DNA from: Paenibacillus aceti
Lineage (GTDB): Bacteria; Bacillota; Bacilli; Paenibacillales; Paenibacillaceae
DNA length: 64,000 nt
Assembly: GCF_003614185.1 (NCBI RefSeq)
Contig: NZ_KZ987724.1
Coordinates: 4,415,743-4,479,742, forward strand
Direction of reading: 5' to 3'
The translations under genes were made by a program, and so were the position numbers. Shown piece by piece: positions 1-64,000 of the stretch; the first letter of the stretch is position 1; each line of letters opens with the position of its first letter. Under the pieces are notes generated by a model. That model ran no database searches. It saw only the letters and a list, made by a program, of their open reading frames with translations, and had not been told where the DNA came from.

Positions 1-208
1 GCTGGTGCACCAGTTGTTCCGCCAGGAGCATAGCTGGGTAGCTAAGTGCGGAAGGGATAAGCGCTGAAAGCATCTAAGCGTGAAGCCCCCCTCAAGATGA
101 GATTTCCCAACTAGTAAGACCCCTTGAAGACGACGAGGTTGATAGGCCTGAGGTGGAAGTGCAGCAATGTATGGAGCTGACAGGTACTAATCGGTCGAGG
201 GCTTATCC
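1..208 (+). rRNA. 23S ribosomal RNA, 3' end (partial)
   Basis: The first 208 bases match the conserved 3' terminal domain of 23S rRNA. Visible landmarks are the segment with GAAGGGATAAGCGCTGAAAG near 50, the GACGAGGTTGATAGGCC segment near 133, and the terminal GACAGGTACTAATCGGTCGA near 178. The gene starts outside the window. The exact 3' end is set by analogy with Bacillus 23S (…CGAGGGCTTATCC) and may be off by a base or two. The next gene, tRNA-Ser, starts only about 70 bases later, so no 5S gene fits between them. Confidence 0.95.
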
Positions 209-279
209 AAAAAACATCTAAATGCAAATGTAGTTTCGTATCCAGTTTTCAAGGATTAACACCTTGAATTTATGGCTTT

Positions 280-371
280 GGAGAGATACCCAAGTGGCTA
301 TAAGGGGACCCTCTGCTAAGGGGTTAGACTGCGTAAGCGGTGCGAGGGTTCGAATCCCTCTCTCTCCGCCA
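280..371 (+). tRNA. tRNA-Ser (GCT)
   Basis: Acceptor stem GGAGAGA pairs with TCTCTCC. There is a long variable arm typical of serine tRNAs, a GGTTCGAATCC T-arm, and anticodon GCT in the loop CTGCTAA. The 3' CCA is encoded. It is the first tRNA of the cluster following the 23S gene. Confidence 0.95.
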
Positions 372-398
372 TTATATACAAGCTATAAATATTAATAT

Positions 399-475
399 GG
401 CGGCGTAGCTCAGCTGGCTAGAGCGTACGGTTCATACCCGTGAGGTCGGGGGTTCGATCCCCTCCGCCGCTACCA
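399..475 (+). tRNA. tRNA-Met (CAT)
   Basis: Acceptor stem GGCGGCG pairs with CGCCGCT (one G-T pair at the end). Anticodon CAT sits in the loop TTCATAC, and CCA is encoded. The first pair is not the unpaired C-A type of the bacterial initiator, and the anticodon stem lacks the three GC pairs, so an elongator Met (or a lysidine-modified Ile2) is more likely than fMet. I favour elongator Met. Confidence 0.88.
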
Positions 476-483
476 TATTACCT

Positions 484-559
484 GGAGGCTTAGCTCAGCT
501 GGGAGAGCATCTGCCTTACAAGCAGAGGGTCAGCGGTTCGATCCCGTTAGCCTCCACCA
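484..559 (+). tRNA. tRNA-Val (TAC)
   Basis: Acceptor stem GGAGGCT pairs with AGCCTCC. D-arm TAGCTCAGCTGGGAGAG, anticodon TAC in CTTACAA, T-arm GGTTCGATCCC, and encoded CCA. Confidence 0.95.
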
Positions 560-573
560 TTTTAATATCATAT

Positions 574-649
<76 letters not shown>

Positions 650-664
650 TTTATCTCATAGCGC

Positions 665-741
665 GGAGCCGTGGTGTAGAGGCCTAACATGCCTGCCTGT
701 CACGCAGGAGATCGCGGGTTCGAATCCCGTCGGCTCCGCCA
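665..741 (+). tRNA. tRNA-Asp (GTC)
   Basis: Acceptor stem GGAGCCG pairs with CGGCTCC. Anticodon GTC lies in CTGTCAC, the discriminator base is G as is typical for Asp, and CCA is encoded. Confidence 0.95.
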
Positions 742-823
742 TTTATTACAACGTATGTTTCCACACCGAAGTGGGAAAGTTATCAAGACTTAACCGCTTT
801 ATTTTTTTGACCAAAATACATAT

Positions 824-896
<73 letters not shown>

Positions 897-938
897 CTTT
901 TGCAAGTTTCAGGACAAGCCTGAAGCTGGCATATATAT

Positions 939-1024
939 GGAGGCTTAGCGAAGTGGCCAAACGCAGCAGACTGTAAATCTGTTCTCGTACGAGTTCGGTG
1001 GTTCGAATCCATCAGCCTCCACCA
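939..1024 (+). tRNA. tRNA-Tyr (GTA)
   Basis: Class II tRNA with a long variable arm (CTCGTACGAG region). Acceptor stem GGAGGCT pairs with AGCCTCC, anticodon GTA lies in CTGTAAA, and CCA is encoded. Confidence 0.95.
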
Positions 1025-1031
1025 GTTATAT

Positions 1032-1104
1032 GAGCCATTAGCTCAGTTGGTAGAGCACCTGACTTTTAATCAGGGTGTCGAAGGTTCGAGTCCTTCATGG
1101 CTCA
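1032..1104 (+). tRNA. tRNA-Lys (TTT)
   Basis: Acceptor stem GAGCCAT pairs with ATGGCTC. Anticodon TTT lies in CTTTTAA, discriminator A. CCA is not encoded. This is the last tRNA of the cluster and is followed directly by the cluster terminator. Confidence 0.95.
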
Positions 1105-1114
1105 TCCCAACAAG

Positions 1115-1159
1115 GAACCCTTCCAAGTAGTGTAAAGCTACGATGGAGGGGTTCTTTTT
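1115..1159 (+). terminator. Intrinsic terminator of the rRNA-tRNA operon
   Basis: GAACCCTTCCA pairs with TGGAGGGGTTC (11 bp, one G-T pair). An inner GTAG/CTAC stem fills the loop, and a T-run (TTTTT) follows. It lies 11 bases after tRNA-Lys. Confidence 0.85.
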
Positions 1160-1173
1160 GTACAAGCTCAAAA

Positions 1174-1239
1174 CTGCAGAAATGCAGGCTTTGTAGCAGA
1201 AAATCATCCGTTCTTAGGGAATTCCTGCAAATGTGCAGG
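1174..1239. repeat. Two copies of a dispersed CCTGCA-n4-TGCAGG palindrome
   Basis: Two short palindromes sit in the gap between the tRNA terminator and the PucR gene: CTGCAGAAATGCAGG at 1174-1188 and CCTGCAAATGTGCAGG at 1224-1239. They share the core and AT-rich flanks with four copies near 17573-17750 and one at 33688. All copies are just downstream of the end of a gene or operon. No T-run follows them, so they are not ordinary terminators. Confidence 0.7.
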
Positions 1240-1326
1240 CTTTTCGTAGATATCAAGAGTAGGGGCTGTGTTCAGAAATAGGTGGAGTGCGTCGTCGTAG
1301 TCGATTTTTTTACAATAAGGTCTGTG

Positions 1327-1335
1327 TGATACAAT
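1327..1335 (+). promoter_or_regulatory. Extended -10 promoter element for the PucR-type gene
   Basis: TGATACAAT reads as an extended -10 (TGn plus TACAAT). A poor T-rich -35 (around TTTTTA at 1307) lies about 17 bases upstream. It is about 50 bases before the gene start. Assignment is by motif only. Confidence 0.4.
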
Positions 1336-1383
1336 GGGATTATCTAAGTAAAAAAAACATACAGGTCAGAGAGGCAATTGAGG

Positions 1384-2490
1384 ATGGATATGAAAGAGCT
1401 GAAGCGACGGGTGGAGGAGATTATCGGTTCACCCCTGTCTTTATCGGAGCTGGATAAGCAGGCTTGGACCAATTTATCGCTTGATCGCGATCATGTTACA
1501 GTAAATGCAAGCATCATTCGGGTAAAAGATCAACCTCGTTGGCTATGGAGGACGGATTCCAAAGTATATGGGTTAGTGGCTGAGCAGGGGCAGTTCACCG
1601 AACGCGAAATGAAATTGATGGATCTGGTACTGTCAGAGTCGCTTGAGAAGACGGCCCATCGTCCTTCTTCCGGGAAGCGGGATGAAGAGTCCAAGAGCAT
1701 AGAACTGGGGAGATGGTTGCAGGAACAGATCGATACGAATAGCACGCAGAGTATTGTTCCAGAGGATATGCCCCTGAGATCCAGATTACAGGCGCCATTA
1801 TTTCCATTTCTCCTCGGACGGGAGGATCGCCAGGCTCATGAGCTTCAGTTCTCTAAATTGAACAAGCTGCTGCGCAGTTATTTTGGTGGAGAGGTCGTGC
1901 TTATTCCTCTTGTGGAGTCATGGCTTATTCTGGTCAATGAGAAACTGCTGCTGGATGCTTTGGATGAGAATAATGAAGGAAATGAGACGGAGCGAGATAT
2001 GCTGGCGGCTCTGGGACAGGGCTTATACGAGCTTATCGCCGATGAATGGGGCGGAGGCGGTTTCCATCTTGCAGCAGGCGACAAATTAACGAGATATGAG
2101 CGGCTTGTGCCTGTGGCGATTTCTATGCTGGAGACGCTGCTGCTGGGACGGATATTTCAGGTTGCTGAGCATATTTACTTGCCTTGGGATTTGGAGCTTG
2201 AACGGCTTATATATCATATACCAGAGGATCGACGTCAGCAATTTATCCAGGAGAGCGGGGGTGACTCGCATCTAATGGAGGATGAAGAGACGTTGATTAC
2301 ACTGGAAACCTTCTTTCAATTAGACTGTAATGTCAGCGAGACGGCGAAGCGATTGTACATTCACCGCAACACTCTGCTATACCGGATTGATAAGTTCAAA
2401 CAGGAGACAGGGCTTGATGTGAGAAGTTTTCAGGACGCGGTGCTGGTCAAGCTGAGAATCCTATTGTATAAAGTTACGAAAAGGTCGTAG
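1384..2490 (+). CDS. PucR/CdaR-family helix-turn-helix regulator
   Basis: A 368-residue protein ending in the PucR C-terminal helix-turn-helix (about residues 310-350: NVSETAKRLYIHRNTLLYRI, followed by an LDVRSFQDAVLVKLRILL helix). This is the hallmark of the PucR/CdaR regulators of purine, sugar-diacid and related catabolism. The N-terminal two thirds have no recognisable GAF or PucR ligand domain, so the inducer cannot be named. The start at ATG 1384 is chosen because AGAGAGG ends 9 bases upstream; an in-frame TTG at 1378 and ATG at 1390 are alternatives. It stands alone in front of the msmX-type ATPase gene, 126 bases away, but a functional link is only a guess. Confidence 0.8.
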   Translation: MDMKELKRRVEEIIGSPLSLSELDKQAWTNLSLDRDHVTVNASIIRVKDQPRWLWRTDSKVYGLVAEQGQFTEREMKLMDLVLSESLEKTAHRPSSGKRDEESKSIELGRWLQEQIDTNSTQSIVPEDMPLRSRLQAPLFPFLLGREDRQAHELQFSKLNKLLRSYFGGEVVLIPLVESWLILVNEKLLLDALDENNEGNETERDMLAALGQGLYELIADEWGGGGFHLAAGDKLTRYERLVPVAISMLETLLLGRIFQVAEHIYLPWDLELERLIYHIPEDRRQQFIQESGGDSHLMEDEETLITLETFFQLDCNVSETAKRLYIHRNTLLYRIDKFKQETGLDVRSFQDAVLVKLRILLYKVTKRS

Positions 2491-2616
2491 AAATTTTGTG
2501 CAGTTTGTGGATAGTAGTCAGGTAGGCTTATAGGTTACTATATATACAGAAGATGTATACGATTACATTTAACCAAAGACAGTAAATAAATTATCTATTA
2601 CTTAGGAGGAAAACAA

Positions 2617-3738
2617 ATGGCTGGCGTACGCTTAGAACACATTTACAAGAAATATGCAGGTGCTGAAAAAGCAACCGTTATCGACGTAAACCTTGACATC
2701 GCGGATAAGGAGTTCCTCGTACTCGTAGGTCCTTCCGGTTGTGGTAAATCTACGACTCTTCGTATGATCGCGGGTCTTGAGGAAATTACGGAAGGTAAAT
2801 TATATATCGGCGACCGCGTTGTGAATGACGTAGCTCCGAAAGATCGCGACATTGCGATGGTATTCCAATCCTACGCTCTGTATCCACATATGAACGTGTA
2901 TCAGAACATGGCATTTGGTTTGAAACTCCGTAAAGTAAAGAAAGAAGAAATCGATCAACGTGTACGCGAAGCTGCGAAGATTCTCGACATCGAGCATCTG
3001 CTTGATCGTAAACCAAAGGCTCTGTCCGGTGGTCAACGTCAACGGGTTGCCTTGGGCCGCGCTATCGTCCGCGATCCTCAAGTGTTCCTCATGGACGAAC
3101 CTCTCTCCAACTTGGACGCTAAACTTCGTGGTCAAATGCGTGCGGAAATTACAAAGCTGGTTAAACGTCTGGAAACCACTTGTATCTACGTAACACATGA
3201 CCAAATCGAAGCTATGACAATGGGTGACCGGATCGTCGTTATGCAAGACGGTATCATTCAACAAGCTGCTTCTCCTGAAGAGCTGTATAACCAACCGCAA
3301 AATATCTTCGTAGCTGGATTTATCGGTTCCCCTACGATGAACTTTGTAAATGGTACTTTGGCTGAAGAAGGCGGGGAAGTTCGCTTCAAAGCAGCTAACC
3401 TTAACGTTGTAGTTCCTCAAGGTAAAGCAACGGTCTTGAAGGAAAAAGGATATATCGGTAAAGAAGTAATCTTGGGTATCCGTCCAGAAGACATCCATGA
3501 AGAGCCAGTATTCCTGGAAGCTTCACCACAAACTGCCTTCACTGCAGACGTGTATCTGACAGAGAACCTCGGTCATGAAATGCAATTGTACTTGAACGGT
3601 GTGGGAGCTGAGTCCTTGATAGCTCGCGTTGACGGTCGTTCCAACACTCGTGAAGGCGACAAGGTTAAACTTGCGATCGATATGAACAAAATTCATATCT
3701 TCGACACGGATACTCAATTGAACGTTTTCTATAACTAA
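2617..3738 (+). CDS. msmX: Multi-sugar ABC importer ATPase (MsmX/UgpC/MalK type)
   Basis: A 373-residue ATPase that drives carbohydrate ABC importers from the cytoplasmic face. Walker A GPSGCGKS is at residues 38-45, the Q-loop [10 protein letters not shown] near 83-92, signature LSGGQRQR near 136-143, Walker B FLMDEP near 157, and the switch histidine in YVTHDQ. The C-terminal MalK-type regulatory domain (MOP/OB fold, about residues 240-373) is present. A full-length MalK-family protein without permease or binding-protein genes beside it matches the B. subtilis MsmX situation, where one ATPase serves several importers. RBS TTAGGAGG is 8 bases upstream of ATG. Codon choice (CGT, GGT, AAC, ATC) is much more biased than in its neighbours, suggesting high expression. 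A terminator follows. Confidence 0.92.
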
Positions 3739-3781
3739 TAACTAATCGTTAATGACTGGATAATCTGCGGATTTCCTCTTC

Positions 3782-3809
3782 AAAAAACCGTCCTTCGGGA
3801 CGGTTTTTT
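3782..3809 (+). terminator. Intrinsic terminator after msmX
   Basis: AAAAAACCGTCC pairs perfectly with GGACGGTTTTTT around a TTCG tetraloop. The symmetrical A/T tails make it a potential terminator in both directions. Confidence 0.92.
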
Positions 3810-3850
3810 GTTTAGGGATAGAGCCGTGATTGATTTACGAGGCATTTTCC

Positions 3851-3880
3851 TTTACGATGAATACATTAGCGCGGTATAAA
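3851..3880 (+). promoter_or_regulatory. Putative sigma-A promoter of the hprK operon
   Basis: TTTACG (3851-3856), 18-base spacer, TATAAA (3875-3880). A second candidate -35 TTGACA lies at 3891 but has no well spaced -10. A 7-bp inverted repeat CATCCTG...CAGGATG sits between this and the hprK start and could be a leader structure. Confidence 0.4.
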
Positions 3881-3980
3881 ATGGTTTTTGTTGACAGATT
3901 AATATAATCGGAAAGCGCATCCTGTACAAATTCAGGTACACTAGAGCGCCAGGATGGCTGGTTAGGAAAGGAAGAACACC

Positions 3981-4922
3981 ATGGCAAAAAAGGTAAAAGT
4001 ATCAGAATTGGTGGGCCAATTCGGACTTGAGGTCGTCTCCGGTGAGCAGGGGCTTAAACGTGTAATCACGGTTGATGATTTATATCGTCCGGGACTGGAG
4101 ATGGCCGGTTATTTTGAGTATCATCCGCCGGAGCGTGTACAAATATTAGGTAAGACAGAGTTGGCCTTCTATGAGACATTGACGCTGGAAGAGCGTCGGG
4201 AGAGGATGCAGCTATTGTGCAGCAGCGAGGAGACCCCTTGCATTATCGTAACGAGAGCTTGGGAAGTGCCCGAAGAGCTGACCGAGATCAGCGCCGAGAA
4301 GAACCTTCCGGTATTGCGCAGTAGCATGGCTACGACGATTCTGTCCAGCCGTATTACGAGCTTCCTGGAGAAGAAGCTGGCTCCTACTGCGACGATTCAC
4401 GGCGTATTGGTTGACGTATATGGGGTAGGGATGCTGATCACGGGTAGCAGTGGAATCGGTAAGAGTGAGACGGCGCTTGAGCTGGTGAAGCGCGGACATC
4501 GTCTTATCGCGGATGACGCGGTGGAGATTCGTCAAACCTCAGACAATCAGCTGCATGGAACGGCGCCGGAATTGATTCGCCATTTGCTTGAAATCCGTGG
4601 GGTTGGCATTATTAATGTAATGACATTATTCGGCGCAGGCGCCATTCGTAACAATAAAAGGATTACGCTCGTCGTGAAGCTCGAGGCTTGGCAGCAAGAG
4701 AAGCAGTATGATCGGCTGGGGCTGGATGAGGAGACGACGCGCATTATCGATACGGACGTACCTCTGGTGACCATTCCTGTTCGTCCGGGACGTAACCTGG
4801 CAGTGATTATCGAAGTGGCGGCGATGAACTTCCGTCTGAAGCGAATGGGCTATAACGCGGCTCTGCAATTTACTTCGAAGCTGACAGAGACGATCGCGGA
4901 AGATATAGATGATTTAGATTAG
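3981..4922 (+). CDS. hprK: HPr kinase/phosphorylase
   Basis: A 313-residue bifunctional enzyme that phosphorylates and dephosphorylates Ser46 of HPr and Crh, the signal for CcpA-mediated catabolite control. The N-terminal domain (1-130) is followed by the catalytic P-loop GSSGIGKS at 155-162, His140 just before it (TIHGV), the DDAVEIR segment at 178-184, and the HprK/P signature LEIRGVGI near 203-210. Length is the usual 310 or so. ATG 3981 has AAAGGAAG upstream. It heads the hprK-lgt-ppaX-acetyltransferase operon, the same order as in B. subtilis. Its likely substrate, a Crh/HPr-type protein with Ser46, is encoded at 43098 in this window. Confidence 0.97.
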
Positions 4923-4933
4923 GAGCGTGAATA

Positions 4934-5989
4934 ATGGGTACCTTGGTATTGAACCCGATAGCATTCTCTATCGGTGCTTTGCAAGTGCATTGGTATGGTT
5001 TGATTCTAGGCTCAGGTGCATTGGCAGGCCTGCTCTTAGCGATATGGGAAGGGAAAAGATTTAAAATCCCGCAGGAGTTCTTCATGGATCTGCTTCTATT
5101 CGGTGTTCCTTCTGCGATTGTCGGGGCGAGGATCTATTTTGTCGCGTTCAAATGGGATGATTATAAGGATAACCTCTGGGATATCTTCAAAATTTGGAAT
5201 GGTGGTATAGCGATCTACGGAGCGCTCATCGGAGCCATTATATCCGCTGTAATCTTAGTGCGTAAGCGTGGCTATAACTTCTGGAGGATCGCGGATATCA
5301 GTGCGCCGTCGCTTTTCATCGGTCAGATCATCGGACGCTGGGGGAACTTCGTGAACCAGGAGGCCTATGGGGGCGAAACTACAGAAGCCTTTCTAAGAGA
5401 TTACTTGCATCTGCCTACATTTATTGTGAATCAAATGAATATCGAAGGGGTGTTCCGCCACCCTACCTTCTTATATGAATCCGTCTGGAACCTCATAGGT
5501 CTGTTCCTGCTCTTGATTCTGCGTAGACGGAAATCTTTACGAGCTGGTGAGCTGTTCTGTTCTTACTTCATCTGGTATTCCATCGGCCGCTTCTTCATTG
5601 AGGCGCTGCGTACAGACAGTCTGGCCTTCCAGGGAGCCGATTGGCTCGCATCATTCATTAACGGTCTATGGTCGCCGATGGTCTGGCTTGGGTTCGAGCA
5701 GGGGTATCTAGCCCCATCTTATGGGAATGTACGTATATCGCAATTGCTGGCACTTCTGATTGTAGTTGTTGCGGTTCTGTTCATTATCCTTCGGCGTAAG
5801 ACCATCCCGGATCTGCCGCGTTATCTCGATCCGATTGTATCGACCAAGGCGAGTGAAATGGATAGCTTAGCTGCACCAATGCCTGCTCAAGAGGCGAAGG
5901 CAGCTTCGGAGCAAGATAACAAGGCAATCTCGGCTGAAGAGGCAAATTCGCATCCGAAGCCGGATAGCACGGAGGACAAAAAGGAGTAA
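4934..5989 (+). CDS. lgt: Prolipoprotein diacylglyceryl transferase with long C-terminal tail
   Basis: Membrane enzyme that transfers diacylglycerol from phosphatidylglycerol to the lipobox cysteine of prolipoproteins, the first step of lipoprotein maturation. Conserved Lgt motifs are visible: HWYGLI near residue 21, GARIYF near 65, the GGIAIYGAL segment near 93, and GRWGNFVNQEAYG near 136-148, followed by HPTFLYES. There are about seven membrane segments. At 351 residues it is longer than B. subtilis Lgt (about 270). The extra part is an insertion near 240-265 and a hydrophilic Glu/Ala/Lys-rich tail from about residue 300. RBS TAGGAG, 12-base gap from hprK. Its clients in this window include the lipoproteins at 47355 and 57711. 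Confidence 0.96.
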   Translation: MGTLVLNPIAFSIGALQVHWYGLILGSGALAGLLLAIWEGKRFKIPQEFFMDLLLFGVPSAIVGARIYFVAFKWDDYKDNLWDIFKIWNGGIAIYGALIGAIISAVILVRKRGYNFWRIADISAPSLFIGQIIGRWGNFVNQEAYGGETTEAFLRDYLHLPTFIVNQMNIEGVFRHPTFLYESVWNLIGLFLLLILRRRKSLRAGELFCSYFIWYSIGRFFIEALRTDSLAFQGADWLASFINGLWSPMVWLGFEQGYLAPSYGNVRISQLLALLIVVVAVLFIILRRKTIPDLPRYLDPIVSTKASEMDSLAAPMPAQEAKAASEQDNKAISAEEANSHPKPDSTEDKKE

Positions 5990-5998
5990 CGAAACTGC

Positions 5999-6649
5999 AT
6001 GATAAGCACAGTGTTATTTGATTTGGATGGGACGATTGTAGATACGAATGAATTAATCATTACCACTTTTCTGCGTGTGATTGAGAAGCATCTGGACAAG
6101 CCTTATACTCGTGAACAGATCATTCCTTACATGGGTATGACGCTGGAGGAACAATTGCAGATTTTCTCAGGTCAAGCGGAAGTAAGTCATCTGGTCAAGG
6201 AATACCGCTCCTTCAACAACGAACATCACGATGAATTGGTCAGGGAGTTTCCCCATGTCCTGGAGGTCATTCGCGAATTGCATCAGAGAGGGATCAAGCT
6301 CGGCGTGGTGACGACGAAGATTCGGCTCACGGCGATGCGTGCTCTGGAGCTATTCGGTTTGAAACCCTATATGGATGTGATTATTACGGTGGAGGATGTG
6401 AAGCATCCTAAACCGCATGCGGAGCCGATCCTGAAAGCGGTGAACCAATTGAAGGCGGATCCGGACAGCACATTGATGGTGGGCGATAGTCCTGCGGATC
6501 TGAAGTCGGCTCATGCGGCTGGCGTCCGCAGCGCGGCCGTAGCCTGGTCGCTGAAAGGCAGCGAGTTCCTGCAGAAATATAATCCTGATTATATCCTTAA
6601 GGACATGACCGATCTGTACGGTCTTGTCGGGATGGGAGCCAATAGATAA
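5999..6649 (+). CDS. ppaX: Pyrophosphatase PpaX (HAD family)
   Basis: A 216-residue HAD-superfamily hydrolase with all four motifs: DLDGTIVD (residues 8-15, nucleophile D8 and D10), the threonine in VVTTK near 103, lysine in HPKPH near 140, and VGDSPAD near 160. In B. subtilis PpaX hydrolyses the pyrophosphate released when HprK/P uses inorganic pyrophosphate during HPr-Ser-P handling, which explains its conserved position behind hprK. ATG 5999 lies 9 bases after the lgt stop. The AAAGGAG site is somewhat far (about 12 bases). The assignment rests on synteny plus family; a generic phosphoglycolate-phosphatase-like role is the alternative. Confidence 0.9.
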   Translation: MISTVLFDLDGTIVDTNELIITTFLRVIEKHLDKPYTREQIIPYMGMTLEEQLQIFSGQAEVSHLVKEYRSFNNEHHDELVREFPHVLEVIRELHQRGIKLGVVTTKIRLTAMRALELFGLKPYMDVIITVEDVKHPKPHAEPILKAVNQLKADPDSTLMVGDSPADLKSAHAAGVRSAAVAWSLKGSEFLQKYNPDYILKDMTDLYGLVGMGANR

Positions 6650-7153
6650 GTGAGGAAAGTAGAGCGTTATCCGGTGAAGGGTCCGAATGCGCTATGGCAG
6701 CTCTATCGGACGGTTAGCCCGTGGAAGGGCGTTAAGAACTTTATCTTCATACAGATCTCCAGATATTGCCCTATATTGCCGATGAAAAACTGGATTTACC
6801 GCCGCATCCTCGGGATGAAAGTGGGCGAGCATACCGCCTTTGGCCTGATGGTGATGGTCGATGTCTTCTTCCCTGAGATGATTAAGATCGGCCAAAATAC
6901 GGTGATCGGTTATAATACGACGATTCTGGCGCATGAGTATTTGATTCGGGAGTATCGGCTTGGAGAGGTTCATATCGGTGATGAAGTGATGATCGGAGCC
7001 AATACGACGATTCTGCCGGGAGTAACGATCGGAGACGGGGCGGTTGTCGCGGCCGGATCTGTAGTTCATAAGAATGTAGCTCCGGGAGCCTTCGTAGGCG
7101 GAAATCCGTTGCGTGAAATTAAGCGCAAGAGCCCGGAAGGAGTCTATGAATAA
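6650..7153 (+). CDS. Hexapeptide-repeat acetyltransferase (YvoF-like)
   Basis: A 167-residue left-handed beta-helix acyltransferase. Hexapeptide repeats [LIV]Gxxxx are clear from about residue 75 (IGQNTVIGYNTTI) and again at 105-150 (IGDEVMIGANTTILPGVTIGDGAVVAAGSVV), ending in the typical GGNPLREIK. This resembles maltose/galactoside O-acetyltransferases and matches YvoF, the gene following ppaX in B. subtilis. The substrate is unknown. GTG 6650 starts directly on the last base after the ppaX stop (TAA-GTG), with GGGAG about 12 bases upstream, so translation is probably coupled. It is the last gene of the operon, ahead of a terminator. Confidence 0.88.
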   Translation: MRKVERYPVKGPNALWQLYRTVSPWKGVKNFIFIQISRYCPILPMKNWIYRRILGMKVGEHTAFGLMVMVDVFFPEMIKIGQNTVIGYNTTILAHEYLIREYRLGEVHIGDEVMIGANTTILPGVTIGDGAVVAAGSVVHKNVAPGAFVGGNPLREIKRKSPEGVYE

Positions 7154-7195
7154 CCAAGAACAACGGGAATAGACCGTATATATGGATGGGATAGA

Positions 7196-7244
7196 TAAGC
7201 AGTTGGGACAACTCTTTGGTGGGGGTCCCGGCTGCTTATTTTTT
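7196..7244 (+). terminator. Intrinsic terminator of the hprK operon
   Basis: AAGCAGTTGGGAC pairs with GTCCCGGCTGCTT (13 bp, two T-G pairs), followed by ATTTTTTAT. Confidence 0.85.
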
Positions 7245-7338
7245 ATAAGAATAAGGTAATATTGCAAACGACCTCCCCAACTAGTCCTATATAAGGTATC
7301 ATGGAAAGTGGAAATCAAATATACTAGGAGTTGATTCA

Positions 7339-8562
7339 GTGAGTCAAAGTATCAAAAAGGAGAGACTGCCGCAGCTCGATCTATTCCGGGCGATTGCGAT
7401 CTTCTGTGTTATTCAAGTCCACTCTTCATCATTTGCGGCTGCACAGCAAGCCTTGAACTCACCAATCTATTATTTCTATAATTGGATGAATATCTTTTTT
7501 AAGATCGGTACTCCGTGTTTTATCTTTTTGAGTAGTTTCGTATTGTTCTATAACTATTATGATCGGCCTGTGAACAAAGAACTGATCGTCCACTTCTATA
7601 AGAAGCGTCTTACATATATTATTCTCCCCTATGTGTTGGTCTCATGCTGCTACTTCCTACTGGTCGCTTGGCAGCGGGGTGAATTAGCCAGCAACTCCAA
7701 GCTGTATGAACTACAGCAACTTGGGATGAAGCTGTTGACGGGGACATCCTACACGCATTTATATTTTGTGTTTATCAGCATTCAGTTCTATCTGCTGTTC
7801 CCGCTGCTGCTGTGGCTGTTCCAATCATTCCGCAAGAGCAGAGTAATGTTGGCCTTAATCATACCTCTTGGTTTGGCGATTCAATGGGGCTTCTATTTCT
7901 GGAACAAGGTCGAGCTGCATATTCCGAATAAGGGTAGCTATGCGCCCTCCTACATGGCTTATTATTTCATGGGAGCGGCGATCGCGATCTATTTCGGACA
8001 TCTCAAAGGTTGGTTTAAGAGCGACTGGAAGGATATGTCCGGTAAGCAGCGGGTATGGGCTGGATTGCTGTGGGGCAGCTGGCTGGCCGTCGCCTTCACT
8101 CATGTTCAAATCTGGTTCTCATATCGCCAGGGATGGAGCAGTCCAAATTCGACTTGGTTCGAGGTGTTATGGAATGCGCATACTTTGCTGTCTGCATTGG
8201 TCCTGATGCGCGCTTCCTTCCTCATCCAGCGCAGAGGCTCGGCGTTCTGGAACAAGGCGCTTACCCGCTTGGGAGAGCTGTCCTTTGCCGTCTATCTTTT
8301 TCACCCGGTTGTCCTGCTCTTCTATCGCAGATTGAGAGATCATTATTCGATTCCGGGCGATTCCGCGCTGTATTTCGTATATATTATCGGCGGTTCGGCG
8401 TGCGCGTTGGGGATTTCATGGATTTTTACACAATTCTGCTTCAGACGGGTTCCGTTTGCGTCGTTATTCTTGGGCAATGTGCCATACTCTCTGAAAAAGA
8501 AGAAAAAAGCGCCAAGCAGTCATGGCCCTAGCCAAGATCGCACGGTGAAGATGAATGGTTAA
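7339..8562 (+). CDS. Membrane acyltransferase family 3 protein
   Basis: A 407-residue polytopic membrane protein of the acyltransferase-3 family (OafA/WecH-like), which O-acylates cell-envelope sugars. The diagnostic N-terminus is QLDLFRAIAIFCVIQVHSS, with the catalytic-type histidine in the first membrane helix, followed by FFKIGTPCFIFLSSFVLF. About ten hydrophobic segments can be counted, and the family end signature GELSFAVYLFHPVVL occurs near residue 315. The C-terminus is basic (KKKKK). GTG 7339 is chosen because AGGAG lies 9 bases upstream. It is a single-gene unit between two terminators. Acceptor and acyl donor cannot be told from sequence. Confidence 0.87.
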   Translation: MSQSIKKERLPQLDLFRAIAIFCVIQVHSSSFAAAQQALNSPIYYFYNWMNIFFKIGTPCFIFLSSFVLFYNYYDRPVNKELIVHFYKKRLTYIILPYVLVSCCYFLLVAWQRGELASNSKLYELQQLGMKLLTGTSYTHLYFVFISIQFYLLFPLLLWLFQSFRKSRVMLALIIPLGLAIQWGFYFWNKVELHIPNKGSYAPSYMAYYFMGAAIAIYFGHLKGWFKSDWKDMSGKQRVWAGLLWGSWLAVAFTHVQIWFSYRQGWSSPNSTWFEVLWNAHTLLSALVLMRASFLIQRRGSAFWNKALTRLGELSFAVYLFHPVVLLFYRRLRDHYSIPGDSALYFVYIIGGSACALGISWIFTQFCFRRVPFASLFLGNVPYSLKKKKKAPSSHGPSQDRTVKMNG

Positions 8563-8569
8563 AATGTAT

Positions 8570-8603
8570 AGTCGATCGGTATTGCACCGGTCGGCTATTT
8601 TTG
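8570..8603 (+). terminator. Intrinsic terminator after the acyltransferase
   Basis: AGTCGATCGGT pairs with ACCGGTCGGCT (11 bp, two T-G pairs) around ATTGC, followed by ATTTTTG. Confidence 0.88.
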
Positions 8604-8649
8604 TTGCCATGTTCGCATTGGTCATTCCTGGATTTATTGGAATTAGTCA

Positions 8650-8679
8650 TTGACGGTTCAAATGGAGGTATGATAAGAT
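8650..8679 (+). promoter_or_regulatory. Putative sigma-A promoter of the histidine operon
   Basis: TTGACG (8650-8655), 18-base spacer, TAAGAT (8674-8679). It lies about 97 bases before hisZ. The short leader contains no T-box, his-leader peptide or obvious terminator that would suggest attenuation. Confidence 0.5.
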
Positions 8680-8775
8680 ATGCCATAATTCTTTATTTTG
8701 TTATCGTGGTAGTGCTTTAATGTTATGAAGTAATCGGATTGGATTGCATTTATGTAGCGACGAGGGGTGAAGGTA

Positions 8776-10002
8776 TTGTCTAAACCGAAGGGCTTCGAGA
8801 AACCGGCGGGTGTGCGTGATTATTTGCCGTTTGCCGCCGCGAGACTGCGGGAGATTGAGCGCCGTGTACTGGATTGCATGGCGGGATGGGGGTACCGTCA
8901 AATCATGACCCCGACGATGGAATATTATGAGACGGTGGGGATGGCTAGTTCCACATCAGATCAGAAGCTATTCAAATTGCTTAATAACCGGGGGACGACG
9001 ATGGTTCTCCGTTCGGATATGACGACACCGATTGCTCGGGTTGTGTCATCACTATTGAAGGAGGAGCCTCTGCCGCTGCGCCTGTCCTATCACGCGAATG
9101 TGTTCCGTTCAATGGAAGAGGAAGCAGGCAAGGAAGCGGAATTCTATCAAACCGGGGTGGAGCTGGTCGGTGACCCTTCAGCGGAGGCGGATGCCGAGGT
9201 TGTGGCTCTTGCTGTAGCTTCCTTGCAGGCGGCAGGAGTATCCTCCTTCAAGATCGCGCTCGGCCATGTCGGGTTCCTGAATGGTCTGCTGGAGGAGGCT
9301 GTCCCGGGGCGCGAAGAGGTGCAGCAGGAGCTGAAGGATCGGCTGCTCCGGCGTGATTTCGTGGGCTATCGGGAGCTGCTGGTGAGGCTGGATCTGTCTG
9401 CGGATCAACGCGAGGAATTGGCGGGGGTGCTCAAGCTGCGCGGTGGCAAGGAAATTTGCCGTCAGGCCATGGAGTTAAGCGATAACGAGTTGGTTCAGAG
9501 CTCGATCGAGCATCTGAATGCGGTCTGGGATGCGCTGGAGGATTTTGATGTGGCCAGACACGTCATGATAGATCTGACGATGATCGGAGATTTCTCATAT
9601 TATACCGGGATGATCTTCGAAGGGTATGCGTCGGACATCGGTTTCCCGGTATGCGCGGGGGGGCGCTATGATAAGCTGCTGCAACAATTTGGCCGCCCTG
9701 CTCCAGCGACCGGATTCTCGCTCAAGACGAACCGGATTCTCGATGGGGTCGATGGTTTGAAGCTCCAGCAGGAGCTGCCTATATTGATGCAGTATGATGT
9801 GCCCAACCGCAGGAAGGCATATATCGAAGCCGAGCGGCTGCGCAGCGAGGGAAGGAGCGTCAGAATGCGGATTGTATCTGTGCGCTCGGAGCTATGGGAG
9901 GCTTGGCCCGGACTGAGATCTCTGAATCCTCAAGGTCCTCAAGATCAGCTAGGTCCTCTGGGGCCTTCATTTGGTGAAGTCATTAACTTGGTAAGCTTCT
10001 GA
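8776..10002 (+). CDS. hisZ: ATP phosphoribosyltransferase regulatory subunit HisZ
   Basis: A 408-residue paralogue of histidyl-tRNA synthetase that forms a hetero-octamer with short-form HisG and confers histidine feedback. Class II synthetase motifs are recognisable: [12 protein letters not shown] at the N-terminus, motif 2 [12 protein letters not shown] near 85, and [13 protein letters not shown] near 295. The C-terminal anticodon-binding domain of true HisRS is missing. Instead there is a short tail with a Gly/Pro/Gln-rich stretch ([15 protein letters not shown]). TTG 8776 is preferred because AGGGGTGA ends 5 bases upstream; the in-frame GTG at 8767 would overlap its own RBS. It is the first gene of the his operon, 38 bases before hisG. 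Confidence 0.93.
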
Positions 10003-10040
10003 AGCGGGTAGCTTGTAGTGATGAGAGGAGGCTTAACGCC

Positions 10041-10670
10041 ATGAGTGAGATGATTAAGGTAGCCATGCCCAAGGGGCGTATCTATAAAAAAGCTTCAGCC
10101 TTGTTCAGGGAAGCCGGCATCGATATCCCGGACGATGTGGATGAGACCCGCAAGCTGGTCATCCCTCTGCCGGAGATCGGCATGGAGTTTATTCTGGCGA
10201 AGCCGGTCGATGTGCCTACTTATGTCGAGTACGGCGTAGCCGATATCGGTATCGTCGGCAAGGATGTGTTGCTGGAGGAGGATCGCGATGTCTACGAGCT
10301 GCTTGATCTCGGCATTGCGCGCTGCCGGATGTCGGTCATCGCGCTGCCGGACTGGCAGCCTGGCATTCATCAGCGGGTAGCGACGAAATATCCGAATGTG
10401 GCGTCGCGATATTTTCGGGAGCAGGGCCAACAGGTAGAGGTGATCAAGCTGAACGGTTCGATCGAGCTTGCACCGCTCATCGGGTTGGCCGATCGGATTG
10501 TCGATATGGTGGAGACCGGGCAGACGCTGAGGGAGAATGGTCTGGTTGAAACGGAGAGCCTGTTCGAGATTACGAGCCGGCTGGTGGCTAACCGGGTTAG
10601 CTATCGGATGAAGAATGCCGAGATTCAGGCGCTATGCGATACCCTCGCCTCGGTCATCGGTAAGGAGTAG
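10041..10670 (+). CDS. hisG: ATP phosphoribosyltransferase, short form
   Basis: A 209-residue catalytic subunit that joins ATP and PRPP, the first committed step of histidine synthesis. The short length lacks the C-terminal regulatory domain of long HisG, consistent with the preceding hisZ. Typical features are [11 protein letters not shown] at the N-terminus, [10 protein letters not shown] near 73, and the PRPP-loop region [18 protein letters not shown] near 150-170. AGGAGG is 9 bases upstream of ATG 10041. PRPP may be supplied by the prs gene at 16591. Confidence 0.96.
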
Positions 10671-10731
10671 GCAGTTAGGCTTGGAAGATGACGGAATGAG
10701 ATGGAGCAGGATTGATGAGGAGGGTCCCAGG

Positions 10732-12012
10732 ATGAAGATCGTTAAGGCACAGGATATGGATATGAAGCGGGAGGTCGAGTATGGCTCGGAGGAGCAGAAT
10801 GCAGCCGTCCGTCAAATTGTAGCGGATGTCAAGCTTGAGGGAGACGCTGCGCTGCTCAGATATACGGAGGAATTTGACCATGTGAAGCTGGATGCAGGGG
10901 CGCTCCGGGTCACGGAAGCTGAGCTCAAGGCGGCTTATGATCATGTGGAGCCTTCGTTCATAACCGCGATATCGGCGGCAGCGGACAATATTCGCGCTTT
11001 TCATAGCAGACAGAAGAGGAATTCCTGGATGGATCTGCAGCCGGACGGAAGCCTGCTAGGTCAGATAATCCGCCCGCTGAAGCGGGTTGGCGTATATGTA
11101 CCGGGGGGCACTGCGGCTTATCCGTCTTCCGTACTTATGAATGTCATTCCTGCTCAAGTAGCGGGTGTGCCGGAGATTGTGATGGTTACCCCTCCTGCAA
11201 CCGCGGGCAAGCAAGGAATCGATCCTTATATTCTCGTAGCCGCGGCCGAAGCGGGAGTGAATGAGATTTATCGGGTGGGCGGAGCGCAGGCGATCGCAGC
11301 GCTCGCCTATGGGACGGCTTCGATGGCTCCCGTAGACAAAATCTGCGGCCCGGGCAATATTTATGTAGCTCTGGCCAAGCGCCAGGTATACGGTGTCGTG
11401 GATATCGATAGTATCGCTGGTCCGAGCGAGATTGCCGTGCTGGCGGATGATAGCGCCGATCCGGTATATATTGCCGCAGATCTGCTGTCACAGGCGGAGC
11501 ATGATGTGATGGCATCAGCCGTGCTGGTTACGCCGTCAGCGGAATTCGCCGCAGCTTGCCAAGCTGAGGTAGAGCGTCAATTGGCCGAGCTGCCGCGCCG
11601 GGATATTGCTGAGAGATCGATAGCTGATTATGGAGCGATTATTCTGGTCGATTCTATCGACGAAGGGATCGCCGCCATTAATCGGCTAGCACCAGAGCAT
11701 TTTGAGCTGGTGGTTCAAGACCCGCTTGCCTATCTGGGGAAGATCGAGAATGCGGGCGCTATCTTCCTCGGCCCGTATAGCTCTGAACCGGTGGGCGACT
11801 ATTTCGCCGGTCCGAATCATATCATTCCGACGAATGGGACGGCTCGTTTCTCTTCGCCGGTCGATGTGGATGATTTCATCAAGAAATCCAGTGTAATTTA
11901 CTATAGCAAGGAAGCTCTCCAGGCGAACGGAGAGATGATTATAGAGCTGGCGCGCCGCGAAGGGCTGGAGGGCCATGCCCGGGCGATTGAAGTCCGGCTG
12001 AGCGGGGACTAA
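10732..12012 (+). CDS. hisD: Histidinol dehydrogenase
   Basis: A 426-residue Zn-dependent NAD enzyme that oxidises histidinol to histidine in the last two steps. Signatures include [14 protein letters not shown] near 125, the [11 protein letters not shown] segment, CGPGNIYVA near 205, [14 protein letters not shown] near 225, the catalytic LAPEHFEL near 320 and GPNHIIPT near 362. The open frame extends upstream to 10615 into hisG. I choose ATG 10732 because GAGGAGGG ends 8 bases upstream and the result has the normal family length of about 430. Confidence 0.96.
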
Positions 12013-12074
12013 ATTCCATCGGGCCAGGACTTAGATTTAGATTCATCGATGAGAAGGAGAGGCGGGGGGATACA

Positions 12075-12686
12075 ATGACGACAAATAACGAGAATGTGGC
12101 GGTAAGACAAGGGGCTATCAGCCGAGTCACTCATGAGACGCAGATTCAGCTGGGCTTCGCCATTGATGGCAGCGGCCAATCCCGGTTAGAGACGGATGTA
12201 CCGTTCCTGAACCATATGCTCGATCTGTTCACGAAGCATGGACAGTTCGACTTGGAGGTTCAGGCGCAAGGGGATATCGACATAGATGATCACCATACGG
12301 TGGAGGACATCGGTATCTGTCTGGGGCAATGCTTGTATCAAGCGCTGGGAGACAAGCGGGGCATCAAGCGATATGCCAGTGTGTTCGTGCCGATGGATGA
12401 AGCGCTGGCTCAAGTGGTGATCGATGTGAGCAATCGGCCGCATTTCGAATATCGGGCGGAGTATCCTTCGGATCGCGTCGGCAGCTTCGATGTACAGCTT
12501 GTGCATGAGTTCCTCTGGAAGCTGGCGCTGGAAGCGCGGATTACGCTGCATGTCATCGTGCATTACGGACAGAACACGCATCATATGATCGAGGCGGTGT
12601 TCAAGGCGCTGGGTCGAGCGCTGGATGAGGCGACAAGCATCGATCCGCGAGTGAGCGGCGTGCCTTCGACGAAGGGAGTCCTCTAG
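12075..12686 (+). CDS. hisB: Imidazoleglycerol-phosphate dehydratase
   Basis: A 203-residue Mn-dependent dehydratase converting imidazole glycerol phosphate to imidazole acetol phosphate. The paired metal-binding signatures are intact: FLNHMLDLFTKHG, DDHHTVEDIGICLG, and the later NTHHMIEAVFKALGRAL. It is the monofunctional Gram-positive form without a phosphatase domain. The RBS is AGGAGAGG upstream of ATG 12075. The last base of its stop codon overlaps the GTG start of hisH, indicating coupled translation. Confidence 0.97.
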   Translation: MTTNNENVAVRQGAISRVTHETQIQLGFAIDGSGQSRLETDVPFLNHMLDLFTKHGQFDLEVQAQGDIDIDDHHTVEDIGICLGQCLYQALGDKRGIKRYASVFVPMDEALAQVVIDVSNRPHFEYRAEYPSDRVGSFDVQLVHEFLWKLALEARITLHVIVHYGQNTHHMIEAVFKALGRALDEATSIDPRVSGVPSTKGVL

Positions 12687-13336
12687 TGATGCGGATCGCG
12701 ATTGTCGATTACGGTATGGGGAATTTGCATAGCGTGGCCAAGGCGATCGAGAGGCTTGGCTATGAGGCCGCGGTAAGCGGTGACGCGGCCGGGATTCTGG
12801 AGGCGGACGGCATATTGCTGCCCGGAGTCGGCGCCTTCGGCGACGCGATGGAGCAGCTTGCGGCTTCCGGCCTCGATGGGGTGTTGAGGCAGGCGGCCGG
12901 CAGCGGGACACCGCTGCTCGGCATCTGCCTCGGCATGCAGCTGCTCTTCACGGAGAGTGAAGAGCATGGGCTGCACGAGGGCCTGGGCCTGTTGCCCGGC
13001 CGGGCCGTGCGCTTCAGCCCAGAGGGCGGCCTGAAGGTGCCGCACATGGGCTGGAACCGGCTGCAATTCAAGCAGCCGGAGCACCCGCTCCTGGCAGGAC
13101 TTGACGAAGGACATGTGTACTTCGTCCATTCTTATCATGTGCAGTCAGAGCGGGAGGGGGATCTGCTGGCCGTGACCGATTACGGCCAGCCAGTTACCGC
13201 GATGGTAGGTCGCGGTAATGTGTTCGGGATGCAGTTCCATCCCGAGAAGAGCAGTGAGCTCGGCCTGGCATTATTGCGCAATTTCCTGACTCTGGTCGAG
13301 TCAGGCGCGACAGGCCAGCTAAGCAAGGATGGATAG
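12686..13336 (+). CDS. hisH: Imidazole glycerol phosphate synthase, glutaminase subunit
   Basis: A 216-residue class I glutamine amidotransferase that feeds ammonia to HisF. The N-terminus IAIVDYGMGNLHSV, the oxyanion/nucleophile motif GICLGMQLLF (catalytic Cys near residue 82) and the His/Glu pair in MQFHPEKSS near 182-190 are all present. GTG 12686 has GGAG 7 bases upstream; ATG 12689, three bases later, is equally possible. It overlaps hisB by one base. GC content is higher here than in the surroundings, but this looks like normal variation. Confidence 0.96.
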   Translation: MMRIAIVDYGMGNLHSVAKAIERLGYEAAVSGDAAGILEADGILLPGVGAFGDAMEQLAASGLDGVLRQAAGSGTPLLGICLGMQLLFTESEEHGLHEGLGLLPGRAVRFSPEGGLKVPHMGWNRLQFKQPEHPLLAGLDEGHVYFVHSYHVQSEREGDLLAVTDYGQPVTAMVGRGNVFGMQFHPEKSSELGLALLRNFLTLVESGATGQLSKDG

Positions 13337-13363
13337 AATTCTTGAGAGTACGGGGGGAAGGGC

Positions 13364-14104
13364 ATGTCATCATTCATAATATATCCGGCGATCGATATTC
13401 GGGATGGAAAATGCGTGCGTCTCGTTCAGGGCGATTACAGCCAGGAGACGATATATAATGATAATCCGCTTGAAGTGGCCAGATCTTGGGAGCTGCAGGG
13501 CGGGGAGTTCATCCACTTGGTGGATTTGGATGGAGCCAAGGCGGGTCAGCCTGTGAATGACTTGCTGATCGGAGAGATTGCGCGGACGGTGCAGGTACCG
13601 GTTCAGGTAGGTGGCGGGCTGCGCTCCATTCAGGATGTAGAGCGACTGCTGTCCCTCGGGGTCAGCCGGGTCATCATTGGAACGGCAGCGATTGAGGATC
13701 GGGCGTTCACCGAAGCAGTGCTAGGTACTTATGGAGATAAGGTAGCGATCGGGATCGATGCCCGGAACGGAAGGGTTGCTACGCGGGGTTGGATGGAGAC
13801 ATCGGAGGTCAAGGCGGAGGAACTGGCCAAGGAGCTGGCGTCCAAGGGGGCGGAGACCTTTATTTTTACGGATATATCCCGGGATGGGATGATGCAGGGG
13901 CCGAATGTGGAGGCGATCCGCCGATTGGCGGAGGTGTCCAGACGAACTGTGATCGCTTCGGGCGGAGTGACCGTACAGGATGATCTGTTGAAGCTGGCCG
14001 CTTATGCAGGTCAGGGGATTGGCGGAGCGATTGTAGGCAAGGCGTTGTACACAGGGAATATTGACTTAACAGCAGCGATTCAGGTGGTATCAGCGGTTCA
14101 ATAA
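13364..14104 (+). CDS. hisA: ProFAR isomerase (HisA)
   Basis: A 246-residue TIM-barrel Amadori isomerase acting on ProFAR. The N-terminal [18 protein letters not shown] contains the first catalytic Asp, with [11 protein letters not shown] near 50, QVGGGLR near 80, the second catalytic Asp in [14 protein letters not shown] near 168-175, and phosphate loops ASGGV and [12 protein letters not shown] 13364 is preceded by GGGGGAAGGG. It starts 27 bases after hisH. The half-barrel duplication with HisF is evident in the parallel motifs. Confidence 0.96.
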
Positions 14105-14151
14105 TGACTTGGTGTGAACTATATTTTTATAGGGAGAGGAAGGCGACGGGC

Positions 14152-14910
14152 ATGCTGGCGAAGCGCATAATACCTTGTCTGGATGTGAAGGATGGACGGG
14201 TGGTGAAGGGAGTTAACTTCGTGAATCTTCGCGATGCCGGTGATCCGGTGGAGCTGGCTGCTCTCTATGATCGCGAGGGAGCTGATGAGCTCGTATTTCT
14301 CGATATTTCTGCTTCCCATGAGGGCCGGGCTACGATGGTTGAGGTGGTGCGGCAGACAGCGGGGGAGATCGCCATTCCTTTTACGGTGGGCGGCGGGATA
14401 TCGCAGGTGGATGATATGAAGCGGATACTACGGGCAGGAGCCGATAAAATCGCTATTAACACCGCCGCTATAACGAATCCCGACCTGATCTCCGACGGAG
14501 CGAGAAGGTTTGGATCGCAATGCATTGTAGTAGCTGTGGATGCGAAGTACAATGCCGAGTGGGGCGATTGGGAGGTATTCACGCATGGAGGCCGCAAGCC
14601 CACGGGAATCCGGGCGGTCGCCTGGGTCCAGGAGGCGGAAGCGAGGGGAGCTGGCGAGATTCTGCTGACGAGTATGGATGCTGACGGCACTAAGGATGGA
14701 TTCGATTTAGCACTAACTAAGGCGGTTAGCAGTCAGATTCGTATCCCGGTGATCGCCTCTGGCGGGGCGGGGAAGATGAGTGATTTTTACGACGTGTTCA
14801 CGGAAGGGCAGGCGGATGCTGCGCTGGCGGCGACGATTTTTCATTATAAAGAAATTGCAGTGCCCGAGCTTAAGGCAGATCTGAGGGCCAGAGGGGTGGA
14901 AATACGATGA
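14152..14910 (+). CDS. hisF: Imidazole glycerol phosphate synthase, cyclase subunit
   Basis: A 252-residue TIM barrel that forms the imidazole ring using ammonia from HisH. The start motif [22 protein letters not shown], with catalytic Asp11, is at ATG 14152. [19 protein letters not shown], the second catalytic Asp in [15 protein letters not shown] (near 130) and ASGGAGK follow. The frame is open back to 14104, but GAGAGGAAGG just upstream of 14152 and the universal HisF N-terminus fix this start. The end overlaps the hisIE start by four bases (ATGA). Confidence 0.96.
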
Positions 14911-15671
14911 CGGTAAAACAGCAGCTGGAATTGTCGCTTCCGTTCGAGGTGTTGAAGCAGCGGGTAAAGTGGGATGCCGATGGCCTCGTTCCTGCAATTG
15001 TCCAGGATGTGGTCACGAAGAAGGTGCTGATGCTCGCCTATATGAATGAAGAATCACTGTTGAAGTCGGTGGAGACGGGGCAGACCTGGTTCTGGAGCCG
15101 TTCTCGCGCCGAGTTGTGGAATAAGGGGGCTACTTCCGGTAATACGCAGCAAATTATTTCCCTGAGCTATGATTGTGATGGGGATACGCTATTGATGCTG
15201 GTTCATCCGCAAGGTCCAGCCTGTCATACTGGGGAGGAGACTTGCTTCTATCGGTTGGCCGCTTCTGTGGAAGAGCAGGTTTTAGCTGATCCGGTGGTAG
15301 TTACAGCAGATTCGATGAGAACTGCAACGTCGGATTCGGTGCTGGGATTTGAGAGCAACCCTAATCCTGATAGCCGATTCGCGGTGCTGGCTGAACTGGA
15401 GAGCTTGATTGCCAAGCGTTATGAAGAGCGCCCTGAGGGGGCGTACACCACTTACTTATTCGATAAAGGCCTTGATAAAATTCTGAAAAAGGTAGGCGAA
15501 GAGACGGCCGAATCCATTATCGCCGCCAAAAATCAGGATAACGACGAGTTAAGATATGAAGTCAGCGACCTGATCTATCATTTACTTGTACTGCTGCGGG
15601 AGAGAAATCTGCCGCTGGACGATATTATGGTTGAGCTGGAGCGCCGGCATGAGCGGCCGCGCCGTGATTAA
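14907..15671 (+). CDS. hisI: Bifunctional PR-AMP cyclohydrolase / PR-ATP pyrophosphatase
   Basis: A 254-residue HisIE fusion carrying out steps 2 and 3 of the pathway. The N-terminal cyclohydrolase (about 1-135) shows [26 protein letters not shown], the metal site DCDGDTLL, and [11 protein letters not shown]. The C-terminal MazG-like pyrophosphohydrolase (about 160-254) shows [15 protein letters not shown] and [10 protein letters not shown]. The linker of about 30 residues is longer than usual. The start overlaps hisF by four bases. Confidence 0.96.
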
Positions 15672-15691
15672 CGGATGGAGGTCGGTCTGAA

Positions 15692-16531
15692 ATGCGAATA
15701 GATTATCATACGCATCACGCCCGCTGTGGGCATGCCATCGGATCGCTGGAAGAGTATATTCAGCGCGGTATTGACATCGGCCTGTCTCAGATTGGTCTGT
15801 CCGATCATATGCCCCTGGTGCATGTAGATCCCTCAACTTACTATCCAGAGATGGCTATGCCGCAGGAGGAATTGCCTCGATACGTGGAGGAAGCATTCCG
15901 ATTGAAGCAGAAGTATGCCTCGGCTATTTCTGTCCGGGTCGGGCTTGAAGCTGATTATATTGAAGGCTGGGAGAGGGAGATAGAGCAGATCATCAAGGAT
16001 TATCCGTGGGATTATGTGATCGGATCGGTGCATTTTCTCGGGGAATGGGATGTGTCGGATTTCCGTCAGGTTCATCAGTGGGAGGGCCAGGATATTTTCC
16101 AGGTATATCAGAGATACTATGATGCTGTGGAGAAGGCAGCCAGAACCGGATTCTATGATATTATGGGCCATCTGGATGTAATTAAACGGTTCAATTACAG
16201 GCCAGAGCAGCAGTGGCAGGAGCAAATCATCGAATTGGAGCTTCAAGTATTGGCGGCGGTGGTTGAATCAGGGATTGCGATGGAGCTGAATGCTTCGGGA
16301 CTGACGAAGCCATGCGCGGAGATGTTCCCTAGCGAGCGGATACTGACGGCGGCTGTGCTACAAGGCATTCCGTTCACGATCGGCTCTGACGCCCATGATC
16401 CGCAGAAATTGGCTGAGAATCTCGATGCTGCTCGCAGCACATTGAATAAGCTTGGGGTCCGTGAATTAGCTACGTTCGAAGGCCGGCATAGAGTGATGGT
16501 GCCTCTGCAGCTTGACGGAAAGACAAGCTAA
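15692..16531 (+). CDS. hisJ: Histidinol-phosphatase (PHP family)
   Basis: A 279-residue PHP-type metallophosphatase. Metal ligands are visible in DYHTHHARCGHA (residues 4-15), LSDHMP near 37, GLEADYIEG near 90, SVHFLG near 115, MGHLDVIKRF near 155 and IGSDAHDP near 230. In Gram-positives this family (HisJ/HisK) replaces the HAD-type enzyme for histidinol phosphate. It lies 20 bases behind hisIE, which supports that role over other PHP phosphoesterases. It ends the his operon. hisC, the remaining enzyme, is not in this window. Confidence 0.92.
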   Translation: MRIDYHTHHARCGHAIGSLEEYIQRGIDIGLSQIGLSDHMPLVHVDPSTYYPEMAMPQEELPRYVEEAFRLKQKYASAISVRVGLEADYIEGWEREIEQIIKDYPWDYVIGSVHFLGEWDVSDFRQVHQWEGQDIFQVYQRYYDAVEKAARTGFYDIMGHLDVIKRFNYRPEQQWQEQIIELELQVLAAVVESGIAMELNASGLTKPCAEMFPSERILTAAVLQGIPFTIGSDAHDPQKLAENLDAARSTLNKLGVRELATFEGRHRVMVPLQLDGKTS

Positions 16532-16541
16532 GCCGCATAAG

Positions 16542-16550
16542 TGGTATAAT
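16542..16550 (+). promoter_or_regulatory. Extended -10 promoter for prs
   Basis: TGGTATAAT (TGn plus a perfect TATAAT) lies 41 bases before the prs start, without a good -35. It begins 10 bases after the hisJ stop, so prs can be expressed both from here and by read-through from the his operon. Confidence 0.6.
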
Positions 16551-16590
16551 AGAGCTATAACCTGAATTACTTAGGAGGCCATAATCCATT

Positions 16591-17538
16591 ATGGAAGGCA
16601 AGTTAACCATTTTTGCGGGCTCTTCCAGCCCGAGGCTGACGCAGCAAATCTGCGAACGCTTAGGGGTTGAACCGGGCAAAATTACGTTATCCCGCTTCAA
16701 GAGCGGAGAGATCTATGTGCATTATGAGCAAAGTGTACGCAATCGCGATGTGTTCCTGGTTCAATCCTTGTCGCATCCGGTCAATGAGATGTTCGTCGAA
16801 CTGCTTGTGATGATTGATGCCGCCAAGCGCGCATCCGCTCGGACCATTAATATCATCATGCCCTATTATGGCTATGCGAGGCAGGAGCGCAAATCCGCTC
16901 CACGTGAACCGATCTCAGCCAAGATGGTCGCCGATGTGCTGACGACAGCTGGTGCGAACCGGGTGGTGACTATTGATCTGCATGCGCCGGCGATTCAGGG
17001 CTTCTTCAACATTCCGGTCGATCATTTAACTGCTCTTGATTTAATGACGGAGTATTTGAGATCAAAGGAAATCTACAAGCCTGTTATTGTATCTCCGGAT
17101 GCTGGACGAGCCTCTATGGCTGAGAAGCTGGCGAGCGGTCTGGACGCACCCTTCGCGATGATGATTAAGAAGCGTCCGGCTCATAATCAGTCGGTGATTA
17201 CGCATGTTATCGGTGATGTGGCTGATCATACGCCTATTATTATCGAGGATTTAATCGATACAGGATCAACGATCGTCAATTCGGTTGAAGGACTTAAAGA
17301 GCGTGGAGCCAGAGAGGCGATTGTGTGCGCGACACACGGTCTATTCTCGGATAACGGCTTGCAGAGACTGCGCCATCCCTCGATTTCACAGGTCGTCATT
17401 ACGGACTCGATTGCCCAGCCGGAGCCGCATGAGCCCTATGTTCATGTCTTGTCTGTAGCGCCAATGCTGGCGCGGGCGACGCAATATATTCTGGATGGTG
17501 GTTCGATCGCTACACTGTTCAAAGACCAGGGGATTTAA
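16591..17538 (+). CDS. prs: Ribose-phosphate pyrophosphokinase (PRPP synthetase)
   Basis: A 315-residue class I PRPP synthetase making PRPP from ribose 5-phosphate and ATP. GSSSPRLTQQI replaces the common GNANP/GTSNP N-terminal variant. RFKSGEIYV, PYYGYARQERKS (ATP and catalytic region), the metal-binding VTIDLHAPAIQGFF, VSPDAGR, and the PRPP loop EDLIDTGSTI are intact. Position directly behind the his operon suggests that it supplies PRPP to HisG. In Bacillus the housekeeping prs lies next to glmU, so this may be a second, pathway-linked copy; that cannot be confirmed from the window. RBS TTAGGAGG. Confidence 0.94.
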   Translation: MEGKLTIFAGSSSPRLTQQICERLGVEPGKITLSRFKSGEIYVHYEQSVRNRDVFLVQSLSHPVNEMFVELLVMIDAAKRASARTINIIMPYYGYARQERKSAPREPISAKMVADVLTTAGANRVVTIDLHAPAIQGFFNIPVDHLTALDLMTEYLRSKEIYKPVIVSPDAGRASMAEKLASGLDAPFAMMIKKRPAHNQSVITHVIGDVADHTPIIIEDLIDTGSTIVNSVEGLKERGAREAIVCATHGLFSDNGLQRLRHPSISQVVITDSIAQPEPHEPYVHVLSVAPMLARATQYILDGGSIATLFKDQGI

Positions 17539-17572
17539 GTTGAGGTTGAGTATATATCTGTAGGGTGAAAAG

Positions 17573-17750
17573 CCTGCAAATATGCAGGAATTTCGCTTAT
17601 ATTCTGATCTGTGATCGTAATTCCTGCGATAATGCAGTTATTTTCTCTGTATTGGCCTGATTCCAAGGGAAAAGGGGAAAAAGCCTGCATATTCGCAGGA
17701 ATTTCTTAGTAACCGGTGGTTTTGAGCCGAAAAGCCCGCATATTTGCAGG
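17573..17750. repeat. Cluster of four CCTGCA-n4-TGCAGG palindromes
   Basis: Four copies follow the prs stop: CCTGCAAATATGCAGG (17573), CCTGCGATAATGCAG (17623), CCTGCATATTCGCAGG (17684) and CCCGCATATTTGCAGG (17735). Starts are spaced 50, 61 and 51 bases. Flanks are similar too, with GAAAAG on the left and AATTTC on the right in several copies. No leader, no unique equal-length spacers and no cas genes are present, so this is not CRISPR. Confidence 0.8.
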
Positions 17751-17834
17751 CTTCGAGTTTGTGGTGTGATGCACAAGTGCGTGGGCGATGTGTTCAGAGC
17801 GATATTCCGAAAAACAGTGTGTAATTTGCTCTAT

Positions 17835-18075
17835 TCCACTAGCTCCCTGTTCACTAAACTCCAGATTCTGTGGCTCCAAGTTCTCAAACGCTAGGCTCCT
17901 TAACCTCAGGATTTTGCTAACTCCATGTTTACTACACTCCTGATCCTCTAGCTTCCAAGTTCTCTAATTCCAAGTTCTCAAACTCCAAGTTCTCAAACTC
18001 CATTTTCTCCGGTTCTATGTTTTCTAACTTCAAGTTTCTCAAGCTCTAAGCTCTCAAACTCTAAGCTCTCAAGTG
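17835..18075. repeat. Degenerate 15-bp tandem repeat, strand-asymmetric
   Basis: About 16 decayed units of TCCAAGTTCTCAAAC occupy a pyrimidine-rich strand; the three best are consecutive near 17957-18003. Spacing is 15 or 16 bases. On the minus strand the unit reads TTTGAGAACTTGGAG, which in one frame gives the pentapeptide (F/L)E(N/S)LE. Stop codons interrupt this frame, so no gene is called. The remaining bases from 18080 to the TPR gene hold only AT-rich sequence and a weak extended -10. Confidence 0.75.
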
Positions 18076-18343
18076 CTAATCCCCAGCCCCCGTATCCCCT
18101 TAAAAGTAGATTTTCCAGTCTGGAAGGTTAATTTCCCATTAGAGTAGCTAAAGCGGATTTTCCTCTAGATCCTCGGTTCCCCTTCGATTTTGGAAATATA
18201 TTTTGATTTTTCCATATACATTGAATTAGATTGCTTCTTCCCAAGGAATGCCGTTATTCCCAAATGGATTTATCATGGGAGGACGGGGATTGCTGTGTTA
18301 TACTGTGAGTTGGAAGAATGAAATGAAGAAGGAGGTGCCTTGT

Positions 18344-20074
18344 TTGAAGGAGAATCAACAACCGGGGAAGAGTAAGCAGTCGAAAGTGCTGCCCATATCA
18401 ATGGATGCTGGCTTTTTCTTCGAGAGAGCCGTCTCTTCGTTGGATCGTTATCACTACGACAAGGCATTGAAATATTTTCGCAAAGCAGTAGAGTATGAGC
18501 CGGATAATCCGGTGAATCATTGCAATATGGCAGGCATCCTGTCGGAAATGGGGAATTACGAGGCCTCGAATGCCGCGCTGTCCGTTATATTGGAGAAGAT
18601 CGACCCTACCATGACAGAGTGCTATTTTTATATGGCAAATAATTATGCGAATATGGATATGTTTGAAGAAGCAGAGAAGGCATTGATTACTTACTTGGAA
18701 GAGGACCCAAGCGGTCAATTTCTGATTGAAGCTGAAGAGATGATGGAGCTGCTCCAGTATGAACTGGAACGGCCTACGAAGGTAACGAAGATTAAATCAC
18801 TGGCCGGCGTGCTGGAGCATGACCGGGCACGTGAGCTGTTGGAGCAGGGCAGATTCACGGAAGCGGTGAAGCTGTTGGAGAGCATTGTGGAAGGGCAGCC
18901 TGACTTCTGGGCAGCGCGCAATAATCTGGCTTTGGGCTATTATTATATGGGCCAGTGCTCCAAGGCGATCGATACGATCTATGGTGTGCTTGAGCAGGAA
19001 CCTGGCAATCTGCACGCCCTGTGCAATCTGGCCATTCTGTATCAACATGAAGGGAAGACTGAATTTCTGCAGGAGCTTAGCGCGCGTCTCCGCAAGATTA
19101 TCCCCTTCCATCAAGATCATCTATTCAAATTAGCGACGACCATGGGGGTCCTCGGTGCGCATGATATGGCGTACAGACACTTCCGTCGCTTGCTCAAGGA
19201 CGAAGCTTTAAGGACAGATCCGGCCCTCTATCACTATACCGCTGTGGCTGCCTGTAATATTGAGCGCTTCGCTGAGGCGGAGAACCTATGGCGTCATGTG
19301 GGGCGGCTTGATCCAGGCAATGAAGTCTCCGAGTATTATTTGAACCGGATTGAAGAGATGGCTGCCGGGACGAGACCTGTGCCGGTTCACTACCATTATC
19401 ATCTCCCGTTTGAGGAACAGGTTAAGCAGTGGGAGCTCCCTGGGGAAGGGATACCGACCAACATTGCGGATAATCCGCTGGTCAGATCCTCTTTCTTCTG
19501 GGCGCTTCGTTATGGAGATGATGGCACCAAGCTGCAAGTGATCCAGGCCTTTGGCTTGATCGGCGATCATGAAGTGGAGGAAGCTCTGAAGGCTTTTCTG
19601 CTCGAGCCGGAAGAAGATCTGTACCTGAAGGATCTGGCGTTATATGTGCTGCGCAGTCTCGGCGTTGATTATGAGCTGCCCGTATGTACTGGCGAAGCTA
19701 CGCTGATGATTGATCCGAGTCAGACCTGGGCGAAGCTGCCTGTCTGGAAGAGTGAGTGGCAAGCGGTACTGGATCTGGCCTATGAGCAGATGCGCAGCAA
19801 TACGGATATACAGCAGCAGCATGATATGGAGTCGCTATGGGTGCAATACCTGAACTTATCTTATCCTGATATCCCGGCGATCTCTCATATCGAAGGCTGG
19901 GCAGCTGCCTTGGATTATTTGACCGCCAAGGTCAATCATCGTTCTGTGTCCTACGAGAAGGTGGCCGAGCGCTACGGTATCTCCTCCTCGACGGTGAGGA
20001 AATACTCCCTACGTATTAATGAAGTATGCGATGCGAAGGATACGGTGAAGATGATCTTTCCTTATGTACAATAA
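18344..20074 (+). CDS. TPR-repeat protein with C-terminal HTH (YvcD-like)
   Basis: A 576-residue soluble protein. Tetratricopeptide-like helical repeats run from about residue 25 to 340: ALKYFRKAVEYEPDNPVNHCNMAGIL, AEKALITYLEEDPSG, AVKLLESIVEGQPDFWAARNNLALGYYYMG, and AIDTIYGVLEQEPGNLHALCNLAILY. A middle segment near 400-450 resembles HEAT-like helices. The C-terminus holds a predicted helix-turn-helix (VAERYGISSSTVRKYSLRI, near 550). TTG 18344 is chosen because a perfect AAGGAGGTG ends 8 bases upstream; the open frame reaches back to 18248. A TPR gene precedes trxB in B. subtilis (yvcD), supporting orthology by synteny. The function is unknown. Confidence 0.8.
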   Translation: MKENQQPGKSKQSKVLPISMDAGFFFERAVSSLDRYHYDKALKYFRKAVEYEPDNPVNHCNMAGILSEMGNYEASNAALSVILEKIDPTMTECYFYMANNYANMDMFEEAEKALITYLEEDPSGQFLIEAEEMMELLQYELERPTKVTKIKSLAGVLEHDRARELLEQGRFTEAVKLLESIVEGQPDFWAARNNLALGYYYMGQCSKAIDTIYGVLEQEPGNLHALCNLAILYQHEGKTEFLQELSARLRKIIPFHQDHLFKLATTMGVLGAHDMAYRHFRRLLKDEALRTDPALYHYTAVAACNIERFAEAENLWRHVGRLDPGNEVSEYYLNRIEEMAAGTRPVPVHYHYHLPFEEQVKQWELPGEGIPTNIADNPLVRSSFFWALRYGDDGTKLQVIQAFGLIGDHEVEEALKAFLLEPEEDLYLKDLALYVLRSLGVDYELPVCTGEATLMIDPSQTWAKLPVWKSEWQAVLDLAYEQMRSNTDIQQQHDMESLWVQYLNLSYPDIPAISHIEGWAAALDYLTAKVNHRSVSYEKVAERYGISSSTVRKYSLRINEVCDAKDTVKMIFPYVQ

Positions 20075-20134
20075 CCATTGAATCATTCTTTTGACTTGAA
20101 TAACCTCTTGAATTCATTCTTATGGGTAAAGCGG

Positions 20135-20195
20135 GTCCAACAGGGTAAAACTTATCTATAGATGCTCCGGATTATCGGGGACTAGCCTGTTGGAC
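20135..20195. promoter_or_regulatory. 10-bp perfect inverted repeat upstream of trxB
   Basis: GTCCAACAGG (20135-20144) and CCTGTTGGAC (20186-20195) are exact inverse copies separated by 41 bases. The right arm contains TTGGAC, which has a weak TTATTT 17 bases downstream and could be a -35. It could be a regulator site or a hairpin in the trxB leader. Confidence 0.5.
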
Positions 20196-20241
20196 AACCT
20201 GTGGGAATGAATTTATTTTTTTGTTGAGAGGAAGAGAGGTT

Positions 20242-21192
20242 ATGTATAAATCTATTGTGGTCGGTACGGGTCCTTCCGGGCTGACAGCAGCGATTTACTT
20301 GGCTCGGGCCAATCTGCATCCGTTAGTGATCGAGGGGGCGCAGCCAGGAGGGCAATTGACAACAACTACGGAAGTGGAGAACTTCCCGGGATTTCCGGAG
20401 GGGGTTCTTGGGCCTGAGCTGATGGAGCGGATGCGCAAGCAGGCGGAGCGCTTTGGGGCGGAATTCAAGAATGGCTGGGTGGAGGAGGTTGATTTCTCTG
20501 GCAGTCCTCTGAAGCTTATCTTGGAGGGCGGGGAAGAATTGACCTCGGAGACGGTGATCCTGTCTACAGGGGCATCGGCGAAGTATCTTGGCATTCCCGG
20601 CGAGCAGGAATATGTTGGTCGAGGAGTTAGTACCTGTGCGACCTGTGACGGCTTCTTCTTCCGCGGCAAGCGGATTATTGTCGTCGGTGGCGGTGATTCG
20701 GCGATGGAGGAAGCGGGATTTCTAACTCGGTTCGCTTCTAGCGTAACCGTGGTGCATCGGCGTGATGAACTGCGGGCCTCCAAGATTATGCAGGAACGGG
20801 TAAGGGAGAATGACAAGGTCAAGTGGGCGCTGAACCGGAGACCACTGGAGATTGCTACGGATGATGGCGGGACTGTCATTGGTCTGAAAGTACGCAATAA
20901 TGCGAATGGACAGGAAGAATTGATCGAGGCCGAGGGGGTATTCGTCGCGATTGGCCATACTCCGAATACAGGGTTCCTCAGTGGCGCAGTGGCAACGGAC
21001 GAGCAGGGCTATATTGTGGTTGCGCCGGGAACGACGAGAACCAGTGCTCCAGGTGTATTCGCTTGCGGTGACGTACAGGATACACGTTACCGGCAGGCCA
21101 TCACCGCGGCTGCCTCTGGCTGTATGGCGGCGATGGACTGTGAGAAGTATCTGGATGGGGATATGGTTCATGATTGGAGCAAAATGCTCTAG
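20242..21192 (+). CDS. trxB: Thioredoxin reductase
   Basis: A 316-residue FAD/NADPH flavoenzyme that reduces thioredoxin. FAD-binding GTGPSGLTAAIYLARA is at residues 8-23, the redox-active CATC at 132-135, the NADPH-binding GGGDSAMEEA near 149-158, HRRDELRAS near 170, and the second FAD signature GVFACGDVQDTRYRQ near 275. The length is typical of the low-molecular-weight enzyme. ATG 20242 is chosen because the GAGAGGAAG site fits; a frame-open extension to 20221 has no RBS. It follows the TPR gene as in B. subtilis and is convergent with the response regulator, which begins only 2 bases after its stop. Confidence 0.97.
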   Translation: MYKSIVVGTGPSGLTAAIYLARANLHPLVIEGAQPGGQLTTTTEVENFPGFPEGVLGPELMERMRKQAERFGAEFKNGWVEEVDFSGSPLKLILEGGEELTSETVILSTGASAKYLGIPGEQEYVGRGVSTCATCDGFFFRGKRIIVVGGGDSAMEEAGFLTRFASSVTVVHRRDELRASKIMQERVRENDKVKWALNRRPLEIATDDGGTVIGLKVRNNANGQEELIEAEGVFVAIGHTPNTGFLSGAVATDEQGYIVVAPGTTRTSAPGVFACGDVQDTRYRQAITAAASGCMAAMDCEKYLDGDMVHDWSKML

Positions 21193-21194
21193 CT

Positions 21195-21797
21195 CTATAT
21201 CCAGCCTTTCTCCTCGGCAATGCGGACAGCCTCGATCCGGTTCCTGGCTTCAAGCTTATTAATGATCTCTGAAATGTAATTGCGCACCGTTCCATAGGAT
21301 AGATGCAGAGCCTTCGCAATCTCAGCGGCACTCTGTCCTTGAGCGGCCAGCTTGAGGATGTCCACCTCCCTTGCGGTTAAGGGATTCTCGTCGCGTATGC
21401 TGCCGAAGATCAGCTCAGGTGAAATCTCCCGATGTCCAGCCATGACGCGGCGGATGGCTTCAGCCAGTCTATCGCTAGGCTCATCCTTGAGCAAATATCC
21501 ATGAACATCCGCCTTGATAGCCCGCTCGAAATAACCAGGCCGGGCGAAGGTGGTCAGGATAATAACGCGGCAGGGCAGAGCCCTGGCCTGTATCTCCTCC
21601 GCTACATCCAGGCCGCTAAGCTGGGGCATTTCAATGTCTACGAGACAGACATTCGGCTGCAGCTTACAGATCAGCTCCAGCGCTTCCGCTCCATCTGAGG
21701 CTTGACCGACGACTTGAATGTCTTCTTCCAGATCGAGCAGGGATGCTAGAGCACCGCGCAGCAGACGCTGGTCTTCAGCAATTATGATCTTGATCAT
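21195..21797 (-). CDS. NarL/LuxR-family response regulator (DesR/YvfU-like)
   Basis: A 200-residue two-component regulator. The receiver domain (1-120) has the acidic pair ED at 8-9, phospho-acceptor Asp54 in CLVDIEMP, Thr/Lys switch residues (ILTTF, LLKDEPS). The C-terminal LuxR-type HTH (about 135-200) reads NPLTAREVDILKLAAQGQSAAEIAKALHLSYGTVRNYIS. It overlaps the kinase gene by four bases, so the two are co-translated. With the ABC exporter genes upstream in the same operon this matches the B. subtilis yvfRSTU or lnrJK-LMN arrangement, where the regulator controls the exporter. Target promoter not identified. Confidence 0.92.
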   Translation of the reverse strand: MIKIIIAEDQRLLRGALASLLDLEEDIQVVGQASDGAEALELICKLQPNVCLVDIEMPQLSGLDVAEEIQARALPCRVIILTTFARPGYFERAIKADVHGYLLKDEPSDRLAEAIRRVMAGHREISPELIFGSIRDENPLTAREVDILKLAAQGQSAAEIAKALHLSYGTVRNYISEIINKLEARNRIEAVRIAEEKGWI

Positions 21798-22915
21798 GCA
21801 GATTCACCGTCTTCTCTGTCTTTGATGATTAGGGGTACTGTAATTAGCATGTTCGTCCCTTGCTTATTGCCAGGGGAGACTGTCAGGGTGCCCTCGATTA
21901 GTGATAGCCGTTCCTTCATGCCGTTCAGTCCGTTACCGTACTGGATGGAGCCCTCCTGTAGTCCAGAGCCCACTCCATTATCTTCGATTCTGATAGTGAT
22001 CATTCGCTCTGATTTCGCTACGAGGATCTTGCAGTGTGTAGCCTCGCTATGCTTGACGATATTCGTGATTCCTTCCTTAATGCAGAGGCTGAGAATATTC
22101 TGCGTTAAGGGGGGGACATCCTCCAGTCTGGCATCTCCTTCAATCTCCAGCTTGATATTCGCCACCTTTAATATCTCGGCCGTCTCTGCCAGCTCTTCGA
22201 CGACTGTGATGGCTCTCATATCGGAGACAAGCTCTCTCACTTGCCGTAATGCCGCTCGCGAAGTCTGATAGATCTCCCTCGCTTCATTCTGAGCCCGCTG
22301 GGGGTCGATCATCGTTAATTTCTCGACCAGTTGGCTCTTCAGAGTAATCAGCGATAAGGTATGTCCGAGTGTATCATGCAGATCACGGGCGATACGGATG
22401 CGTTCCTCTCGCTTGACCAGTTCTTTAATCTGCTCATTTGCCTGATCGAGCTCCTTCTCAAGCTGCTGCTTCCGATTCAGAGAGCGAATCCCGAAGGGGG
22501 ACACCATCATAATCAGGAAGAAGGGAATGATGAACAGAATCTGTTGGATTTGAGTGTCTTTGATCGCGAATAACAGAGGAATTAACTCCACGGCGGCGAA
22601 TACCGCCATGGAGATGTTGAATCTGCGCTTTTCAGCGTACCATCCGATGAAGTTGGCGGTGTAGAAGCCCATATATAGGTTATAGGGGCCATAGAACAGA
22701 CTCATCAGGAGGATAATAAGTAATTGCAGACCAAGCCAACAATCGAAGCGTCGACCTGTAGCAAAATATAATTGACGATAGGTAAGGACGAATAAGCCGA
22801 TCATCAGGTAGCCAAGCCAGAGCTTGACTCCAGATGCACTCTGAATGTTGACGATAGGCAGAATGATGTAGATAAGCCATACATAGGGGAAGAATCCGTA
22901 TTTTTTAGGGAACAT
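21794..22915 (-). CDS. DesK-type sensor histidine kinase
   Basis: A 373-residue membrane kinase. Four to five hydrophobic helices (residues 8-142) are followed by a coiled-coil-like linker (QLEKELDQANEQIKEL), the HisKA_3 dimerisation motif ERIRIARDLHDTLGHTLSLI with phospho-acceptor His180, and a HATPase domain with N-box KEGITNIVKHS, G1 IRIEDNGVG and G2 GNGLNGMKERL. No large extracellular sensor is present, so the signal is probably perceived in or at the membrane, as in DesK and in kinases that guard against membrane-active drugs. RBS AAGGAG lies about 11 bases before ATG. Confidence 0.92.
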   Translation of the reverse strand: MFPKKYGFFPYVWLIYIILPIVNIQSASGVKLWLGYLMIGLFVLTYRQLYFATGRRFDCWLGLQLLIILLMSLFYGPYNLYMGFYTANFIGWYAEKRRFNISMAVFAAVELIPLLFAIKDTQIQQILFIIPFFLIMMVSPFGIRSLNRKQQLEKELDQANEQIKELVKREERIRIARDLHDTLGHTLSLITLKSQLVEKLTMIDPQRAQNEAREIYQTSRAALRQVRELVSDMRAITVVEELAETAEILKVANIKLEIEGDARLEDVPPLTQNILSLCIKEGITNIVKHSEATHCKILVAKSERMITIRIEDNGVGSGLQEGSIQYGNGLNGMKERLSLIEGTLTVSPGNKQGTNMLITVPLIIKDREDGESA

Positions 22916-22955
22916 TCAGAGAGAGCTCCTTTCTTTATTAAGCACTGTTAGACCA

Positions 22956-23693
22956 TTATATCGCTTCTTGTCTTCTTCTAGTATATAAGGATATTAGCAT
23001 AAAAACGATAAAGTAGCCTGCGAGTACAAGGATATCCTCCCATTTCGGCGGGTTGCCCTGGACGAGCTCCCAGGCGCCATTGCCGAAGCGGTAAGACGGC
23101 AGCCATTTGCCGATGGCTTGCATCAGCTTGGGAAGTATATCTATCGGCATCCACATGCCGCCCAGTATCGCCATGACAAGATAAAGGGCGTTGCTTACTC
23201 CAGAGGCCGTATCTACCCGTTTCATACAGCCGACAAGTGTACCGACGGCCAAGAAGGGCAGGGAGGCGATGAGAATCCATAGTCCGCAATATATCCAGAG
23301 GTGAACGGGCATCGTAACGCCGCTAATCAGATATCCGGCTAGGAAGATGCAAATAATGGAGGAGAGATGCATGATCATCTGACCGAACATTTTGCCTAGA
23401 AAGAATATCGCTCCGGGCAAGGGGGTTATGCGCATGAAGGTGCTCCAGCCTTGGCTGCGCTCTTGTACAAGCCGTATCCCCAGTGTCATGATTGCCGAGC
23501 CCATCACACTAAATGAAGTCATCGACATCAGGTAATGCTTGTTCCAGGCCACCGCATCTGTAGCTCCGGTACTGATGACACGGGTGAAGATGAAGTAGAA
23601 TACGATCGGCATGGCAAGCGACCAGAAGACATAATACGGATTGCGGAAAATCCGCAGCAGCTCTATTTTGAATTGGGTAAGTACGAGTTTCAT
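22956..23693 (-). CDS. ABC-2 type exporter permease (YvfS-like)
   Basis: A 245-residue permease with six predicted membrane helices, starting MKLVLTQFKIELLRIFRNPYYVFWSLAMPIVFYFIF and containing the family motif LGGMWMPIDILP near 175. It belongs to the ABC-2/DrrB group of drug and lipid exporters. Its start overlaps the end of the ATPase gene by four bases. With that ATPase it likely forms a homodimeric-permease exporter controlled by the adjacent two-component system. The substrate is unknown; cyclic or linear antimicrobial compounds are the usual case for this arrangement. Confidence 0.87.
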   Translation of the reverse strand: MKLVLTQFKIELLRIFRNPYYVFWSLAMPIVFYFIFTRVISTGATDAVAWNKHYLMSMTSFSVMGSAIMTLGIRLVQERSQGWSTFMRITPLPGAIFFLGKMFGQMIMHLSSIICIFLAGYLISGVTMPVHLWIYCGLWILIASLPFLAVGTLVGCMKRVDTASGVSNALYLVMAILGGMWMPIDILPKLMQAIGKWLPSYRFGNGAWELVQGNPPKWEDILVLAGYFIVFMLISLYTRRRQEAI

Positions 23694-24601
23694 TGGGCGA
23701 TCTCCTCCTGATTTATCGTTAGTTGTTCGAATACTTCATCCAGGCTTCCTGAATGAATCCTTATATCATGGACCGGCAATCCGGCACCGAAGATCGCAGC
23801 GAGCGCCAAATCGGTGTCATCGGTCGCGACATAAATTCTCCCATCCTTATCGTAGCAATTGGTGATCGGAGACAGGGAAGCAAGCTTGCGCCGCAGCTCA
23901 GGTCCATCTTGATCGGAGAGGAAGGACAGAGAGCTGTGCAGAATTCGGGATTTAATATCTGCTGGCGTCCCGTCAGCGACGATGGAGCCTTGGTTGAATA
24001 GGATTATCCGATCGGCGATATCATCAGCCTCCTGCAGATAGTGAGTGGTGAACAGGATGGTCTTGCCTTGGCTCGCCAGCTTATGCACCGTCTCCCAGAA
24101 ACGGCGTCTTGCCATCGTGTCGAGCCCCACCGTAGGCTCATCGAAGAACAATACATCTGGGTCGCCCGCCAGAGCCATAGCGAAGCCGAGGCTGCGCTTC
24201 TGCCCGCCGGACAGCTTCTCCGTATAACGGTTCAAATCTTTAGGAGTCAGTCCGGTCAGATAGATCAGAAACTCCATATCCATCGGGTGCGGATAATAAT
24301 TGCGGGTTAGCTCGAGGATCTCCTTGACCTTCAGACGATCCATAATGCTAACGTGCTGGAGCATCACACCGATTCGCTCTCGAACATATCGCTCTTTCGG
24401 CGAGCGTCCGAACAGCTTAACACTTCCTTGGTTCGGCTCAAGAAGCCCGAGCATCATCGATAAGGTTGTCGTCTTGCCGGCTCCGTTCGGGCCCAGAATG
24501 GCGGTAACTGATCCAGATTCGATTTGAAATGAAACGTCATTTACAGCTATTCTATTCTTGAAGGATTTCTTAACATGGTTTAATTCAATGACAGTACTCA
24601 A
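23690..24601 (-). CDS. ABC exporter ATP-binding protein (YvfR-like)
   Basis: A 303-residue DrrA/CcmA-type ATPase. Walker A GPNGAGKT is at residues 37-44, signature KLSGGQKRSLGFAMAL near 131, Walker B VLFFDEPTVGLD near 154, and H-loop TTHYLQEAD near 188. A DUF4162-like C-terminal region follows. The TTG at 24601 is preferred: GGAGG ends 8 bases upstream, whereas the in-frame ATG at 24616 overlaps that site and has no RBS of its own. First gene of a four-gene minus-strand operon (ATPase, permease, kinase, regulator). Confidence 0.9.
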   Translation of the reverse strand: MSTVIELNHVKKSFKNRIAVNDVSFQIESGSVTAILGPNGAGKTTTLSMMLGLLEPNQGSVKLFGRSPKERYVRERIGVMLQHVSIMDRLKVKEILELTRNYYPHPMDMEFLIYLTGLTPKDLNRYTEKLSGGQKRSLGFAMALAGDPDVLFFDEPTVGLDTMARRRFWETVHKLASQGKTILFTTHYLQEADDIADRIILFNQGSIVADGTPADIKSRILHSSLSFLSDQDGPELRRKLASLSPITNCYDKDGRIYVATDDTDLALAAIFGAGLPVHDIRIHSGSLDEVFEQLTINQEEIAQ

Positions 24602-24657
24602 GACATTCGCCTCCATTAACTTAGAGATGTTGAACTAAATGAAAGAACAAGAACTAG

Positions 24658-24787
24658 GCAAGAGGGTGAAATGATTCTGGAGAAGCGGCAGCGTTCGCCT
24701 TTGTGAACGGGTTTCTACCTCTTAGGATTCTGGTAAATCATGAAATCTGTGAGCAACAGCGATCGGAAGAACATTTCACCCGGTTGC
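24658..24787. repeat. 130-bp element bounded by 16-bp imperfect inverted repeats
   Basis: The left arm GCAAGAGGGTGAAATG (24658-24673) and right arm CATTTCACCCGGTTGC (24772-24787) match at 14 of 16 positions as inverted repeats, including a perfect 10-bp core. The 98 bases between contain an internal CGTTC/GAACG hairpin near 24690-24708. No ORF, no clear target duplication and no T-run are seen. It lies in the 340-bp divergent gap between the exporter operon and the AraC-GH39 gene. It may be a miniature repeat element or a structured leader RNA. Confidence 0.55.
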
Positions 24788-24857
24788 TTCTATGCTGTAC
24801 AATCATTACTTGTAATTTAAAGATATAGAAATTCGGCGGCTCGTAGTAGTAAGTCTT

Positions 24858-24895
24858 GTCATGACTTGAAAATGACAGATGTCACATGATGATAC
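24858..24895 (+). promoter_or_regulatory. Putative promoter/operator of the AraC-GH39 gene
   Basis: TTGAAA (24866-24871), 18-base spacer, TGATAC (24890-24895). The dyad TGACAGATGTCA (24873-24884) lies in the spacer, and the palindrome GTCATGAC (24858-24865) adjoins the -35. The layout suggests a regulator site over the promoter; which protein binds is unknown. Confidence 0.35.
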
Positions 24896-24941
24896 GGATC
24901 GATACTTGTATCCCTGACTAGATCCCGAGGAGGAACCCAGA

Positions 24942-27479
24942 ATGAAGATGAGGAAATCGATATACGAACTGGTGGAGACGACCGATGCTCTGCCCTTTGA
25001 TGTCTCTCTCCATAGCGTGAATTATGTACCGAGCCATTGGCATAACAGTGTGGAGATCATCTTCGTTCTCCGGGGCAGCCTGGAGGTGACAGTTGGCCAT
25101 AGGCAGCAGACCTTGTCAGAGGGCGATGTCAAGCTGATTAATTCCGGGCATGTGCATGAGGTGATCGGCTTCCATAACAACATCATCGCGACTTTTCTAA
25201 TCCCCGATACCTTCATTAAAGGGAATATTAGAGGTGTGGAGCAGGCTTATTTTGAGTGTGATTCCAGTACGGCAGGCAAGGAGCTTCGCCCGGCTTTGGA
25301 TCGGATTCGTCAGCTGCTAGCGGAGATGGTGCAGATGACTTATAAGCGGGGAGAGGTGTACGAGCTTGAGATGCGGATTCGTATGCTGAGCGTATTCTCG
25401 ATTCTGATGCAGCGATTCCGGACAGAGGAGCCGGAGGGCGAAGGGGCGATCAAGGAGAAATACATGGATCGCATGCTGCGCATCATTAATTATATCGAAG
25501 AGCATTATCAAGAGCCGATTATGCTGCAGGAGATCGCGGAGCAGGAATTTTTGTCGGTGCCCTATTTATCGAAATTCTTCAGTGAGCAGATCGGCCTGAA
25601 TTTCCAGTCCTTCGTCAGTGGGGTCCGGCTGAAAAATGCGGTAGATGACATGCTTAATCACATCGAGATGCCAATTAGCGAAATTGCTCTGAGGCACGGC
25701 TTCCCCAATTCAAAATCATTCTATACCGCGTTCAAAAACCTCTATCATATAACGCCGAACGAGTATCGCAGACAGTACAATCCGGTCATGGACAAGGCTA
25801 GTGAGAGAATATCGCAGGGCTATTTTGCCTTCAATAGAGCCAGTGCTTTGGGAATCATCAATCAGTATCTGCAGCGGAGTCAATCGGGTCAGGAGCTTCA
25901 GGTTGCGGGAACCAAGGTGATGACCCAGGCTATTGACTTGTCTAAAAAGGGGCGTCAGCTCCGCCATACCTGGAAGAACCTGATTACGATCGGTAAGGCG
26001 AAGGAAGGGCTGCATGAGGATGTGCAGAATCAGCTGAGCTATCTGCAGCAGCATTGTCCGTTTCGGGAGGTTCGCTTCCACGGCATATTTGATGACAGCA
26101 TGATGGTCTACCGCGAGGAGGAGGGGCGTCCCTATTATAATTTTCGCTTTATAGACCAGCTCTTCGACTTCCTGCTATCGATCGGCCTGAAGCCGTTCAT
26201 CGAGCTAGGGTTCATGCCTTCGGAGCTTGCGGCCGAGCAGGGTAAATCGGTATTCTATATTCCCAGCTATGTGAGCGGGCCGAGCTCTATGGAGCGTTGG
26301 TGTGAGCTGTTGGATCGCTTTCTGCGCCACTGCATGAATCGGTATGGTCGTGAAGAAGTGGAGGGCTGGAAGCTTGAATTCTGGAACGAGCCGGAGCTAG
26401 CGGTATTCTGGCCGGGCACGGTCGATGAATATAATGAGTTCTATCTCCAGTCCTATCGGGCGGTGAAGCGAGTCTCTGACAGATTGAAGATCGGCGCGCC
26501 AGGCCGGATTATTTCGACGGAGACCGCTGCGTATTTTCACAATTTCATAACCTTTTGCCGGGAGCATGGTTGCTTGCCTGATTTTCTACCGATTCATTTC
26601 TACCCGCATGAGGATTTGCTCGAGAATGATCATCGGAAGCTAGAGCATCTCTATAAGCTGAGTGACACGTCCTTCCGCGTGGTCATGGAGCAGTTCGTAT
26701 CCATATCCCCGAATCCGGATATACTTAGGGACATGCTGGCTCAGGAGAAAAGAATGCTGAGGGAGCTGGGCGTCTCCCATCTCGGGCTATATTTGACAGA
26801 GTGGAATTCAACGGCATATCATCGTGAACTGACGAATGATACGCTCTATAAAGCGGCTTATATTACGAAGAATATAGCGGAGAATCTGGACAGCATTGAA
26901 GGATTCGGATACTGGGTGCTTAGTGACAATATCGAGGAGACGCCGGCGTCGGAGCAATTGTTCCACGGGGGACTTGGCTTGATGGCCCAGCATGGCATTC
27001 CCAAAGCGGCGATGACGGCGTATGAGCTTCTGGCAAAGCTCGGGGATCGGCTGCTCGCTCAAGGCGATAGTTATATCGTTACTACTGGTCGGGGCAGCTA
27101 TCAGGTGCTGAGTTATAATTACTGCCACTTCGATGATTTGTATGCGCTCGGGGACAACTCCTTCATCAATGCGACGAATCGGTATAATGGATTTAAGGGG
27201 GAGAAGGTCGTTAAGCTGGAGCTGGATCTTCAAGGCATTCCTCCAGGAAAATATCGGATGGTGACCTATACAGTATCGCGTGAGCAGGGCAGCAGTTATG
27301 ATGCATGGGTCAGGATGGGGGCGCCGGATGATGTAACAGAAGAGGATGTAGTCTATTTGACCGCTGCTTCACATCCTCGGAAGCATATCCGCGAGGTGGA
27401 AATCGAGAGCGGGCTGAGCTATATATCGCAGCTTGAGCCGCATACGGTGGAGTTGATGGTGTTAACAGCGCTGCTGTAA
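24942..27479 (+). CDS. AraC-family regulator fused to a GH39-type glycoside hydrolase
   Basis: An 845-residue cytoplasmic two-part protein. Residues 1-110 form a cupin-like AraC sensor domain (HSVNYVPSHWHNSVEIIFVLRG). Residues 175-285 hold the AraC double helix-turn-helix (MLQEIAEQEFLSVPYLSKFF; ISEIALRHGFPNSKSFYTAFKNLYHITPNEYR). From about 320 to the end is a GH39 beta-xylosidase-like module with acid/base Glu483 in FWNEPE and candidate nucleophile Glu620 in LTEWNS. Both catalytic acids are present, so the hydrolase part may be active or may act as the sugar sensor. No signal peptide is seen. RBS GAGGAGG precedes ATG 24942. It is followed by a sugar transporter and two GH3 genes, the probable targets. 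Confidence 0.88.
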   Translation: MKMRKSIYELVETTDALPFDVSLHSVNYVPSHWHNSVEIIFVLRGSLEVTVGHRQQTLSEGDVKLINSGHVHEVIGFHNNIIATFLIPDTFIKGNIRGVEQAYFECDSSTAGKELRPALDRIRQLLAEMVQMTYKRGEVYELEMRIRMLSVFSILMQRFRTEEPEGEGAIKEKYMDRMLRIINYIEEHYQEPIMLQEIAEQEFLSVPYLSKFFSEQIGLNFQSFVSGVRLKNAVDDMLNHIEMPISEIALRHGFPNSKSFYTAFKNLYHITPNEYRRQYNPVMDKASERISQGYFAFNRASALGIINQYLQRSQSGQELQVAGTKVMTQAIDLSKKGRQLRHTWKNLITIGKAKEGLHEDVQNQLSYLQQHCPFREVRFHGIFDDSMMVYREEEGRPYYNFRFIDQLFDFLLSIGLKPFIELGFMPSELAAEQGKSVFYIPSYVSGPSSMERWCELLDRFLRHCMNRYGREEVEGWKLEFWNEPELAVFWPGTVDEYNEFYLQSYRAVKRVSDRLKIGAPGRIISTETAAYFHNFITFCREHGCLPDFLPIHFYPHEDLLENDHRKLEHLYKLSDTSFRVVMEQFVSISPNPDILRDMLAQEKRMLRELGVSHLGLYLTEWNSTAYHRELTNDTLYKAAYITKNIAENLDSIEGFGYWVLSDNIEETPASEQLFHGGLGLMAQHGIPKAAMTAYELLAKLGDRLLAQGDSYIVTTGRGSYQVLSYNYCHFDDLYALGDNSFINATNRYNGFKGEKVVKLELDLQGIPPGKYRMVTYTVSREQGSSYDAWVRMGAPDDVTEEDVVYLTAASHPRKHIREVEIESGLSYISQLEPHTVELMVLTALL

Positions 27480-27601
27480 TAGATAGAAGGACTTTAATGC
27501 CGAGTATCGAGTGCTGTGTCATTATTTAATGTCATTTCCGGTCTGGGATGAAGCGCTTGCATAAAAATCATTAAATAAGGCTATACAAGAGGCTAATATA
27601 G

Positions 27602-27621
27602 CGCCTGTCGCAGGACAGGCG
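27602..27621 (+). terminator. Hairpin after AraC-GH39, possible terminator
   Basis: CGCCTGTC pairs perfectly with GACAGGCG around a GCAG loop, followed by TAATTTTATATT, a weak T-tract. It lies between AraC-GH39 and the MFS gene. Confidence 0.5.
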
Positions 27622-27642
27622 TAATTTTATATTATTATATTA

Positions 27643-27656
27643 TGAAAACGCTAACA
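27643..27656 (+). promoter_or_regulatory. cre site (CcpA binding) upstream of the MFS/GH3 genes
   Basis: TGAAAACGCTAACA matches the Gram-positive cre consensus TGWNANCGNTNWCA at every defined position. It ends 31 bases before the MFS start codon, close to where transcription should begin, the position typical for repression. This predicts shut-down on glucose via HPr-Ser-P/Crh-Ser-P and CcpA. Confidence 0.75.
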
Positions 27657-27687
27657 AATAATTATTTATCTCAAGGGGGCCTCAATA

Positions 27688-28950
27688 ATGACTGAGTCCA
27701 GAATAAAAGGGCAGGTCGTAACACCGTTAGGAAGATTAACATCCGGCATTATGCTCGGTTACGGATTAATGATGTTAGCTCTAATGACTCCGGCAGTGCT
27801 GCTGCTGACTTTTAAAATGATAGAGATTGATCCGCAAGGATACACTTCCTCTTACGGTCTTGTCGCGGGCGTCGGGGCTTTCTTCGCCTTGATCGGTAAT
27901 CCGCTGGGTGGGGCGATTAGTGACCGGACGAATATCGCGTTTGGACGTCGGCGCACCTGGATTTTCATCGGGGCTGTGATCGGAAGTCTGGCCTTGCTAT
28001 GGGTAGGTATGGCTACTCAGGTATGGCAGGTTGTTATCGGATGGTCGATTGCGCAGCTGTTCTTCAATTTTGCGATGGCGGCCTATACCGCGCTTATTCC
28101 TGACCAGGTTAAGCAGGAGAGACAGGGGACGATATCCGGCTTGGTCGGTCTGATCCTGCCGATTGCGATGGCCGTGGGGATGGTACTCATGATGCTCATG
28201 CCTAATGCATCCTCGATTACGAAGTGGACGATGTTAAGTATATTGGGAATCATAGGCCCGGTGCTAAGCTGCTTCTTGATCCGGGATGGAAAAGTCGAGA
28301 TTGAGCGAGTTGCCAAAGAGAAAGTTCCGTTCGGTGAGAAGCTGAGTAGAATTTATCCGAGCCCGCGGAAATTTCCGCATTTCACTTGGGCGCTGATCTC
28401 GAAATTCCTGCTGATGATGGGCTATTGCAGTACCTTGTATTTGACGGTGATGCTCGTGAACCGTATGGGCTTTACAGAGACGCAAGCTACGAACAGCGTG
28501 GGCACCATTAATATTATTTCAATGCTGGCTATGGCGCTGACAAGCATCTTCGGCGGTGCCCTCTCCGATAAATACCGGAAGCAAAAGCCGTTCCTGTATG
28601 GCTCCGCTTTTATTATGATCATCGGGATTGTAATGTTCGCATTTATTCCGAATTACATCGCATTCGTGATCGCTGCGGCGATTATCGGCTTGGGTGCAGG
28701 CTGCTTCACGGCGGTGGATATGGCGCTTGTAGCTCGTATTCTGCCTCGCAAGGAGGATTCGGCCAAGGACTTCGGTTTGATGAACGTAGCCAATGCTCTG
28801 CCGCAATCGATCGTGCCGGCGATCGCTCCCGTCCTGCTGGCCATCGGCGGTTGGTCCTTCTTCTATATTGCGCTTGCTGTCTGCGTTGTGCTGAGTATGC
28901 TAGCAGTGAAGCCGTTGCCGGAGGTTGGACAGAAGGTTGAACAGAGGTAA
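27688..28950 (+). CDS. MFS transporter, probable glycoside/oligosaccharide importer
   Basis: A 420-residue major facilitator with about 12 membrane helices. The motif NPLGGAISDRTNIAFGRRRTW (residues 71-91) is the motif-A loop seen in the sucrose/maltose transporter-like and GPH-like branches, and a second copy GGALSDKYRKQKP lies near 290. The two-halves symmetry is clear. RBS AAGGGGGCC precedes ATG 27688. It sits between the AraC-GH39 gene and two GH3 hydrolase genes and behind a cre site. Uptake of a beta-linked xylo- or gluco-oligosaccharide that the cytoplasmic hydrolases then cleave is therefore a reasonable inference. Exact substrate not determinable. Confidence 0.85.
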   Translation: MTESRIKGQVVTPLGRLTSGIMLGYGLMMLALMTPAVLLLTFKMIEIDPQGYTSSYGLVAGVGAFFALIGNPLGGAISDRTNIAFGRRRTWIFIGAVIGSLALLWVGMATQVWQVVIGWSIAQLFFNFAMAAYTALIPDQVKQERQGTISGLVGLILPIAMAVGMVLMMLMPNASSITKWTMLSILGIIGPVLSCFLIRDGKVEIERVAKEKVPFGEKLSRIYPSPRKFPHFTWALISKFLLMMGYCSTLYLTVMLVNRMGFTETQATNSVGTINIISMLAMALTSIFGGALSDKYRKQKPFLYGSAFIMIIGIVMFAFIPNYIAFVIAAAIIGLGAGCFTAVDMALVARILPRKEDSAKDFGLMNVANALPQSIVPAIAPVLLAIGGWSFFYIALAVCVVLSMLAVKPLPEVGQKVEQR

Positions 28951-29040
28951 TCAGAAGTAATTCAGAACGTAATCAGGTAAATATACAGCCATGATTGGGT
29001 TCAAGAGTTCAAGATGAATACTGAAGGAGGCATGGTAATT

Positions 29041-31350
29041 ATGACACAAACCTTGGACAGAAATATTAAAGCAATCATTTCACAGATGACGACTGAAGAG
29101 AAAGCAAGCCTATGCTCTGGATTAAATATGTGGCAGACCAAAGCGGTGGAGAGGGTCGGTATTCCTTCCATCGTGATGACAGATGGTCCGCATGGTCTTC
29201 GCAAGCAGGCAAATCCGGGCGATATGTCGAGCAAAAGTGTTCCGGCCACCTGCTTCCCTAGCGGCGCGGCTCTGGCCTCGTCCTGGGATCGTGATCTAAT
29301 TCAAGAGGTCGGGCGTGCGCTCGGTGAGGAATGCCAGACGGAGGATGTTCAGATTATTCTCGGCCCGGCCGTCAATATTAAGCGTTCACCGCTATGCGGC
29401 CGCAGCTTCGAATATTTCTCGGAGGACCCGTTCCTCGCTTCGGAGATGGGAGCCCATCATGTAATGGGGGTGCAGGAGCAGGGCGTCGGCACTTCGGTGA
29501 AGCATTTTGCAGCGAATAATCAGGAGACGCTGCGCAATTCGATCAATACGATGGTGGATGAGCGCACACTGCATGAAATCTATCTGCGGGCCTTCGAGGG
29601 TCCGATTACCAAGGGTGATGCCTGGACCGTCATGTGCGCCTATAACCTCGTGAATGGAGAGTTCTGCTCCGAGAATGAATATCTGCTCACAGAGGTACTG
29701 AAGGAGAGATGGGGGCACAGCGGATTCGTCATGACCGATTGGGGCGCTATCAATGAGCGTGTCAAAGGTCTGCAAGCAGGGCTTGAACTGGAGATGCCCT
29801 ATAGCGGGCCGGATCGCGATCAGATGATCGTTGACGCTGTGAAGTCGGGCGAGCTGGATGAGACTGTGCTCGATCAAGCGGTCGAACGGCTGCTGAACGT
29901 CATCTTCAGAACTTATGATGCGCGGAAGGAAGGCTTCACTTATGACAGACAGGAGCATCATGCTCTGGCCAGACGAACGGCCGCTGAATGCATGGTTCTG
30001 CTTAAGAACGCAGACCGCTTGCTGCCGCTTGATCCGAAGCAATCTGTGGCCGTGATCGGAGCCTTCGCTACGAACCCGCGTTATCAAGGCGGGGGTAGCT
30101 CGCATATCTCTCCGACCCAGATGGACGTGGCTCTGGATGCGATCCGTGAGGCGGCGCAAGGGGAGGTTGGCTATGCCCAGGGCTATCAGATGAAGGAAGA
30201 CGTGGTGGACGAAGCTCTGATCGCTGAGGCGGTTCAACTCGCAGCTGGCAAAGATGCCGCGATTATATTCGCAGGGCTGCCGGACAGCTTCGAATCAGAG
30301 GGCTTCGACCGTACGCATCTCGATATGCCGAATTCCCATGGCGAATTGATTCGCAGGGTCGCCGAGGTTCAGCCGAATACAATCATTGTACTGTCGAATG
30401 GCGCGCCAGTAGTTATGCCTTGGCTGGGCTCCGTCAAAGCCGTCCTGGAAGGCTATTTGGCCGGGCAAGCCGGCGGGGGTGCGGTGGCAGACATTCTATT
30501 CGGCAAGGTGAATCCGAGCGGTAAGCTGGCGGAGACCTTCCCGGCTAGTCTGAAGCAGACTCCGGCCTACTTGAACTTCCCTGGTGGGATGAGTGAGGTG
30601 AACTACGCTGAGGGCCTATTCGTAGGGTATCGCTATTATGAGGCGAAGGAGGAACAGCCACTGTTCCCGTTCGGATATGGTCTTAGCTATACGAGCTTTG
30701 CTTATGAAAATATTAGCTTGAGTAAAGAAGTTATGAAGGACAGCGATATCATCGAGGTTCTCGTTACCGTGCGCAATACTGGAGATCGTGCAGGGAAGGA
30801 AATTGTACAGCTCTACGTACAGTCACTGGACAGCTCTGTCATAAGACCTGTGAAGGAGCTTAAGGGCTTCGAGAAGGTGGAATTGCAGGCGGGAGAATCT
30901 AAGGAGATTCGCTTTACGCTCGATAAACGCTCCTTCGCCTATTTTAATACGGATATCCATGACTGGTTCGCGGAGACAGGCTCGTATGATATCGTAGTAG
31001 GTTCTTCTTCGGCGGATACGCCGCTAAGAGCGACGATAAAAGTGATTTCAACGGCGATTCCGTTCCGGCAAGTGACTCGGAACACGAAATTCTATGAACT
31101 GCTGGCCATTCCTGAAACGGCTGAATTTGCAGCGAAGGCGATTGAGGACAGCGCTGAGAGTATTAAGCGTATGGGGGCGCTCTTCGCCGAGAGTATGGAT
31201 GACGACGGCCTGCTCATGTTATTTGAAGAGGTATACAAATGGAAGAAGTATGATGGATTGCGCTCTCTGATCGGTTTCATGGGTAAAGGCATGACAGAGG
31301 CTGAATTCGCGGAGCTGCTCGATGATTTGAATCAGAAGCTGGGATTATAG
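29041..31350 (+). CDS. GH3 family beta-glycosidase, cytoplasmic
   Basis: A 769-residue family 3 glycoside hydrolase without signal peptide. It begins with the barrel domain (GIPSIVMTDGPHGLRKQ near 40, NIKRSPLCGRSFEYFSEDPFLASEMG near 110, KHFAANNQET near 155) and catalytic nucleophile Asp233 in GFVMTDWGA. The alpha/beta sandwich domain (about 310-550) includes GLPDSFESEGFDRTHLDMP, where the acid/base Glu is likely. A fibronectin-like domain (about 590-680) and a short helical C-terminal extension follow. ATG 29041 is preferred over 29014 and 29032 because AGGAGG lies about 9 bases upstream. Beta-glucosidase or beta-xylosidase activity on imported oligosaccharides is the likely role. Confidence 0.9.
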   Translation: MTQTLDRNIKAIISQMTTEEKASLCSGLNMWQTKAVERVGIPSIVMTDGPHGLRKQANPGDMSSKSVPATCFPSGAALASSWDRDLIQEVGRALGEECQTEDVQIILGPAVNIKRSPLCGRSFEYFSEDPFLASEMGAHHVMGVQEQGVGTSVKHFAANNQETLRNSINTMVDERTLHEIYLRAFEGPITKGDAWTVMCAYNLVNGEFCSENEYLLTEVLKERWGHSGFVMTDWGAINERVKGLQAGLELEMPYSGPDRDQMIVDAVKSGELDETVLDQAVERLLNVIFRTYDARKEGFTYDRQEHHALARRTAAECMVLLKNADRLLPLDPKQSVAVIGAFATNPRYQGGGSSHISPTQMDVALDAIREAAQGEVGYAQGYQMKEDVVDEALIAEAVQLAAGKDAAIIFAGLPDSFESEGFDRTHLDMPNSHGELIRRVAEVQPNTIIVLSNGAPVVMPWLGSVKAVLEGYLAGQAGGGAVADILFGKVNPSGKLAETFPASLKQTPAYLNFPGGMSEVNYAEGLFVGYRYYEAKEEQPLFPFGYGLSYTSFAYENISLSKEVMKDSDIIEVLVTVRNTGDRAGKEIVQLYVQSLDSSVIRPVKELKGFEKVELQAGESKEIRFTLDKRSFAYFNTDIHDWFAETGSYDIVVGSSSADTPLRATIKVISTAIPFRQVTRNTKFYELLAIPETAEFAAKAIEDSAESIKRMGALFAESMDDDGLLMLFEEVYKWKKYDGLRSLIGFMGKGMTEAEFAELLDDLNQKLGL

Positions 31351-31406
31351 ACAGAGACTAGCGGCTATAAAATAAAGAACCATCCGGGTAGAAGGAGAGA
31401 ACCGCT

Positions 31407-33671
31407 ATGGGAGAATACAAAGAGAATATAGATCATATCAAGTATGTACAGAATCCGGGGGGACCAACGCTAGGCTATTCCGCCTCGTCAGGTGTACAGA
31501 TACTGGAGCAGGATGGCCTGTTCTTCAAGGATCTGAGCAAGGATGGCAAGCTGGATAAATATGAGGATTGGAGATTGCCTGCGGAGGTGCGGGCTAAGGA
31601 TCTGGCCTCAAAAATGGCCGTGGAGCAAATCGCTGGCTTGATGCTGTACAGCAGCCATCAGAATGTTCCTGCCGCGAGCGGCGGCTGGTTCGCAGGCACT
31701 TACCGGGGAAAGACCTATGAGGAGAGCGGAGCCAAGCCATGGGAAATGACCGATGAGCAGATGGCCTTCCTGGCCAAGGATCATCTGCGCCATATCCTCG
31801 TCGCTGCGGTAGAGAGTCCAGAGGTGGCGGCCCGTTGGAACAACGAGGTTCAGGCCTTTGTCGAGGGAGTCGGCCTGGGTATCCCGGCCAACAACAGCTC
31901 TGATCCGCGGCATGGCAGCGAGACGAGCTCCGAATTCAACGCTGGTTCCGGCGGCACCATCTCCATGTGGCCGGAGACGCTGGGGCTTGCGGCCACCTTC
32001 AATCCGGAGGTGGTGAAGCGGTTCGGTGAGGTGGCGTCCAAGGAGTACCGGGCGCTGGGCCTGACCACAGCCCTGTCACCGCAGATCGATATTGCGACAG
32101 ATCCACGCTGGTTCCGCTTCAACGGTACATTTGGTGAAGATTCCAAGCTGGCGACGGACATGGCTCGCGCTTATGTAGATGGCTTCCAGAGCTCCGAGGG
32201 CGAGAGCGAGCTGGCTGACGGCTGGGGCTATGATAGCGTGAATGCGATGGTGAAGCATTGGCCTGGCGGCGGCTCCGGCGAGGCTGGCCGGGATGCGCAT
32301 TTTGGCAGCGGCAAATATGCCGTTTATCCAGGTAATAATTTTGCTGAGCATTTACTGCCTTTCGTAGACGGAGCATTCAAGCTGGATGGCAAGACAGGGA
32401 TGGCCTCGGCCGTGATGCCGTATTATACGATTTCAACGGATCAGGACCCCGTCTATCATGAGAATGTCGGCAATTCGTTCAGCCGTTATCTAGTTAAGGA
32501 TCTGCTGCGCGATCAGTATGGATATGATGGCGTGGTGTGCACGGACTGGATGATTACCGCCGATGAGACGAGCCGGGATGAGTTCCTGAGTGGCAAGTCC
32601 TGGGGCGTTGAAGGTCTCACAGTGGCTGAACGTCATTATAAAGCGTTAATGGCCGGAGTGGATCAATTCGGCGGGAACAATGATAAAGAGCCGGTGCTGG
32701 AGGCTTATCGGATGGGAGTGGCCGAGCACGGCGAGGCTTATATGCGGGAGCGGTTCGAGCAATCGGCGGTGCGGTTATTGCTTAATATTTTTCGGCTCGG
32801 TCTATTCGAGAATCCGTATCTTGAACCGGCGCAGAGCTCGGCAACGGTCGGTCGACCGGAATTTATGCTGGCGGGCTATGATGCACAGCTGAAATCCGTC
32901 GTTATGCTCAAGAACAAGGACCAGGTGCTTCCGTTGCCTACCAAGAGCAAGGTGTATATTCCAAAGCGCTATATTCCAGCCAGCTTCGATTGGTTCGGTA
33001 ATCCTGTAGCAGAGAAGCTGGAGGACCCGGTTAATCTCGATATTGTAAGTCGCTACTTTACGGTAACAGAGAATCCGGAGGAAGCGGACTTCGGGCTAGT
33101 ATTTATCGAGGGCCCAACCTCTGGGATGAGCGGATATAGCCGTGAGGATGTGGAGCAAGGGGGGAACGGATATGTTCCGTTGAGTCTGCAATATCGCCCG
33201 TATACGGCGGAGTACGCCCGTGACACGAGTCTGGCAGGCGATGCGCGGGAGAGCGATGTATTGAACCGCTCCTATAAAGGCAAGACCGTAACCGCCAAGA
33301 TTGAGGTGGATCTGGACCTGGTTCTGGAGACGAGGGAACGGATGAAAGGCAAGCCTGTCATCGTATCCATGCGTCTCTCTAACCCGGCCGTCGTTGCAGA
33401 ATTCGAGCGTGAAGTCGATGCGATTCTCGTTAATTTCGGCCTGCTGGATCAAGCGATTATGGATATCTTGAGCGGGGCGGTCGAGCCTTCAGGCTTGCTG
33501 CCAATGCAGATGCCGGCCCATATGAAGACGGTGGAGGAGCAGCTTGAGGACGTGGCGCATGATATGGAATGTCATATAGACTCAGAGCAGCATACCTATG
33601 ATTTCGCCTATGGCTTGAACTGGAGCGGTGTGATCCAGGATGAGCGGACGGAGAAATACGGTAAGCGGTAA
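31407..33671 (+). CDS. Second GH3 family hydrolase with EF-hand-like loop
   Basis: A 754-residue GH3 protein of a different branch from its neighbour. Near the N-terminus residues 42-53 (DLSKDGKLDKYE) form a perfect EF-hand/dockerin-style calcium loop, followed by EDWRLP. The barrel carries NSSDPRHGSE near 163, LSPQIDIATDPRWFRFNGTFGED near 222, KHWPGGGSGEAGRDAH near 285, and the nucleophile Asp380 in VVCTDWMI. The C-terminal sandwich domain (about 500-735) lacks an obvious Fn3 domain. There is no signal peptide, so a cytoplasmic location is inferred. RBS AGAAGGAGAG. 56 bases after the first GH3 gene, probably one transcript with it and the MFS gene. Confidence 0.88.
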   Translation: MGEYKENIDHIKYVQNPGGPTLGYSASSGVQILEQDGLFFKDLSKDGKLDKYEDWRLPAEVRAKDLASKMAVEQIAGLMLYSSHQNVPAASGGWFAGTYRGKTYEESGAKPWEMTDEQMAFLAKDHLRHILVAAVESPEVAARWNNEVQAFVEGVGLGIPANNSSDPRHGSETSSEFNAGSGGTISMWPETLGLAATFNPEVVKRFGEVASKEYRALGLTTALSPQIDIATDPRWFRFNGTFGEDSKLATDMARAYVDGFQSSEGESELADGWGYDSVNAMVKHWPGGGSGEAGRDAHFGSGKYAVYPGNNFAEHLLPFVDGAFKLDGKTGMASAVMPYYTISTDQDPVYHENVGNSFSRYLVKDLLRDQYGYDGVVCTDWMITADETSRDEFLSGKSWGVEGLTVAERHYKALMAGVDQFGGNNDKEPVLEAYRMGVAEHGEAYMRERFEQSAVRLLLNIFRLGLFENPYLEPAQSSATVGRPEFMLAGYDAQLKSVVMLKNKDQVLPLPTKSKVYIPKRYIPASFDWFGNPVAEKLEDPVNLDIVSRYFTVTENPEEADFGLVFIEGPTSGMSGYSREDVEQGGNGYVPLSLQYRPYTAEYARDTSLAGDARESDVLNRSYKGKTVTAKIEVDLDLVLETRERMKGKPVIVSMRLSNPAVVAEFEREVDAILVNFGLLDQAIMDILSGAVEPSGLLPMQMPAHMKTVEEQLEDVAHDMECHIDSEQHTYDFAYGLNWSGVIQDERTEKYGKR

Positions 33672-33687
33672 GCGGTGGTAAGAAAAG

Positions 33688-33702
33688 CCTGCAGATTTGC
33701 AG
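33688..33702. repeat. Single copy of the CCTGCA-n4-TGCAG palindrome
   Basis: CCTGCAGATTTGCAG with a GAAAAG left flank lies 16 bases after the GH3 stop. Same family as the copies at 1174-1239 and 17573-17750. Confidence 0.6.
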
Positions 33703-33786
33703 TTTTCATAAAATAGCCTGTCGCCTCAGCTACTTTTACCGATACCATGAATACCATGGGCAAGTTGTCCCCAAATGTGCAACCCA

Positions 33787-33843
33787 AAAGACGCTTCCAG
33801 TTCCCACTTGTACCGTACAAGAAGGGTTCTGAAAGCGTCTTTG
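33787..33843. terminator. Bidirectional terminator between GH3 and BcrA-type operons
   Basis: AAAGACGCTT (near 33787) pairs with AAGCGTCTTT (33834-33843), with a further CCAG/CTG pairing inside. A and T tracts on each side allow it to serve the plus-strand GH3 gene and the minus-strand exporter operon. Confidence 0.75.
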
Positions 33844-33903
33844 CTGTGTATAGCTATGCTTCAAGTCTCCAAGTAAATATCGTCCTCTGGAGCAAGCCTT
33901 CGC

Positions 33904-34638
33904 TTAAATTTCCTTACGTTGAAAATAGACGAGGCCAACGATCATGAAGATCATCAAGCTACCCAGCACGGTGATCATCAGATTCTCCATAGGGAGATTG
34001 AACGCGCCGAAGCTTCCTTGTCCCGTCGGCATCATAGCCAGCAGCGGCTGCGCCCATGGATAGAACGGGCCGTAGGTGGCTGAATTGATGATGAGCATAT
34101 TCGGAATCGTCAGCGAGACGTTCAAGGCCAGCGGGGCAGCAAAGCTGGACCAGCCCAAGGAGACGCCAAGCTGCAAGGTCGCCAGCGGCAGGCAGGCAAC
34201 CCATCCGCCGATCAGGCTGGCTACAAGGGTTCCCCATGGGATATCCCCCAATATGCCATGGAAAGCCCCGGCGATGATGAAGGCGCCCAGCATGAGCAGC
34301 TGACAGAAGGCCAGCAGCCCGGCTATGATCGATAGCTTGGCGAAGTAGACCGCTGTACGTGATACCGGCATCGAGAGAAGCTGCTTCCAGCCTCCGCTAG
34401 TATGTTCATAGCGGCAGATGAAGGAGGACAGCACTCCGGTAATGATCGGCATCAAGAGCAGGCCATGCAGCATCACCATGGCAGCGATCAACATCGGCCA
34501 GGCTACCGGGCCTGACGGCAGTTCGGCAAAAACGCCGATGAAACAGGCAAGGATGGGGCTACATATCAGAATGAGCCATAGACGAGATTTGGACATTTTG
34601 AGCTGTTCTGATGACAGTATATGAAGAAAGGTCCGCAT
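33904..34638 (-). CDS. ABC-2 permease, lantibiotic-immunity type (second subunit)
   Basis: A 244-residue membrane protein with six hydrophobic segments, resembling the MutE/MutG/EpiG permeases of bacteriocin self-protection exporters. The motif YEHTSGGWKQLLSMPVSRTAVYFAKL (residues 81-106) is shared with the neighbouring permease (VEHQLSSWKQLLALPISRTAVFSAKF), so the two genes are paralogues. ATG 34638 has AAAGGA 11 bases upstream; the frame is open to 34650. It is the last gene of the five-gene minus-strand cluster. Confidence 0.83.
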   Translation of the reverse strand: MRTFLHILSSEQLKMSKSRLWLILICSPILACFIGVFAELPSGPVAWPMLIAAMVMLHGLLLMPIITGVLSSFICRYEHTSGGWKQLLSMPVSRTAVYFAKLSIIAGLLAFCQLLMLGAFIIAGAFHGILGDIPWGTLVASLIGGWVACLPLATLQLGVSLGWSSFAAPLALNVSLTIPNMLIINSATYGPFYPWAQPLLAMMPTGQGSFGAFNLPMENLMITVLGSLMIFMIVGLVYFQRKEI

Positions 34639-34639
34639 C

Positions 34640-35356
34640 TTAATCCACATCCTTTCGATTGAAATGAACCAGACCGATCAGCATGATGATGATCCCTACG
34701 CCAATCCCAAAGCCAATGAACCAGAGCTGATGCTCGGAATGAAAGGCCATCAATGGCCAGTTCAACGGGAACCATTCCGATAATTGCATGAAGAATGGTG
34801 ATACCAGGGAGATCAGTACGCCAAGGGATACAGGAAAGGTCTGGTTCTGGAACGACAGTGACAGCCATAATTGCAGAGACAATACGGGCAAGCTGGCCAA
34901 GAACGGGAAGTAACCCATCGTCAGCAGATCCTTCCAAGGCATTGCCGTGCCGAAGCCGAGCGACATCCCCAGGATGATTGTGCCGATAGACAGCACAATG
35001 CAGGATACGGCCAGCAGCAGTACACAGAGCGTGAACTTGGCGCTAAATACCGCGGTGCGCGAGATAGGCAGCGCGAGCAGCTGCTTCCATGAACTGAGCT
35101 GATGCTCCACATTGGCGATAAGCGAGCTGACTAGCGTGCAGCCCAGATATAATGAGATCGGAACGAATACGGAGGTTTCCTTGATCAAGCCATCCCATAG
35201 ATTATCAGCATACTGTTTACCTACTAGGTAATCGAAGCGGAGTCCAAAGTTTAATGCCTCTATGCCTACGACACCGAGTGGGGCCAGGAAGATAAGAAGC
35301 CAAATTCCTTTGCCGCGAATTTTCAGGAAGTCAGCCGATAGCGAACGCAGCATCAT
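34640..35356 (-). CDS. ABC-2 permease, lantibiotic-immunity type (first subunit)
   Basis: A 238-residue permease with six hydrophobic helices and the paralogous EHQLSSWKQLLALPISRTAVFSAKF loop near residue 85-109. GGAGGGGG lies 8 bases before the ATG pair at 35356. It starts 3 bases after the ATPase stop and ends one base before the next permease gene. With the BcrA-type ATPase this gives the ATPase-plus-two-permeases make-up of SpaFEG/NisFEG-like exporters, which remove lantibiotics or bacitracin-like peptides from the membrane. Confidence 0.84.
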   Translation of the reverse strand: MMLRSLSADFLKIRGKGIWLLIFLAPLGVVGIEALNFGLRFDYLVGKQYADNLWDGLIKETSVFVPISLYLGCTLVSSLIANVEHQLSSWKQLLALPISRTAVFSAKFTLCVLLLAVSCIVLSIGTIILGMSLGFGTAMPWKDLLTMGYFPFLASLPVLSLQLWLSLSFQNQTFPVSLGVLISLVSPFFMQLSEWFPLNWPLMAFHSEHQLWFIGFGIGVGIIIMLIGLVHFNRKDVD

Positions 35357-35359
35357 GGC

Positions 35360-36268
35360 TTAGACCCCCTCCCCGATAACCTGCATGAAGATATCCTCGA
35401 GCGATTTCTTCTCTTGCTCTACCCGATAAATATCATGCCCATTCTCTACCAGACGTCTGACCAGCGTAGCGATTTTGGCATCCTGCATGTTCGGGAAGAC
35501 CAGTGTATTCTCCTGCAGGCTGCCGGTAGAACCGAGATCGCGAGCGATCCAGAGAGCGGATTCCGGCTCTGAGACGACAAGCTTGATATGATGCACTGAT
35601 TTCTGCTGGAGATTCGCGATTGTATCCTGGAACACCATCTGTCCTTCGCGAATAATGCCGACCGTTCCGGCCATTTGTTCGATCTCGCTAAGTAAATGGC
35701 TGGAGACAAGTACGGTGATACCGTACTGCTCAGGCATATTCTTGATCAGCTCACGGATCTCATGAATCCCTGATGGATCGAGGCCGTTGGTCGGCTCGTC
35801 CAATATGAGCAGCTCGGGATTACCGAGTAGGGAAGCGGCGATGCCTAGCCGCTGCCTCATACCGAGAGAATACCCTTTGACGGGACGGCGTGCCTCGGAG
35901 GTTAAGGAGACGATCTCCAGCACTTCATCGATCCGTGATTTAGGTACATTAAGAATGCGGCGCAGCGCCTCAAGATTGTCGACTGCGTTCAGATGTCCAT
36001 AATAGGAAGGATATTCGACCAAGGAGCCAATTCGTTTCAGAATCGATAATTTATCTTTGCGCAGATCGCGTCCGAATATGGAGATCGAGCCGGAGGTCGG
36101 CTTGATCAGTCCGAGCAGCATACGGATCGTCGTTGTCTTGCCGGCACCGTTCGGCCCGAGGAATCCATAGATATCTCCTTGTTTAATTTCAAGGTTTAAT
36201 TGATTAACTGCGGCACGACCGCGATATTTCTTCGTAAGTCCATTAGTTTGAATGATCATTTCACTCAC
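35360..36268 (-). CDS. BcrA-type ABC transporter ATP-binding protein
   Basis: A 302-residue ATPase. Walker A GPNGAGKT is at residues 38-45, the Glu in place of the Q-loop glutamine is suggested by GSLVEYPSYYGHLNA near 84 (an E-loop typical of lantibiotic exporters), signature YSLGMRQRLGIAASLLG near 134, Walker B LLILDEPTNGLDP near 153, and H-loop VSSHLLSEIE near 190. The E-loop and BcrA-like C-terminus point to peptide-antibiotic resistance. The GTG start at 36268 has GAGGTGA 6 bases upstream; ATG 36259 is less likely. First gene of the exporter unit. Confidence 0.9.
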   Translation of the reverse strand: MSEMIIQTNGLTKKYRGRAAVNQLNLEIKQGDIYGFLGPNGAGKTTTIRMLLGLIKPTSGSISIFGRDLRKDKLSILKRIGSLVEYPSYYGHLNAVDNLEALRRILNVPKSRIDEVLEIVSLTSEARRPVKGYSLGMRQRLGIAASLLGNPELLILDEPTNGLDPSGIHEIRELIKNMPEQYGITVLVSSHLLSEIEQMAGTVGIIREGQMVFQDTIANLQQKSVHHIKLVVSEPESALWIARDLGSTGSLQENTLVFPNMQDAKIATLVRRLVENGHDIYRVEQEKKSLEDIFMQVIGEGV

Positions 36269-36367
36269 GTTTACTCACCTCGGTCATTATATTACCGGAG
36301 CAAGTTTAAATGAAAGGGTGCCGAAGTTTAAGAATAGGTTAATTCTCAGATCTCATTCTTATACAGA

Positions 36368-37771
36368 CTAACTAATACGACTCGCCGGGTAAATGTAAAT
36401 CTTCGTTCCCTCAGACGACGAGTCAATCTCTAACATCAGCTTCATCTGCTTCATCATCAGATCGACGATGGTTAGTCCGAGACCAGCTCCCTTGGATGGG
36501 GTCGGGGCATCAAAGCCGGGACCGTGATCCGCGATTAGCAATGCTAACTGACCGTTTCTTAAGACCGTAGATATGCCGACATATTTACCCGAGCTGGCAT
36601 AGCGGTGTAAATTCTGGAACAGGTTATCCAGCACTCTGCGGAAGGCCTGCTCGTCCACCTCCCAGATTAACGGCTCCTCCGGTAGCTCGATATCTACCTC
36701 CAGCTCTGACTTCTCCCAGATCGGATACCATGCCGCCGCACTAACCCGGACGATGCGCAGTACATCCTGTTGCTTGAGCGACATGGCGTAACGTCCGCTG
36801 GAGAGCAGATTGTAGGAGAGCAGGTGATCGATAAGATGATCCAGATCGTTCATCTTGGTCTTCATTAAACGCAAGGACTCATGCGCTTCTGACGATAGCG
36901 GCTCCTTCTCTAGGGTATAAATATGGCCTGAGAGCACTGTTAAAGGTGTGCGCAGATCATGGGAAAGATTATTGATCAGGTTCTTGCGTAGCTTCTCTTC
37001 TTCCTGCTCCCGCTGCTTGCCCAGCTCCAGCTTGTCGACCATGTGGTTGAACGCCTGCTCCAGACGGCCGATCTCATCGGCACGTCCCTGGGCGATGCGC
37101 ACAGGCAATCCGTTCTTATTCGTCCGTGTCATCCCTGATTCCAGATTGAGCAGACGCTTGCGGATATTACGGAAGAACAGATAGGATAGCAGAATGAAGA
37201 TCACCAGCATGCAGAACATGAAGAAGCCATAAAAGCTGGCATCGGGGCTGCTGCCACGGCGCAGGTATTCCCGGGAGATTCTAAGTACCATAAATCCTTC
37301 CCCGCCGGGTTCATCGGTTTTCTCACTAATGAAGGCAACCACGCCGAAAGTGTTGTTGTTCGAGGCGGTCTTCATATATGAAATAGCATCCTCCGTAGAC
37401 CAGTTCGCGGGCAGATTAGCTTGCTTGGGGAGCTGCAGCCGTGTTCTCTCTTCACCATCTACCCAGAACAGGGATACTTCCGGATATTTTGCCTTGATCT
37501 CCTTGAGCTTGGCATCGATGGTCTCAGGCTGTGGCTGGTGGGCAAGCTCGCGGGCCTCGTTATGCCACATTTCCTCCAGATCAACTGAATTGTACAGCTG
37601 CGGCTGTTCAAGCTTCTTCTCCGGGAACAATAAATAGTTCACGCCCAAAGAGAGGAGTAGTCCAGTGGGGACAACCACTGGAATGAACAAAAAGGCAATG
37701 GCGATAATCAGCATATACCGTGATAAGAGGGAATTTCGGAATTTCGGCTTGTTCCAGTTAGTTTTCCTCAT
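36368..37771 (-). CDS. EnvZ/OmpR-type sensor histidine kinase
   Basis: A 467-residue kinase. A first membrane helix (residues 19-48), an extracellular loop of about 130 residues, a second helix (181-200), a HAMP linker, the HisKA box NLSHDLRTPL with His271, and a HATPase domain (N-box DNLFQNLHRYA, G1 ADHGPGFD, G2 GAGLGLTIVDLM) are all present. It overlaps the upstream regulator gene by four bases. It lies between that regulator and the BcrA-type exporter genes, so it probably senses a cell-envelope peptide and induces the exporter. Confidence 0.9.
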   Translation of the reverse strand: MRKTNWNKPKFRNSLLSRYMLIIAIAFLFIPVVVPTGLLLSLGVNYLLFPEKKLEQPQLYNSVDLEEMWHNEARELAHQPQPETIDAKLKEIKAKYPEVSLFWVDGEERTRLQLPKQANLPANWSTEDAISYMKTASNNNTFGVVAFISEKTDEPGGEGFMVLRISREYLRRGSSPDASFYGFFMFCMLVIFILLSYLFFRNIRKRLLNLESGMTRTNKNGLPVRIAQGRADEIGRLEQAFNHMVDKLELGKQREQEEEKLRKNLINNLSHDLRTPLTVLSGHIYTLEKEPLSSEAHESLRLMKTKMNDLDHLIDHLLSYNLLSSGRYAMSLKQQDVLRIVRVSAAAWYPIWEKSELEVDIELPEEPLIWEVDEQAFRRVLDNLFQNLHRYASSGKYVGISTVLRNGQLALLIADHGPGFDAPTPSKGAGLGLTIVDLMMKQMKLMLEIDSSSEGTKIYIYPASRIS

Positions 37772-38451
37772 GCTCTCACCCGGTAGCCGATGCCACGGAT
37801 GGTCTCAATGATCTCCGGCGATGCGGGATCACGCTCGATTTTCTCCCGTAAATGGCGGATGTGAACCATCAGGGTCTTATCTCCATCGAGGTAGGGCTCT
37901 CCCCAGACTCCTTCATATATTTGTTCCTTCGTCAGAATCTGACCGAGATGCTGCAGCAGGAACTGAAAAATATGAAATTGCTTGCCGGTCAGAAGGATCT
38001 CCTCTCCGGTATCCTGGTTCATGATGATGTTCTCTTTCTCATGGATCAGTAAATGGCGGATCTGTAGCGGGGTAGACGAGGGCGCACCACTACGGCGCAG
38101 CAGTACTTCGATCCGGGCTACCAATTCCTCTGGATGAAAAGGCTTGGTCAAATAATCATCGGCAAATTGCAGCCCCTGCAGCTTATCGTCGATAGAGGCC
38201 CGGGCCGATAGCATAAGTATCGGAATATGAGGATACTGTTTCTTCAGTCGTTGTCCCACGGTAAATCCATCCAGACCGGGCAGCATCACGTCCAGGATTA
38301 CCAGATTACAGCCATTAGCGGCTTCAAGCGCACTGTCCCCATGGGTAAGCCAGGTTACCTCATAACCGCGGCTCTTCAGTTCGCTATGGATGAAGGCTCC
38401 GATTTCAGGATCGTCTTCTATATATAGTAGGTTTGCATTCGATAATGTCAT
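37768..38451 (-). CDS. OmpR-family response regulator
   Basis: A 227-residue regulator with receiver domain (acidic pair ED near 12-13, phospho-acceptor Asp54 in VILDVMLPG, Lys in LTKPFHP) and a C-terminal winged helix (about 130-227, GKQFHIFQFLLQHLGQILTKEQIYEGVWG, MVHIRHLREKI, RGIGYRV). I choose ATG 38451 because GGGAGGG lies about 11 bases upstream; the open frame starts at 38472 with no RBS. It heads the minus-strand operon of regulator, kinase and the three exporter genes, with a 99-base gap before the ATPase that may hold a second promoter. Confidence 0.91.
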   Translation of the reverse strand: MTLSNANLLYIEDDPEIGAFIHSELKSRGYEVTWLTHGDSALEAANGCNLVILDVMLPGLDGFTVGQRLKKQYPHIPILMLSARASIDDKLQGLQFADDYLTKPFHPEELVARIEVLLRRSGAPSSTPLQIRHLLIHEKENIIMNQDTGEEILLTGKQFHIFQFLLQHLGQILTKEQIYEGVWGEPYLDGDKTLMVHIRHLREKIERDPASPEIIETIRGIGYRVRA

Positions 38452-38757
38452 GTTTAAAAATCCCTCCCGCATCTATTGTGGCAAAACAAGCTACAAAAAT
38501 AAACATTCATCTTTCACAATTTAATTTTGTGATTCCAATCACAAGCCCTTTGTACCGCCTATGTTAACTTTTGTTTGAGAACGTTCCTCATTGAAAGTGA
38601 AAAGCTGGGTGATGATGGACAGAAGCCTTCAAGAACAGGGGCTATAGCATAGAAGAATAACATTAGATGAAAGTTTAATACAAGCTGGAGGGGAATGCTC
38701 AAGGATAAATTCGTGTTGATTCGTTATTTTGCAGTCAGGAACGAGGAGGGAGTCTAT

Positions 38758-38832
38758 ATGGGGACGTTAGAATTTACCCAGAATATAGCTCCTATTCAAG
38801 ACATTATGGGTCAGAAACGGATGATGTCTTAA
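38758..38832 (+). CDS. Candidate small protein, 24 residues
   Basis: A 25-codon frame starts at ATG 38758 with GAGGAGGGAG ending 6 bases upstream, a strong ribosome binding site. It ends at TAA 38832, 23 bases before a convincing intrinsic terminator. The peptide begins MGTLEFTQNI and ends KRMMS. It is neither strongly hydrophobic nor cysteine-rich, and I recognise no family. The 640-bp gap around it, between the divergent regulator operon and glucokinase, holds no other gene. The RBS-ORF-terminator unit looks like a real small transcript, but there is no homology evidence. It could instead be a leader peptide or toxin-like/signalling peptide. Confidence 0.45.
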   Translation: MGTLEFTQNIAPIQDIMGQKRMMS

Positions 38833-38855
38833 TTCATTAGCTATTCCATATCAAG

Positions 38856-38909
38856 AGCCGTTTTATCGTGTTCCTTAAGTGCGAACCGTAAGGCGGCTAT
38901 TCTTTTTTC
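38856..38909 (+). terminator. Intrinsic terminator after the small ORF
   Basis: AGCCGTTTTA pairs with TAAGGCGGCT (10 bp, two T-G pairs). An inner GTTC/GAAC pairing helps the loop, and ATTCTTTTTT follows. Confidence 0.75.
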
Positions 38910-39088
38910 ATAGGATGTGAATTGAATCACTTCGGCTAAAAGCCTTGTCCTTATCGCCTTTTACCAGGCTTGGTTCTCTTGACCGAAAAGGAGGGTTCGC
39001 TTATAGTTGGTACGTAGGTATATCTTCACAAAAGTCATAATTTAAATTATTCTTGAGGAACATTATAGAGGAAAAGGTGGCTTGTATC

Positions 39089-40039
39089 ATGTCTGAAAAA
39101 ATCTACATTGGCGTAGACCTGGGCGGAACGGCGATTAAAGTCGGAATTTGTAATGAAGAAGGGCAACTTCTGCATACGTATGAGGGACCGACTGAAGTGG
39201 ATAAAGGCCCGGAGACGATTGTAGATAATATCGAGCGTTATGTTCGTCTGGTTGTAGAGCAATCTCCATTCAATTGGGAACAGGTAGCGGGGGTTGGTGC
39301 GGGTGTAGCCGGCTTTACCAATGTACGCGAAGGCATCATTATTTTTGCGCCGAATGTAGGTTTGAGAGACTTCCATATTCGCCAAATCTTAGAGGAGCGT
39401 CTGGACAAGCCTGTTAAGATAGATAACGATGCCAACGTGGCGGCTCTCGGTGAAGCATGGGGCGGCGCGGGCAAAGGAATTGAGAACTGCGTATGCTATA
39501 CACTGGGCACAGGCGTCGGCGGCGGCATTATTATCGATGGGAAAATATATCAAGGCTTCTCCGGCTTGGCAGGAGAACTGGGTCATATGTCGGTTGTACC
39601 GGACTTGGAAGCGATTCAGTGTGGCTGCGGTAAGATCGGCTGTCTGGAGACGGTCTCTTCGGCGACGGGTATTATACGCATGGCGAAGGATGCGGTAGCC
39701 CGCGGCGACCGTACAGAGTTGGCCCTGGTCGAGGATATTACCGCCAAGGATGTATTTGATGCTGCTAAGGTTGGAGACGAGGTGGCTCTGCGTATTGTGA
39801 ACCGCGCGGCCTTCTATCTGGGCAAGTCGCTCGCAGCTGTGGCTGTCGTGCTGAATCCTGAAGTATTCATTATCGGCGGCGGCGTATCTAAGGCGGGGGA
39901 TATCCTGTTCAATGAGGTTCGCAGCGTATTTGAGAAGCTTACGCCGGAGCCAGTGCAGGCTGGACTTAGAATCGAGCCTGCTACACTAGGGAATGATGCA
40001 GGTATGGTCGGCGCAGCCGGTCTATTTCTCCGTTCATAA
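39089..40039 (+). CDS. glcK: Glucokinase (ROK family)
   Basis: A 316-residue ROK-family kinase phosphorylating glucose with ATP. The phosphate-binding GVDLGGTAIKVG is at residues 7-18, catalytic Asp in DNDANVAALGE near 105, the GTGVGGGII segment near 135, the ROK zinc motif GELGHM...CGCGKIGCLE near 155-185, and the C-terminal IIGGGVSKAG. The length matches B. subtilis GlcK. ATG 39089 is preferred to the open frame start at 39053 because AAAAGGTGG is correctly placed. Free glucose from the GH3, GH39 and GH30 hydrolases in this window would enter glycolysis here. It occupies the trxB-rapZ interval where B. subtilis has a Nudix gene. Confidence 0.94.
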   Translation: MSEKIYIGVDLGGTAIKVGICNEEGQLLHTYEGPTEVDKGPETIVDNIERYVRLVVEQSPFNWEQVAGVGAGVAGFTNVREGIIIFAPNVGLRDFHIRQILEERLDKPVKIDNDANVAALGEAWGGAGKGIENCVCYTLGTGVGGGIIIDGKIYQGFSGLAGELGHMSVVPDLEAIQCGCGKIGCLETVSSATGIIRMAKDAVARGDRTELALVEDITAKDVFDAAKVGDEVALRIVNRAAFYLGKSLAAVAVVLNPEVFIIGGGVSKAGDILFNEVRSVFEKLTPEPVQAGLRIEPATLGNDAGMVGAAGLFLRS

Positions 40040-40177
40040 TTAAATAGGGGAAACATACTTCTATCAGTTGCATAAAATAGCATAAGCAGCTGAGTTTCAT
40101 ATAGAGCAAACCGTACTTTTCTATAGCGTATCATAATAATAGAAAAAGGGACTGGAGAATAGCGAGGAGGGAATTTA

Positions 40178-41071
40178 ATGTCGGATATAGAAGGAGCTTC
40201 CGTTGCCAATCTTGTAATCATAACGGGTATGTCGGGGGCAGGAAAGTCACTTGCAGTCCGCAGTCTGGAGGATTTAGGATTCTTCTGTGTGGATAATTTA
40301 CCTCCGGTACTGATTCCCAAATTTGCCGAATTAATCGAACAATCCAAAGGCAAAATCGCTAAGGTTGCGCTGGTGATTGATTTGCGCGGCCGGGAATTTT
40401 TCACAGCCCTGTCGGAGTCGCTTGCATACATTAAAGAGCATTTTACAATGAACAGTGAAATCCTGTTCCTGGATGCAACGGATTCGGTGCTTGTACAGAG
40501 GTATAAGGAGAGCCGACGTCGTCATCCGCTCGCGCCGGAAGGGATGCCGCTGGACGGTATCCGACTGGAGCGCAGAATGCTTGATGAATTGAAGGCCTCG
40601 GCAACTCAGGTGATCGATACCAGCAACATGAAGCCAGCTCAATTGAAGGAGAAGATCATCTCCCGATTCTCGCATTCGGAGGGTGGCTGTTTATCCGTGA
40701 ACGTCACTTCCTTCGGATTCAAATACGGGATTCCGATTGACGCTGATCTGGTGTTTGATGTCCGCTTCCTGCCTAATCCTCATTACATTGAACAGCTTCG
40801 TCCACACACGGGACAAGACGATGATGTATATGAATATGTTATGAAGTGGCCGGAGACGCAGGCCTTCCTGGCGAAACTGTTAGACCTGCTGCATTTCTTG
40901 CTGCCTCAGTATCGAAAAGAGGGTAAGAGCCAGGTGATCATCGGGATTGGCTGTACCGGGGGTAAGCATCGCTCCGTTGCGGTAGCTGAATATTTAGGCC
41001 GCATGCTCGGTGCGAGTGAAACAGAAACGGTTCGTGTCAGCCACCGTGATGCAGGTAGGGACCGACAGTAA
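40178..41071 (+). CDS. rapZ: RNase adapter/nucleotide-binding protein RapZ (YvcJ)
   Basis: A 297-residue P-loop protein. Walker A GMSGAGKS is at residues 17-24, [13 protein letters not shown] near 31-43, Walker B-like LFLDATD near 102, and the C-terminal signatures [23 protein letters not shown] and [17 protein letters not shown]. In E. coli RapZ delivers GlmZ RNA to RNase E. In Bacillus YvcJ is linked to competence and nucleotide binding. GAGGAGGG precedes ATG 40178. It is the first gene of rapZ-yvcK-whiA, conserved across Firmicutes. Confidence 0.96.
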
Positions 41072-41086
41072 GAGGTGAGTCAATTA

Positions 41087-42076
41087 GTGGCCAATCGGAC
41101 GAAAGAAGGAAGAATTCCACGAATTGTGGTGATGGGCGGGGGGACCGGCCTATCTGTCATGCTTCGCGGATTGAAGCATAAACCTATTGATATTACTGCG
41201 ATTGTTACGGTTGCCGATGACGGGGGCAGCTCCGGGATTCTCCGTAGCGAGCTGCATATGCCCCCGCCAGGCGATATTCGAAATGTATTAACCGCGCTCG
41301 CGGATGTTGAACCGCTGTTGTCCGATATGCTGAATTATCGATTCTCATCGGGATCAGGACTTGCGGGGCATAGTTTGGGGAATCTTATCCTTGCAGCCAT
41401 TACAGACATCTCTGGAGATTTCGTCACGGCCGTGCGTGAGCTTAGCCGCGTCTTTGCTGTACGCGGTCGGGTGCTCCCCGCTGCGGATCAAGCGGTTGTA
41501 CTGCATGCGGAGATGGAGGACGGCTCGATCGTCACCGGAGAATCGAAGATTCCCGAGGCTGGCGGCCGGATCAAGCGGATCTTCCTTGAACCAGAGGTCG
41601 TCGAGCCATTGCCAGAGGCGGTGGAGGCGATTCTGGAGGCCGATGCGATATTAATCGGTCCAGGTAGCCTATATACGAGCATTATTCCGAATTTGCTCGT
41701 ACCCAAGCTGGCCGAGGCGGTGCTGGAGAACGACAATGCGATCAAGATCTTCGTCTGTAATGTAATGACCCAGCCAGGCGAGACGGATGACTATACAGTA
41801 AGTGATCATCTGAAGGCGATTTATGAGCATGTCGGGCATCATCTGTTCGATTATGTTATCGTGAACGATGGTGAGATTCCAACTCAGGTGCAGGATTACT
41901 ACGCCGAGAAGGGCGCCAAGCCGGTTCAGATCGATTGGGATGTGGTGACGAGTCGAGGTTATAAGGTGATTGCTGATACTTTGGTGATGTTCCGTAGATA
42001 CTTGCGTCATGATGCGGATAAGCTAAGCCATCATATATATCAGCTTGTACAGGACTGGATTATACGAAAGAGGTGA
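41087..42076 (+). CDS. yvcK: YvcK/GlmR family protein (CofD-like)
   Basis: A 329-residue member of the gluconeogenesis factor family. The N-terminal [18 protein letters not shown] and [14 protein letters not shown], with LPPPGDIRN-type motif ([14 protein letters not shown]) and later [15 protein letters not shown], are diagnostic. In B. subtilis YvcK (GlmR) binds UDP-GlcNAc and supports cell-wall synthesis during growth on gluconeogenic carbon. GTG 41087 is chosen because AGAGGTGA ends 8 bases upstream; the frame-open GTG at 41075 overlaps that site. It ends overlapping the RBS region of whiA. Confidence 0.95.
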
Positions 42077-42081
42077 GTTCC

Positions 42082-43011
42082 TTGTCGTTTGCGGCGCAAA
42101 CCAAAAAAGAATTAACCTTGGTCGAGGCGGAACCCTGCTGTGAGAAGGCTGAATTATCCGCCCTGATTCGGATGAACGGTTCGGTTCAAGTTTCGAATAA
42201 GAAGGTAGTTTTGGACATATCCACGGAGAACGCTGCGATTGCCAGGCGAATATATTCTTTGTTGAAGAAGCATTTCCAGATCCATACGGAATTGCTCGTT
42301 CGCAAGAAGATGCGGTTGAAGAAGAATAATGTATATATCGTGCGTATTCCGGTTCGAGTGGAAGAGATTCTGAGAGAGCTGCGTATCGTGTCAGAAGGCT
42401 TTATTTTTACAGAGGGGATTAATAAGGAGCTTACCCGGAAAAACTGTTGTAAGAGAGCTTATCTGCGCGGTGCCTTCATGGCTGGGGGATCGGTGAATAA
42501 TCCGGAAGGTTCCTCTTACCATCTGGAGATCTCCTCGATGTATGAGGAGCACTGTCAGGCTCTTGTCGAGTTGGCGAATGAATTCCACCTGAATGCTCGC
42601 TGCATCGAGCGCAAGAAGGGCTTCATCTTCTACATTAAGGAAGGCGAGAAAATTATCGAATTGCTGAATATTATCGGTGCGCATCAGGCGTTGTTCAAAT
42701 TCGAGGATGTGCGGATTATGCGGGATATGCGTAATTCGGTGAACCGGATCGTCAATTGCGAGACGGCGAATCTGAACAAGACGATCGGTGCGGCGGTGAG
42801 GCAGATCGATAATATCAAGCTGCTGGAGCGGGAGATCGGCCTGGAGAACTTGCCGGACAAGCTTCGCGAGGTGGCTGAGGTGCGGTTGGCGCATCCGGAC
42901 ATGAATCTGAAGGAAGTCGGCGAGCTACTGAAAGGAACGGTTAGCAAATCAGGCGTGAACCACCGTCTGCGTAAGATTGATGAGATGGCGGAAAAAATTC
43001 GGGGTAGCTAA
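42082..43011 (+). CDS. whiA: WhiA family sporulation/cell-division regulator
   Basis: A 309-residue WhiA protein. The N-terminus [14 protein letters not shown], the degenerate LAGLIDADG homing-endonuclease fold (residues 20-190, [22 protein letters not shown]), and the C-terminal HTH ([20 protein letters not shown]...[13 protein letters not shown]) are present. In B. subtilis it affects cell division and chromosome segregation; in actinomycetes it triggers sporulation septation. TTG 42082 fits the usual family start and the AGGTGA site; GTG 42073 is an in-frame alternative. Last gene of the rapZ-yvcK-whiA unit. Confidence 0.95.
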
Positions 43012-43040
43012 TTTGTTTGCTAGTGTGCCACTGGTCTGTA

Positions 43041-43049
43041 TGCTATAAT
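43041..43049 (+). promoter_or_regulatory. Extended -10 promoter of the crh-locus gene
   Basis: TGCTATAAT (TGn plus perfect TATAAT) lies 49 bases before the ATG. The -35 region is poor (TAGTGT at 17-base spacing). The HPr/Crh gene can thus be transcribed independently of whiA. Confidence 0.55.
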
Positions 43050-43097
43050 AATATAATAAAAACTGTTGATTGATAATGTAATAGGGGGGTATAGGTT

Positions 43098-43367
43098 ATG
43101 GTAAAAAACCCAGTTGTCGTTAAGTTGAAGACGGGTCTCCACGCACGCCCAGCGGCGTTGTTCGTTCAGGAAGCGAATAAATATTCTTCGGAAATTTTCG
43201 TTGAGAAAGACGATAAAAAAGTGAATGCTAAGAGTATCATGGGCATTATGAGCCTCGCAATCAGTACCGGTACGGAAATTTACATCAGTGCTGAAGGTGC
43301 GGATGCCGAGCAGGCTGCAAACGCTTTAATCAACTTAGTGAGCAAAGAAGAATTGGAGAACCAATAA
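43098..43367 (+). CDS. crh: HPr-family phosphocarrier at the crh locus, with both His15 and Ser46
   Basis: An 89-residue HPr-fold protein. It has His15 (LKTGLHARPA) and Ser46 (NAKSIMGIMSL). By sequence style (RLKTGLxARPAALFVQEAN, KVNAKSIMG, SxxTGTE) and by position after whiA it resembles B. subtilis Crh. Crh, however, carries Gln15 and cannot be phosphorylated by PTS enzyme I. Here the histidine is retained, so the protein could work both as a PTS phosphocarrier and, once Ser46 is phosphorylated by HprK (3981), as a CcpA co-effector. The gene has its own extended -10 promoter and a terminator. The symbol crh is by synteny; hpr-like is an equally fair label. Confidence 0.88.
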   Translation: MVKNPVVVKLKTGLHARPAALFVQEANKYSSEIFVEKDDKKVNAKSIMGIMSLAISTGTEIYISAEGADAEQAANALINLVSKEELENQ

Positions 43368-43386
43368 TCTGATATTGTTCCTGAAG

Positions 43387-43425
43387 AAAGACCTCTGTTC
43401 TGTATAATGACGGAGGTCTTTTTTA
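43387..43425 (+). terminator. Intrinsic terminator after crh
   Basis: AAAGACCTC pairs with GAGGTCTTT, loop of 17 bases, followed by TTTTATTTT. Confidence 0.85.
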
Positions 43426-43500
43426 TTTTGTGCGTATACTGCAACATTTCTCTATAAACTTCGTTTAGTAGTTAGAATTTAACCAATACTGGAGGGGTCT

Positions 43501-44250
43501 ATGATGAGGAAATGGTTGAAGCCTGTTGGAGTAATGATGCTTACGGGAACGCTGCTACTGGGGGGGCCGGTATTCGGCGGAGTCTTCCAGGCAACACCAG
43601 CTTATGCGGACGAGGTGCAGAAGAATGTGATTAGTGTAGTCGGCAATGGAGAGATCACGGTGAAGCCGGATATCGCTTATCTCTCGATCGGTGTAGAGAC
43701 CCAGGCTAAGACAGCCAAGGAAGCGCAGAGTGCAAATGCTGCGAAATTCTCTCAAATCAGCAAGCTGCTCAAGGATACATGGAAGATCGATAGCAAGGAT
43801 CTGAAGACCGGACAGTTCTATGTGCAGCCGAATTATACCTATAATGAAAAAGAGGGACAGAAGCTGACTGGCTATACAGCGACGCATACGTTGAATGTTA
43901 CTTATCGTGACCTGGAGAAAGTGGGCACCTTGATCGATGCTGTGACGGAAGCCGGGGCGAACCGCATCGACAATATTCGCTTCAGTGTGGAGAATGGGGA
44001 CCAATATTTAGCAGAAGTGATTCAAAAGGCGATGAACAATGCCAATGTTAAGGCTAGTGCGATTGCCAAAGCCGCGAATCGTCAGCTTGGGGCAGCGCTG
44101 AACATTTCTCAATCGGGCGGCAACGTTTCGTTGTACTCAGAGAACTACGCGATGAAGACGATGGCGGTGGCTGCGGATAGCGGAACTTCGGTTGAGCCTG
44201 GCGAGATTACGGTGTCCACATCCCTAAGCATCACCTACGAAATGAAGTAA
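43501..44250 (+). CDS. Secreted SIMPL-domain (DUF541) protein (YvcN-region)
   Basis: A 249-residue protein with a signal peptide (MMRKWLKPVGVMMLTGTLLLGG..., cleavage likely after TPAYA near residue 36) and one SIMPL/DUF541 domain (about 40-249). The latter begins with the characteristic ISVVGNGEITVKPDIAYLSIGVE and ends TVSTSLSITYEMK. Proteins of this family form periplasmic or extracytoplasmic oligomers; one member is linked to oxidative stress, but the general function is unknown. GGAGGGG precedes the tandem ATG; either 43501 or 43504 could be used. Monocistronic between terminators. Confidence 0.88.
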   Translation: MMRKWLKPVGVMMLTGTLLLGGPVFGGVFQATPAYADEVQKNVISVVGNGEITVKPDIAYLSIGVETQAKTAKEAQSANAAKFSQISKLLKDTWKIDSKDLKTGQFYVQPNYTYNEKEGQKLTGYTATHTLNVTYRDLEKVGTLIDAVTEAGANRIDNIRFSVENGDQYLAEVIQKAMNNANVKASAIAKAANRQLGAALNISQSGGNVSLYSENYAMKTMAVAADSGTSVEPGEITVSTSLSITYEMK

Positions 44251-44290
44251 TAGAGGTTATAGCTGACTGAATAGTTTATCAATTTGACCG

Positions 44291-44329
44291 GGGGTACGCG
44301 GCGAAGCAGCGCTTGCGTACTCCTTTTTT
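44291..44329 (+). terminator. Intrinsic terminator after the SIMPL-domain gene
   Basis: GGGGTACGC pairs with GCGTACTCC (one G-T pair), followed by TTTTTTATTTT. Confidence 0.85.
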
Positions 44330-44482
44330 ATTTTGTCCATCGCTGACGCTTATTTTTTGCAGGGACAGGGGATATTATTAACAAACCAACTGGCCGTATC
44401 CAATTTGCGTATAAAGTGGAGATATTATTTGTCGATTCGGATAATTATTCGACGAATTGCAGCACAGGGACTTAGAAAAGTG

Positions 44483-44511
44483 TTGTAACTGTCGCTAAAA
44501 AAAGGTATAGT
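44483..44511 (+). promoter_or_regulatory. Sigma-A promoter of the potABCD leader
   Basis: TTGTAA (44483-44488), 17-base spacer, TATAGT (44506-44511). Transcription should begin near 44518, only about 25 bases before the leader terminator. Confidence 0.65.
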
Positions 44512-44542
44512 GTATATTGCAAAAATGAATCAATTGACCTGT

Positions 44543-44575
44543 AAAAGCCATACCAATGGATATGGCTTTTTTTTC
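44543..44575 (+). terminator. Leader terminator (attenuator candidate) before potA
   Basis: AAAAGCCATA pairs perfectly with TATGGCTTTT around CCAATGGA, followed by more T. It lies between the promoter at 44483 and potA. A second inverted repeat, GTTCAGAA (44587) / TTCTGAAC (44632), follows. Transcripts should stop here unless read-through is regulated. No recognisable riboswitch aptamer is seen in the short 5' part. Confidence 0.7.
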
Positions 44576-44696
44576 TTAAAGAGGCGGTTCAGAAAATCCT
44601 TTTTGTGATCATGAGGCGATTCCGGGAGACCTTCTGAACTTTCATTTGAAGAGGACTTTGAGACATTCGATTACTTCAGAAGGAGTTGATGCATAC

Positions 44697-45665
44697 ATGA
44701 TTGAACTGGCTGGGGTTGAAAAGCACTTTGCAGGACAAGTTGTAGTGCATCCGCTATCGCTCACTATTAAGGAAGGGGAATTCCTGACCTTATTGGGTCC
44801 GAGCGGCTGTGGCAAGACGACAATTCTGCGCATGCTCGCGGGGTTTGAACAACCTACCAGCGGCAGAATATTACTCGATGGTGCTGATCTGACGAAGCTG
44901 CCGCCGAATCGCCGAGATTTGAATCTCGTCTTTCAACATTATGCTCTATTCCCACATATGACGGTGGAGGATAATATTGATTTTGGTCTGAAAATGAAGA
45001 AGCTGCCGACGAAAGAACGGCGTGAGCGTATAGAAGAAGCGGTGGCAATGACACAATTGACGCCGCTTATGAAACGTTATCCGCATCAATTATCAGGCGG
45101 ACAGCAGCAGCGTGTTGCGATCGCCCGCGCGATTGCCAATAAGCCCAAGGTGCTGCTCTTGGATGAGCCGTTGGGGGCGCTGGATCTACAGCTGCGTAAG
45201 AATTTGCAGTCTGAATTGAAGCATCTGCAGCGAAGTCTGGGCATTACGTTCGTATATGTAACGCATGATCAGGATGAGGCGATGATGATGTCCGACCGGA
45301 TCGTGATTATGAACAACGGGCAGGTCGAGCAAATCGGCAGCCCGCGTGAGGTGTATTCCAAACCGACGACGCTCTTCGCAGCTACCTTCATCGGTGAGAA
45401 TAACATCTTCTCGGAGGAAGGCCGCCTGTTCGCGGTAAGACCTGAGAAGCTTCACGGTATCCGTGATCTCGATGCAGCGAGACGTACGGGTCAGATTATC
45501 GATGTTCAGTATCTAGGGAGTATCCATAAGGTCATCGTCCAGCTGGACGAGGAGCCGATGACGGTGTCGATTGTACTCGATTCTTCAGACAATCATATCT
45601 GGCAGGTGGGAGAGAGAATCGGAGTTCATTGGGATACCCGGGACGAGGTGAATATCGGGTCATGA
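44697..45665 (+). CDS. potA: Spermidine/putrescine ABC importer ATPase
   Basis: A 322-residue MalK/PotA-type ATPase. Walker A GPSGCGKT is at residues 34-41, Q-loop [12 protein letters not shown] near 79, signature [14 protein letters not shown] near 132, Walker [12 protein letters not shown] near 155 and H-loop [10 protein letters not shown] near 189. A TOBE-type C-terminal domain (about 235-322) is present but short. The frame is open to 44646, but AAGGAG about 10 bases before ATG 44697 and the normal family start favour the latter. The following genes encode two permeases and a binding protein in the classical potABCD order. Confidence 0.93.
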
Positions 45666-46510
45666 GGAAGTCGAACCTAAGCCTCTTGCCGGTATTTTTA
45701 TGGCTGTTTCTGTTCCTGCTTCTACCGATGCTTATGGTTGTGGGCATTTCCTTTATGGACCGCGATGAGCTCGGGAATGTGGTATACCATTTCAATCTGG
45801 ACTCTTATGCGACGTTTTTTGATCCTTTATATTTAGGTATCTATTGGGATACGATCGTATTATCGGTGCTGACTACAGCCATTTGTCTGTTGCTCAGCTA
45901 TCCGCTTGCGTACTATATAGCCAATGCAAGTCCGAGAATGCAGACCTGGGGGCTCGTAATGATCACGATTCCGTTCTGGATCAATTTCCTGATCCGCACG
46001 TATGCCTGGGTACTGTTGCTAAGAACGCAGGGTGTCGTCAATTCACTGCTGATCAACTGGGGTTTGATTCAGGAGCCACTGCAAATGCTATATACAAAAG
46101 GGGCCGTACTGTTAGGGATGGTATATACCTTCGTCCCGTTCATGGTGCTGCCAATTTATGTGGCGCTGGAGCAGATGGATAAGAAGCTGCTGGAGGCAGC
46201 GAGTGACCTCGGGGCGACTCCATGGAGATCGTTCTGGCATATCACTCTACCGCAGACCAAATCGGGGATCATGACTGGCGCGGTGCTTGTCTATGTATCC
46301 ACGACCGGGATGTTCGTCGTGACGGATATTCTCGGCGGAGCCAAGTCGGCGATGATCAGTAACATTATCCAGAGTCAATTCCTGGGGGCGCGGAACTGGC
46401 CGTTCGGGTCGGCCCTATCCGTGATCTTCGTGATTACTTCACTGATTATGATCGCTCTGTTCAATAGGGCGATGACATCAAGACATTTGAAAGTGAAGGA
46501 GGGGCGCTAA
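45662..46510 (+). CDS. potB: Spermidine/putrescine ABC permease PotB
   Basis: A 282-residue inner-membrane permease with six helices. It begins [22 protein letters not shown]. The binding-protein-dependent transport EAA loop [21 protein letters not shown] is near residues 178-198, the contact site for PotA. ATG 45662 overlaps the potA stop (ATGA), so translation is coupled. The frame is open to 45629, which would overlap potA further and lacks an RBS. Confidence 0.93.
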
Positions 46511-47316
46511 TGAAGAGCAAGAATCATCCGCTTCTCGGTATTCACTCTTTATTGATGATGATCTTTATATACATCCCGATTATCATCATCATTGTATACT
46601 CGTTCAATAGCTCTCGTCTGGCAGCAGATTGGAGTGGCTTTACCTTTGACTGGTATCTGTCGCTCTTTGAGAACTCCTATGTGATGGAGGCGTTAACGAA
46701 CACGCTGATTGTAGCGGTTGTGTCGACTGTGGTATCTACCCTGTTAGGTACGATGTCCGCTCTGGCGATGCGCAAGACAACCAAGAAAATAAAGGCAGGG
46801 ATGGGCGGTTTATTATACTTGCCAATCATTATTCCTGATATTATTATGGGTTTGTCGTTACTCATGCTGTTCTCGCAGTTCCATATTCCGCTCGGAAGAT
46901 TGACGATCATCATCGCGCATATTACTTTTAGCATTTCCTATGTGCATGTCGTCGTCTCGACGCGGCTTACAGGAATGAAGGACGGTCTGGAAGAGGCAGC
47001 TCAGGATTTGGGGGCGGGAGCTTGGCAGACATTCCGCTTCGTGACGATGCCGCAGATTCTGCCGGGGATTATTTCCGGAGCGATCATTGCGTTTACGATG
47101 TCCCTGGATGATTTCATGGTCAGCTTTTTCGTGAGTGGCCCAAATTCGACAACTTTGCCGATTTATATCTACGGCCAGGTGAAACGGGGTATTTCCCCGG
47201 AAATTAACGCATTGTGTACGATATTGATCATTGTTAGCGTAACGCTGATTTTACTGGCGCAATTTATCCTCAATAAGGGTAAAGGGCAAAAGAAGCAATC
47301 TGTACTTCCCTTCTAA
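46510..47316 (+). CDS. potC: Spermidine/putrescine ABC permease PotC
   Basis: A 268-residue permease with six helices and the EAA loop EAAQDLGAGAWQTFRFVTMPQ near residues 158-178. The MSLDDFMVSFFVSGPNSTTLPIYIY segment is very characteristic of PotC. The start ATG overlaps the potB stop by one base (TAATG), with AAGGAGGGG upstream. It pairs with PotB to form the channel. Confidence 0.93.
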   Translation: MKSKNHPLLGIHSLLMMIFIYIPIIIIIVYSFNSSRLAADWSGFTFDWYLSLFENSYVMEALTNTLIVAVVSTVVSTLLGTMSALAMRKTTKKIKAGMGGLLYLPIIIPDIIMGLSLLMLFSQFHIPLGRLTIIIAHITFSISYVHVVVSTRLTGMKDGLEEAAQDLGAGAWQTFRFVTMPQILPGIISGAIIAFTMSLDDFMVSFFVSGPNSTTLPIYIYGQVKRGISPEINALCTILIIVSVTLILLAQFILNKGKGQKKQSVLPF

Positions 47317-47354
47317 ATACAATAAAGTTTCATGAAAGAGAGGAGATAAAGGAA

Positions 47355-48404
47355 TTGAAAAGAATGAAGTGGGCTGGCTTGTTGCTGGCGGTAATGATGG
47401 TGGTTGGCTTGCTATCCGGTTGCGGAGGATCGTCCAAGGAGACGCTGAACATTTACAGCTGGGCTGACAACTTTGATATGGACGTCATTAAGGACTTTGA
47501 GAAGCAATACAATGTCAAGGTGAAGTATGATGTGTTCGCGAACAACGAGGACCTTCTGGCCAAGATTAAGGCAGGGGGTAATGGGTATGATCTGATTCAG
47601 CCATCCGATTATATGGTGGAGATGATGATTAAGCAGGACCTGCTTGCTCCGCTGGACATGAACAACATTCCGAACTTTGAGAATATTGCCGATGTCTATA
47701 AGAATCCTACGTTCGATCCTGGGAATAAATATTCCATTGTCTACATGTCAGGGGTAACCGGGATTGCTTACAACAAGAAGTATGTCAAGGATGAGATTGA
47801 TAGCTGGGAGGATCTCTGGAACCCTGCGTATAAGGGCAAGGTCATCTTGCTTGATGATAACCGCGAGGTGATCGGCATGGCGCTGAAGAAGGCGGGACAC
47901 TCCAATAGCTCTAAGGACGAGGGAGAAATCACCGCAGCCGTTAACGATCTGAAGACTTTACTGCCAAGCGTGCTCGCTTTTGATACAGATAATATTAAGC
48001 AGAAGATGATTCAGGAAGAGGGCTGGATCGCCACCGTATGGTCCGGGGACGCTTCCTTCATCGCCAAGGATAATCCCGATATCGGCTTCGTGATTCCGAA
48101 GGAAGGCAGCACGATCTTCGCGGATAATTATGCAATTCCTAAGAATGCAAATCATAAGGAGCTAGCTGAGAAGTTCATCAACTTTATGCTTGAGCCTGAG
48201 GTTAGTGCGAAGAACTATGAGTCGATCGGCTATAGCGATCCTAACACGAAATCGGCTCCGTTCCACAGTGCGGAATATAACGCTGATAAAATGATCAATC
48301 TGACCGATGAAGAAATGTCGCGTACAGAATGGCTGAGCGATATAGGATCGCAAGTGAGCCTGTACGACCGTTTCTGGACTGAACTGAAGAGTGGTCGGGA
48401 ATAG
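47355..48404 (+). CDS. potD: Polyamine-binding lipoprotein PotD
   Basis: A 349-residue extracellular solute-binding lipoprotein. The lipoprotein signal ends in LLSGC with Cys23. The mature protein shows polyamine-binder segments NIYSWADNFD near 32, GYDLIQPSDYMVEMM near 75-90, GVTGIAYNKKYV near 131, and WSGDASFIAKDNPDIGFVIPKEGS near 225-250. TTG 47355 has AGGAG 9 bases upstream; ATG 47364 is an in-frame alternative that leaves the lipobox intact. It is processed by Lgt (4934). Spermidine or putrescine is inferred from family; the relative preference is not readable. Confidence 0.92.
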   Translation: MKRMKWAGLLLAVMMVVGLLSGCGGSSKETLNIYSWADNFDMDVIKDFEKQYNVKVKYDVFANNEDLLAKIKAGGNGYDLIQPSDYMVEMMIKQDLLAPLDMNNIPNFENIADVYKNPTFDPGNKYSIVYMSGVTGIAYNKKYVKDEIDSWEDLWNPAYKGKVILLDDNREVIGMALKKAGHSNSSKDEGEITAAVNDLKTLLPSVLAFDTDNIKQKMIQEEGWIATVWSGDASFIAKDNPDIGFVIPKEGSTIFADNYAIPKNANHKELAEKFINFMLEPEVSAKNYESIGYSDPNTKSAPFHSAEYNADKMINLTDEEMSRTEWLSDIGSQVSLYDRFWTELKSGRE

Positions 48405-48427
48405 ATCCGTTGAATAGAGTTTAAGAA

Positions 48428-48474
48428 AAGAAGGCCTTCCCTTAAGTAGTTTGTCTACTGAGGGAGGCCTTTTG
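48428..48474. terminator. Bidirectional terminator after potD
   Basis: AAGGCCTTCCCT...AGTAG pairs with CTACT...AGGGAGGCCTT, a long imperfect stem with A-rich left and T-rich right flanks. It serves potD on the plus strand and can end the convergent DUF418 gene. Confidence 0.82.
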
Positions 48475-48483
48475 TTTGTGTAG

Positions 48484-49677
48484 CTATATTTCCGCAGCTG
48501 CCAGGTTCTTCTTCCGTTTAGCCTTGCCGCTTAGGGAAAGATAGGTCCACATGCGCAGAATCCGCTCGAACGGACCTGATTTGAAGTAGGAGTTATACCA
48601 GCTGCTAAAGAACATCTGCAGGATGTAAATCAAGAGCGCCAGTCCGCAGCCGGCGATGACACCGATTTTGCCGAACCAGCCCAAACCATCTCCGTAGAAT
48701 ATCGCCGTACAGATGACGGTCTGCATGAGATAGTTGGTGAGCGATAGCTTGCCGACAGCTTCAAAATATCCAAACAACCGAGACGAGGAAAATCTGGAGT
48801 AAGCGAGGGCGAACGCCATCATATAGCCGATGGATAACAGACTTCCACCGACCAGCATCCCGGTTCCTGAACCGATCTGGTCTGGGAATACAAGACTGTA
48901 TGATTTGAACAATAATCCTAGCGGCAGGAAAATGAACAGGTATTTACGATAGGTTGCGGTTTTCTGTTCAGGATCGATAAACCATCGTCGCTTCGCGGCG
49001 TACATACCGAGCAAAAACAAAGGCATATGCAGCATCGGTGCAATCATAGCTATGACCAGCATAGCCGAAGCCGACTTCGCCATAGGATCAGCGGTCTCCC
49101 GATCATGTTTGATCTCTGCATAGCTGCCTCCCGCGTAGAGGGTTACTGTATTTTTGACATAGGCCTCGATGCGCTGGTTCATTTCTTGCGTGCTCTTGGA
49201 TTGTTTATTCTCAGGAAATATCCCGATGAGCCCCACTAATAACATTAGAATACAAGACCATATAAGCAGCGTCTTAGGCTTGCGGTTCATAAAGATCAGA
49301 AGCATAATTCCGATGATCCCGTAATAGAACAGGATATCGCCGTCCCATAGATAGGTGCTGTGCAGGAGACCGATAGCTCCTAGCAAAGCGAATCTGCGCA
49401 GTAAAGGCCAGCCCGCTTTTCGATTTCTTGCGTTCAAGCTCTCTTTCATCTTGATCATGCCAAATCCGAACACGAATGTGAAGATCGGCATGAAGCTGCC
49501 TTCTACCAGCAGTTGTACGAATTTATGAGCCGTTGATCCGGCGGTCGTTACGTGGAACAGATGCAGCAGATCCTTCCCATGCATTCCGTACTGGAAAATC
49601 AGCATATTGGCGAGAAGTATGCCAAGCAGACTGAATCCTCGCAAACAATCGATCAACCGTATCCTTTTACTCTTCAA
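48484..49677 (-). CDS. DUF418 (YeiB-like) membrane protein
   Basis: A 397-residue polytopic membrane protein with about ten helices. The N-terminal IRLIDCLRGFSLLGILLANML and FTFVFGFGMIKM, and the DUF418 C-terminal region (LTNYLMQTVICTAIFYGDGLGWFGKIG; GPFERILRMWTYLS), place it in the YeiB/YxaH group. Some relatives resemble heparan-glucosaminide acetyltransferases, but no reaction has been shown for this group. A 131-base gap separates it from the divergent response regulator. Monocistronic. Confidence 0.85.
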   Translation of the reverse strand: MKSKRIRLIDCLRGFSLLGILLANMLIFQYGMHGKDLLHLFHVTTAGSTAHKFVQLLVEGSFMPIFTFVFGFGMIKMKESLNARNRKAGWPLLRRFALLGAIGLLHSTYLWDGDILFYYGIIGIMLLIFMNRKPKTLLIWSCILMLLVGLIGIFPENKQSKSTQEMNQRIEAYVKNTVTLYAGGSYAEIKHDRETADPMAKSASAMLVIAMIAPMLHMPLFLLGMYAAKRRWFIDPEQKTATYRKYLFIFLPLGLLFKSYSLVFPDQIGSGTGMLVGGSLLSIGYMMAFALAYSRFSSSRLFGYFEAVGKLSLTNYLMQTVICTAIFYGDGLGWFGKIGVIAGCGLALLIYILQMFFSSWYNSYFKSGPFERILRMWTYLSLSGKAKRKKNLAAAEI

Positions 49678-49819
49678 TATTAATCACCTCGAGGATCAGT
49701 GTAGCAGTGGAGCTTAAATAGGAACTAAAATCCCGCTTAACATTTGTTGAACAGCTGTAAATATTGTTTAGCTCGAATTAAGATTGGTTTGATACAATGC
49801 TGCTGAGGTGGTTTATAGG

Positions 49820-50525
49820 ATGGAGAATGCGAAAATTTTACTCGTCGATGATGAAAAGGCCATTGTGCAATTGATTGAAATGGTGCTGCGTAAGGAAGGA
49901 TTCAGGCATATTTACACAGCGAATAACGGTAAGGAAGCGCTAGAGCTGATCAAGCGTCATACGATAGATATCATTCTGCTGGACGTCATGCTGCCGGATC
50001 AGACAGGCTTCGATTTATGTCCGCAAATTCGCAAGGCTTCGGATGCCCATATTATCTTCTTGACAGCCCGGACTTCGGACCTCGATGTGTTGACGGGTTT
50101 TGCAACGGGCGGAGACGATTACGTGACCAAGCCGTTCAATCCGCTGGAGATCGCCGCCCGTGTGAAGGCTAAGCGTGGTAACGCCCGCCACACCGGTTAG
50201 ACTGGAGGACAGCCGCGGCCGTTATGACTTTGGTCGCTTCGTCCTCGATGAATTCTCGGGCACGCTGCTTGTAGACGGCAAGGAAGTTCCCTGTCCTGCT
50301 CTAGCTTATCAGCTGCTATTGTTCTTATGCAAGCATCCTGGCATCGTGTTCTCGAAGGCACAACTCTATGAAGAGGTATGGGGCATGGATGGACTTGGGG
50401 ATGACAACACCGTGATGGTGCATATCCGCAAAATCCGCGAACGAATCGAGGAAGATCCCGGTAATCCTGAATACCTGCTGACAGTTCGGGGACTGGGATA
50501 TAAGCTGGTGAAGGTGAGCCCATGA
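49820..50525 (+). pseudogene. OmpR-family response regulator split by a frameshift
   Basis: Two reading frames together make one normal regulator. ATG 49820 (RBS TGAGGTGG, 8 bases away) encodes a full receiver domain with DD at 10-11, phospho-acceptor Asp55 in LLDVMLPD and Lys in VTKPFNP, but runs into TAG at 50200 just after helix alpha-5. The winged-helix half lies in the next frame (about 50175-50525: FSGTLLVDGKEVPCPALAYQLLLFLCKHPGIVFSKAQLYEEVWG ... RGLGYKLVKV as separate segments) and overlaps the kinase start. One base gained or two lost near 50165-50180 explains the break. A GTG at 50175 with a weak AAGG could allow separate translation of the DNA-binding half. Sequencing error, pseudogene or real split are all possible. 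Confidence 0.8.
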
Positions 50526-52288
50526 GGAAGATCAGAACCCGCCTAGCCCTGCATTTTACCTATCAGCTTCTGATGCAGTGGGTCTTGATCCTGTTGACGA
50601 TGATGATCATCTTATTCTCGTTGTTCAATTATATGGCCAACCAGGATTTGAAGCGGACCTTCTCGACAGGGGCCCTGGATGCGATCAAGATCGAGACGAT
50701 CATCCAGAATGATGAGGTAGAGATGAATCACCGTTGGAAGAAGCTGCTGAAAGAGCAAGGATATTGGCTGCAAATTATCAATGACAGGGGGAGCGTGATT
50801 TATTCCTTAAATGCACCGGCAGATCTGAAGAAGACTTATGGAGCAACGGAGCTGCTGAACATTCAGGAGTCTCGTAGGCTCGGCTCCTATCGGGTGTCCG
50901 CGGCGCTGGAGCCGGAAGCGGATGGACTGAAATCTGTCGTTTATTTGATGGGAAGGCAGGATCTGGGCACGAAGCTGTTGAATGAATGGTTCCAGAAGTA
51001 TAACCAGAAAGGACAGATTCGGGCGGATGCCATGGCGGAGCTTGAGCAGCAGCTTCATGGCAAGGATGAGTATTTACAGGTTGTAAATACGGAGGGAGAG
51101 ATATTGCAGTCTATCGGACAATCCGCTCAAGGCAGCACAGATAAGAGATATCTTCCCCTTGATTTGGTGGCGATACACGCAGAGCCGGGCAGTTATCCGA
51201 TGGAATTGTCGGTACATTACGATGAGGATAGCGGCAACACCTGGCTTCTGCATCAAGGCAAGCAGGGGAGGACGATAGAGAAGCAGTCGATATTTTATGA
51301 CCTGATCAAGGGGCTGGTTGTCATTGGGGTTAGTGTCATGGTGGTGACGCTGGCGCTGTCGATCTGGCACGGATATCGCTATGGGCAGCCGCTGACCCTA
51401 TTCGCTGGTTGGTTTGAACGGATGGGCGAGGGGCGGTATAGCGAAGCGTTGACGGAGAAGGAACGTAAAAAGGTGTTCAAGCGTAATGGCAAGATCCGCA
51501 TGCGATACCGACTCTATAAAGAGGTTATTGCCGGCTTCTACGAGATGGCGACCCAATTGGATGCTTCACAGCGGGATCGGAAGCTGCTGGAGCAGACCCG
51601 GGAGGAATGGATGACAGGCATTTCCCATGATTTGCGGACACCGCTGGCGACGATCCAGGGTTATGGCCATCTGCTGGAGAGCGGGCAATTTAGTTGGGAT
51701 GAAGCCGAGCTGAAGGAGATGGGCAAGGTCATTCGGGAAAAAGGGGATTTCATGTTGGAGCTGGTTCAGGATTTCTCCCTGACATTTCAGCTGAAGAACA
51801 ATGCTCTGCGTATTCCGCTAGAGCCGATTGAATTAAATGAGTTCGTCCGACGCTCGGTGCTGCGGTATGTCAATGACGCGACGATTGATACGGCCGTCTT
51901 CTCTTATGAGGAGTGGGAGGAAGAGTTGACCATTATGGCGAACCCGAAGTGGTTCCGGCGCATGCTCGACAATATTATCACGAATGCGGTGAATCATAAT
52001 CCTGAGGGAACGGAGATTACAGTGAGTACCGGTATTGCGGGGGATGCGGCCTGGATCTGTGTCGCCGACAATGGTCAGGGAATGGATGAAGAGACGCGGT
52101 GCAATCTGTTCGAGCGGTATTACCGCGGCACAAGCACGGATGAGACAACGGACGGCGCCGGTCTGGGCATGAGCATTGCCCACGCGATCGTGATCGCTCA
52201 TCAAGGACGGATTCGGGTGGAGTCAGAGCCACAGCAAGGGGCCAAGGTGATCATGGAGTTCCCGTTGATCGCGGTAGGAAACGAATAG
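50522..52288 (+). CDS. Sensor histidine kinase partnered with the split regulator
   Basis: A 588-residue kinase. Membrane helix 1 (residues 17-38), an extracellular region of about 220 residues, helix 2 (263-283), a HAMP-like linker, HisKA box GISHDLRTPLATIQGYGHLL with His369, and HATPase motifs (NIITNAVNHNPEGT, VADNGQGMD, GAGLGMSIAHAIV). The reading frame is fully intact, which argues that the system is still in use or only recently damaged. It overlaps the regulator's last codons by four bases (ATGA). The signal is unknown. Confidence 0.9.
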   Translation: MRKIRTRLALHFTYQLLMQWVLILLTMMIILFSLFNYMANQDLKRTFSTGALDAIKIETIIQNDEVEMNHRWKKLLKEQGYWLQIINDRGSVIYSLNAPADLKKTYGATELLNIQESRRLGSYRVSAALEPEADGLKSVVYLMGRQDLGTKLLNEWFQKYNQKGQIRADAMAELEQQLHGKDEYLQVVNTEGEILQSIGQSAQGSTDKRYLPLDLVAIHAEPGSYPMELSVHYDEDSGNTWLLHQGKQGRTIEKQSIFYDLIKGLVVIGVSVMVVTLALSIWHGYRYGQPLTLFAGWFERMGEGRYSEALTEKERKKVFKRNGKIRMRYRLYKEVIAGFYEMATQLDASQRDRKLLEQTREEWMTGISHDLRTPLATIQGYGHLLESGQFSWDEAELKEMGKVIREKGDFMLELVQDFSLTFQLKNNALRIPLEPIELNEFVRRSVLRYVNDATIDTAVFSYEEWEEELTIMANPKWFRRMLDNIITNAVNHNPEGTEITVSTGIAGDAAWICVADNGQGMDEETRCNLFERYYRGTSTDETTDGAGLGMSIAHAIVIAHQGRIRVESEPQQGAKVIMEFPLIAVGNE

Positions 52289-52363
52289 TCCAGGCTATTC
52301 CTGCATGATTTACAGCAGTTCCGGGAAAAATTGGGGTATCCATGAAAAGGGGGCAATAAGCTA

Positions 52364-53506
52364 ATGACAACGAAGATCTCGAAGATGATAGCTATTGTAC
52401 TGGCTGCTGTAATCATAGCTTCAGGAATTCCGGCCGGATCTATGCCTGTCTCAGCTGACGAGGGCTATAGTAAGTCAGATAGAGTGGAAGGCGAACCGAT
52501 AGGAAAGCTGCAGAAGGGCGATCAACCAGCTTCTGACCAGGCTCCGGCTCCTGTGCAAGTGACTCTAAAGGGCAAGCCGATGAAGCTGCATGGGATTCAA
52601 GGGCAGGAGGATGTTCTGGTTCCGCTTGAATTAATAGAGAAGGGACTAAAGGTTAAGGTTAAATACGATAAAGGTAGCGACCGTTATTTTCTACGGAGGG
52701 ACCATGTCGTGGTTCAGCTTACCCCGAAGGAGGATGGGGCTTGGGCGGTTGTGAATGGCAGTACCCAGGTGCTTCCGTATGAGTGGAAAGAGCTGAATGG
52801 GGTCCGCTATGTATCGTCCAGAGTGCTGACAGATCATCTTGGATTCAGTTCGACGTATGATGCGGCGAAGAACACGTTGAATCTGGTTCCGCATAAAATG
52901 AACAATATTAAAATAACTACGCGACTTGTCGATAAATCTATCCCCGAAGCCTCGATTAAGGTAGAGTATCCTCAGATCAGTGGAGTGAAGAGCAAAGATG
53001 CGGAGCGGAAGATCAATGATGTTCTGCAGAGCCGAACGGATGAATTTATTAAGCAGTCGCTGCAAGCCACCAAGGAGGGAGCGCCGCCTAGCGATAAGCC
53101 GTATCAATTCCTTGGCAACTATACGGTGACCTTCAATCGCGATGGGCTGTTAAGTATTCTGTTACAATACTACTCTTATACAGGGGGAGCGCATGGCAAT
53201 CCTACCCGTGAGGGGCTGACTTTCCGTCTCAGCGATGGCAAGCTGCTGACGCTTGATGAGGTACTGAAGGCGAATCCAGACTATCGTCGTATTGTGGACC
53301 CGGCAATCACCAAGCAATTGGAAGCAACCGAGGGGTACTTCGGCGGCTTCAAGACGATCGGCAGCAATCCGACCTATTATCTGAAAAATGATGGAGTTGT
53401 GATTTACCTGCCACTATACGAGTATTTGCCATATGTGAACGGATTCCCAGAGTTCTATTTTCCCTTCTCTGAGCTCGGGGTGAAAAGCAAGGAGATTGTG
53501 AAGTAA
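52364..53506 (+). CDS. Secreted protein with copper-amine-oxidase-N-like and DUF4163/DUF3298 domains
   Basis: A 380-residue exported protein. The signal peptide covers about residues 1-31 (KMIAIVLAAVIIASGIPAG, cleavage near VSA-DE). Residues 60-175 resemble the copper amine oxidase N-terminal-like stalk domain common in Paenibacillus (VPLELIEKGLKVKVKYD, NGVRYVSSRVLTDHLGF). Residues 185-375 match DUF4163 plus DUF3298 (YSYTGGAHGNPTREGLTFRLSDGKLLTLDEVL), the fold of the RsiV anti-sigma sensor that binds lysozyme. No transmembrane anchor or anti-sigma domain follows, so it is a free extracellular protein. It starts 75 bases after the kinase gene. Function unknown. Confidence 0.82.
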   Translation: MTTKISKMIAIVLAAVIIASGIPAGSMPVSADEGYSKSDRVEGEPIGKLQKGDQPASDQAPAPVQVTLKGKPMKLHGIQGQEDVLVPLELIEKGLKVKVKYDKGSDRYFLRRDHVVVQLTPKEDGAWAVVNGSTQVLPYEWKELNGVRYVSSRVLTDHLGFSSTYDAAKNTLNLVPHKMNNIKITTRLVDKSIPEASIKVEYPQISGVKSKDAERKINDVLQSRTDEFIKQSLQATKEGAPPSDKPYQFLGNYTVTFNRDGLLSILLQYYSYTGGAHGNPTREGLTFRLSDGKLLTLDEVLKANPDYRRIVDPAITKQLEATEGYFGGFKTIGSNPTYYLKNDGVVIYLPLYEYLPYVNGFPEFYFPFSELGVKSKEIVK

Positions 53507-53512
53507 AAAGAA

Positions 53513-53548
53513 GACAGCAGGCCTGGTGCTACCAGGTCTGCTGTCTAT
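53513..53548. terminator. Bidirectional terminator between DUF3298 gene and clpP
   Basis: AGACAGCAGGCCTGG pairs with CCAGGTCTGCTGTCT (one mismatch), tight loop, between convergent genes. T-tract weak on both sides. Confidence 0.75.
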
Positions 53549-53560
53549 TTAGGTTACCTA

Positions 53561-54148
53561 TTATAATGCAGCTTTATCGATCACTTTATCGACCAATCCG
53601 TATTCCATCGCTTCAACAGCACTCATGAAATTATCGCGGTCTGTATCTCGCTCGATTTGTTCCAGCGGCTTGCCAGTACGTTCAGCAAGGATTTTGTTCA
53701 GATTGTCGCGCATTTTGAGAATGCGGCGGGCGCGGATCTCGATATCCGTCGCTTGACCTTCTGCGCCGCCGAGCGGCTGGTGGATCATGATCTCACTGTT
53801 TGGCAGAGCGAAGCGCTTGCCTGGTGCACCCGCATTGAGCAGGAATGCGCCCATGGAAGCAGCTAAGCCTACACAGATCGTAGATACATCGGATTTGATG
53901 AATTGCATCGTATCATAAATGGCCATGCCGGCTGTAATTGAACCGCCGGGACTGTTGATATATAGATGAATATCTTTGCCAGGATCTTCGGCATCAAGGA
54001 ATAGCATTTGCGCGATGATGGAATTGGCAACGACGTCATTAACCTGCGTGCCGAGGAAAATGATCCGGTCTTTCAGCAATCTGGAATAAATGTCGTAAGC
54101 TCGTTCGCCACGGTTACTTTGTTCAACAACCATTGGAATATAACTCAC
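53561..54148 (-). CDS. clpP: ATP-dependent Clp protease proteolytic subunit
   Basis: A 195-residue serine peptidase that forms a double heptamer with ClpC/ClpX. The catalytic triad is Ser98 (GLAASMGA), His123 ([14 protein letters not shown]) and Asp172. Length and motifs are those of housekeeping ClpP. The start is GTG 54148 with AAGGAGGG about 7 bases upstream. The promoter at 54263-54291 overlaps a perfect CtsR box, so heat and protein-stress control is expected. The pairing with an adjacent tRNA-Arg gene is as in B. subtilis (trnQ-Arg). Confidence 0.98.
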
Positions 54149-54262
54149 CGATAAACCCTCCTTATAATTAGCCCGTACAGGGAATGAAGCCCCTCGTTAT
54201 CAAGCTGTGTTCATATGCTTCAATCAATTCCAGAATTGACGGAATCGATGATTTGTAACCCC

Positions 54263-54291
54263 ATAATAACTAATTTTTTTTCAAAAGTCAA
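54263..54291 (-). promoter_or_regulatory. Sigma-A promoter of clpP
   Basis: Reading the minus strand: TTGACT (54291-54286), 17-base spacer, TATTAT (54268-54263). The -35 lies within the CtsR box. The 5' leader would be about 105 bases. Confidence 0.75.
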
Positions 54292-54302
54292 AGATAGTCA
54301 AA
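54286..54302. promoter_or_regulatory. CtsR operator at the clpP promoter
   Basis: AGTCAAAGATAGTCAAA is a heptad direct repeat (AGTCAAA-GAT-AGTCAAA) that fits the CtsR consensus RGTCAAANANRGTCAAA exactly. It overlaps the clpP -35, so bound CtsR would block RNA polymerase. Confidence 0.85.
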
Positions 54303-54309
54303 CTCAAGG

Positions 54310-54333
54310 CAATAAAAAAGCCCTTAACGGGTT
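54310..54333 (-). terminator. Putative terminator of tRNA-Arg
   Basis: On the minus strand ACCCGTTAAGGGCTTTTTTATT contains a short CCC-GTTAA-GGG hairpin followed by six T. It lies between tRNA-Arg and the clpP promoter. The stem is short, so efficiency may be moderate. Confidence 0.5.
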
Positions 54334-54347
54334 TTATAAATAAAATA

Positions 54348-54422
54348 TGGCGCGCCCGCGAGGAATCGAACCTCGATCTCAGGCTCCGGAGGCCTACGTC
54401 ATATCCATTGGACCACGGGCGC
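54348..54422 (-). tRNA. tRNA-Arg (CCG)
   Basis: Minus-strand cloverleaf with acceptor stem GCGCCCG/CGGGCGC, anticodon CCG in CTCCGGA, T-arm GGTTCGATTCC, discriminator G and encoded CCA (54350-54348). Located upstream of clpP on the same strand, as in B. subtilis. Confidence 0.95.
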
Positions 54423-54445
54423 ATGAATTTTGTGCAACAAAGATG

Positions 54446-54474
54446 ATTATACGGTATCTGTTTGCAGATTGCAA
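54446..54474 (-). promoter_or_regulatory. Sigma-A promoter of tRNA-Arg
   Basis: Minus strand TTGCAA (54474-54469), 17-base spacer, perfect TATAAT (54451-54446). It starts transcription about 17 bases before the tRNA. Confidence 0.75.
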
Positions 54475-54565
54475 GCTAAAAAATTGATCTGTTTATAGGT
54501 AATAGTGTATTTTGTGAAAGCTCAAAATTTTTCGTTTTAAACCAAGTAAATTTTCCAATAGCATA

Positions 54566-54614
54566 TTGTGCTGAAAACGTTTTTATGTTATTTTAAATTT
54601 ATAAAAACGTTTTT
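54566..54614 (+). promoter_or_regulatory. Promoter and two operators of the LacI-type gene
   Basis: TTGTGC (54566-54571), 17-base spacer, TATTTT (54589-54594). Palindrome AAAACGTTTT (54574-54583) fills the spacer and AAAAACGTTTTT (54603-54614) lies at the expected transcription start. This is a classical autorepression layout for a LacI-family protein. Confidence 0.7.
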
Positions 54615-54633
54615 GTAAAAAGGACGATCCATA

Positions 54634-55653
54634 ATGGCGAAAGTTACGATTAAGGACGTTGCAAGGGAAGCAGGGGTGTCCATCTCCACTGTCTCCAATG
54701 CATTGAATGATGTAGACGTGCTGACTCCGGAGACGAAGTCGCACGTGCTCAAGGTCGCAAAGCGGCTGAATTATGTGCCTAACCTGAACGGGAAGCTTTT
54801 AAAGTCAGGCAAGACGAACATGCTTGGTTTCTTCACGACGAGCGTCAAGGGGGCGTATTTCTACATTCTAGTGGAATCGATGGCCCGTGAATGCGAGCGG
54901 CTAGGCTACGGGTTAAATGTGTTCGTTACCAAGGATAAGCAGGTTATTATGAGCAATATTCTGGGCGGGCGCGTGGATGGATTGGTTATTTACGAAGAGC
55001 TCAAGATTGACGAACATGATATTGCTTCCATGGAGAAGGATAAGATCAAGGCGGTGTTTCTTGACCGAGTGATCGAGAATGAGACGATGGGAAGCGTCAT
55101 TTTTGATTCTTATGTGGCTGGTTACGATGCAGCGAAATATTTGATCAGCCTAGGGCATAAGAAAATTGCTTACATTTCAGGCGTCGATACGATGTTTGAC
55201 AGCGTTCAGCGCAAGGAAGGATATTTGGCTGCGCTCAGGGAGCATCAACTTGAGATGGATCAGGATTATATTTTACAGGGTTATTTTGAGGAGGAAGCCT
55301 CCTATAATGCTGTGAAATCCTTCCTCCGTATGCACCATGACAAGGTGCCGGATGCCTTTCTGGCCGGGAATGACCTCAGTGCCATCGGATGCATCCGGGC
55401 TTTGAAGTCAGAAGGCTACCGGGTTCCCGAGGATATTAGCGTTATGGGGTTCGACGACATTGAAATCGCACAGTATTTCACACCTCCTCTGACGACGGTA
55501 AGGAACCAGATCGCCAGGCAGGGAATGCTCGTTATCGATCATCTTGTCCGCATGATTCAGAGGAAAGAACAGGGCAAGCTGCAGAAGCTGTCGAGCGAGA
55601 TCGTAGTGCGGGGCTCATGCCACATAAAATTAAATCGGGATGATTCTATATAA
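54634..55653 (+). CDS. LacI-family transcriptional regulator of the downstream sugar operon
   Basis: A 339-residue LacI/GalR repressor. The N-terminal HTH reads VTIKDVAREAGVSISTVSNALND with hinge helix residues near 50-60 (NLNGKLLKSGKTN). A periplasmic-binding-protein-like sensor domain follows (FLDRVIENETMGSVIFDSYVAG, VMGFDDIEIAQYFTPPLTTV). RBS AAAGGA precedes ATG 54634. Palindromes of the type AAAACGTTTT lie at its own promoter and at the promoter of the transporter genes behind it, so it most likely represses both itself and the transporter. The inducer is presumably the imported glycoside or its product. Confidence 0.92.
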   Translation: MAKVTIKDVAREAGVSISTVSNALNDVDVLTPETKSHVLKVAKRLNYVPNLNGKLLKSGKTNMLGFFTTSVKGAYFYILVESMARECERLGYGLNVFVTKDKQVIMSNILGGRVDGLVIYEELKIDEHDIASMEKDKIKAVFLDRVIENETMGSVIFDSYVAGYDAAKYLISLGHKKIAYISGVDTMFDSVQRKEGYLAALREHQLEMDQDYILQGYFEEEASYNAVKSFLRMHHDKVPDAFLAGNDLSAIGCIRALKSEGYRVPEDISVMGFDDIEIAQYFTPPLTTVRNQIARQGMLVIDHLVRMIQRKEQGKLQKLSSEIVVRGSCHIKLNRDDSI

Positions 55654-55716
55654 AAAAGAAATCAGGATCATCCCGGTTTATATCATTACCGGTTAACAGG
55701 CCTTTTTTTTGCAGGG

Positions 55717-55734
55717 AATAAAAACGTTTTTATT
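55717..55734. promoter_or_regulatory. 18-bp perfect operator palindrome of the sugar importer operon
   Basis: AATAAAAACGTTTTTATT is a perfect 18-bp palindrome, matching the sites at 54574 and 54603. It lies in the spacer of a probable promoter: TTGCAG at 55709-55714 and TATTTA at 55731-55736 (16-base spacing). Start codon of the first permease is 31 bases downstream. Confidence 0.75.
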
Positions 55735-55764
55735 TATTTTGCTAACTAGAAAGGGGAGCTGTAA

Positions 55765-56724
55765 ATGGAGAAAATAGCCGGTGTACCAGTTAAAAAGCCT
55801 ATGGGACAAAGGGTTAAGGAGTTTTGCGTAGATTTTAAAAATCAATGGGAAATCCAGTCGATGATTATCCCGGGCGTCATTTTTATGATTATTTTTTGCT
55901 ACATCCCGATTTATGGATTAACGATTGCTTTCAAGAGCTACACGGTCATCGATACGCTGGATTCGGCCCCTTGGGTAGGCTTGGAGAATTTCAGGATCAT
56001 CCTGTCGGATAAATACTTCTGGGACTCCGTAGTGAACACACTGGGCATCAGCTTCCTGAAGCTGTTGATCGGCTTCGTCATCCCGATTATTCTCGCGATT
56101 ATGATCTACGAACTAGGCATGGGACGGTTCAAAAAAGTAGTGCAGACCATTTCGTATCTTCCGCACTTTTTGTCCTGGATCGTTCTGGGTGGGATGTTGA
56201 TCACCTGGCTCTCGACCTCGGGGTTGTTCAATCAGATTTTAGTGGGGCTCGGGATTATTTCAACTCCGCAGAATATACTGCTCGATCCAGGCAAGTATTG
56301 GTGGATTGCGACGCTGTCGGATATTTGGAAGGAAGCGGGCTGGGGCACGATTCTATATCTGGCGATTATGGCGAAGATCGACCCGACCTATTATGAGGCC
56401 GCCAAGATCGATGGTGCAAGCCGCTTAAGGCAGATCTGGAACATTACGCTTCCGAACATGAAGATGATTATCAGCTTGAACCTGATCCTTACTGTAAGCG
56501 GTTTATTGGGCTCAAATCTCGATCAGACGCTCGTGCTGATGAACTCGCAGAACCGGGTTAGAGCGGAAGTTATCAACTCCTATGTGTACCGCATGGGGAT
56601 GACGCAGGGCGACTTCTCGTATGCAACCGCGGTTGGTTTAGGCGTTTCCATCGTCTCTGTCATTCTACTTGTTACCGCCAACAAGGTGACAAGTAAATTA
56701 AACGACAACCAATCGGTGTTATAG
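55765..56724 (+). CDS. Carbohydrate ABC importer permease (LplB/YtcP family, first subunit)
   Basis: A 319-residue permease with six helices after an unusually hydrophilic N-terminus. The EAA loop EAAKIDGASRLRQIWNITLP lies near residues 212-231. The long-TM1 segment IIPGVIFMIIFCYIPIYGLTIAFKSY and GLENFRIIL are typical of the LplB branch, which serves oligosaccharides, often polysaccharide-derived. AAAGGGGAG precedes ATG 55765. The operon codes two permeases and a binding protein but no ATPase, which points to a shared MsmX-type ATPase. Confidence 0.92.
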   Translation: MEKIAGVPVKKPMGQRVKEFCVDFKNQWEIQSMIIPGVIFMIIFCYIPIYGLTIAFKSYTVIDTLDSAPWVGLENFRIILSDKYFWDSVVNTLGISFLKLLIGFVIPIILAIMIYELGMGRFKKVVQTISYLPHFLSWIVLGGMLITWLSTSGLFNQILVGLGIISTPQNILLDPGKYWWIATLSDIWKEAGWGTILYLAIMAKIDPTYYEAAKIDGASRLRQIWNITLPNMKMIISLNLILTVSGLLGSNLDQTLVLMNSQNRVRAEVINSYVYRMGMTQGDFSYATAVGLGVSIVSVILLVTANKVTSKLNDNQSVL

Positions 56725-56737
56725 AGGGGGCATTCTC

Positions 56738-57625
56738 GTGAATCGGAAAACACTTAAGAGAGACATAGACAGTCAGGTTTTTGACGCCGTTAACGTATCA
56801 CTGCTCGTTATTTTTACGATCATTATCGTAGTACCGCTGTGGAACGTCATCGTATCGTCTTTTAGCTCTGGCAGATCGCTGGCTGAGGGAGGCTTCATCT
56901 TCTGGCCGAAGGAGTTCTCGCTAGAGAATTATGAAGCCGTTTTCAGGGATTCTAGCATATGGCAGTCCTTCTTCATCTCAGTTTCCAAGACGTTCGTCGG
57001 GGTCATCACTCACGTATTCTTCTGCGCGATGGTCGGCTATGGCCTTAGCAAGCGGGAGGTCCGAGGCCGCAAGCTGTACGTTACGATGGGCGTCATTACC
57101 ATGTTCTTCTCCGGCGGGATGATCCCGACCTACTTGCTGATCAAGTCGCTAGGATTGTTGAATAGCTTCTGGGTTTACATTATTCCGGCTCTGTTCAGCT
57201 ACTATGACGTCATTATTTTGATGAATTTCTTCCGCAATGTCCCGGATTCTCTTGAAGAATCGGCCAAGATCGACGGGGCAGGGGATTGGCGCATATTTCT
57301 GAAAATCTTCATCCCTTTGTCCATGCCGGCTATAGCAACCATTGCTTTGTTTAACGGGGTCGGGCAATGGAATGACTTCATGACGACGAAATTGTACATC
57401 ACTGATAAGAGTCTCTATCCGCTGCAAATGAAGCTGTACGAGATTATCGTTCAGTCGCAAACCCAGTCTATGCAGGACATTGGTGGCTCAGCGGTGATCG
57501 AGACAACGACGAAAGGGGTCCAACTAGCAACGATCGTCATTACGACACTGCCGATTGTTGTGATGTATCCAATATTACAGAAGTATTTTATCTCTGGAAT
57601 GATGCTGGGGGCGGTCAAAGAGTAA
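56738..57625 (+). CDS. Carbohydrate ABC importer permease (YtcP/AraQ-like, second subunit)
   Basis: A 295-residue permease with six helices. The loop EESAKIDGAGDWRIFLKIFIPLS near 188-207 is the ATPase contact, and the family end GVQLATIVITTLPIVVMYPILQKYFISGMMLGAVKE is complete. GTG 56738 with AGAGGGGG upstream is 13 bases after the first permease gene. It pairs with that permease to form the heterodimeric channel. Confidence 0.92.
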   Translation: MNRKTLKRDIDSQVFDAVNVSLLVIFTIIIVVPLWNVIVSSFSSGRSLAEGGFIFWPKEFSLENYEAVFRDSSIWQSFFISVSKTFVGVITHVFFCAMVGYGLSKREVRGRKLYVTMGVITMFFSGGMIPTYLLIKSLGLLNSFWVYIIPALFSYYDVIILMNFFRNVPDSLEESAKIDGAGDWRIFLKIFIPLSMPAIATIALFNGVGQWNDFMTTKLYITDKSLYPLQMKLYEIIVQSQTQSMQDIGGSAVIETTTKGVQLATIVITTLPIVVMYPILQKYFISGMMLGAVKE

Positions 57626-57710
57626 AAATTACTTCGTACATGTTATGGAAGAGGGCAGCGATAGATAGGCCGAAGTTCAAAGCATGGTTTATCAAAAGGA
57701 GGGTAACGAA

Positions 57711-59357
57711 ATGAAAGAAAGCAAGAAGAGCTTCAGAAAAACGGGAATCAAGCTCTGCGCTGTGTTGATGGCTACGGTACTCATTGTCAGCGGCTGTGGA
57801 GGGGGATCCAAGGGCGGCGGCAAGAAAGGCGAGCTGATCTCGATTGAGGACCGCTATACGCCGAATGCCGATACTCCAGCCTGGCAGTTGGACAAGAAAG
57901 AAGAAACGACAGAGCTTACCTGGTATGTTAACGCGGACTGGTGGAACAGCGAGTTTGGCAATGATGTAGTGACGAAGAAAATAAAGGAGGATTTGAACGT
58001 AAATATCAAGTTCATCACGGGTGATGACACCAAATTGAACACTTTCTTCGCCGGCGGTGAGATGCCGGATCTGATCACCGTGTTCGATTCCAACTCTTCT
58101 GTAGTGCAGAAGGCTGATACGTGGGCATATTCCTTAAATGATCTGGCTGAGAAATACGACCCTTACTTCAATAAAGTAGCGGCGCAGGATACGCTGAGCT
58201 GGTTCCAATTGAAAGATAGCAAAACATACGGATATCCCAACTATTCCAATACGCAGACCGACTATGAAAGAGGTCAAATTCCAGCCAAAACGGCATTCAT
58301 TGTCCGTAAAGATGTATACGAAGCATTAGGCAAGCCGAGCATGGGTACGCCGGAGGAATTCCAGAATGTATTGAAGGAGATCAAGTCCAGATTCCCGAGC
58401 CTGATTCCTTTCGGATTCAACTCGATTGGTGAGGGCACAGGCTCTTTAGGCGACGTATTTCAGGATTTCATCGGCGTTCCCCTTGAGGATCCGAATGGCG
58501 GTTTCTACAACCGCAACCTGGACGAAGACTATTTGACCTGGTTGAAGACGCTGAATGCGGCTTATAGAGACGGCAGCATCAGTGACGACAGCTTTGCCGA
58601 TGACGGCCCGACCTTTGAGGAGAAGGTCAAATCCGGCAAATACGCGACGATGCTCCTGGACGGAACGCCGCAGCAGGGTGGCAACCTGCAGATCTTTCTG
58701 AGTGCTAACCCCGATAAGGAATATATCGCCATCGATGGGCCGCAAAGTACAGTCGGTAACAAGCCGATGCTGAACCAGTCCGGGATTACAGGCTGGATGA
58801 TTAACTTCATTACGAAGGACTGCAAGGACCCTGCCAAGGCGATTCAAATCTTCACTTATCTGCTTAGCGATGAGGGACAGATGCTGGTCAACTACGGAAT
58901 CGAAGGTGAAACCTATAAGGCCGCCGGAGAAGGTAAATTTGAATTGCTGCCTGACGTGAAAGAATTGCAATTGAATAATCCGGACAAATTCAAGAAAGAT
59001 TACCGCATGGGTGAATTCATCTTCTTCGGTCATGACCGTTACAAGGCGCTCAGCGACGATTCCTTCCCGGAAGCGATTAAACAGATGCAGGAATGGGGCA
59101 AGGGCAAACTGATGCCACACTTCATATTGGAGAACATCGACCCCGATCAAGGCACGCTGGAGGCCCGTGCGCTGAGCGCGATCAATACGAAATGGAATAC
59201 AACCATGGTCAGCATGATCCGCTCCAAAAGCGAGGCCGAATTCGACAGCAGCCTGGCAGCCTACAAATCGTTCCTGGACGAGAACAACTGGGATAAGATC
59301 GTAAAAGTACGCAGCGAGAAAATGCAAAAGAATAAAGAAAAACTGGGTATGAAATAA
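57711..59357 (+). CDS. Extracellular sugar-binding lipoprotein (LplA-like)
   Basis: A 548-residue solute-binding lipoprotein. The signal (IKLCAVLMATVLIVSGC) ends in a lipobox with Cys29, followed by a Gly/Ser/Lys-rich linker. The mature domain matches large (about 500-residue) family 1 binding proteins of the LplA/YtcQ group: GGEMPDLITVFD near 105, SGITGWMINFITKDCKDPAKAIQIFTYLLSDEGQMLVNYGIEGE as spaced motifs near 355-400, and NTKWNTTMVSMIRSKSEAEFD near the end. AAAGGAGGG lies 7 bases before ATG 57711; the frame is open to 57684. The ligand is unknown, but a GH30 substrate fragment is plausible. Confidence 0.92.
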   Translation: MKESKKSFRKTGIKLCAVLMATVLIVSGCGGGSKGGGKKGELISIEDRYTPNADTPAWQLDKKEETTELTWYVNADWWNSEFGNDVVTKKIKEDLNVNIKFITGDDTKLNTFFAGGEMPDLITVFDSNSSVVQKADTWAYSLNDLAEKYDPYFNKVAAQDTLSWFQLKDSKTYGYPNYSNTQTDYERGQIPAKTAFIVRKDVYEALGKPSMGTPEEFQNVLKEIKSRFPSLIPFGFNSIGEGTGSLGDVFQDFIGVPLEDPNGGFYNRNLDEDYLTWLKTLNAAYRDGSISDDSFADDGPTFEEKVKSGKYATMLLDGTPQQGGNLQIFLSANPDKEYIAIDGPQSTVGNKPMLNQSGITGWMINFITKDCKDPAKAIQIFTYLLSDEGQMLVNYGIEGETYKAAGEGKFELLPDVKELQLNNPDKFKKDYRMGEFIFFGHDRYKALSDDSFPEAIKQMQEWGKGKLMPHFILENIDPDQGTLEARALSAINTKWNTTMVSMIRSKSEAEFDSSLAAYKSFLDENNWDKIVKVRSEKMQKNKEKLGMK

Positions 59358-59369
59358 GGCTAGATTTGA

Positions 59370-59398
59370 GAAGGCCCCTCCCTGTAGGGGCCTTCTTC
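59370..59398 (+). terminator. Intrinsic terminator between binding protein and GH30 genes
   Basis: GAAGGCCCCT pairs perfectly with AGGGGCCTTC around CCCTGT, followed by only TTC, so a weak T-tract. Partial read-through to the GH30 gene is likely. Confidence 0.7.
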
Positions 59399-59472
59399 AT
59401 TAAGCGACATTCGCGGTAAGCGAACCAAGTATAGATAGACATTCATGAATACTGAGAGCGGAGGGAATTGAC

Positions 59473-60816
59473 ATGCTGAAACTAAGCGTATATCAATCCA
59501 ATGGCGAGAATGAACTGTTCGTAAGGAAGGTCCCGGAGCAGCTGACACCTGTCTCAGGGGAACAAGCTATAAACACCATATTAATCGATAAGAGTCACAC
59601 CTATCAGATGATGGACGGATTCGGCGCTTCTTTTACAGATTCGGCGGCCTATTTGATCCATCAAGTACTGGATGCGGAGCAGAGGGGCGAACTGATGCGC
59701 AAACTGTTCGATCCCGAGTCCGGGATCGGATTATCGTTGCTGCGAAATCCGATGGGGGCATCCGACTATGCACGGGAGATATACAGCTACAACGATTTGC
59801 CCGAGAATGAGACAGATCTTGAACTGAAGTGGTTCTCCATCGCACATGATGAAGAAGACATTATTCCTTTGCTGCAGGAGGCCGTGAGGCTGAATCCCGA
59901 GATCAAGCTAATGGCTTCGCCCTGGAGCGCGCCAGGCTGGATGAAGACGAGCGGCCACATGATCGGTGGGGAGCTGAAGGAGGAGTGCTATCAAGTCTAT
60001 GCCGATTACTTCGTTCGGTATGTCCAGGCTTATGCGGGGCATGGGCTGCCGATTTATGCGGTAACGCCGCAGAATGAAGCTTTGTTCGTACCCCCGCACT
60101 ATCCCGGCATGTTAATGCTGCCTGAGGCACAGAGTAAATTAATTAGGGACTACCTGAAGCCAGCGTTCGTGAAGAACAACATCGATACTAAGATATTGTG
60201 CTACGATCATAACTGGGACAGGCCTGATTATCCGCTGACCGTGCTGGAGCAAGCGCATAAAGATGTGGATGGTGTGGCATGGCATTGGTACGGGGGCAGC
60301 CCGTCGGCGCAGAACGAGGTTTATCAAGCTTTTCCGGAAAAAGAGGTCCATTTCACTGAAGGGTCAGGCGGAGAGTGGATTCCTGCATTTGAACCGGCCT
60401 TCTCCAATGTGATGAGAACGGGCATCGAGATTCTGCGAAATCACAGCAAGTCGTTCGTACTGTGGAATATGGCCTTAGACGAGCATAATGGGCCTACCGT
60501 ACCCGGCTTCGGAAGAAGCACTTGCCGCGGCATTGTGCAGGTGAATCAGCAGACGCGCGAGCTGACCTACACGCTGGATTACTATGCGCTGGCCCATTTC
60601 AGCAAGTTCGTCCGTCCGCAGGCGGTGCGCATCGCCTCTTCCAGCTATGACAGCATTCGGTCAGTAGCCTTCAAGAACCCGGATGAATCGGTCGCTGTGA
60701 TATTGTTCAATGATAGAGATCAAGCGGAAAATGTAGAATTGAAGCTGCAGGGAGAAGACATTCTGAGCTTCCAGCTGCCGCCTAAGAGTGCTATGACCAT
60801 CGTGATTCATAAATAG
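59473..60816 (+). CDS. GH30-family glycoside hydrolase, cytoplasmic
   Basis: A 447-residue GH30 enzyme (glucosylceramidase/beta-1,6-glucanase type). The barrel starts with MMDGFGASFTDSAAYL near 50; the acid/base is Glu202 in VTPQNEAL and the nucleophile is Glu296 in HFTEGSGG. SPWSAPGWMKTSG near 155 is the characteristic loop. The small C-terminal beta-sandwich of GH30 is present (residues about 380-447). No signal peptide is present, so it acts on an imported beta-glucoside. GGAGGG precedes ATG 59473. It follows the sugar importer genes and probably belongs to the LacI regulon. Substrate candidates are gentio-oligosaccharides, beta-1,6-glucan fragments or other beta-glycosides. Confidence 0.9.
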   Translation: MLKLSVYQSNGENELFVRKVPEQLTPVSGEQAINTILIDKSHTYQMMDGFGASFTDSAAYLIHQVLDAEQRGELMRKLFDPESGIGLSLLRNPMGASDYAREIYSYNDLPENETDLELKWFSIAHDEEDIIPLLQEAVRLNPEIKLMASPWSAPGWMKTSGHMIGGELKEECYQVYADYFVRYVQAYAGHGLPIYAVTPQNEALFVPPHYPGMLMLPEAQSKLIRDYLKPAFVKNNIDTKILCYDHNWDRPDYPLTVLEQAHKDVDGVAWHWYGGSPSAQNEVYQAFPEKEVHFTEGSGGEWIPAFEPAFSNVMRTGIEILRNHSKSFVLWNMALDEHNGPTVPGFGRSTCRGIVQVNQQTRELTYTLDYYALAHFSKFVRPQAVRIASSSYDSIRSVAFKNPDESVAVILFNDRDQAENVELKLQGEDILSFQLPPKSAMTIVIHK

Positions 60817-60842
60817 CTTATTAGTTTAAAAATAGACGTCTG

Positions 60843-60904
60843 AAAAAGGCCTTTCTCATTGTGAATAGATGCACAATATATTTGCGATGAAGAGGCTTTT
60901 TTTA
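60843..60904 (+). terminator. Intrinsic terminator after GH30
   Basis: AAAAAGGCCTTTCTCAT pairs with ATGAAGAGGCTTTTTT (imperfect, one bulge), loop of about 25 bases, T-run of seven. Confidence 0.75.
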
Positions 60905-60964
60905 GAGTTCAAGAATTCGCGTGTATAAGAGGTAAGAGGAATGAGAAATATACGGACGTCAGGC

Positions 60965-60993
60965 TTGCAACTGGGATAAAAATTGGTTAAAAT
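60965..60993 (+). promoter_or_regulatory. Sigma-A promoter of cggR-gapA
   Basis: TTGCAA (60965-60970), 17-base spacer, TAAAAT (60988-60993). The CggR operator begins 6 bases downstream. Confidence 0.65.
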
Positions 60994-60998
60994 GACAG

Positions 60999-61034
60999 TG
61001 GGACTTAAAAAGTTAACCCGGGACGTTTTAAGAC
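60999..61034 (+). promoter_or_regulatory. CggR operator, two direct repeats
   Basis: Two units with an exact 20-base period: TGGGAC-TTAAAA-AGTT-AACC and CGGGAC-GTTTTA-AGAC. This matches the B. subtilis CggR site pattern (CGGGAC-n6-TGTC-n4, twice) in layout, with the second half-elements altered. It overlaps the expected transcription start of cggR, consistent with repression that is relieved by fructose 1,6-bisphosphate. Confidence 0.78.
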
Positions 61035-61077
61035 CAGGAGAAGGAGAGAGAAGACGAAGCTTGCAGGAGTGGAAAGC

Positions 61078-62130
61078 ATGCGAAAAATGTTAGAAATGCA
61101 AAGGCAGCTTCTTCCTGATCTCATGGAAATTCTCAAGAAAAGGTATACCATTCTTCACCAGATCATGTTGTCGGATGTGATCGGCCGCAGGACGCTTGCG
61201 GTCTCACTGAACATGACAGAGCGTGTGTTGCGGGCCGAGACGGATCTCCTGAAGGCTCAGGGCCTGATAGAAATCGAGAATATAGGCATGAGAATCAGTG
61301 ATTCGGGCAGAAAACTGCTGGAGGGCTTGGAGCCAGTAGTGAAGGAAATCTTCGGTCTGGCCAATCTGGAGGAGACGATCCGCGAGGCTTACGGGCTTCG
61401 CAAGGTTGTAGTGGTTGCCGGTGATAGTGAAGCATCCCCGCTCACGAAGCGGGAGCTAGGGCGAGCCGGAGCGAAGGCGTTGCTCCAGGCGATGCGAGGT
61501 GATGATGTGGTCGCTGTAACAGGCGGAACCACACTGGCAGAGGTAGCAGAACAGCTGACTCCGCCTTCAAATACATCACTGAAGCAGAGCTGGTTCGTTC
61601 CAGCACGAGGTGGACTTGGTGAGAGTCTGGAAATACAGGCTAACACGATTGCCTCAGGTATGGCTAAGCGTGTCGGAGCCGGATACAGGCTACTGCATGT
61701 GCCAGATCTTCTTGGCAGAGATGCCTATGATTCCTTGGTACATGACCCGAACATTCATGATATCGTCGATATGATTCGTCAGGCACGAATTATCGTACAT
61801 GGGATCGGGGATGCAATGGAGATGGCTCGGCGCCGTAAATTGGAGCAGCCCGTTATTGACGAGCTGCAGAGGGACGGAGCCCTTGCTGAATCTTTTGGCT
61901 ACTATTTCAATAAGGATGGCGTTGTCGTCCACAGGATGCTTACACTTGGACTTCGCCTCGAGGATATTATGAAGGCTGAGACAGTGGTAGGTATCGCCGG
62001 GGGGAAGGCAAAAGCAAGAGCTATTCATGCTGTGCTCAAATTCGGACAGGAAGATATTCTGGTCGTGGATGAAGCGGCAGCGGTTGAAATTGTGAAAGAG
62101 ATCGAACGGCAGGGACATGGTTCAGAATAA
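61078..62130 (+). CDS. cggR: Central glycolytic genes regulator CggR
   Basis: A 350-residue SorC/DeoR-family repressor. The N-terminal winged HTH (about 20-75: RYTILHQIMLSDVIGRRTLAVSLNMTERVLRAETDLL as spaced helices) is followed by an effector domain that binds fructose 1,6-bisphosphate, seen as VAVTGGTTLAEVAEQL near 155 and IVHGIGDAMEMARRRKL near 240. AGGAG lies 8 bases before ATG 61078; a GTG at 61069 overlaps the RBS. Located directly upstream of gapA, as in B. subtilis, and preceded by its own operator. Confidence 0.95.
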   Translation: MRKMLEMQRQLLPDLMEILKKRYTILHQIMLSDVIGRRTLAVSLNMTERVLRAETDLLKAQGLIEIENIGMRISDSGRKLLEGLEPVVKEIFGLANLEETIREAYGLRKVVVVAGDSEASPLTKRELGRAGAKALLQAMRGDDVVAVTGGTTLAEVAEQLTPPSNTSLKQSWFVPARGGLGESLEIQANTIASGMAKRVGAGYRLLHVPDLLGRDAYDSLVHDPNIHDIVDMIRQARIIVHGIGDAMEMARRRKLEQPVIDELQRDGALAESFGYYFNKDGVVVHRMLTLGLRLEDIMKAETVVGIAGGKAKARAIHAVLKFGQEDILVVDEAAAVEIVKEIERQGHGSE

Positions 62131-62158
62131 TTAGGTAGAATGACTATGGTTTACTCAT

Positions 62159-62179
62159 GACAGGCTTACTTGCCTTGTC
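62159..62179 (+). promoter_or_regulatory. Stem-loop in the cggR-gapA gap
   Basis: GACAGGC pairs with GCCTTGTC (one bulged base) around TTACTT, 36 bases before the gapA start. No T-run. In B. subtilis the cggR-gapA transcript is cut near a stem-loop here so that gapA mRNA outlives cggR mRNA; a similar role is inferred. Confidence 0.5.
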
Positions 62180-62214
62180 TTGATTAATAAAAAAGAACAC
62201 TGGGAGGATCAATC

Positions 62215-63225
62215 ATGAGTGTAAAAGTAGGTATTAATGGATTTGGACGTATTGGACGTTTGGCTTTCCGTCGTATTCAAAATGTTGAAGGCATCGAAGT
62301 AGTAGCAATCAATGACCTGACAGATGCTAAAATGTTGGCTCATTTGTTGAAATATGATACTACGCAAGGAAAATTTGATGGCGAAGTTGAAGTTCATGAC
62401 GGCTTCTTCAAAGTTAACGGTAAAGAAGTTAAGGTTCTTGCTAACCGCAACCCTGAAGAATTGCCTTGGGCAGAACTTGGCGTAGATATCGTTCTCGAGT
62501 GCACAGGCTTCTTCACAACAAAAGAAAAAGCTGAACTTCACCTTAAAGGCGGCGCTAAAAAAGTCGTTATCTCCGCTCCAGCTACTGGCGACATGAAGAC
62601 AGTTGTATACAACGTTAACCATGAAATCCTTGATGGCTCCGAAACTGTTATCTCCGGTGCTTCTTGCACAACGAACTGTTTGGCTCCTATGGCTAAAGTA
62701 CTTCAAGACAAATTCGGCATCGTAGAAGGCTTGATGACTACGATCCACGCATATACTGGCGACCAAAACACTTTGGATGCTCCTCATGCGAAAAGTGACT
62801 TCCGTCGTGCGCGTGCAGCTGCTGAGAACATCGTTCCTAACACCACTGGTGCTGCTAAAGCAATCGGTCTGGTAATCCCAGAATTGCAAGGCAAATTGGA
62901 TGGCGCAGCTCAACGTGTACCGGTTCCAACTGGTTCCCTGACTGAGCTTGTAACTGTTCTTGATAAGAACGTTACTGTTGACGAAGTTAACGCAGCAATG
63001 AAGGAAGCTTCCGATCCAGAAACTTATGGCTACACTGAAGATCCTATCGTATCTTCCGACATCAAGGGTATGACTTTCGGTTCCCTGTTCGACGCTACGC
63101 AAACAAAAGTATTGACTGTTGGCGACAAACAACTCGTTAAAACTGTAGCATGGTACGACAATGAAATGTCCTACACTGCTCAATTGGTTCGTACTTTGGA
63201 ATTCTTCGCTAAGAAAGTTAAGTAA
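62215..63225 (+). CDS. gapA: Glyceraldehyde-3-phosphate dehydrogenase, glycolytic
   Basis: A 336-residue NAD-dependent GAPDH. NAD-binding [15 protein letters not shown] is at residues 6-20, catalytic Cys151 lies in [12 protein letters not shown], and the active-site histidine is in the [15 protein letters not shown] segment near 178. The end [19 protein letters not shown] is standard. Codon use is extremely biased (CGT, GGC/GGT, AAC, GCT), in contrast to cggR, indicating very high expression. This bias also leaves a long open frame on the other strand, which is not a gene. GGGAGG precedes the ATG. Follows cggR; pgk follows. Confidence 0.98.
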
Positions 63226-63250
63226 TTTACGCTATTTCCGAATATACAAT

Positions 63251-63290
63251 ACCAAAGAGGAGTGACCTGCCTTAAGGACTCCTCTTTGGT
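63251..63290. terminator. Strong hairpin between gapA and pgk, no T-tract
   Basis: ACCAAAGAGGAGT pairs perfectly (13 bp) with ACTCCTCTTTGGT, loop of about 14 bases. It is followed by TCATGG rather than T residues, so it may be an mRNA-stabilising 3' structure or partial attenuator rather than a full terminator. The remaining 195 bases up to pgk show no further gene; a weak TTCACA-17-TAGATA promoter is possible near 63340. Confidence 0.6.
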
Positions 63291-63485
63291 TCATGGATTG
63301 AATTATTATTATTTTGTAAATCTAAGTTTTTAGATGGACATTCACACACACATAATTAAATTATAGATATAGAGAGCAATACCGCTTAGGAGAGAAATCG
63401 AAAGTCATATTAAGATTTGTGAGGGGCTAGCCACGTCATTATGATAGGAGCGGCACCGCGCATATTTAATAGGAGGAACGTGGAG

Positions 63486-64000
63486 ATGAACAAGAAAAGC
63501 GTACGTGATGTAGAAGTAACCGGCAAACGTGTATTTGTACGTGTAGATTTTAACGTGCCAATGCAGGACGGCCAAATTACGGATGATACCCGGATTCGTG
63601 AAACACTGCCTACTGTGAAGTACCTGATCGACAATGGTGCTAAAGTGATTCTTGCCAGCCACTTGGGTCGTCCAAAGGGTCAAGTGAATGAATCGATGCG
63701 TCTTACTGTTCCTGCTCAACGCTTGTCCGAGCTGCTTGGCAAGGAAGTTACCAAGGTAGACGAAGCTGTAGGTGCTGCAGTAAAAGCGAAAGTCGACGCT
63801 ATGAACAACGGCGATGTACTGGTGCTTGAAAATGTTCGTTTCTATCCAGGGGAAGAGAAGAATGACACTGAATTGGCTAAGCAATTCGCCGAATTGGCTG
63901 ACTTGTTCGTGAATGATGCTTTTGGCGCGGCTCACCGTGCACATGCCTCGACAGAAGGCATCGCTCATTTCTTGCCTGCTGTATCCGGCCTTTTGATGGA
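63486..64000 (+). CDS. pgk: Phosphoglycerate kinase, N-terminal part (cut by window end)
   Basis: The frame from ATG 63486 is open to the last base and gives 171 residues of phosphoglycerate kinase, the first ATP-yielding step of glycolysis. The signatures are the N-terminal [11 protein letters not shown] (residues 15-25), [11 protein letters not shown] near 33, the substrate-binding ASHLGRPKG near 56-64, [13 protein letters not shown] near 113, and [16 protein letters not shown] near 141. AGGAGG lies about 9 bases upstream. It carries the same strong codon bias as gapA. The C-terminal nucleotide-binding domain lies outside the window; tpi, pgm and eno probably follow. Confidence 0.96.

Follow-up and report, generated by a model that had tools for sequence, protein, structure and literature searches.

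The window, i.e. the whole stretch of 64,000 nt of Paenibacillus aceti DNA analysed here, contains on its forward strand a gene for an 845-aa protein in which an AraC-type cupin and double helix-turn-helix (HTH) are followed by a GH39 domain. Its reading frame is unbroken and the sequence AGGAGG is located at 24928-24933, ahead of the ATG start codon at 24942. Downstream and on the same strand lie genes for an MFS transporter and two GH3 enzymes, and the intergenic stretch between the regulator and the transporter gene carries a predicted operator and promoter (Table 1). A DesK/DesR-like two-component system and an ABC transporter are encoded at 21195-24616 on the strand opposite to the fusion.

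Table 1. Location of the fusion gene, its domains and predicted active-site residues, the likely target genes and control elements, and the paralogue in the same genome
Feature	Position	Strand	Basis or remark
AraC-GH39 fusion regulator, 845 aa	24942..27479	+	ORF call, Pfam and structure model
Cupin, aa 29-75, H32-x-H34-x3-E38 and H72	25026..25166	+	Pfam Cupin_2
AraC-type double HTH, aa 199-278	25536..25775	+	Pfam HTH_18; model helices at 172-279
GH39 domain, aa 331-817	25932..27392	+	PF01229; best Foldseek match 2bs9
Glu483, predicted acid/base	26388..26390	+	aligns with E160 of GsXynB1
Glu620, predicted nucleophile	26799..26801	+	aligns with E278 of GsXynB1
Predicted operator half-site 1, TATTTAATGTC	27523..27533	+	conserved in clade A
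Predicted operator half-site 2, inverted, ATCATTAAATA	27567..27577	+	conserved in clade A
GC-rich hairpin, then T-rich run; probable terminator of the regulator transcript	27602..27621	+	sequence
Predicted -10, TATATT	27628..27633	+	TATAAT in most relatives
cre-like box, CcpA-type, TGAAAACGCTAACA	27643..27656	+	sequence match
MFS transporter, likely target gene 1	27688..28950	+	Pfam; synteny
GH3 (a), likely target gene 2	29014..31350	+	Pfam; synteny
GH3 (b), likely target gene 3	31407..33671	+	Pfam; synteny
Degenerate AraC-GH39 paralogue L002 (= L266)	G000:C1:13168-15573		WTEF / TRWN

Domain architecture and active-site pocket

The first-pass annotation had proposed a regulator and a GH39 hydrolase in one chain, and the cupin, the double HTH and the GH39 domain were all recovered above their Pfam cut-offs. 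In the N-terminal part, Cupin_2 (37.6 bits against a cut-off of 27.2) and AraC_binding (aa 29-74) point by profile to a cupin of the sugar type. Together with the double HTH (HTH_18, 60.7 bits against 33.6), this is the arrangement of the AraC/XylS family. The Glyco_hydro_39 match covers profile positions 5-463 of 472 (E = 4e-78, 263.8 bits against 26), and this near full-length match, the acid/base and nucleophile glutamates and a predicted barrel with accessory domain are those of GH39. A chance fusion or an assembly error was ruled out, since the gene has no frame break and its join was found again in other genomes, at 55-88% identity and beyond. The closest named record, from Paenibacillus sp. 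D2_2, is 86% identical in the fusion.

A structure model of the full protein was built on an alignment of 17 fusions (the one in the window plus 16 homologues) and reached a mean pLDDT of 83.6 and a pTM of 0.74; its confidence is low at 283-297 and 313-321, where the HTH part is joined to the GH39 part. The top Foldseek match was 2bs9 (E 1.1e-43, TM by target 0.87). The best solved matches were the GH39 beta-xylosidases 2bs9, 1w91, 6yyh and 2bfg with target-normalised TM values of 0.87-0.88, and the values ranged from 0.86 to 0.92 against the 12 GH39 xylosidase chains heading the Foldseek list. In the predicted structure, the GH39 fold is complete. Among the PDB sequence matches listed, none spans both the HTH and the GH39 parts.

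The catalytic and recognition residues of GH39 xylosidases are given in section 5 of PMC8543862, and this list of 12 positions was transferred to the fusion via 1w91 (GsXynB1). Ten of them are identical to GsXynB1 (H380, F438, N482, E483, F489, H552, Y554, E620, W658 and E666); the two catalytic glutamates lie where the first-pass annotation had put them, within the motifs WNEP and TEWN. The differences are A625 in place of Y283 of GsXynB1, a position that in the same comparison table is variable among free GH39 proteins too, and I664 in place of F322. With 10 of 12 pocket positions kept, a decayed enzyme domain was ruled out for this protein; it was accepted for the paralogue L002.

The cupin and the AraC double HTH are shared with the sugar activators RhaS, RhaR and MelR of the AraC/XylS family, and the NCBIfam matches of the fusion to RhaS, RhaR, MelR and AraC all fall under the cut-offs. 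To our knowledge, RhaS, RhaR and MelR carry no enzymatic domain C-terminal to the HTH. The GH39 beta-xylosidases of the same fold (GsXynB1, 1w91/2bs9/2bfg; TsXynB, 1px8; the Dictyoglomus enzyme, 6yyh) are free enzymes, unlike the fusion. AryK, Rsp and Rbf of Staphylococcus aureus are long AraC proteins as well, and AryK (NF047455) was the best NCBIfam match (aa 23-418), its 223.5 bits against a cut-off of 850 placing the fusion outside the AryK family. In proteins of this type, the HTH is N-terminal and the C-terminal region divergent (PMC7241556), and word searches of PMC3922988 and PMC7241556 gave no mention of a glycosidase domain.

The AraC-GH39 join itself is already in print, PMC8543862 being the one source among those consulted in which it was found. 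According to a methods line in PMC8543862, some GH39 xylosidases carry an N-terminal AraC-like domain, which was removed there before alignment, and the best database match of the active GH39 XylP81 was a protein named AraC family regulator. In the available portion of that source, neither regulation nor an operator nor a family survey was found for this architecture. The view of a family with a kept pocket, a partnership with GH3 and transporter genes, a conserved operator and dead paralogues seems to be new with respect to the literature searched.

Retention and loss of the catalytic glutamates in the fusion family

The AraC-GH39 fusion is a widespread family in Bacillota. At E ≤ 1e-40, a threshold that favours proteins similar to the one in the window, matches to the latter turned up in the genus (25 of 41 genomes), the family (94 of 296) and a phylum sample (30 of 398); these counts include its own genome and take in some GH39-only and HTH-only matches. 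In total, 173 distinct fusion ORFs including the window's own copy were aligned, 107 from homology searches and 66 from a scan of genome contigs. ORFs below 700 aa (broken or partial copies, free GH39) were excluded, and copies identical in the last 700 aa were entered once. Because the contig scan had chosen its candidates by the motifs RFHGIF and WNE[PS], its 66 rows, 65 of them with both glutamates, were kept out of the counts that follow.

According to the first-pass annotation, loss of the catalytic residues in most homologues would argue for a sensor only. This check was run and brought no refutation, as 81 of the 107 fusions not selected by an active-site motif keep both glutamates. Sorted by identity to the window's protein, both are present in 17 of 17 fusions at 55% or above (the window's own copy included), in 16 of 16 at 37-45%, in 48 of 51 at 29-36% and in none of the 23 below 29%. 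The 26 losses take in all of these 23 most divergent fusions, one of which is the paralogue in the own genome. Nine or ten of the ten pocket residues are kept in 77 of the 107; L065, counted as having both glutamates, possesses just five of the ten, and G284, a full-length fusion outside the counts, has both glutamates and nine of the ten. When only fusions with 29% identity or more were taken (n = 84), conservation exceeded 90% in nine of the ten pocket columns (F489: 56%), and the ten as a group surpassed the remainder of the domain (rank test, p = 1e-5); the 23 fusions below 29% showed no such excess (p = 0.40). Since a near-complete pocket of the beta-xylosidase type is kept, and over a large divergence, the GH39 domain most likely binds a glycoside and can probably still hydrolyse it. 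Kept glutamates can serve sugar binding as well.

The last point leads to an alternative that we regard as possible but rather doubtful, in which the GH39 pocket would bind the inducer, turnover would be nil or irrelevant and the glutamates would be kept to hold the sugar. An early loss of the acid/base would then be expected, yet both glutamates persist in the 81 fusions down to about 30% identity. One pocket that looks like binding without cleaving is that of L206 (Clostridium sp. DSM 17811), in which Asn482 and the acid/base are lost (WSAP) and the other eight of ten residues kept, but it is a single case. A parallel exists in RsgI6 of Clostridium thermocellum, where a regulator likewise makes use of a glycosidase domain, a GH10 with very low activity and retained binding; in contrast to the fusion, this domain is extracellular and resides on a membrane anti-sigma factor (PMC4711584). 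The RsgI-type anti-sigma N-terminal domain is absent among the seven Pfam matches of the fusion, which sets it apart from that family.

The paralogue L002 bears on the same alternative. It has WTEF for WNEP and TRWN for TEWN, with Arg at the E620 position, and most of the pocket is gone; a transposase-like ORF was seen by inspection directly upstream of it. In the own genome, L002 has GH3 and an MFS_2-type sugar transporter encoded next to it, and some of its relatives retain GH3 neighbours, which suggests that the regulation of GH3/transporter loci can continue without catalysis. A GH3 gene occurs within 8 kb in seven of 20 degenerate loci (raw count), six of the seven being L002-like. Among the remote degenerate forms, L276 adjoins genes for two M20 peptidases and an MFS transporter, suggesting a shift away from sugar control, and L270 adjoins sugar-isomerase-like genes.

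Both GH39 domains detected in the own genome are parts of AraC fusions, and no free GH39 enzyme was found in it. This and the kept pocket would suit a protein whose GH39 part is simply the cytosolic GH39 of the cell, fused for co-expression and without a role in sensing. We consider this very improbable: the fusion persists without an intact pocket (at least one glutamate is missing in each of the 23 members below 29% identity), the operon already has two GH3 enzymes, and regulators are usually made in low amounts.

The cupin residues H32, H34, E38 and H72 are kept in 81, 83, 84 and 82, respectively, of the 84 fusions at or above 29% identity, compared to just 10-16 of the 23 degenerate ones; the cupin and GH39 pockets thus tend to be kept or lost together. 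Such a pattern would be in line with a protein in which GH39 splits the imported glycoside and the cupin senses the freed monosaccharide, so that cleavage would turn the operon on, and a xylose isomerase gene is present. However, joint retention of the two pockets can stem from shared ancestry, and we judge a signal-making enzyme to be unlikely. In a quick tree of 91 GH39 domains, representatives of 201 with free GH39 from Bacillota and two PDB sequences only, there were five changes between the intact and the lost state. Eight free GH39 rows lie on one side of one starred branch once L060 is set aside, as it is a fusion broken by a stop.

Conserved neighbours and a predicted operator

The proposed position of the regulator ahead of its likely targets found support in conserved synteny and an operator-like dyad. 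In the 17 clade-A loci (close relatives of at least 55% identity, the window not being among them), a homologue of GH3b is encoded downstream of the regulator on the same strand in all 17, and a homologue of the MFS transporter downstream in 16. A GH3a homologue occurs in 11 of the 17 and is upstream of the regulator in one. GH3b, the most conserved partner, is matched by eight NCBIfam models, all far below cut-off (best 120.5 bits against 1330). The DesK/DesR-like system and ABC transporter adjoin the fusion in three of the 17 (L090, L091 and L106). In L106, frame breaks interrupt the regulator gene, the two GH3 genes and the kinase and ABC ATPase genes next to them, a pattern more suggestive of sequencing error than of decay.

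Over a larger set of loci, a raw scan with query proteins instead of profiles recorded GH3 no more than 8 kb away in 94 of 119; the set holds the same species twice and also L206 with one glutamate lost, and L154 was dropped for want of a single long ORF. A search of the own 5.6-Mb genome gave eight GH3 genes. Of the representatives left by clustering at 70% identity, GH3 lies within 8 kb in 40 of the 53 intact ones (13 have none), compared to three of the 13 that have lost glutamates. This contrast is not independent of ancestry: Fisher's test gave p = 0.0008 on these counts taken as they are, and the three ancestry-independent pairs a median p of 1. Transporter neighbours showed no clear difference (32 of 53 intact, six of 13 lost). 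Pfam neighbour scans were made for 30 chosen ORFs from eleven loci. Neighbours encode a PTS EIIC and GH3 in L126, GH3 and an MFS_2 transporter in L107 and L115, GH3 enzymes in L180 and a chemotaxis receptor instead in L121; MFS and GH3 were among the ORFs scanned for L144, and an MFS_2 transporter among those for L164. Downstream of the intact AraC-GH39 fusion of L168 (Peptostreptococcus russellii) lie an ORF of 2176 aa and a sortase gene, and neither GH3 nor a transporter was found within 8 kb.

The two half-sites of the predicted operator start 44 nt apart in the window. The best pair has this start-to-start spacing in 15 of 26 regions and one of 43-45 nt in 20; the 26 are related sequences and not an independent sample, and in 200 rounds of dinucleotide shuffles at most five regions shared any single spacing. 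With up to two mismatches, the spaced dyad has a single match in the genome, ahead of the MFS gene, by which autoregulation via the same dyad was ruled out. At three mismatches the dyad and a reversed control pattern gave three hits each. A different conserved block was seen by eye at the same place in the clade with PTS and GH3 neighbours, for which 13 of 19 loci were aligned.

In 21 of the 26 regions, a -10-like hexamer is located 61-63 nt past the point where half-site 2 starts. The distance between dyad and -10 exceeds that known for most AraC activators, a point that speaks against the activator favoured below. Another candidate -10, situated between half-site 2 and the hairpin, was discarded for its lack of conservation (by eye). 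The hairpin itself stays across loci and its stem letters vary (by eye). A cre-like match 3' of half-site 2 exists in 24 of the 26 regions when a loose pattern is used. The approximately 320 nt that precede the regulator gene gave no cre-like match, either in the window or in 17 relatives. Another cre-like sequence, ATGAAGCGCTTGCA, lies between the half-sites at 27548-27561, and similar ones occur in several relatives.

A predicted regulator with a glycosidase-type ligand module

On balance, and with limited confidence, we favour an AraC-type protein that activates an operon for beta-glycoside uptake and, in its GH39 pocket, would bind and probably still hydrolyse its ligand. The architecture, the pocket, the fold, the synteny and the conserved dyad rest on sequence or prediction. 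A soluble AraC-type regulator would control the MFS-GH3-GH3 operon 3' of its own gene, its HTH pair contacting the predicted dyad approximately 50-107 nt upstream of the predicted -10 of the operon; we infer DNA binding here, and activation rather than repression. Carbon catabolite repression would be added by the cre-like box directly 3' of the -10. As the ligand module, we infer, GH39 would most likely bind the non-reducing-end sugar of the imported beta-glycoside (xyloside-like), and hydrolysis, with any effect it may have on signalling, would follow in the same pocket. Entry of the glycoside into this pocket, and perhaps of a sugar into the cupin, would alter the AraC half, which then would act at the dyad and turn on uptake and the GH3 enzymes. 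Hence, the regulator may be able to cut the very sugar that it senses. With the cupin as a further candidate for sensing sugar, cleavage could equally make the inducer or destroy it, the latter as in the self-terminating signal of the first-pass annotation; it may also leave the signal untouched. A chain that both catalyses and regulates transcription is called a trigger enzyme, and the sequence of the fusion is compatible with these two activities.

For the family, we tentatively suggest, and hold it to be more doubtful than the activator itself, that Bacillota possess one-chain devices in which a working glycosidase acts on the inducer of its operon and thereby ends or creates the signal, and that repeated losses of catalysis gave rise to pure sensors in other regulons. 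Should the domain prove catalytic, one protein would both sense the inducer and remove (or make) it, an unusual feedback device, for the testing of which the active and dead versions would constitute a natural set. The fusion family further points to an origin, open to testing, for those long AraC regulators whose C-terminal halves lack an explanation. Were catalysis absent, a large group of proteins that are labelled both regulator and xylosidase would still gain a function.
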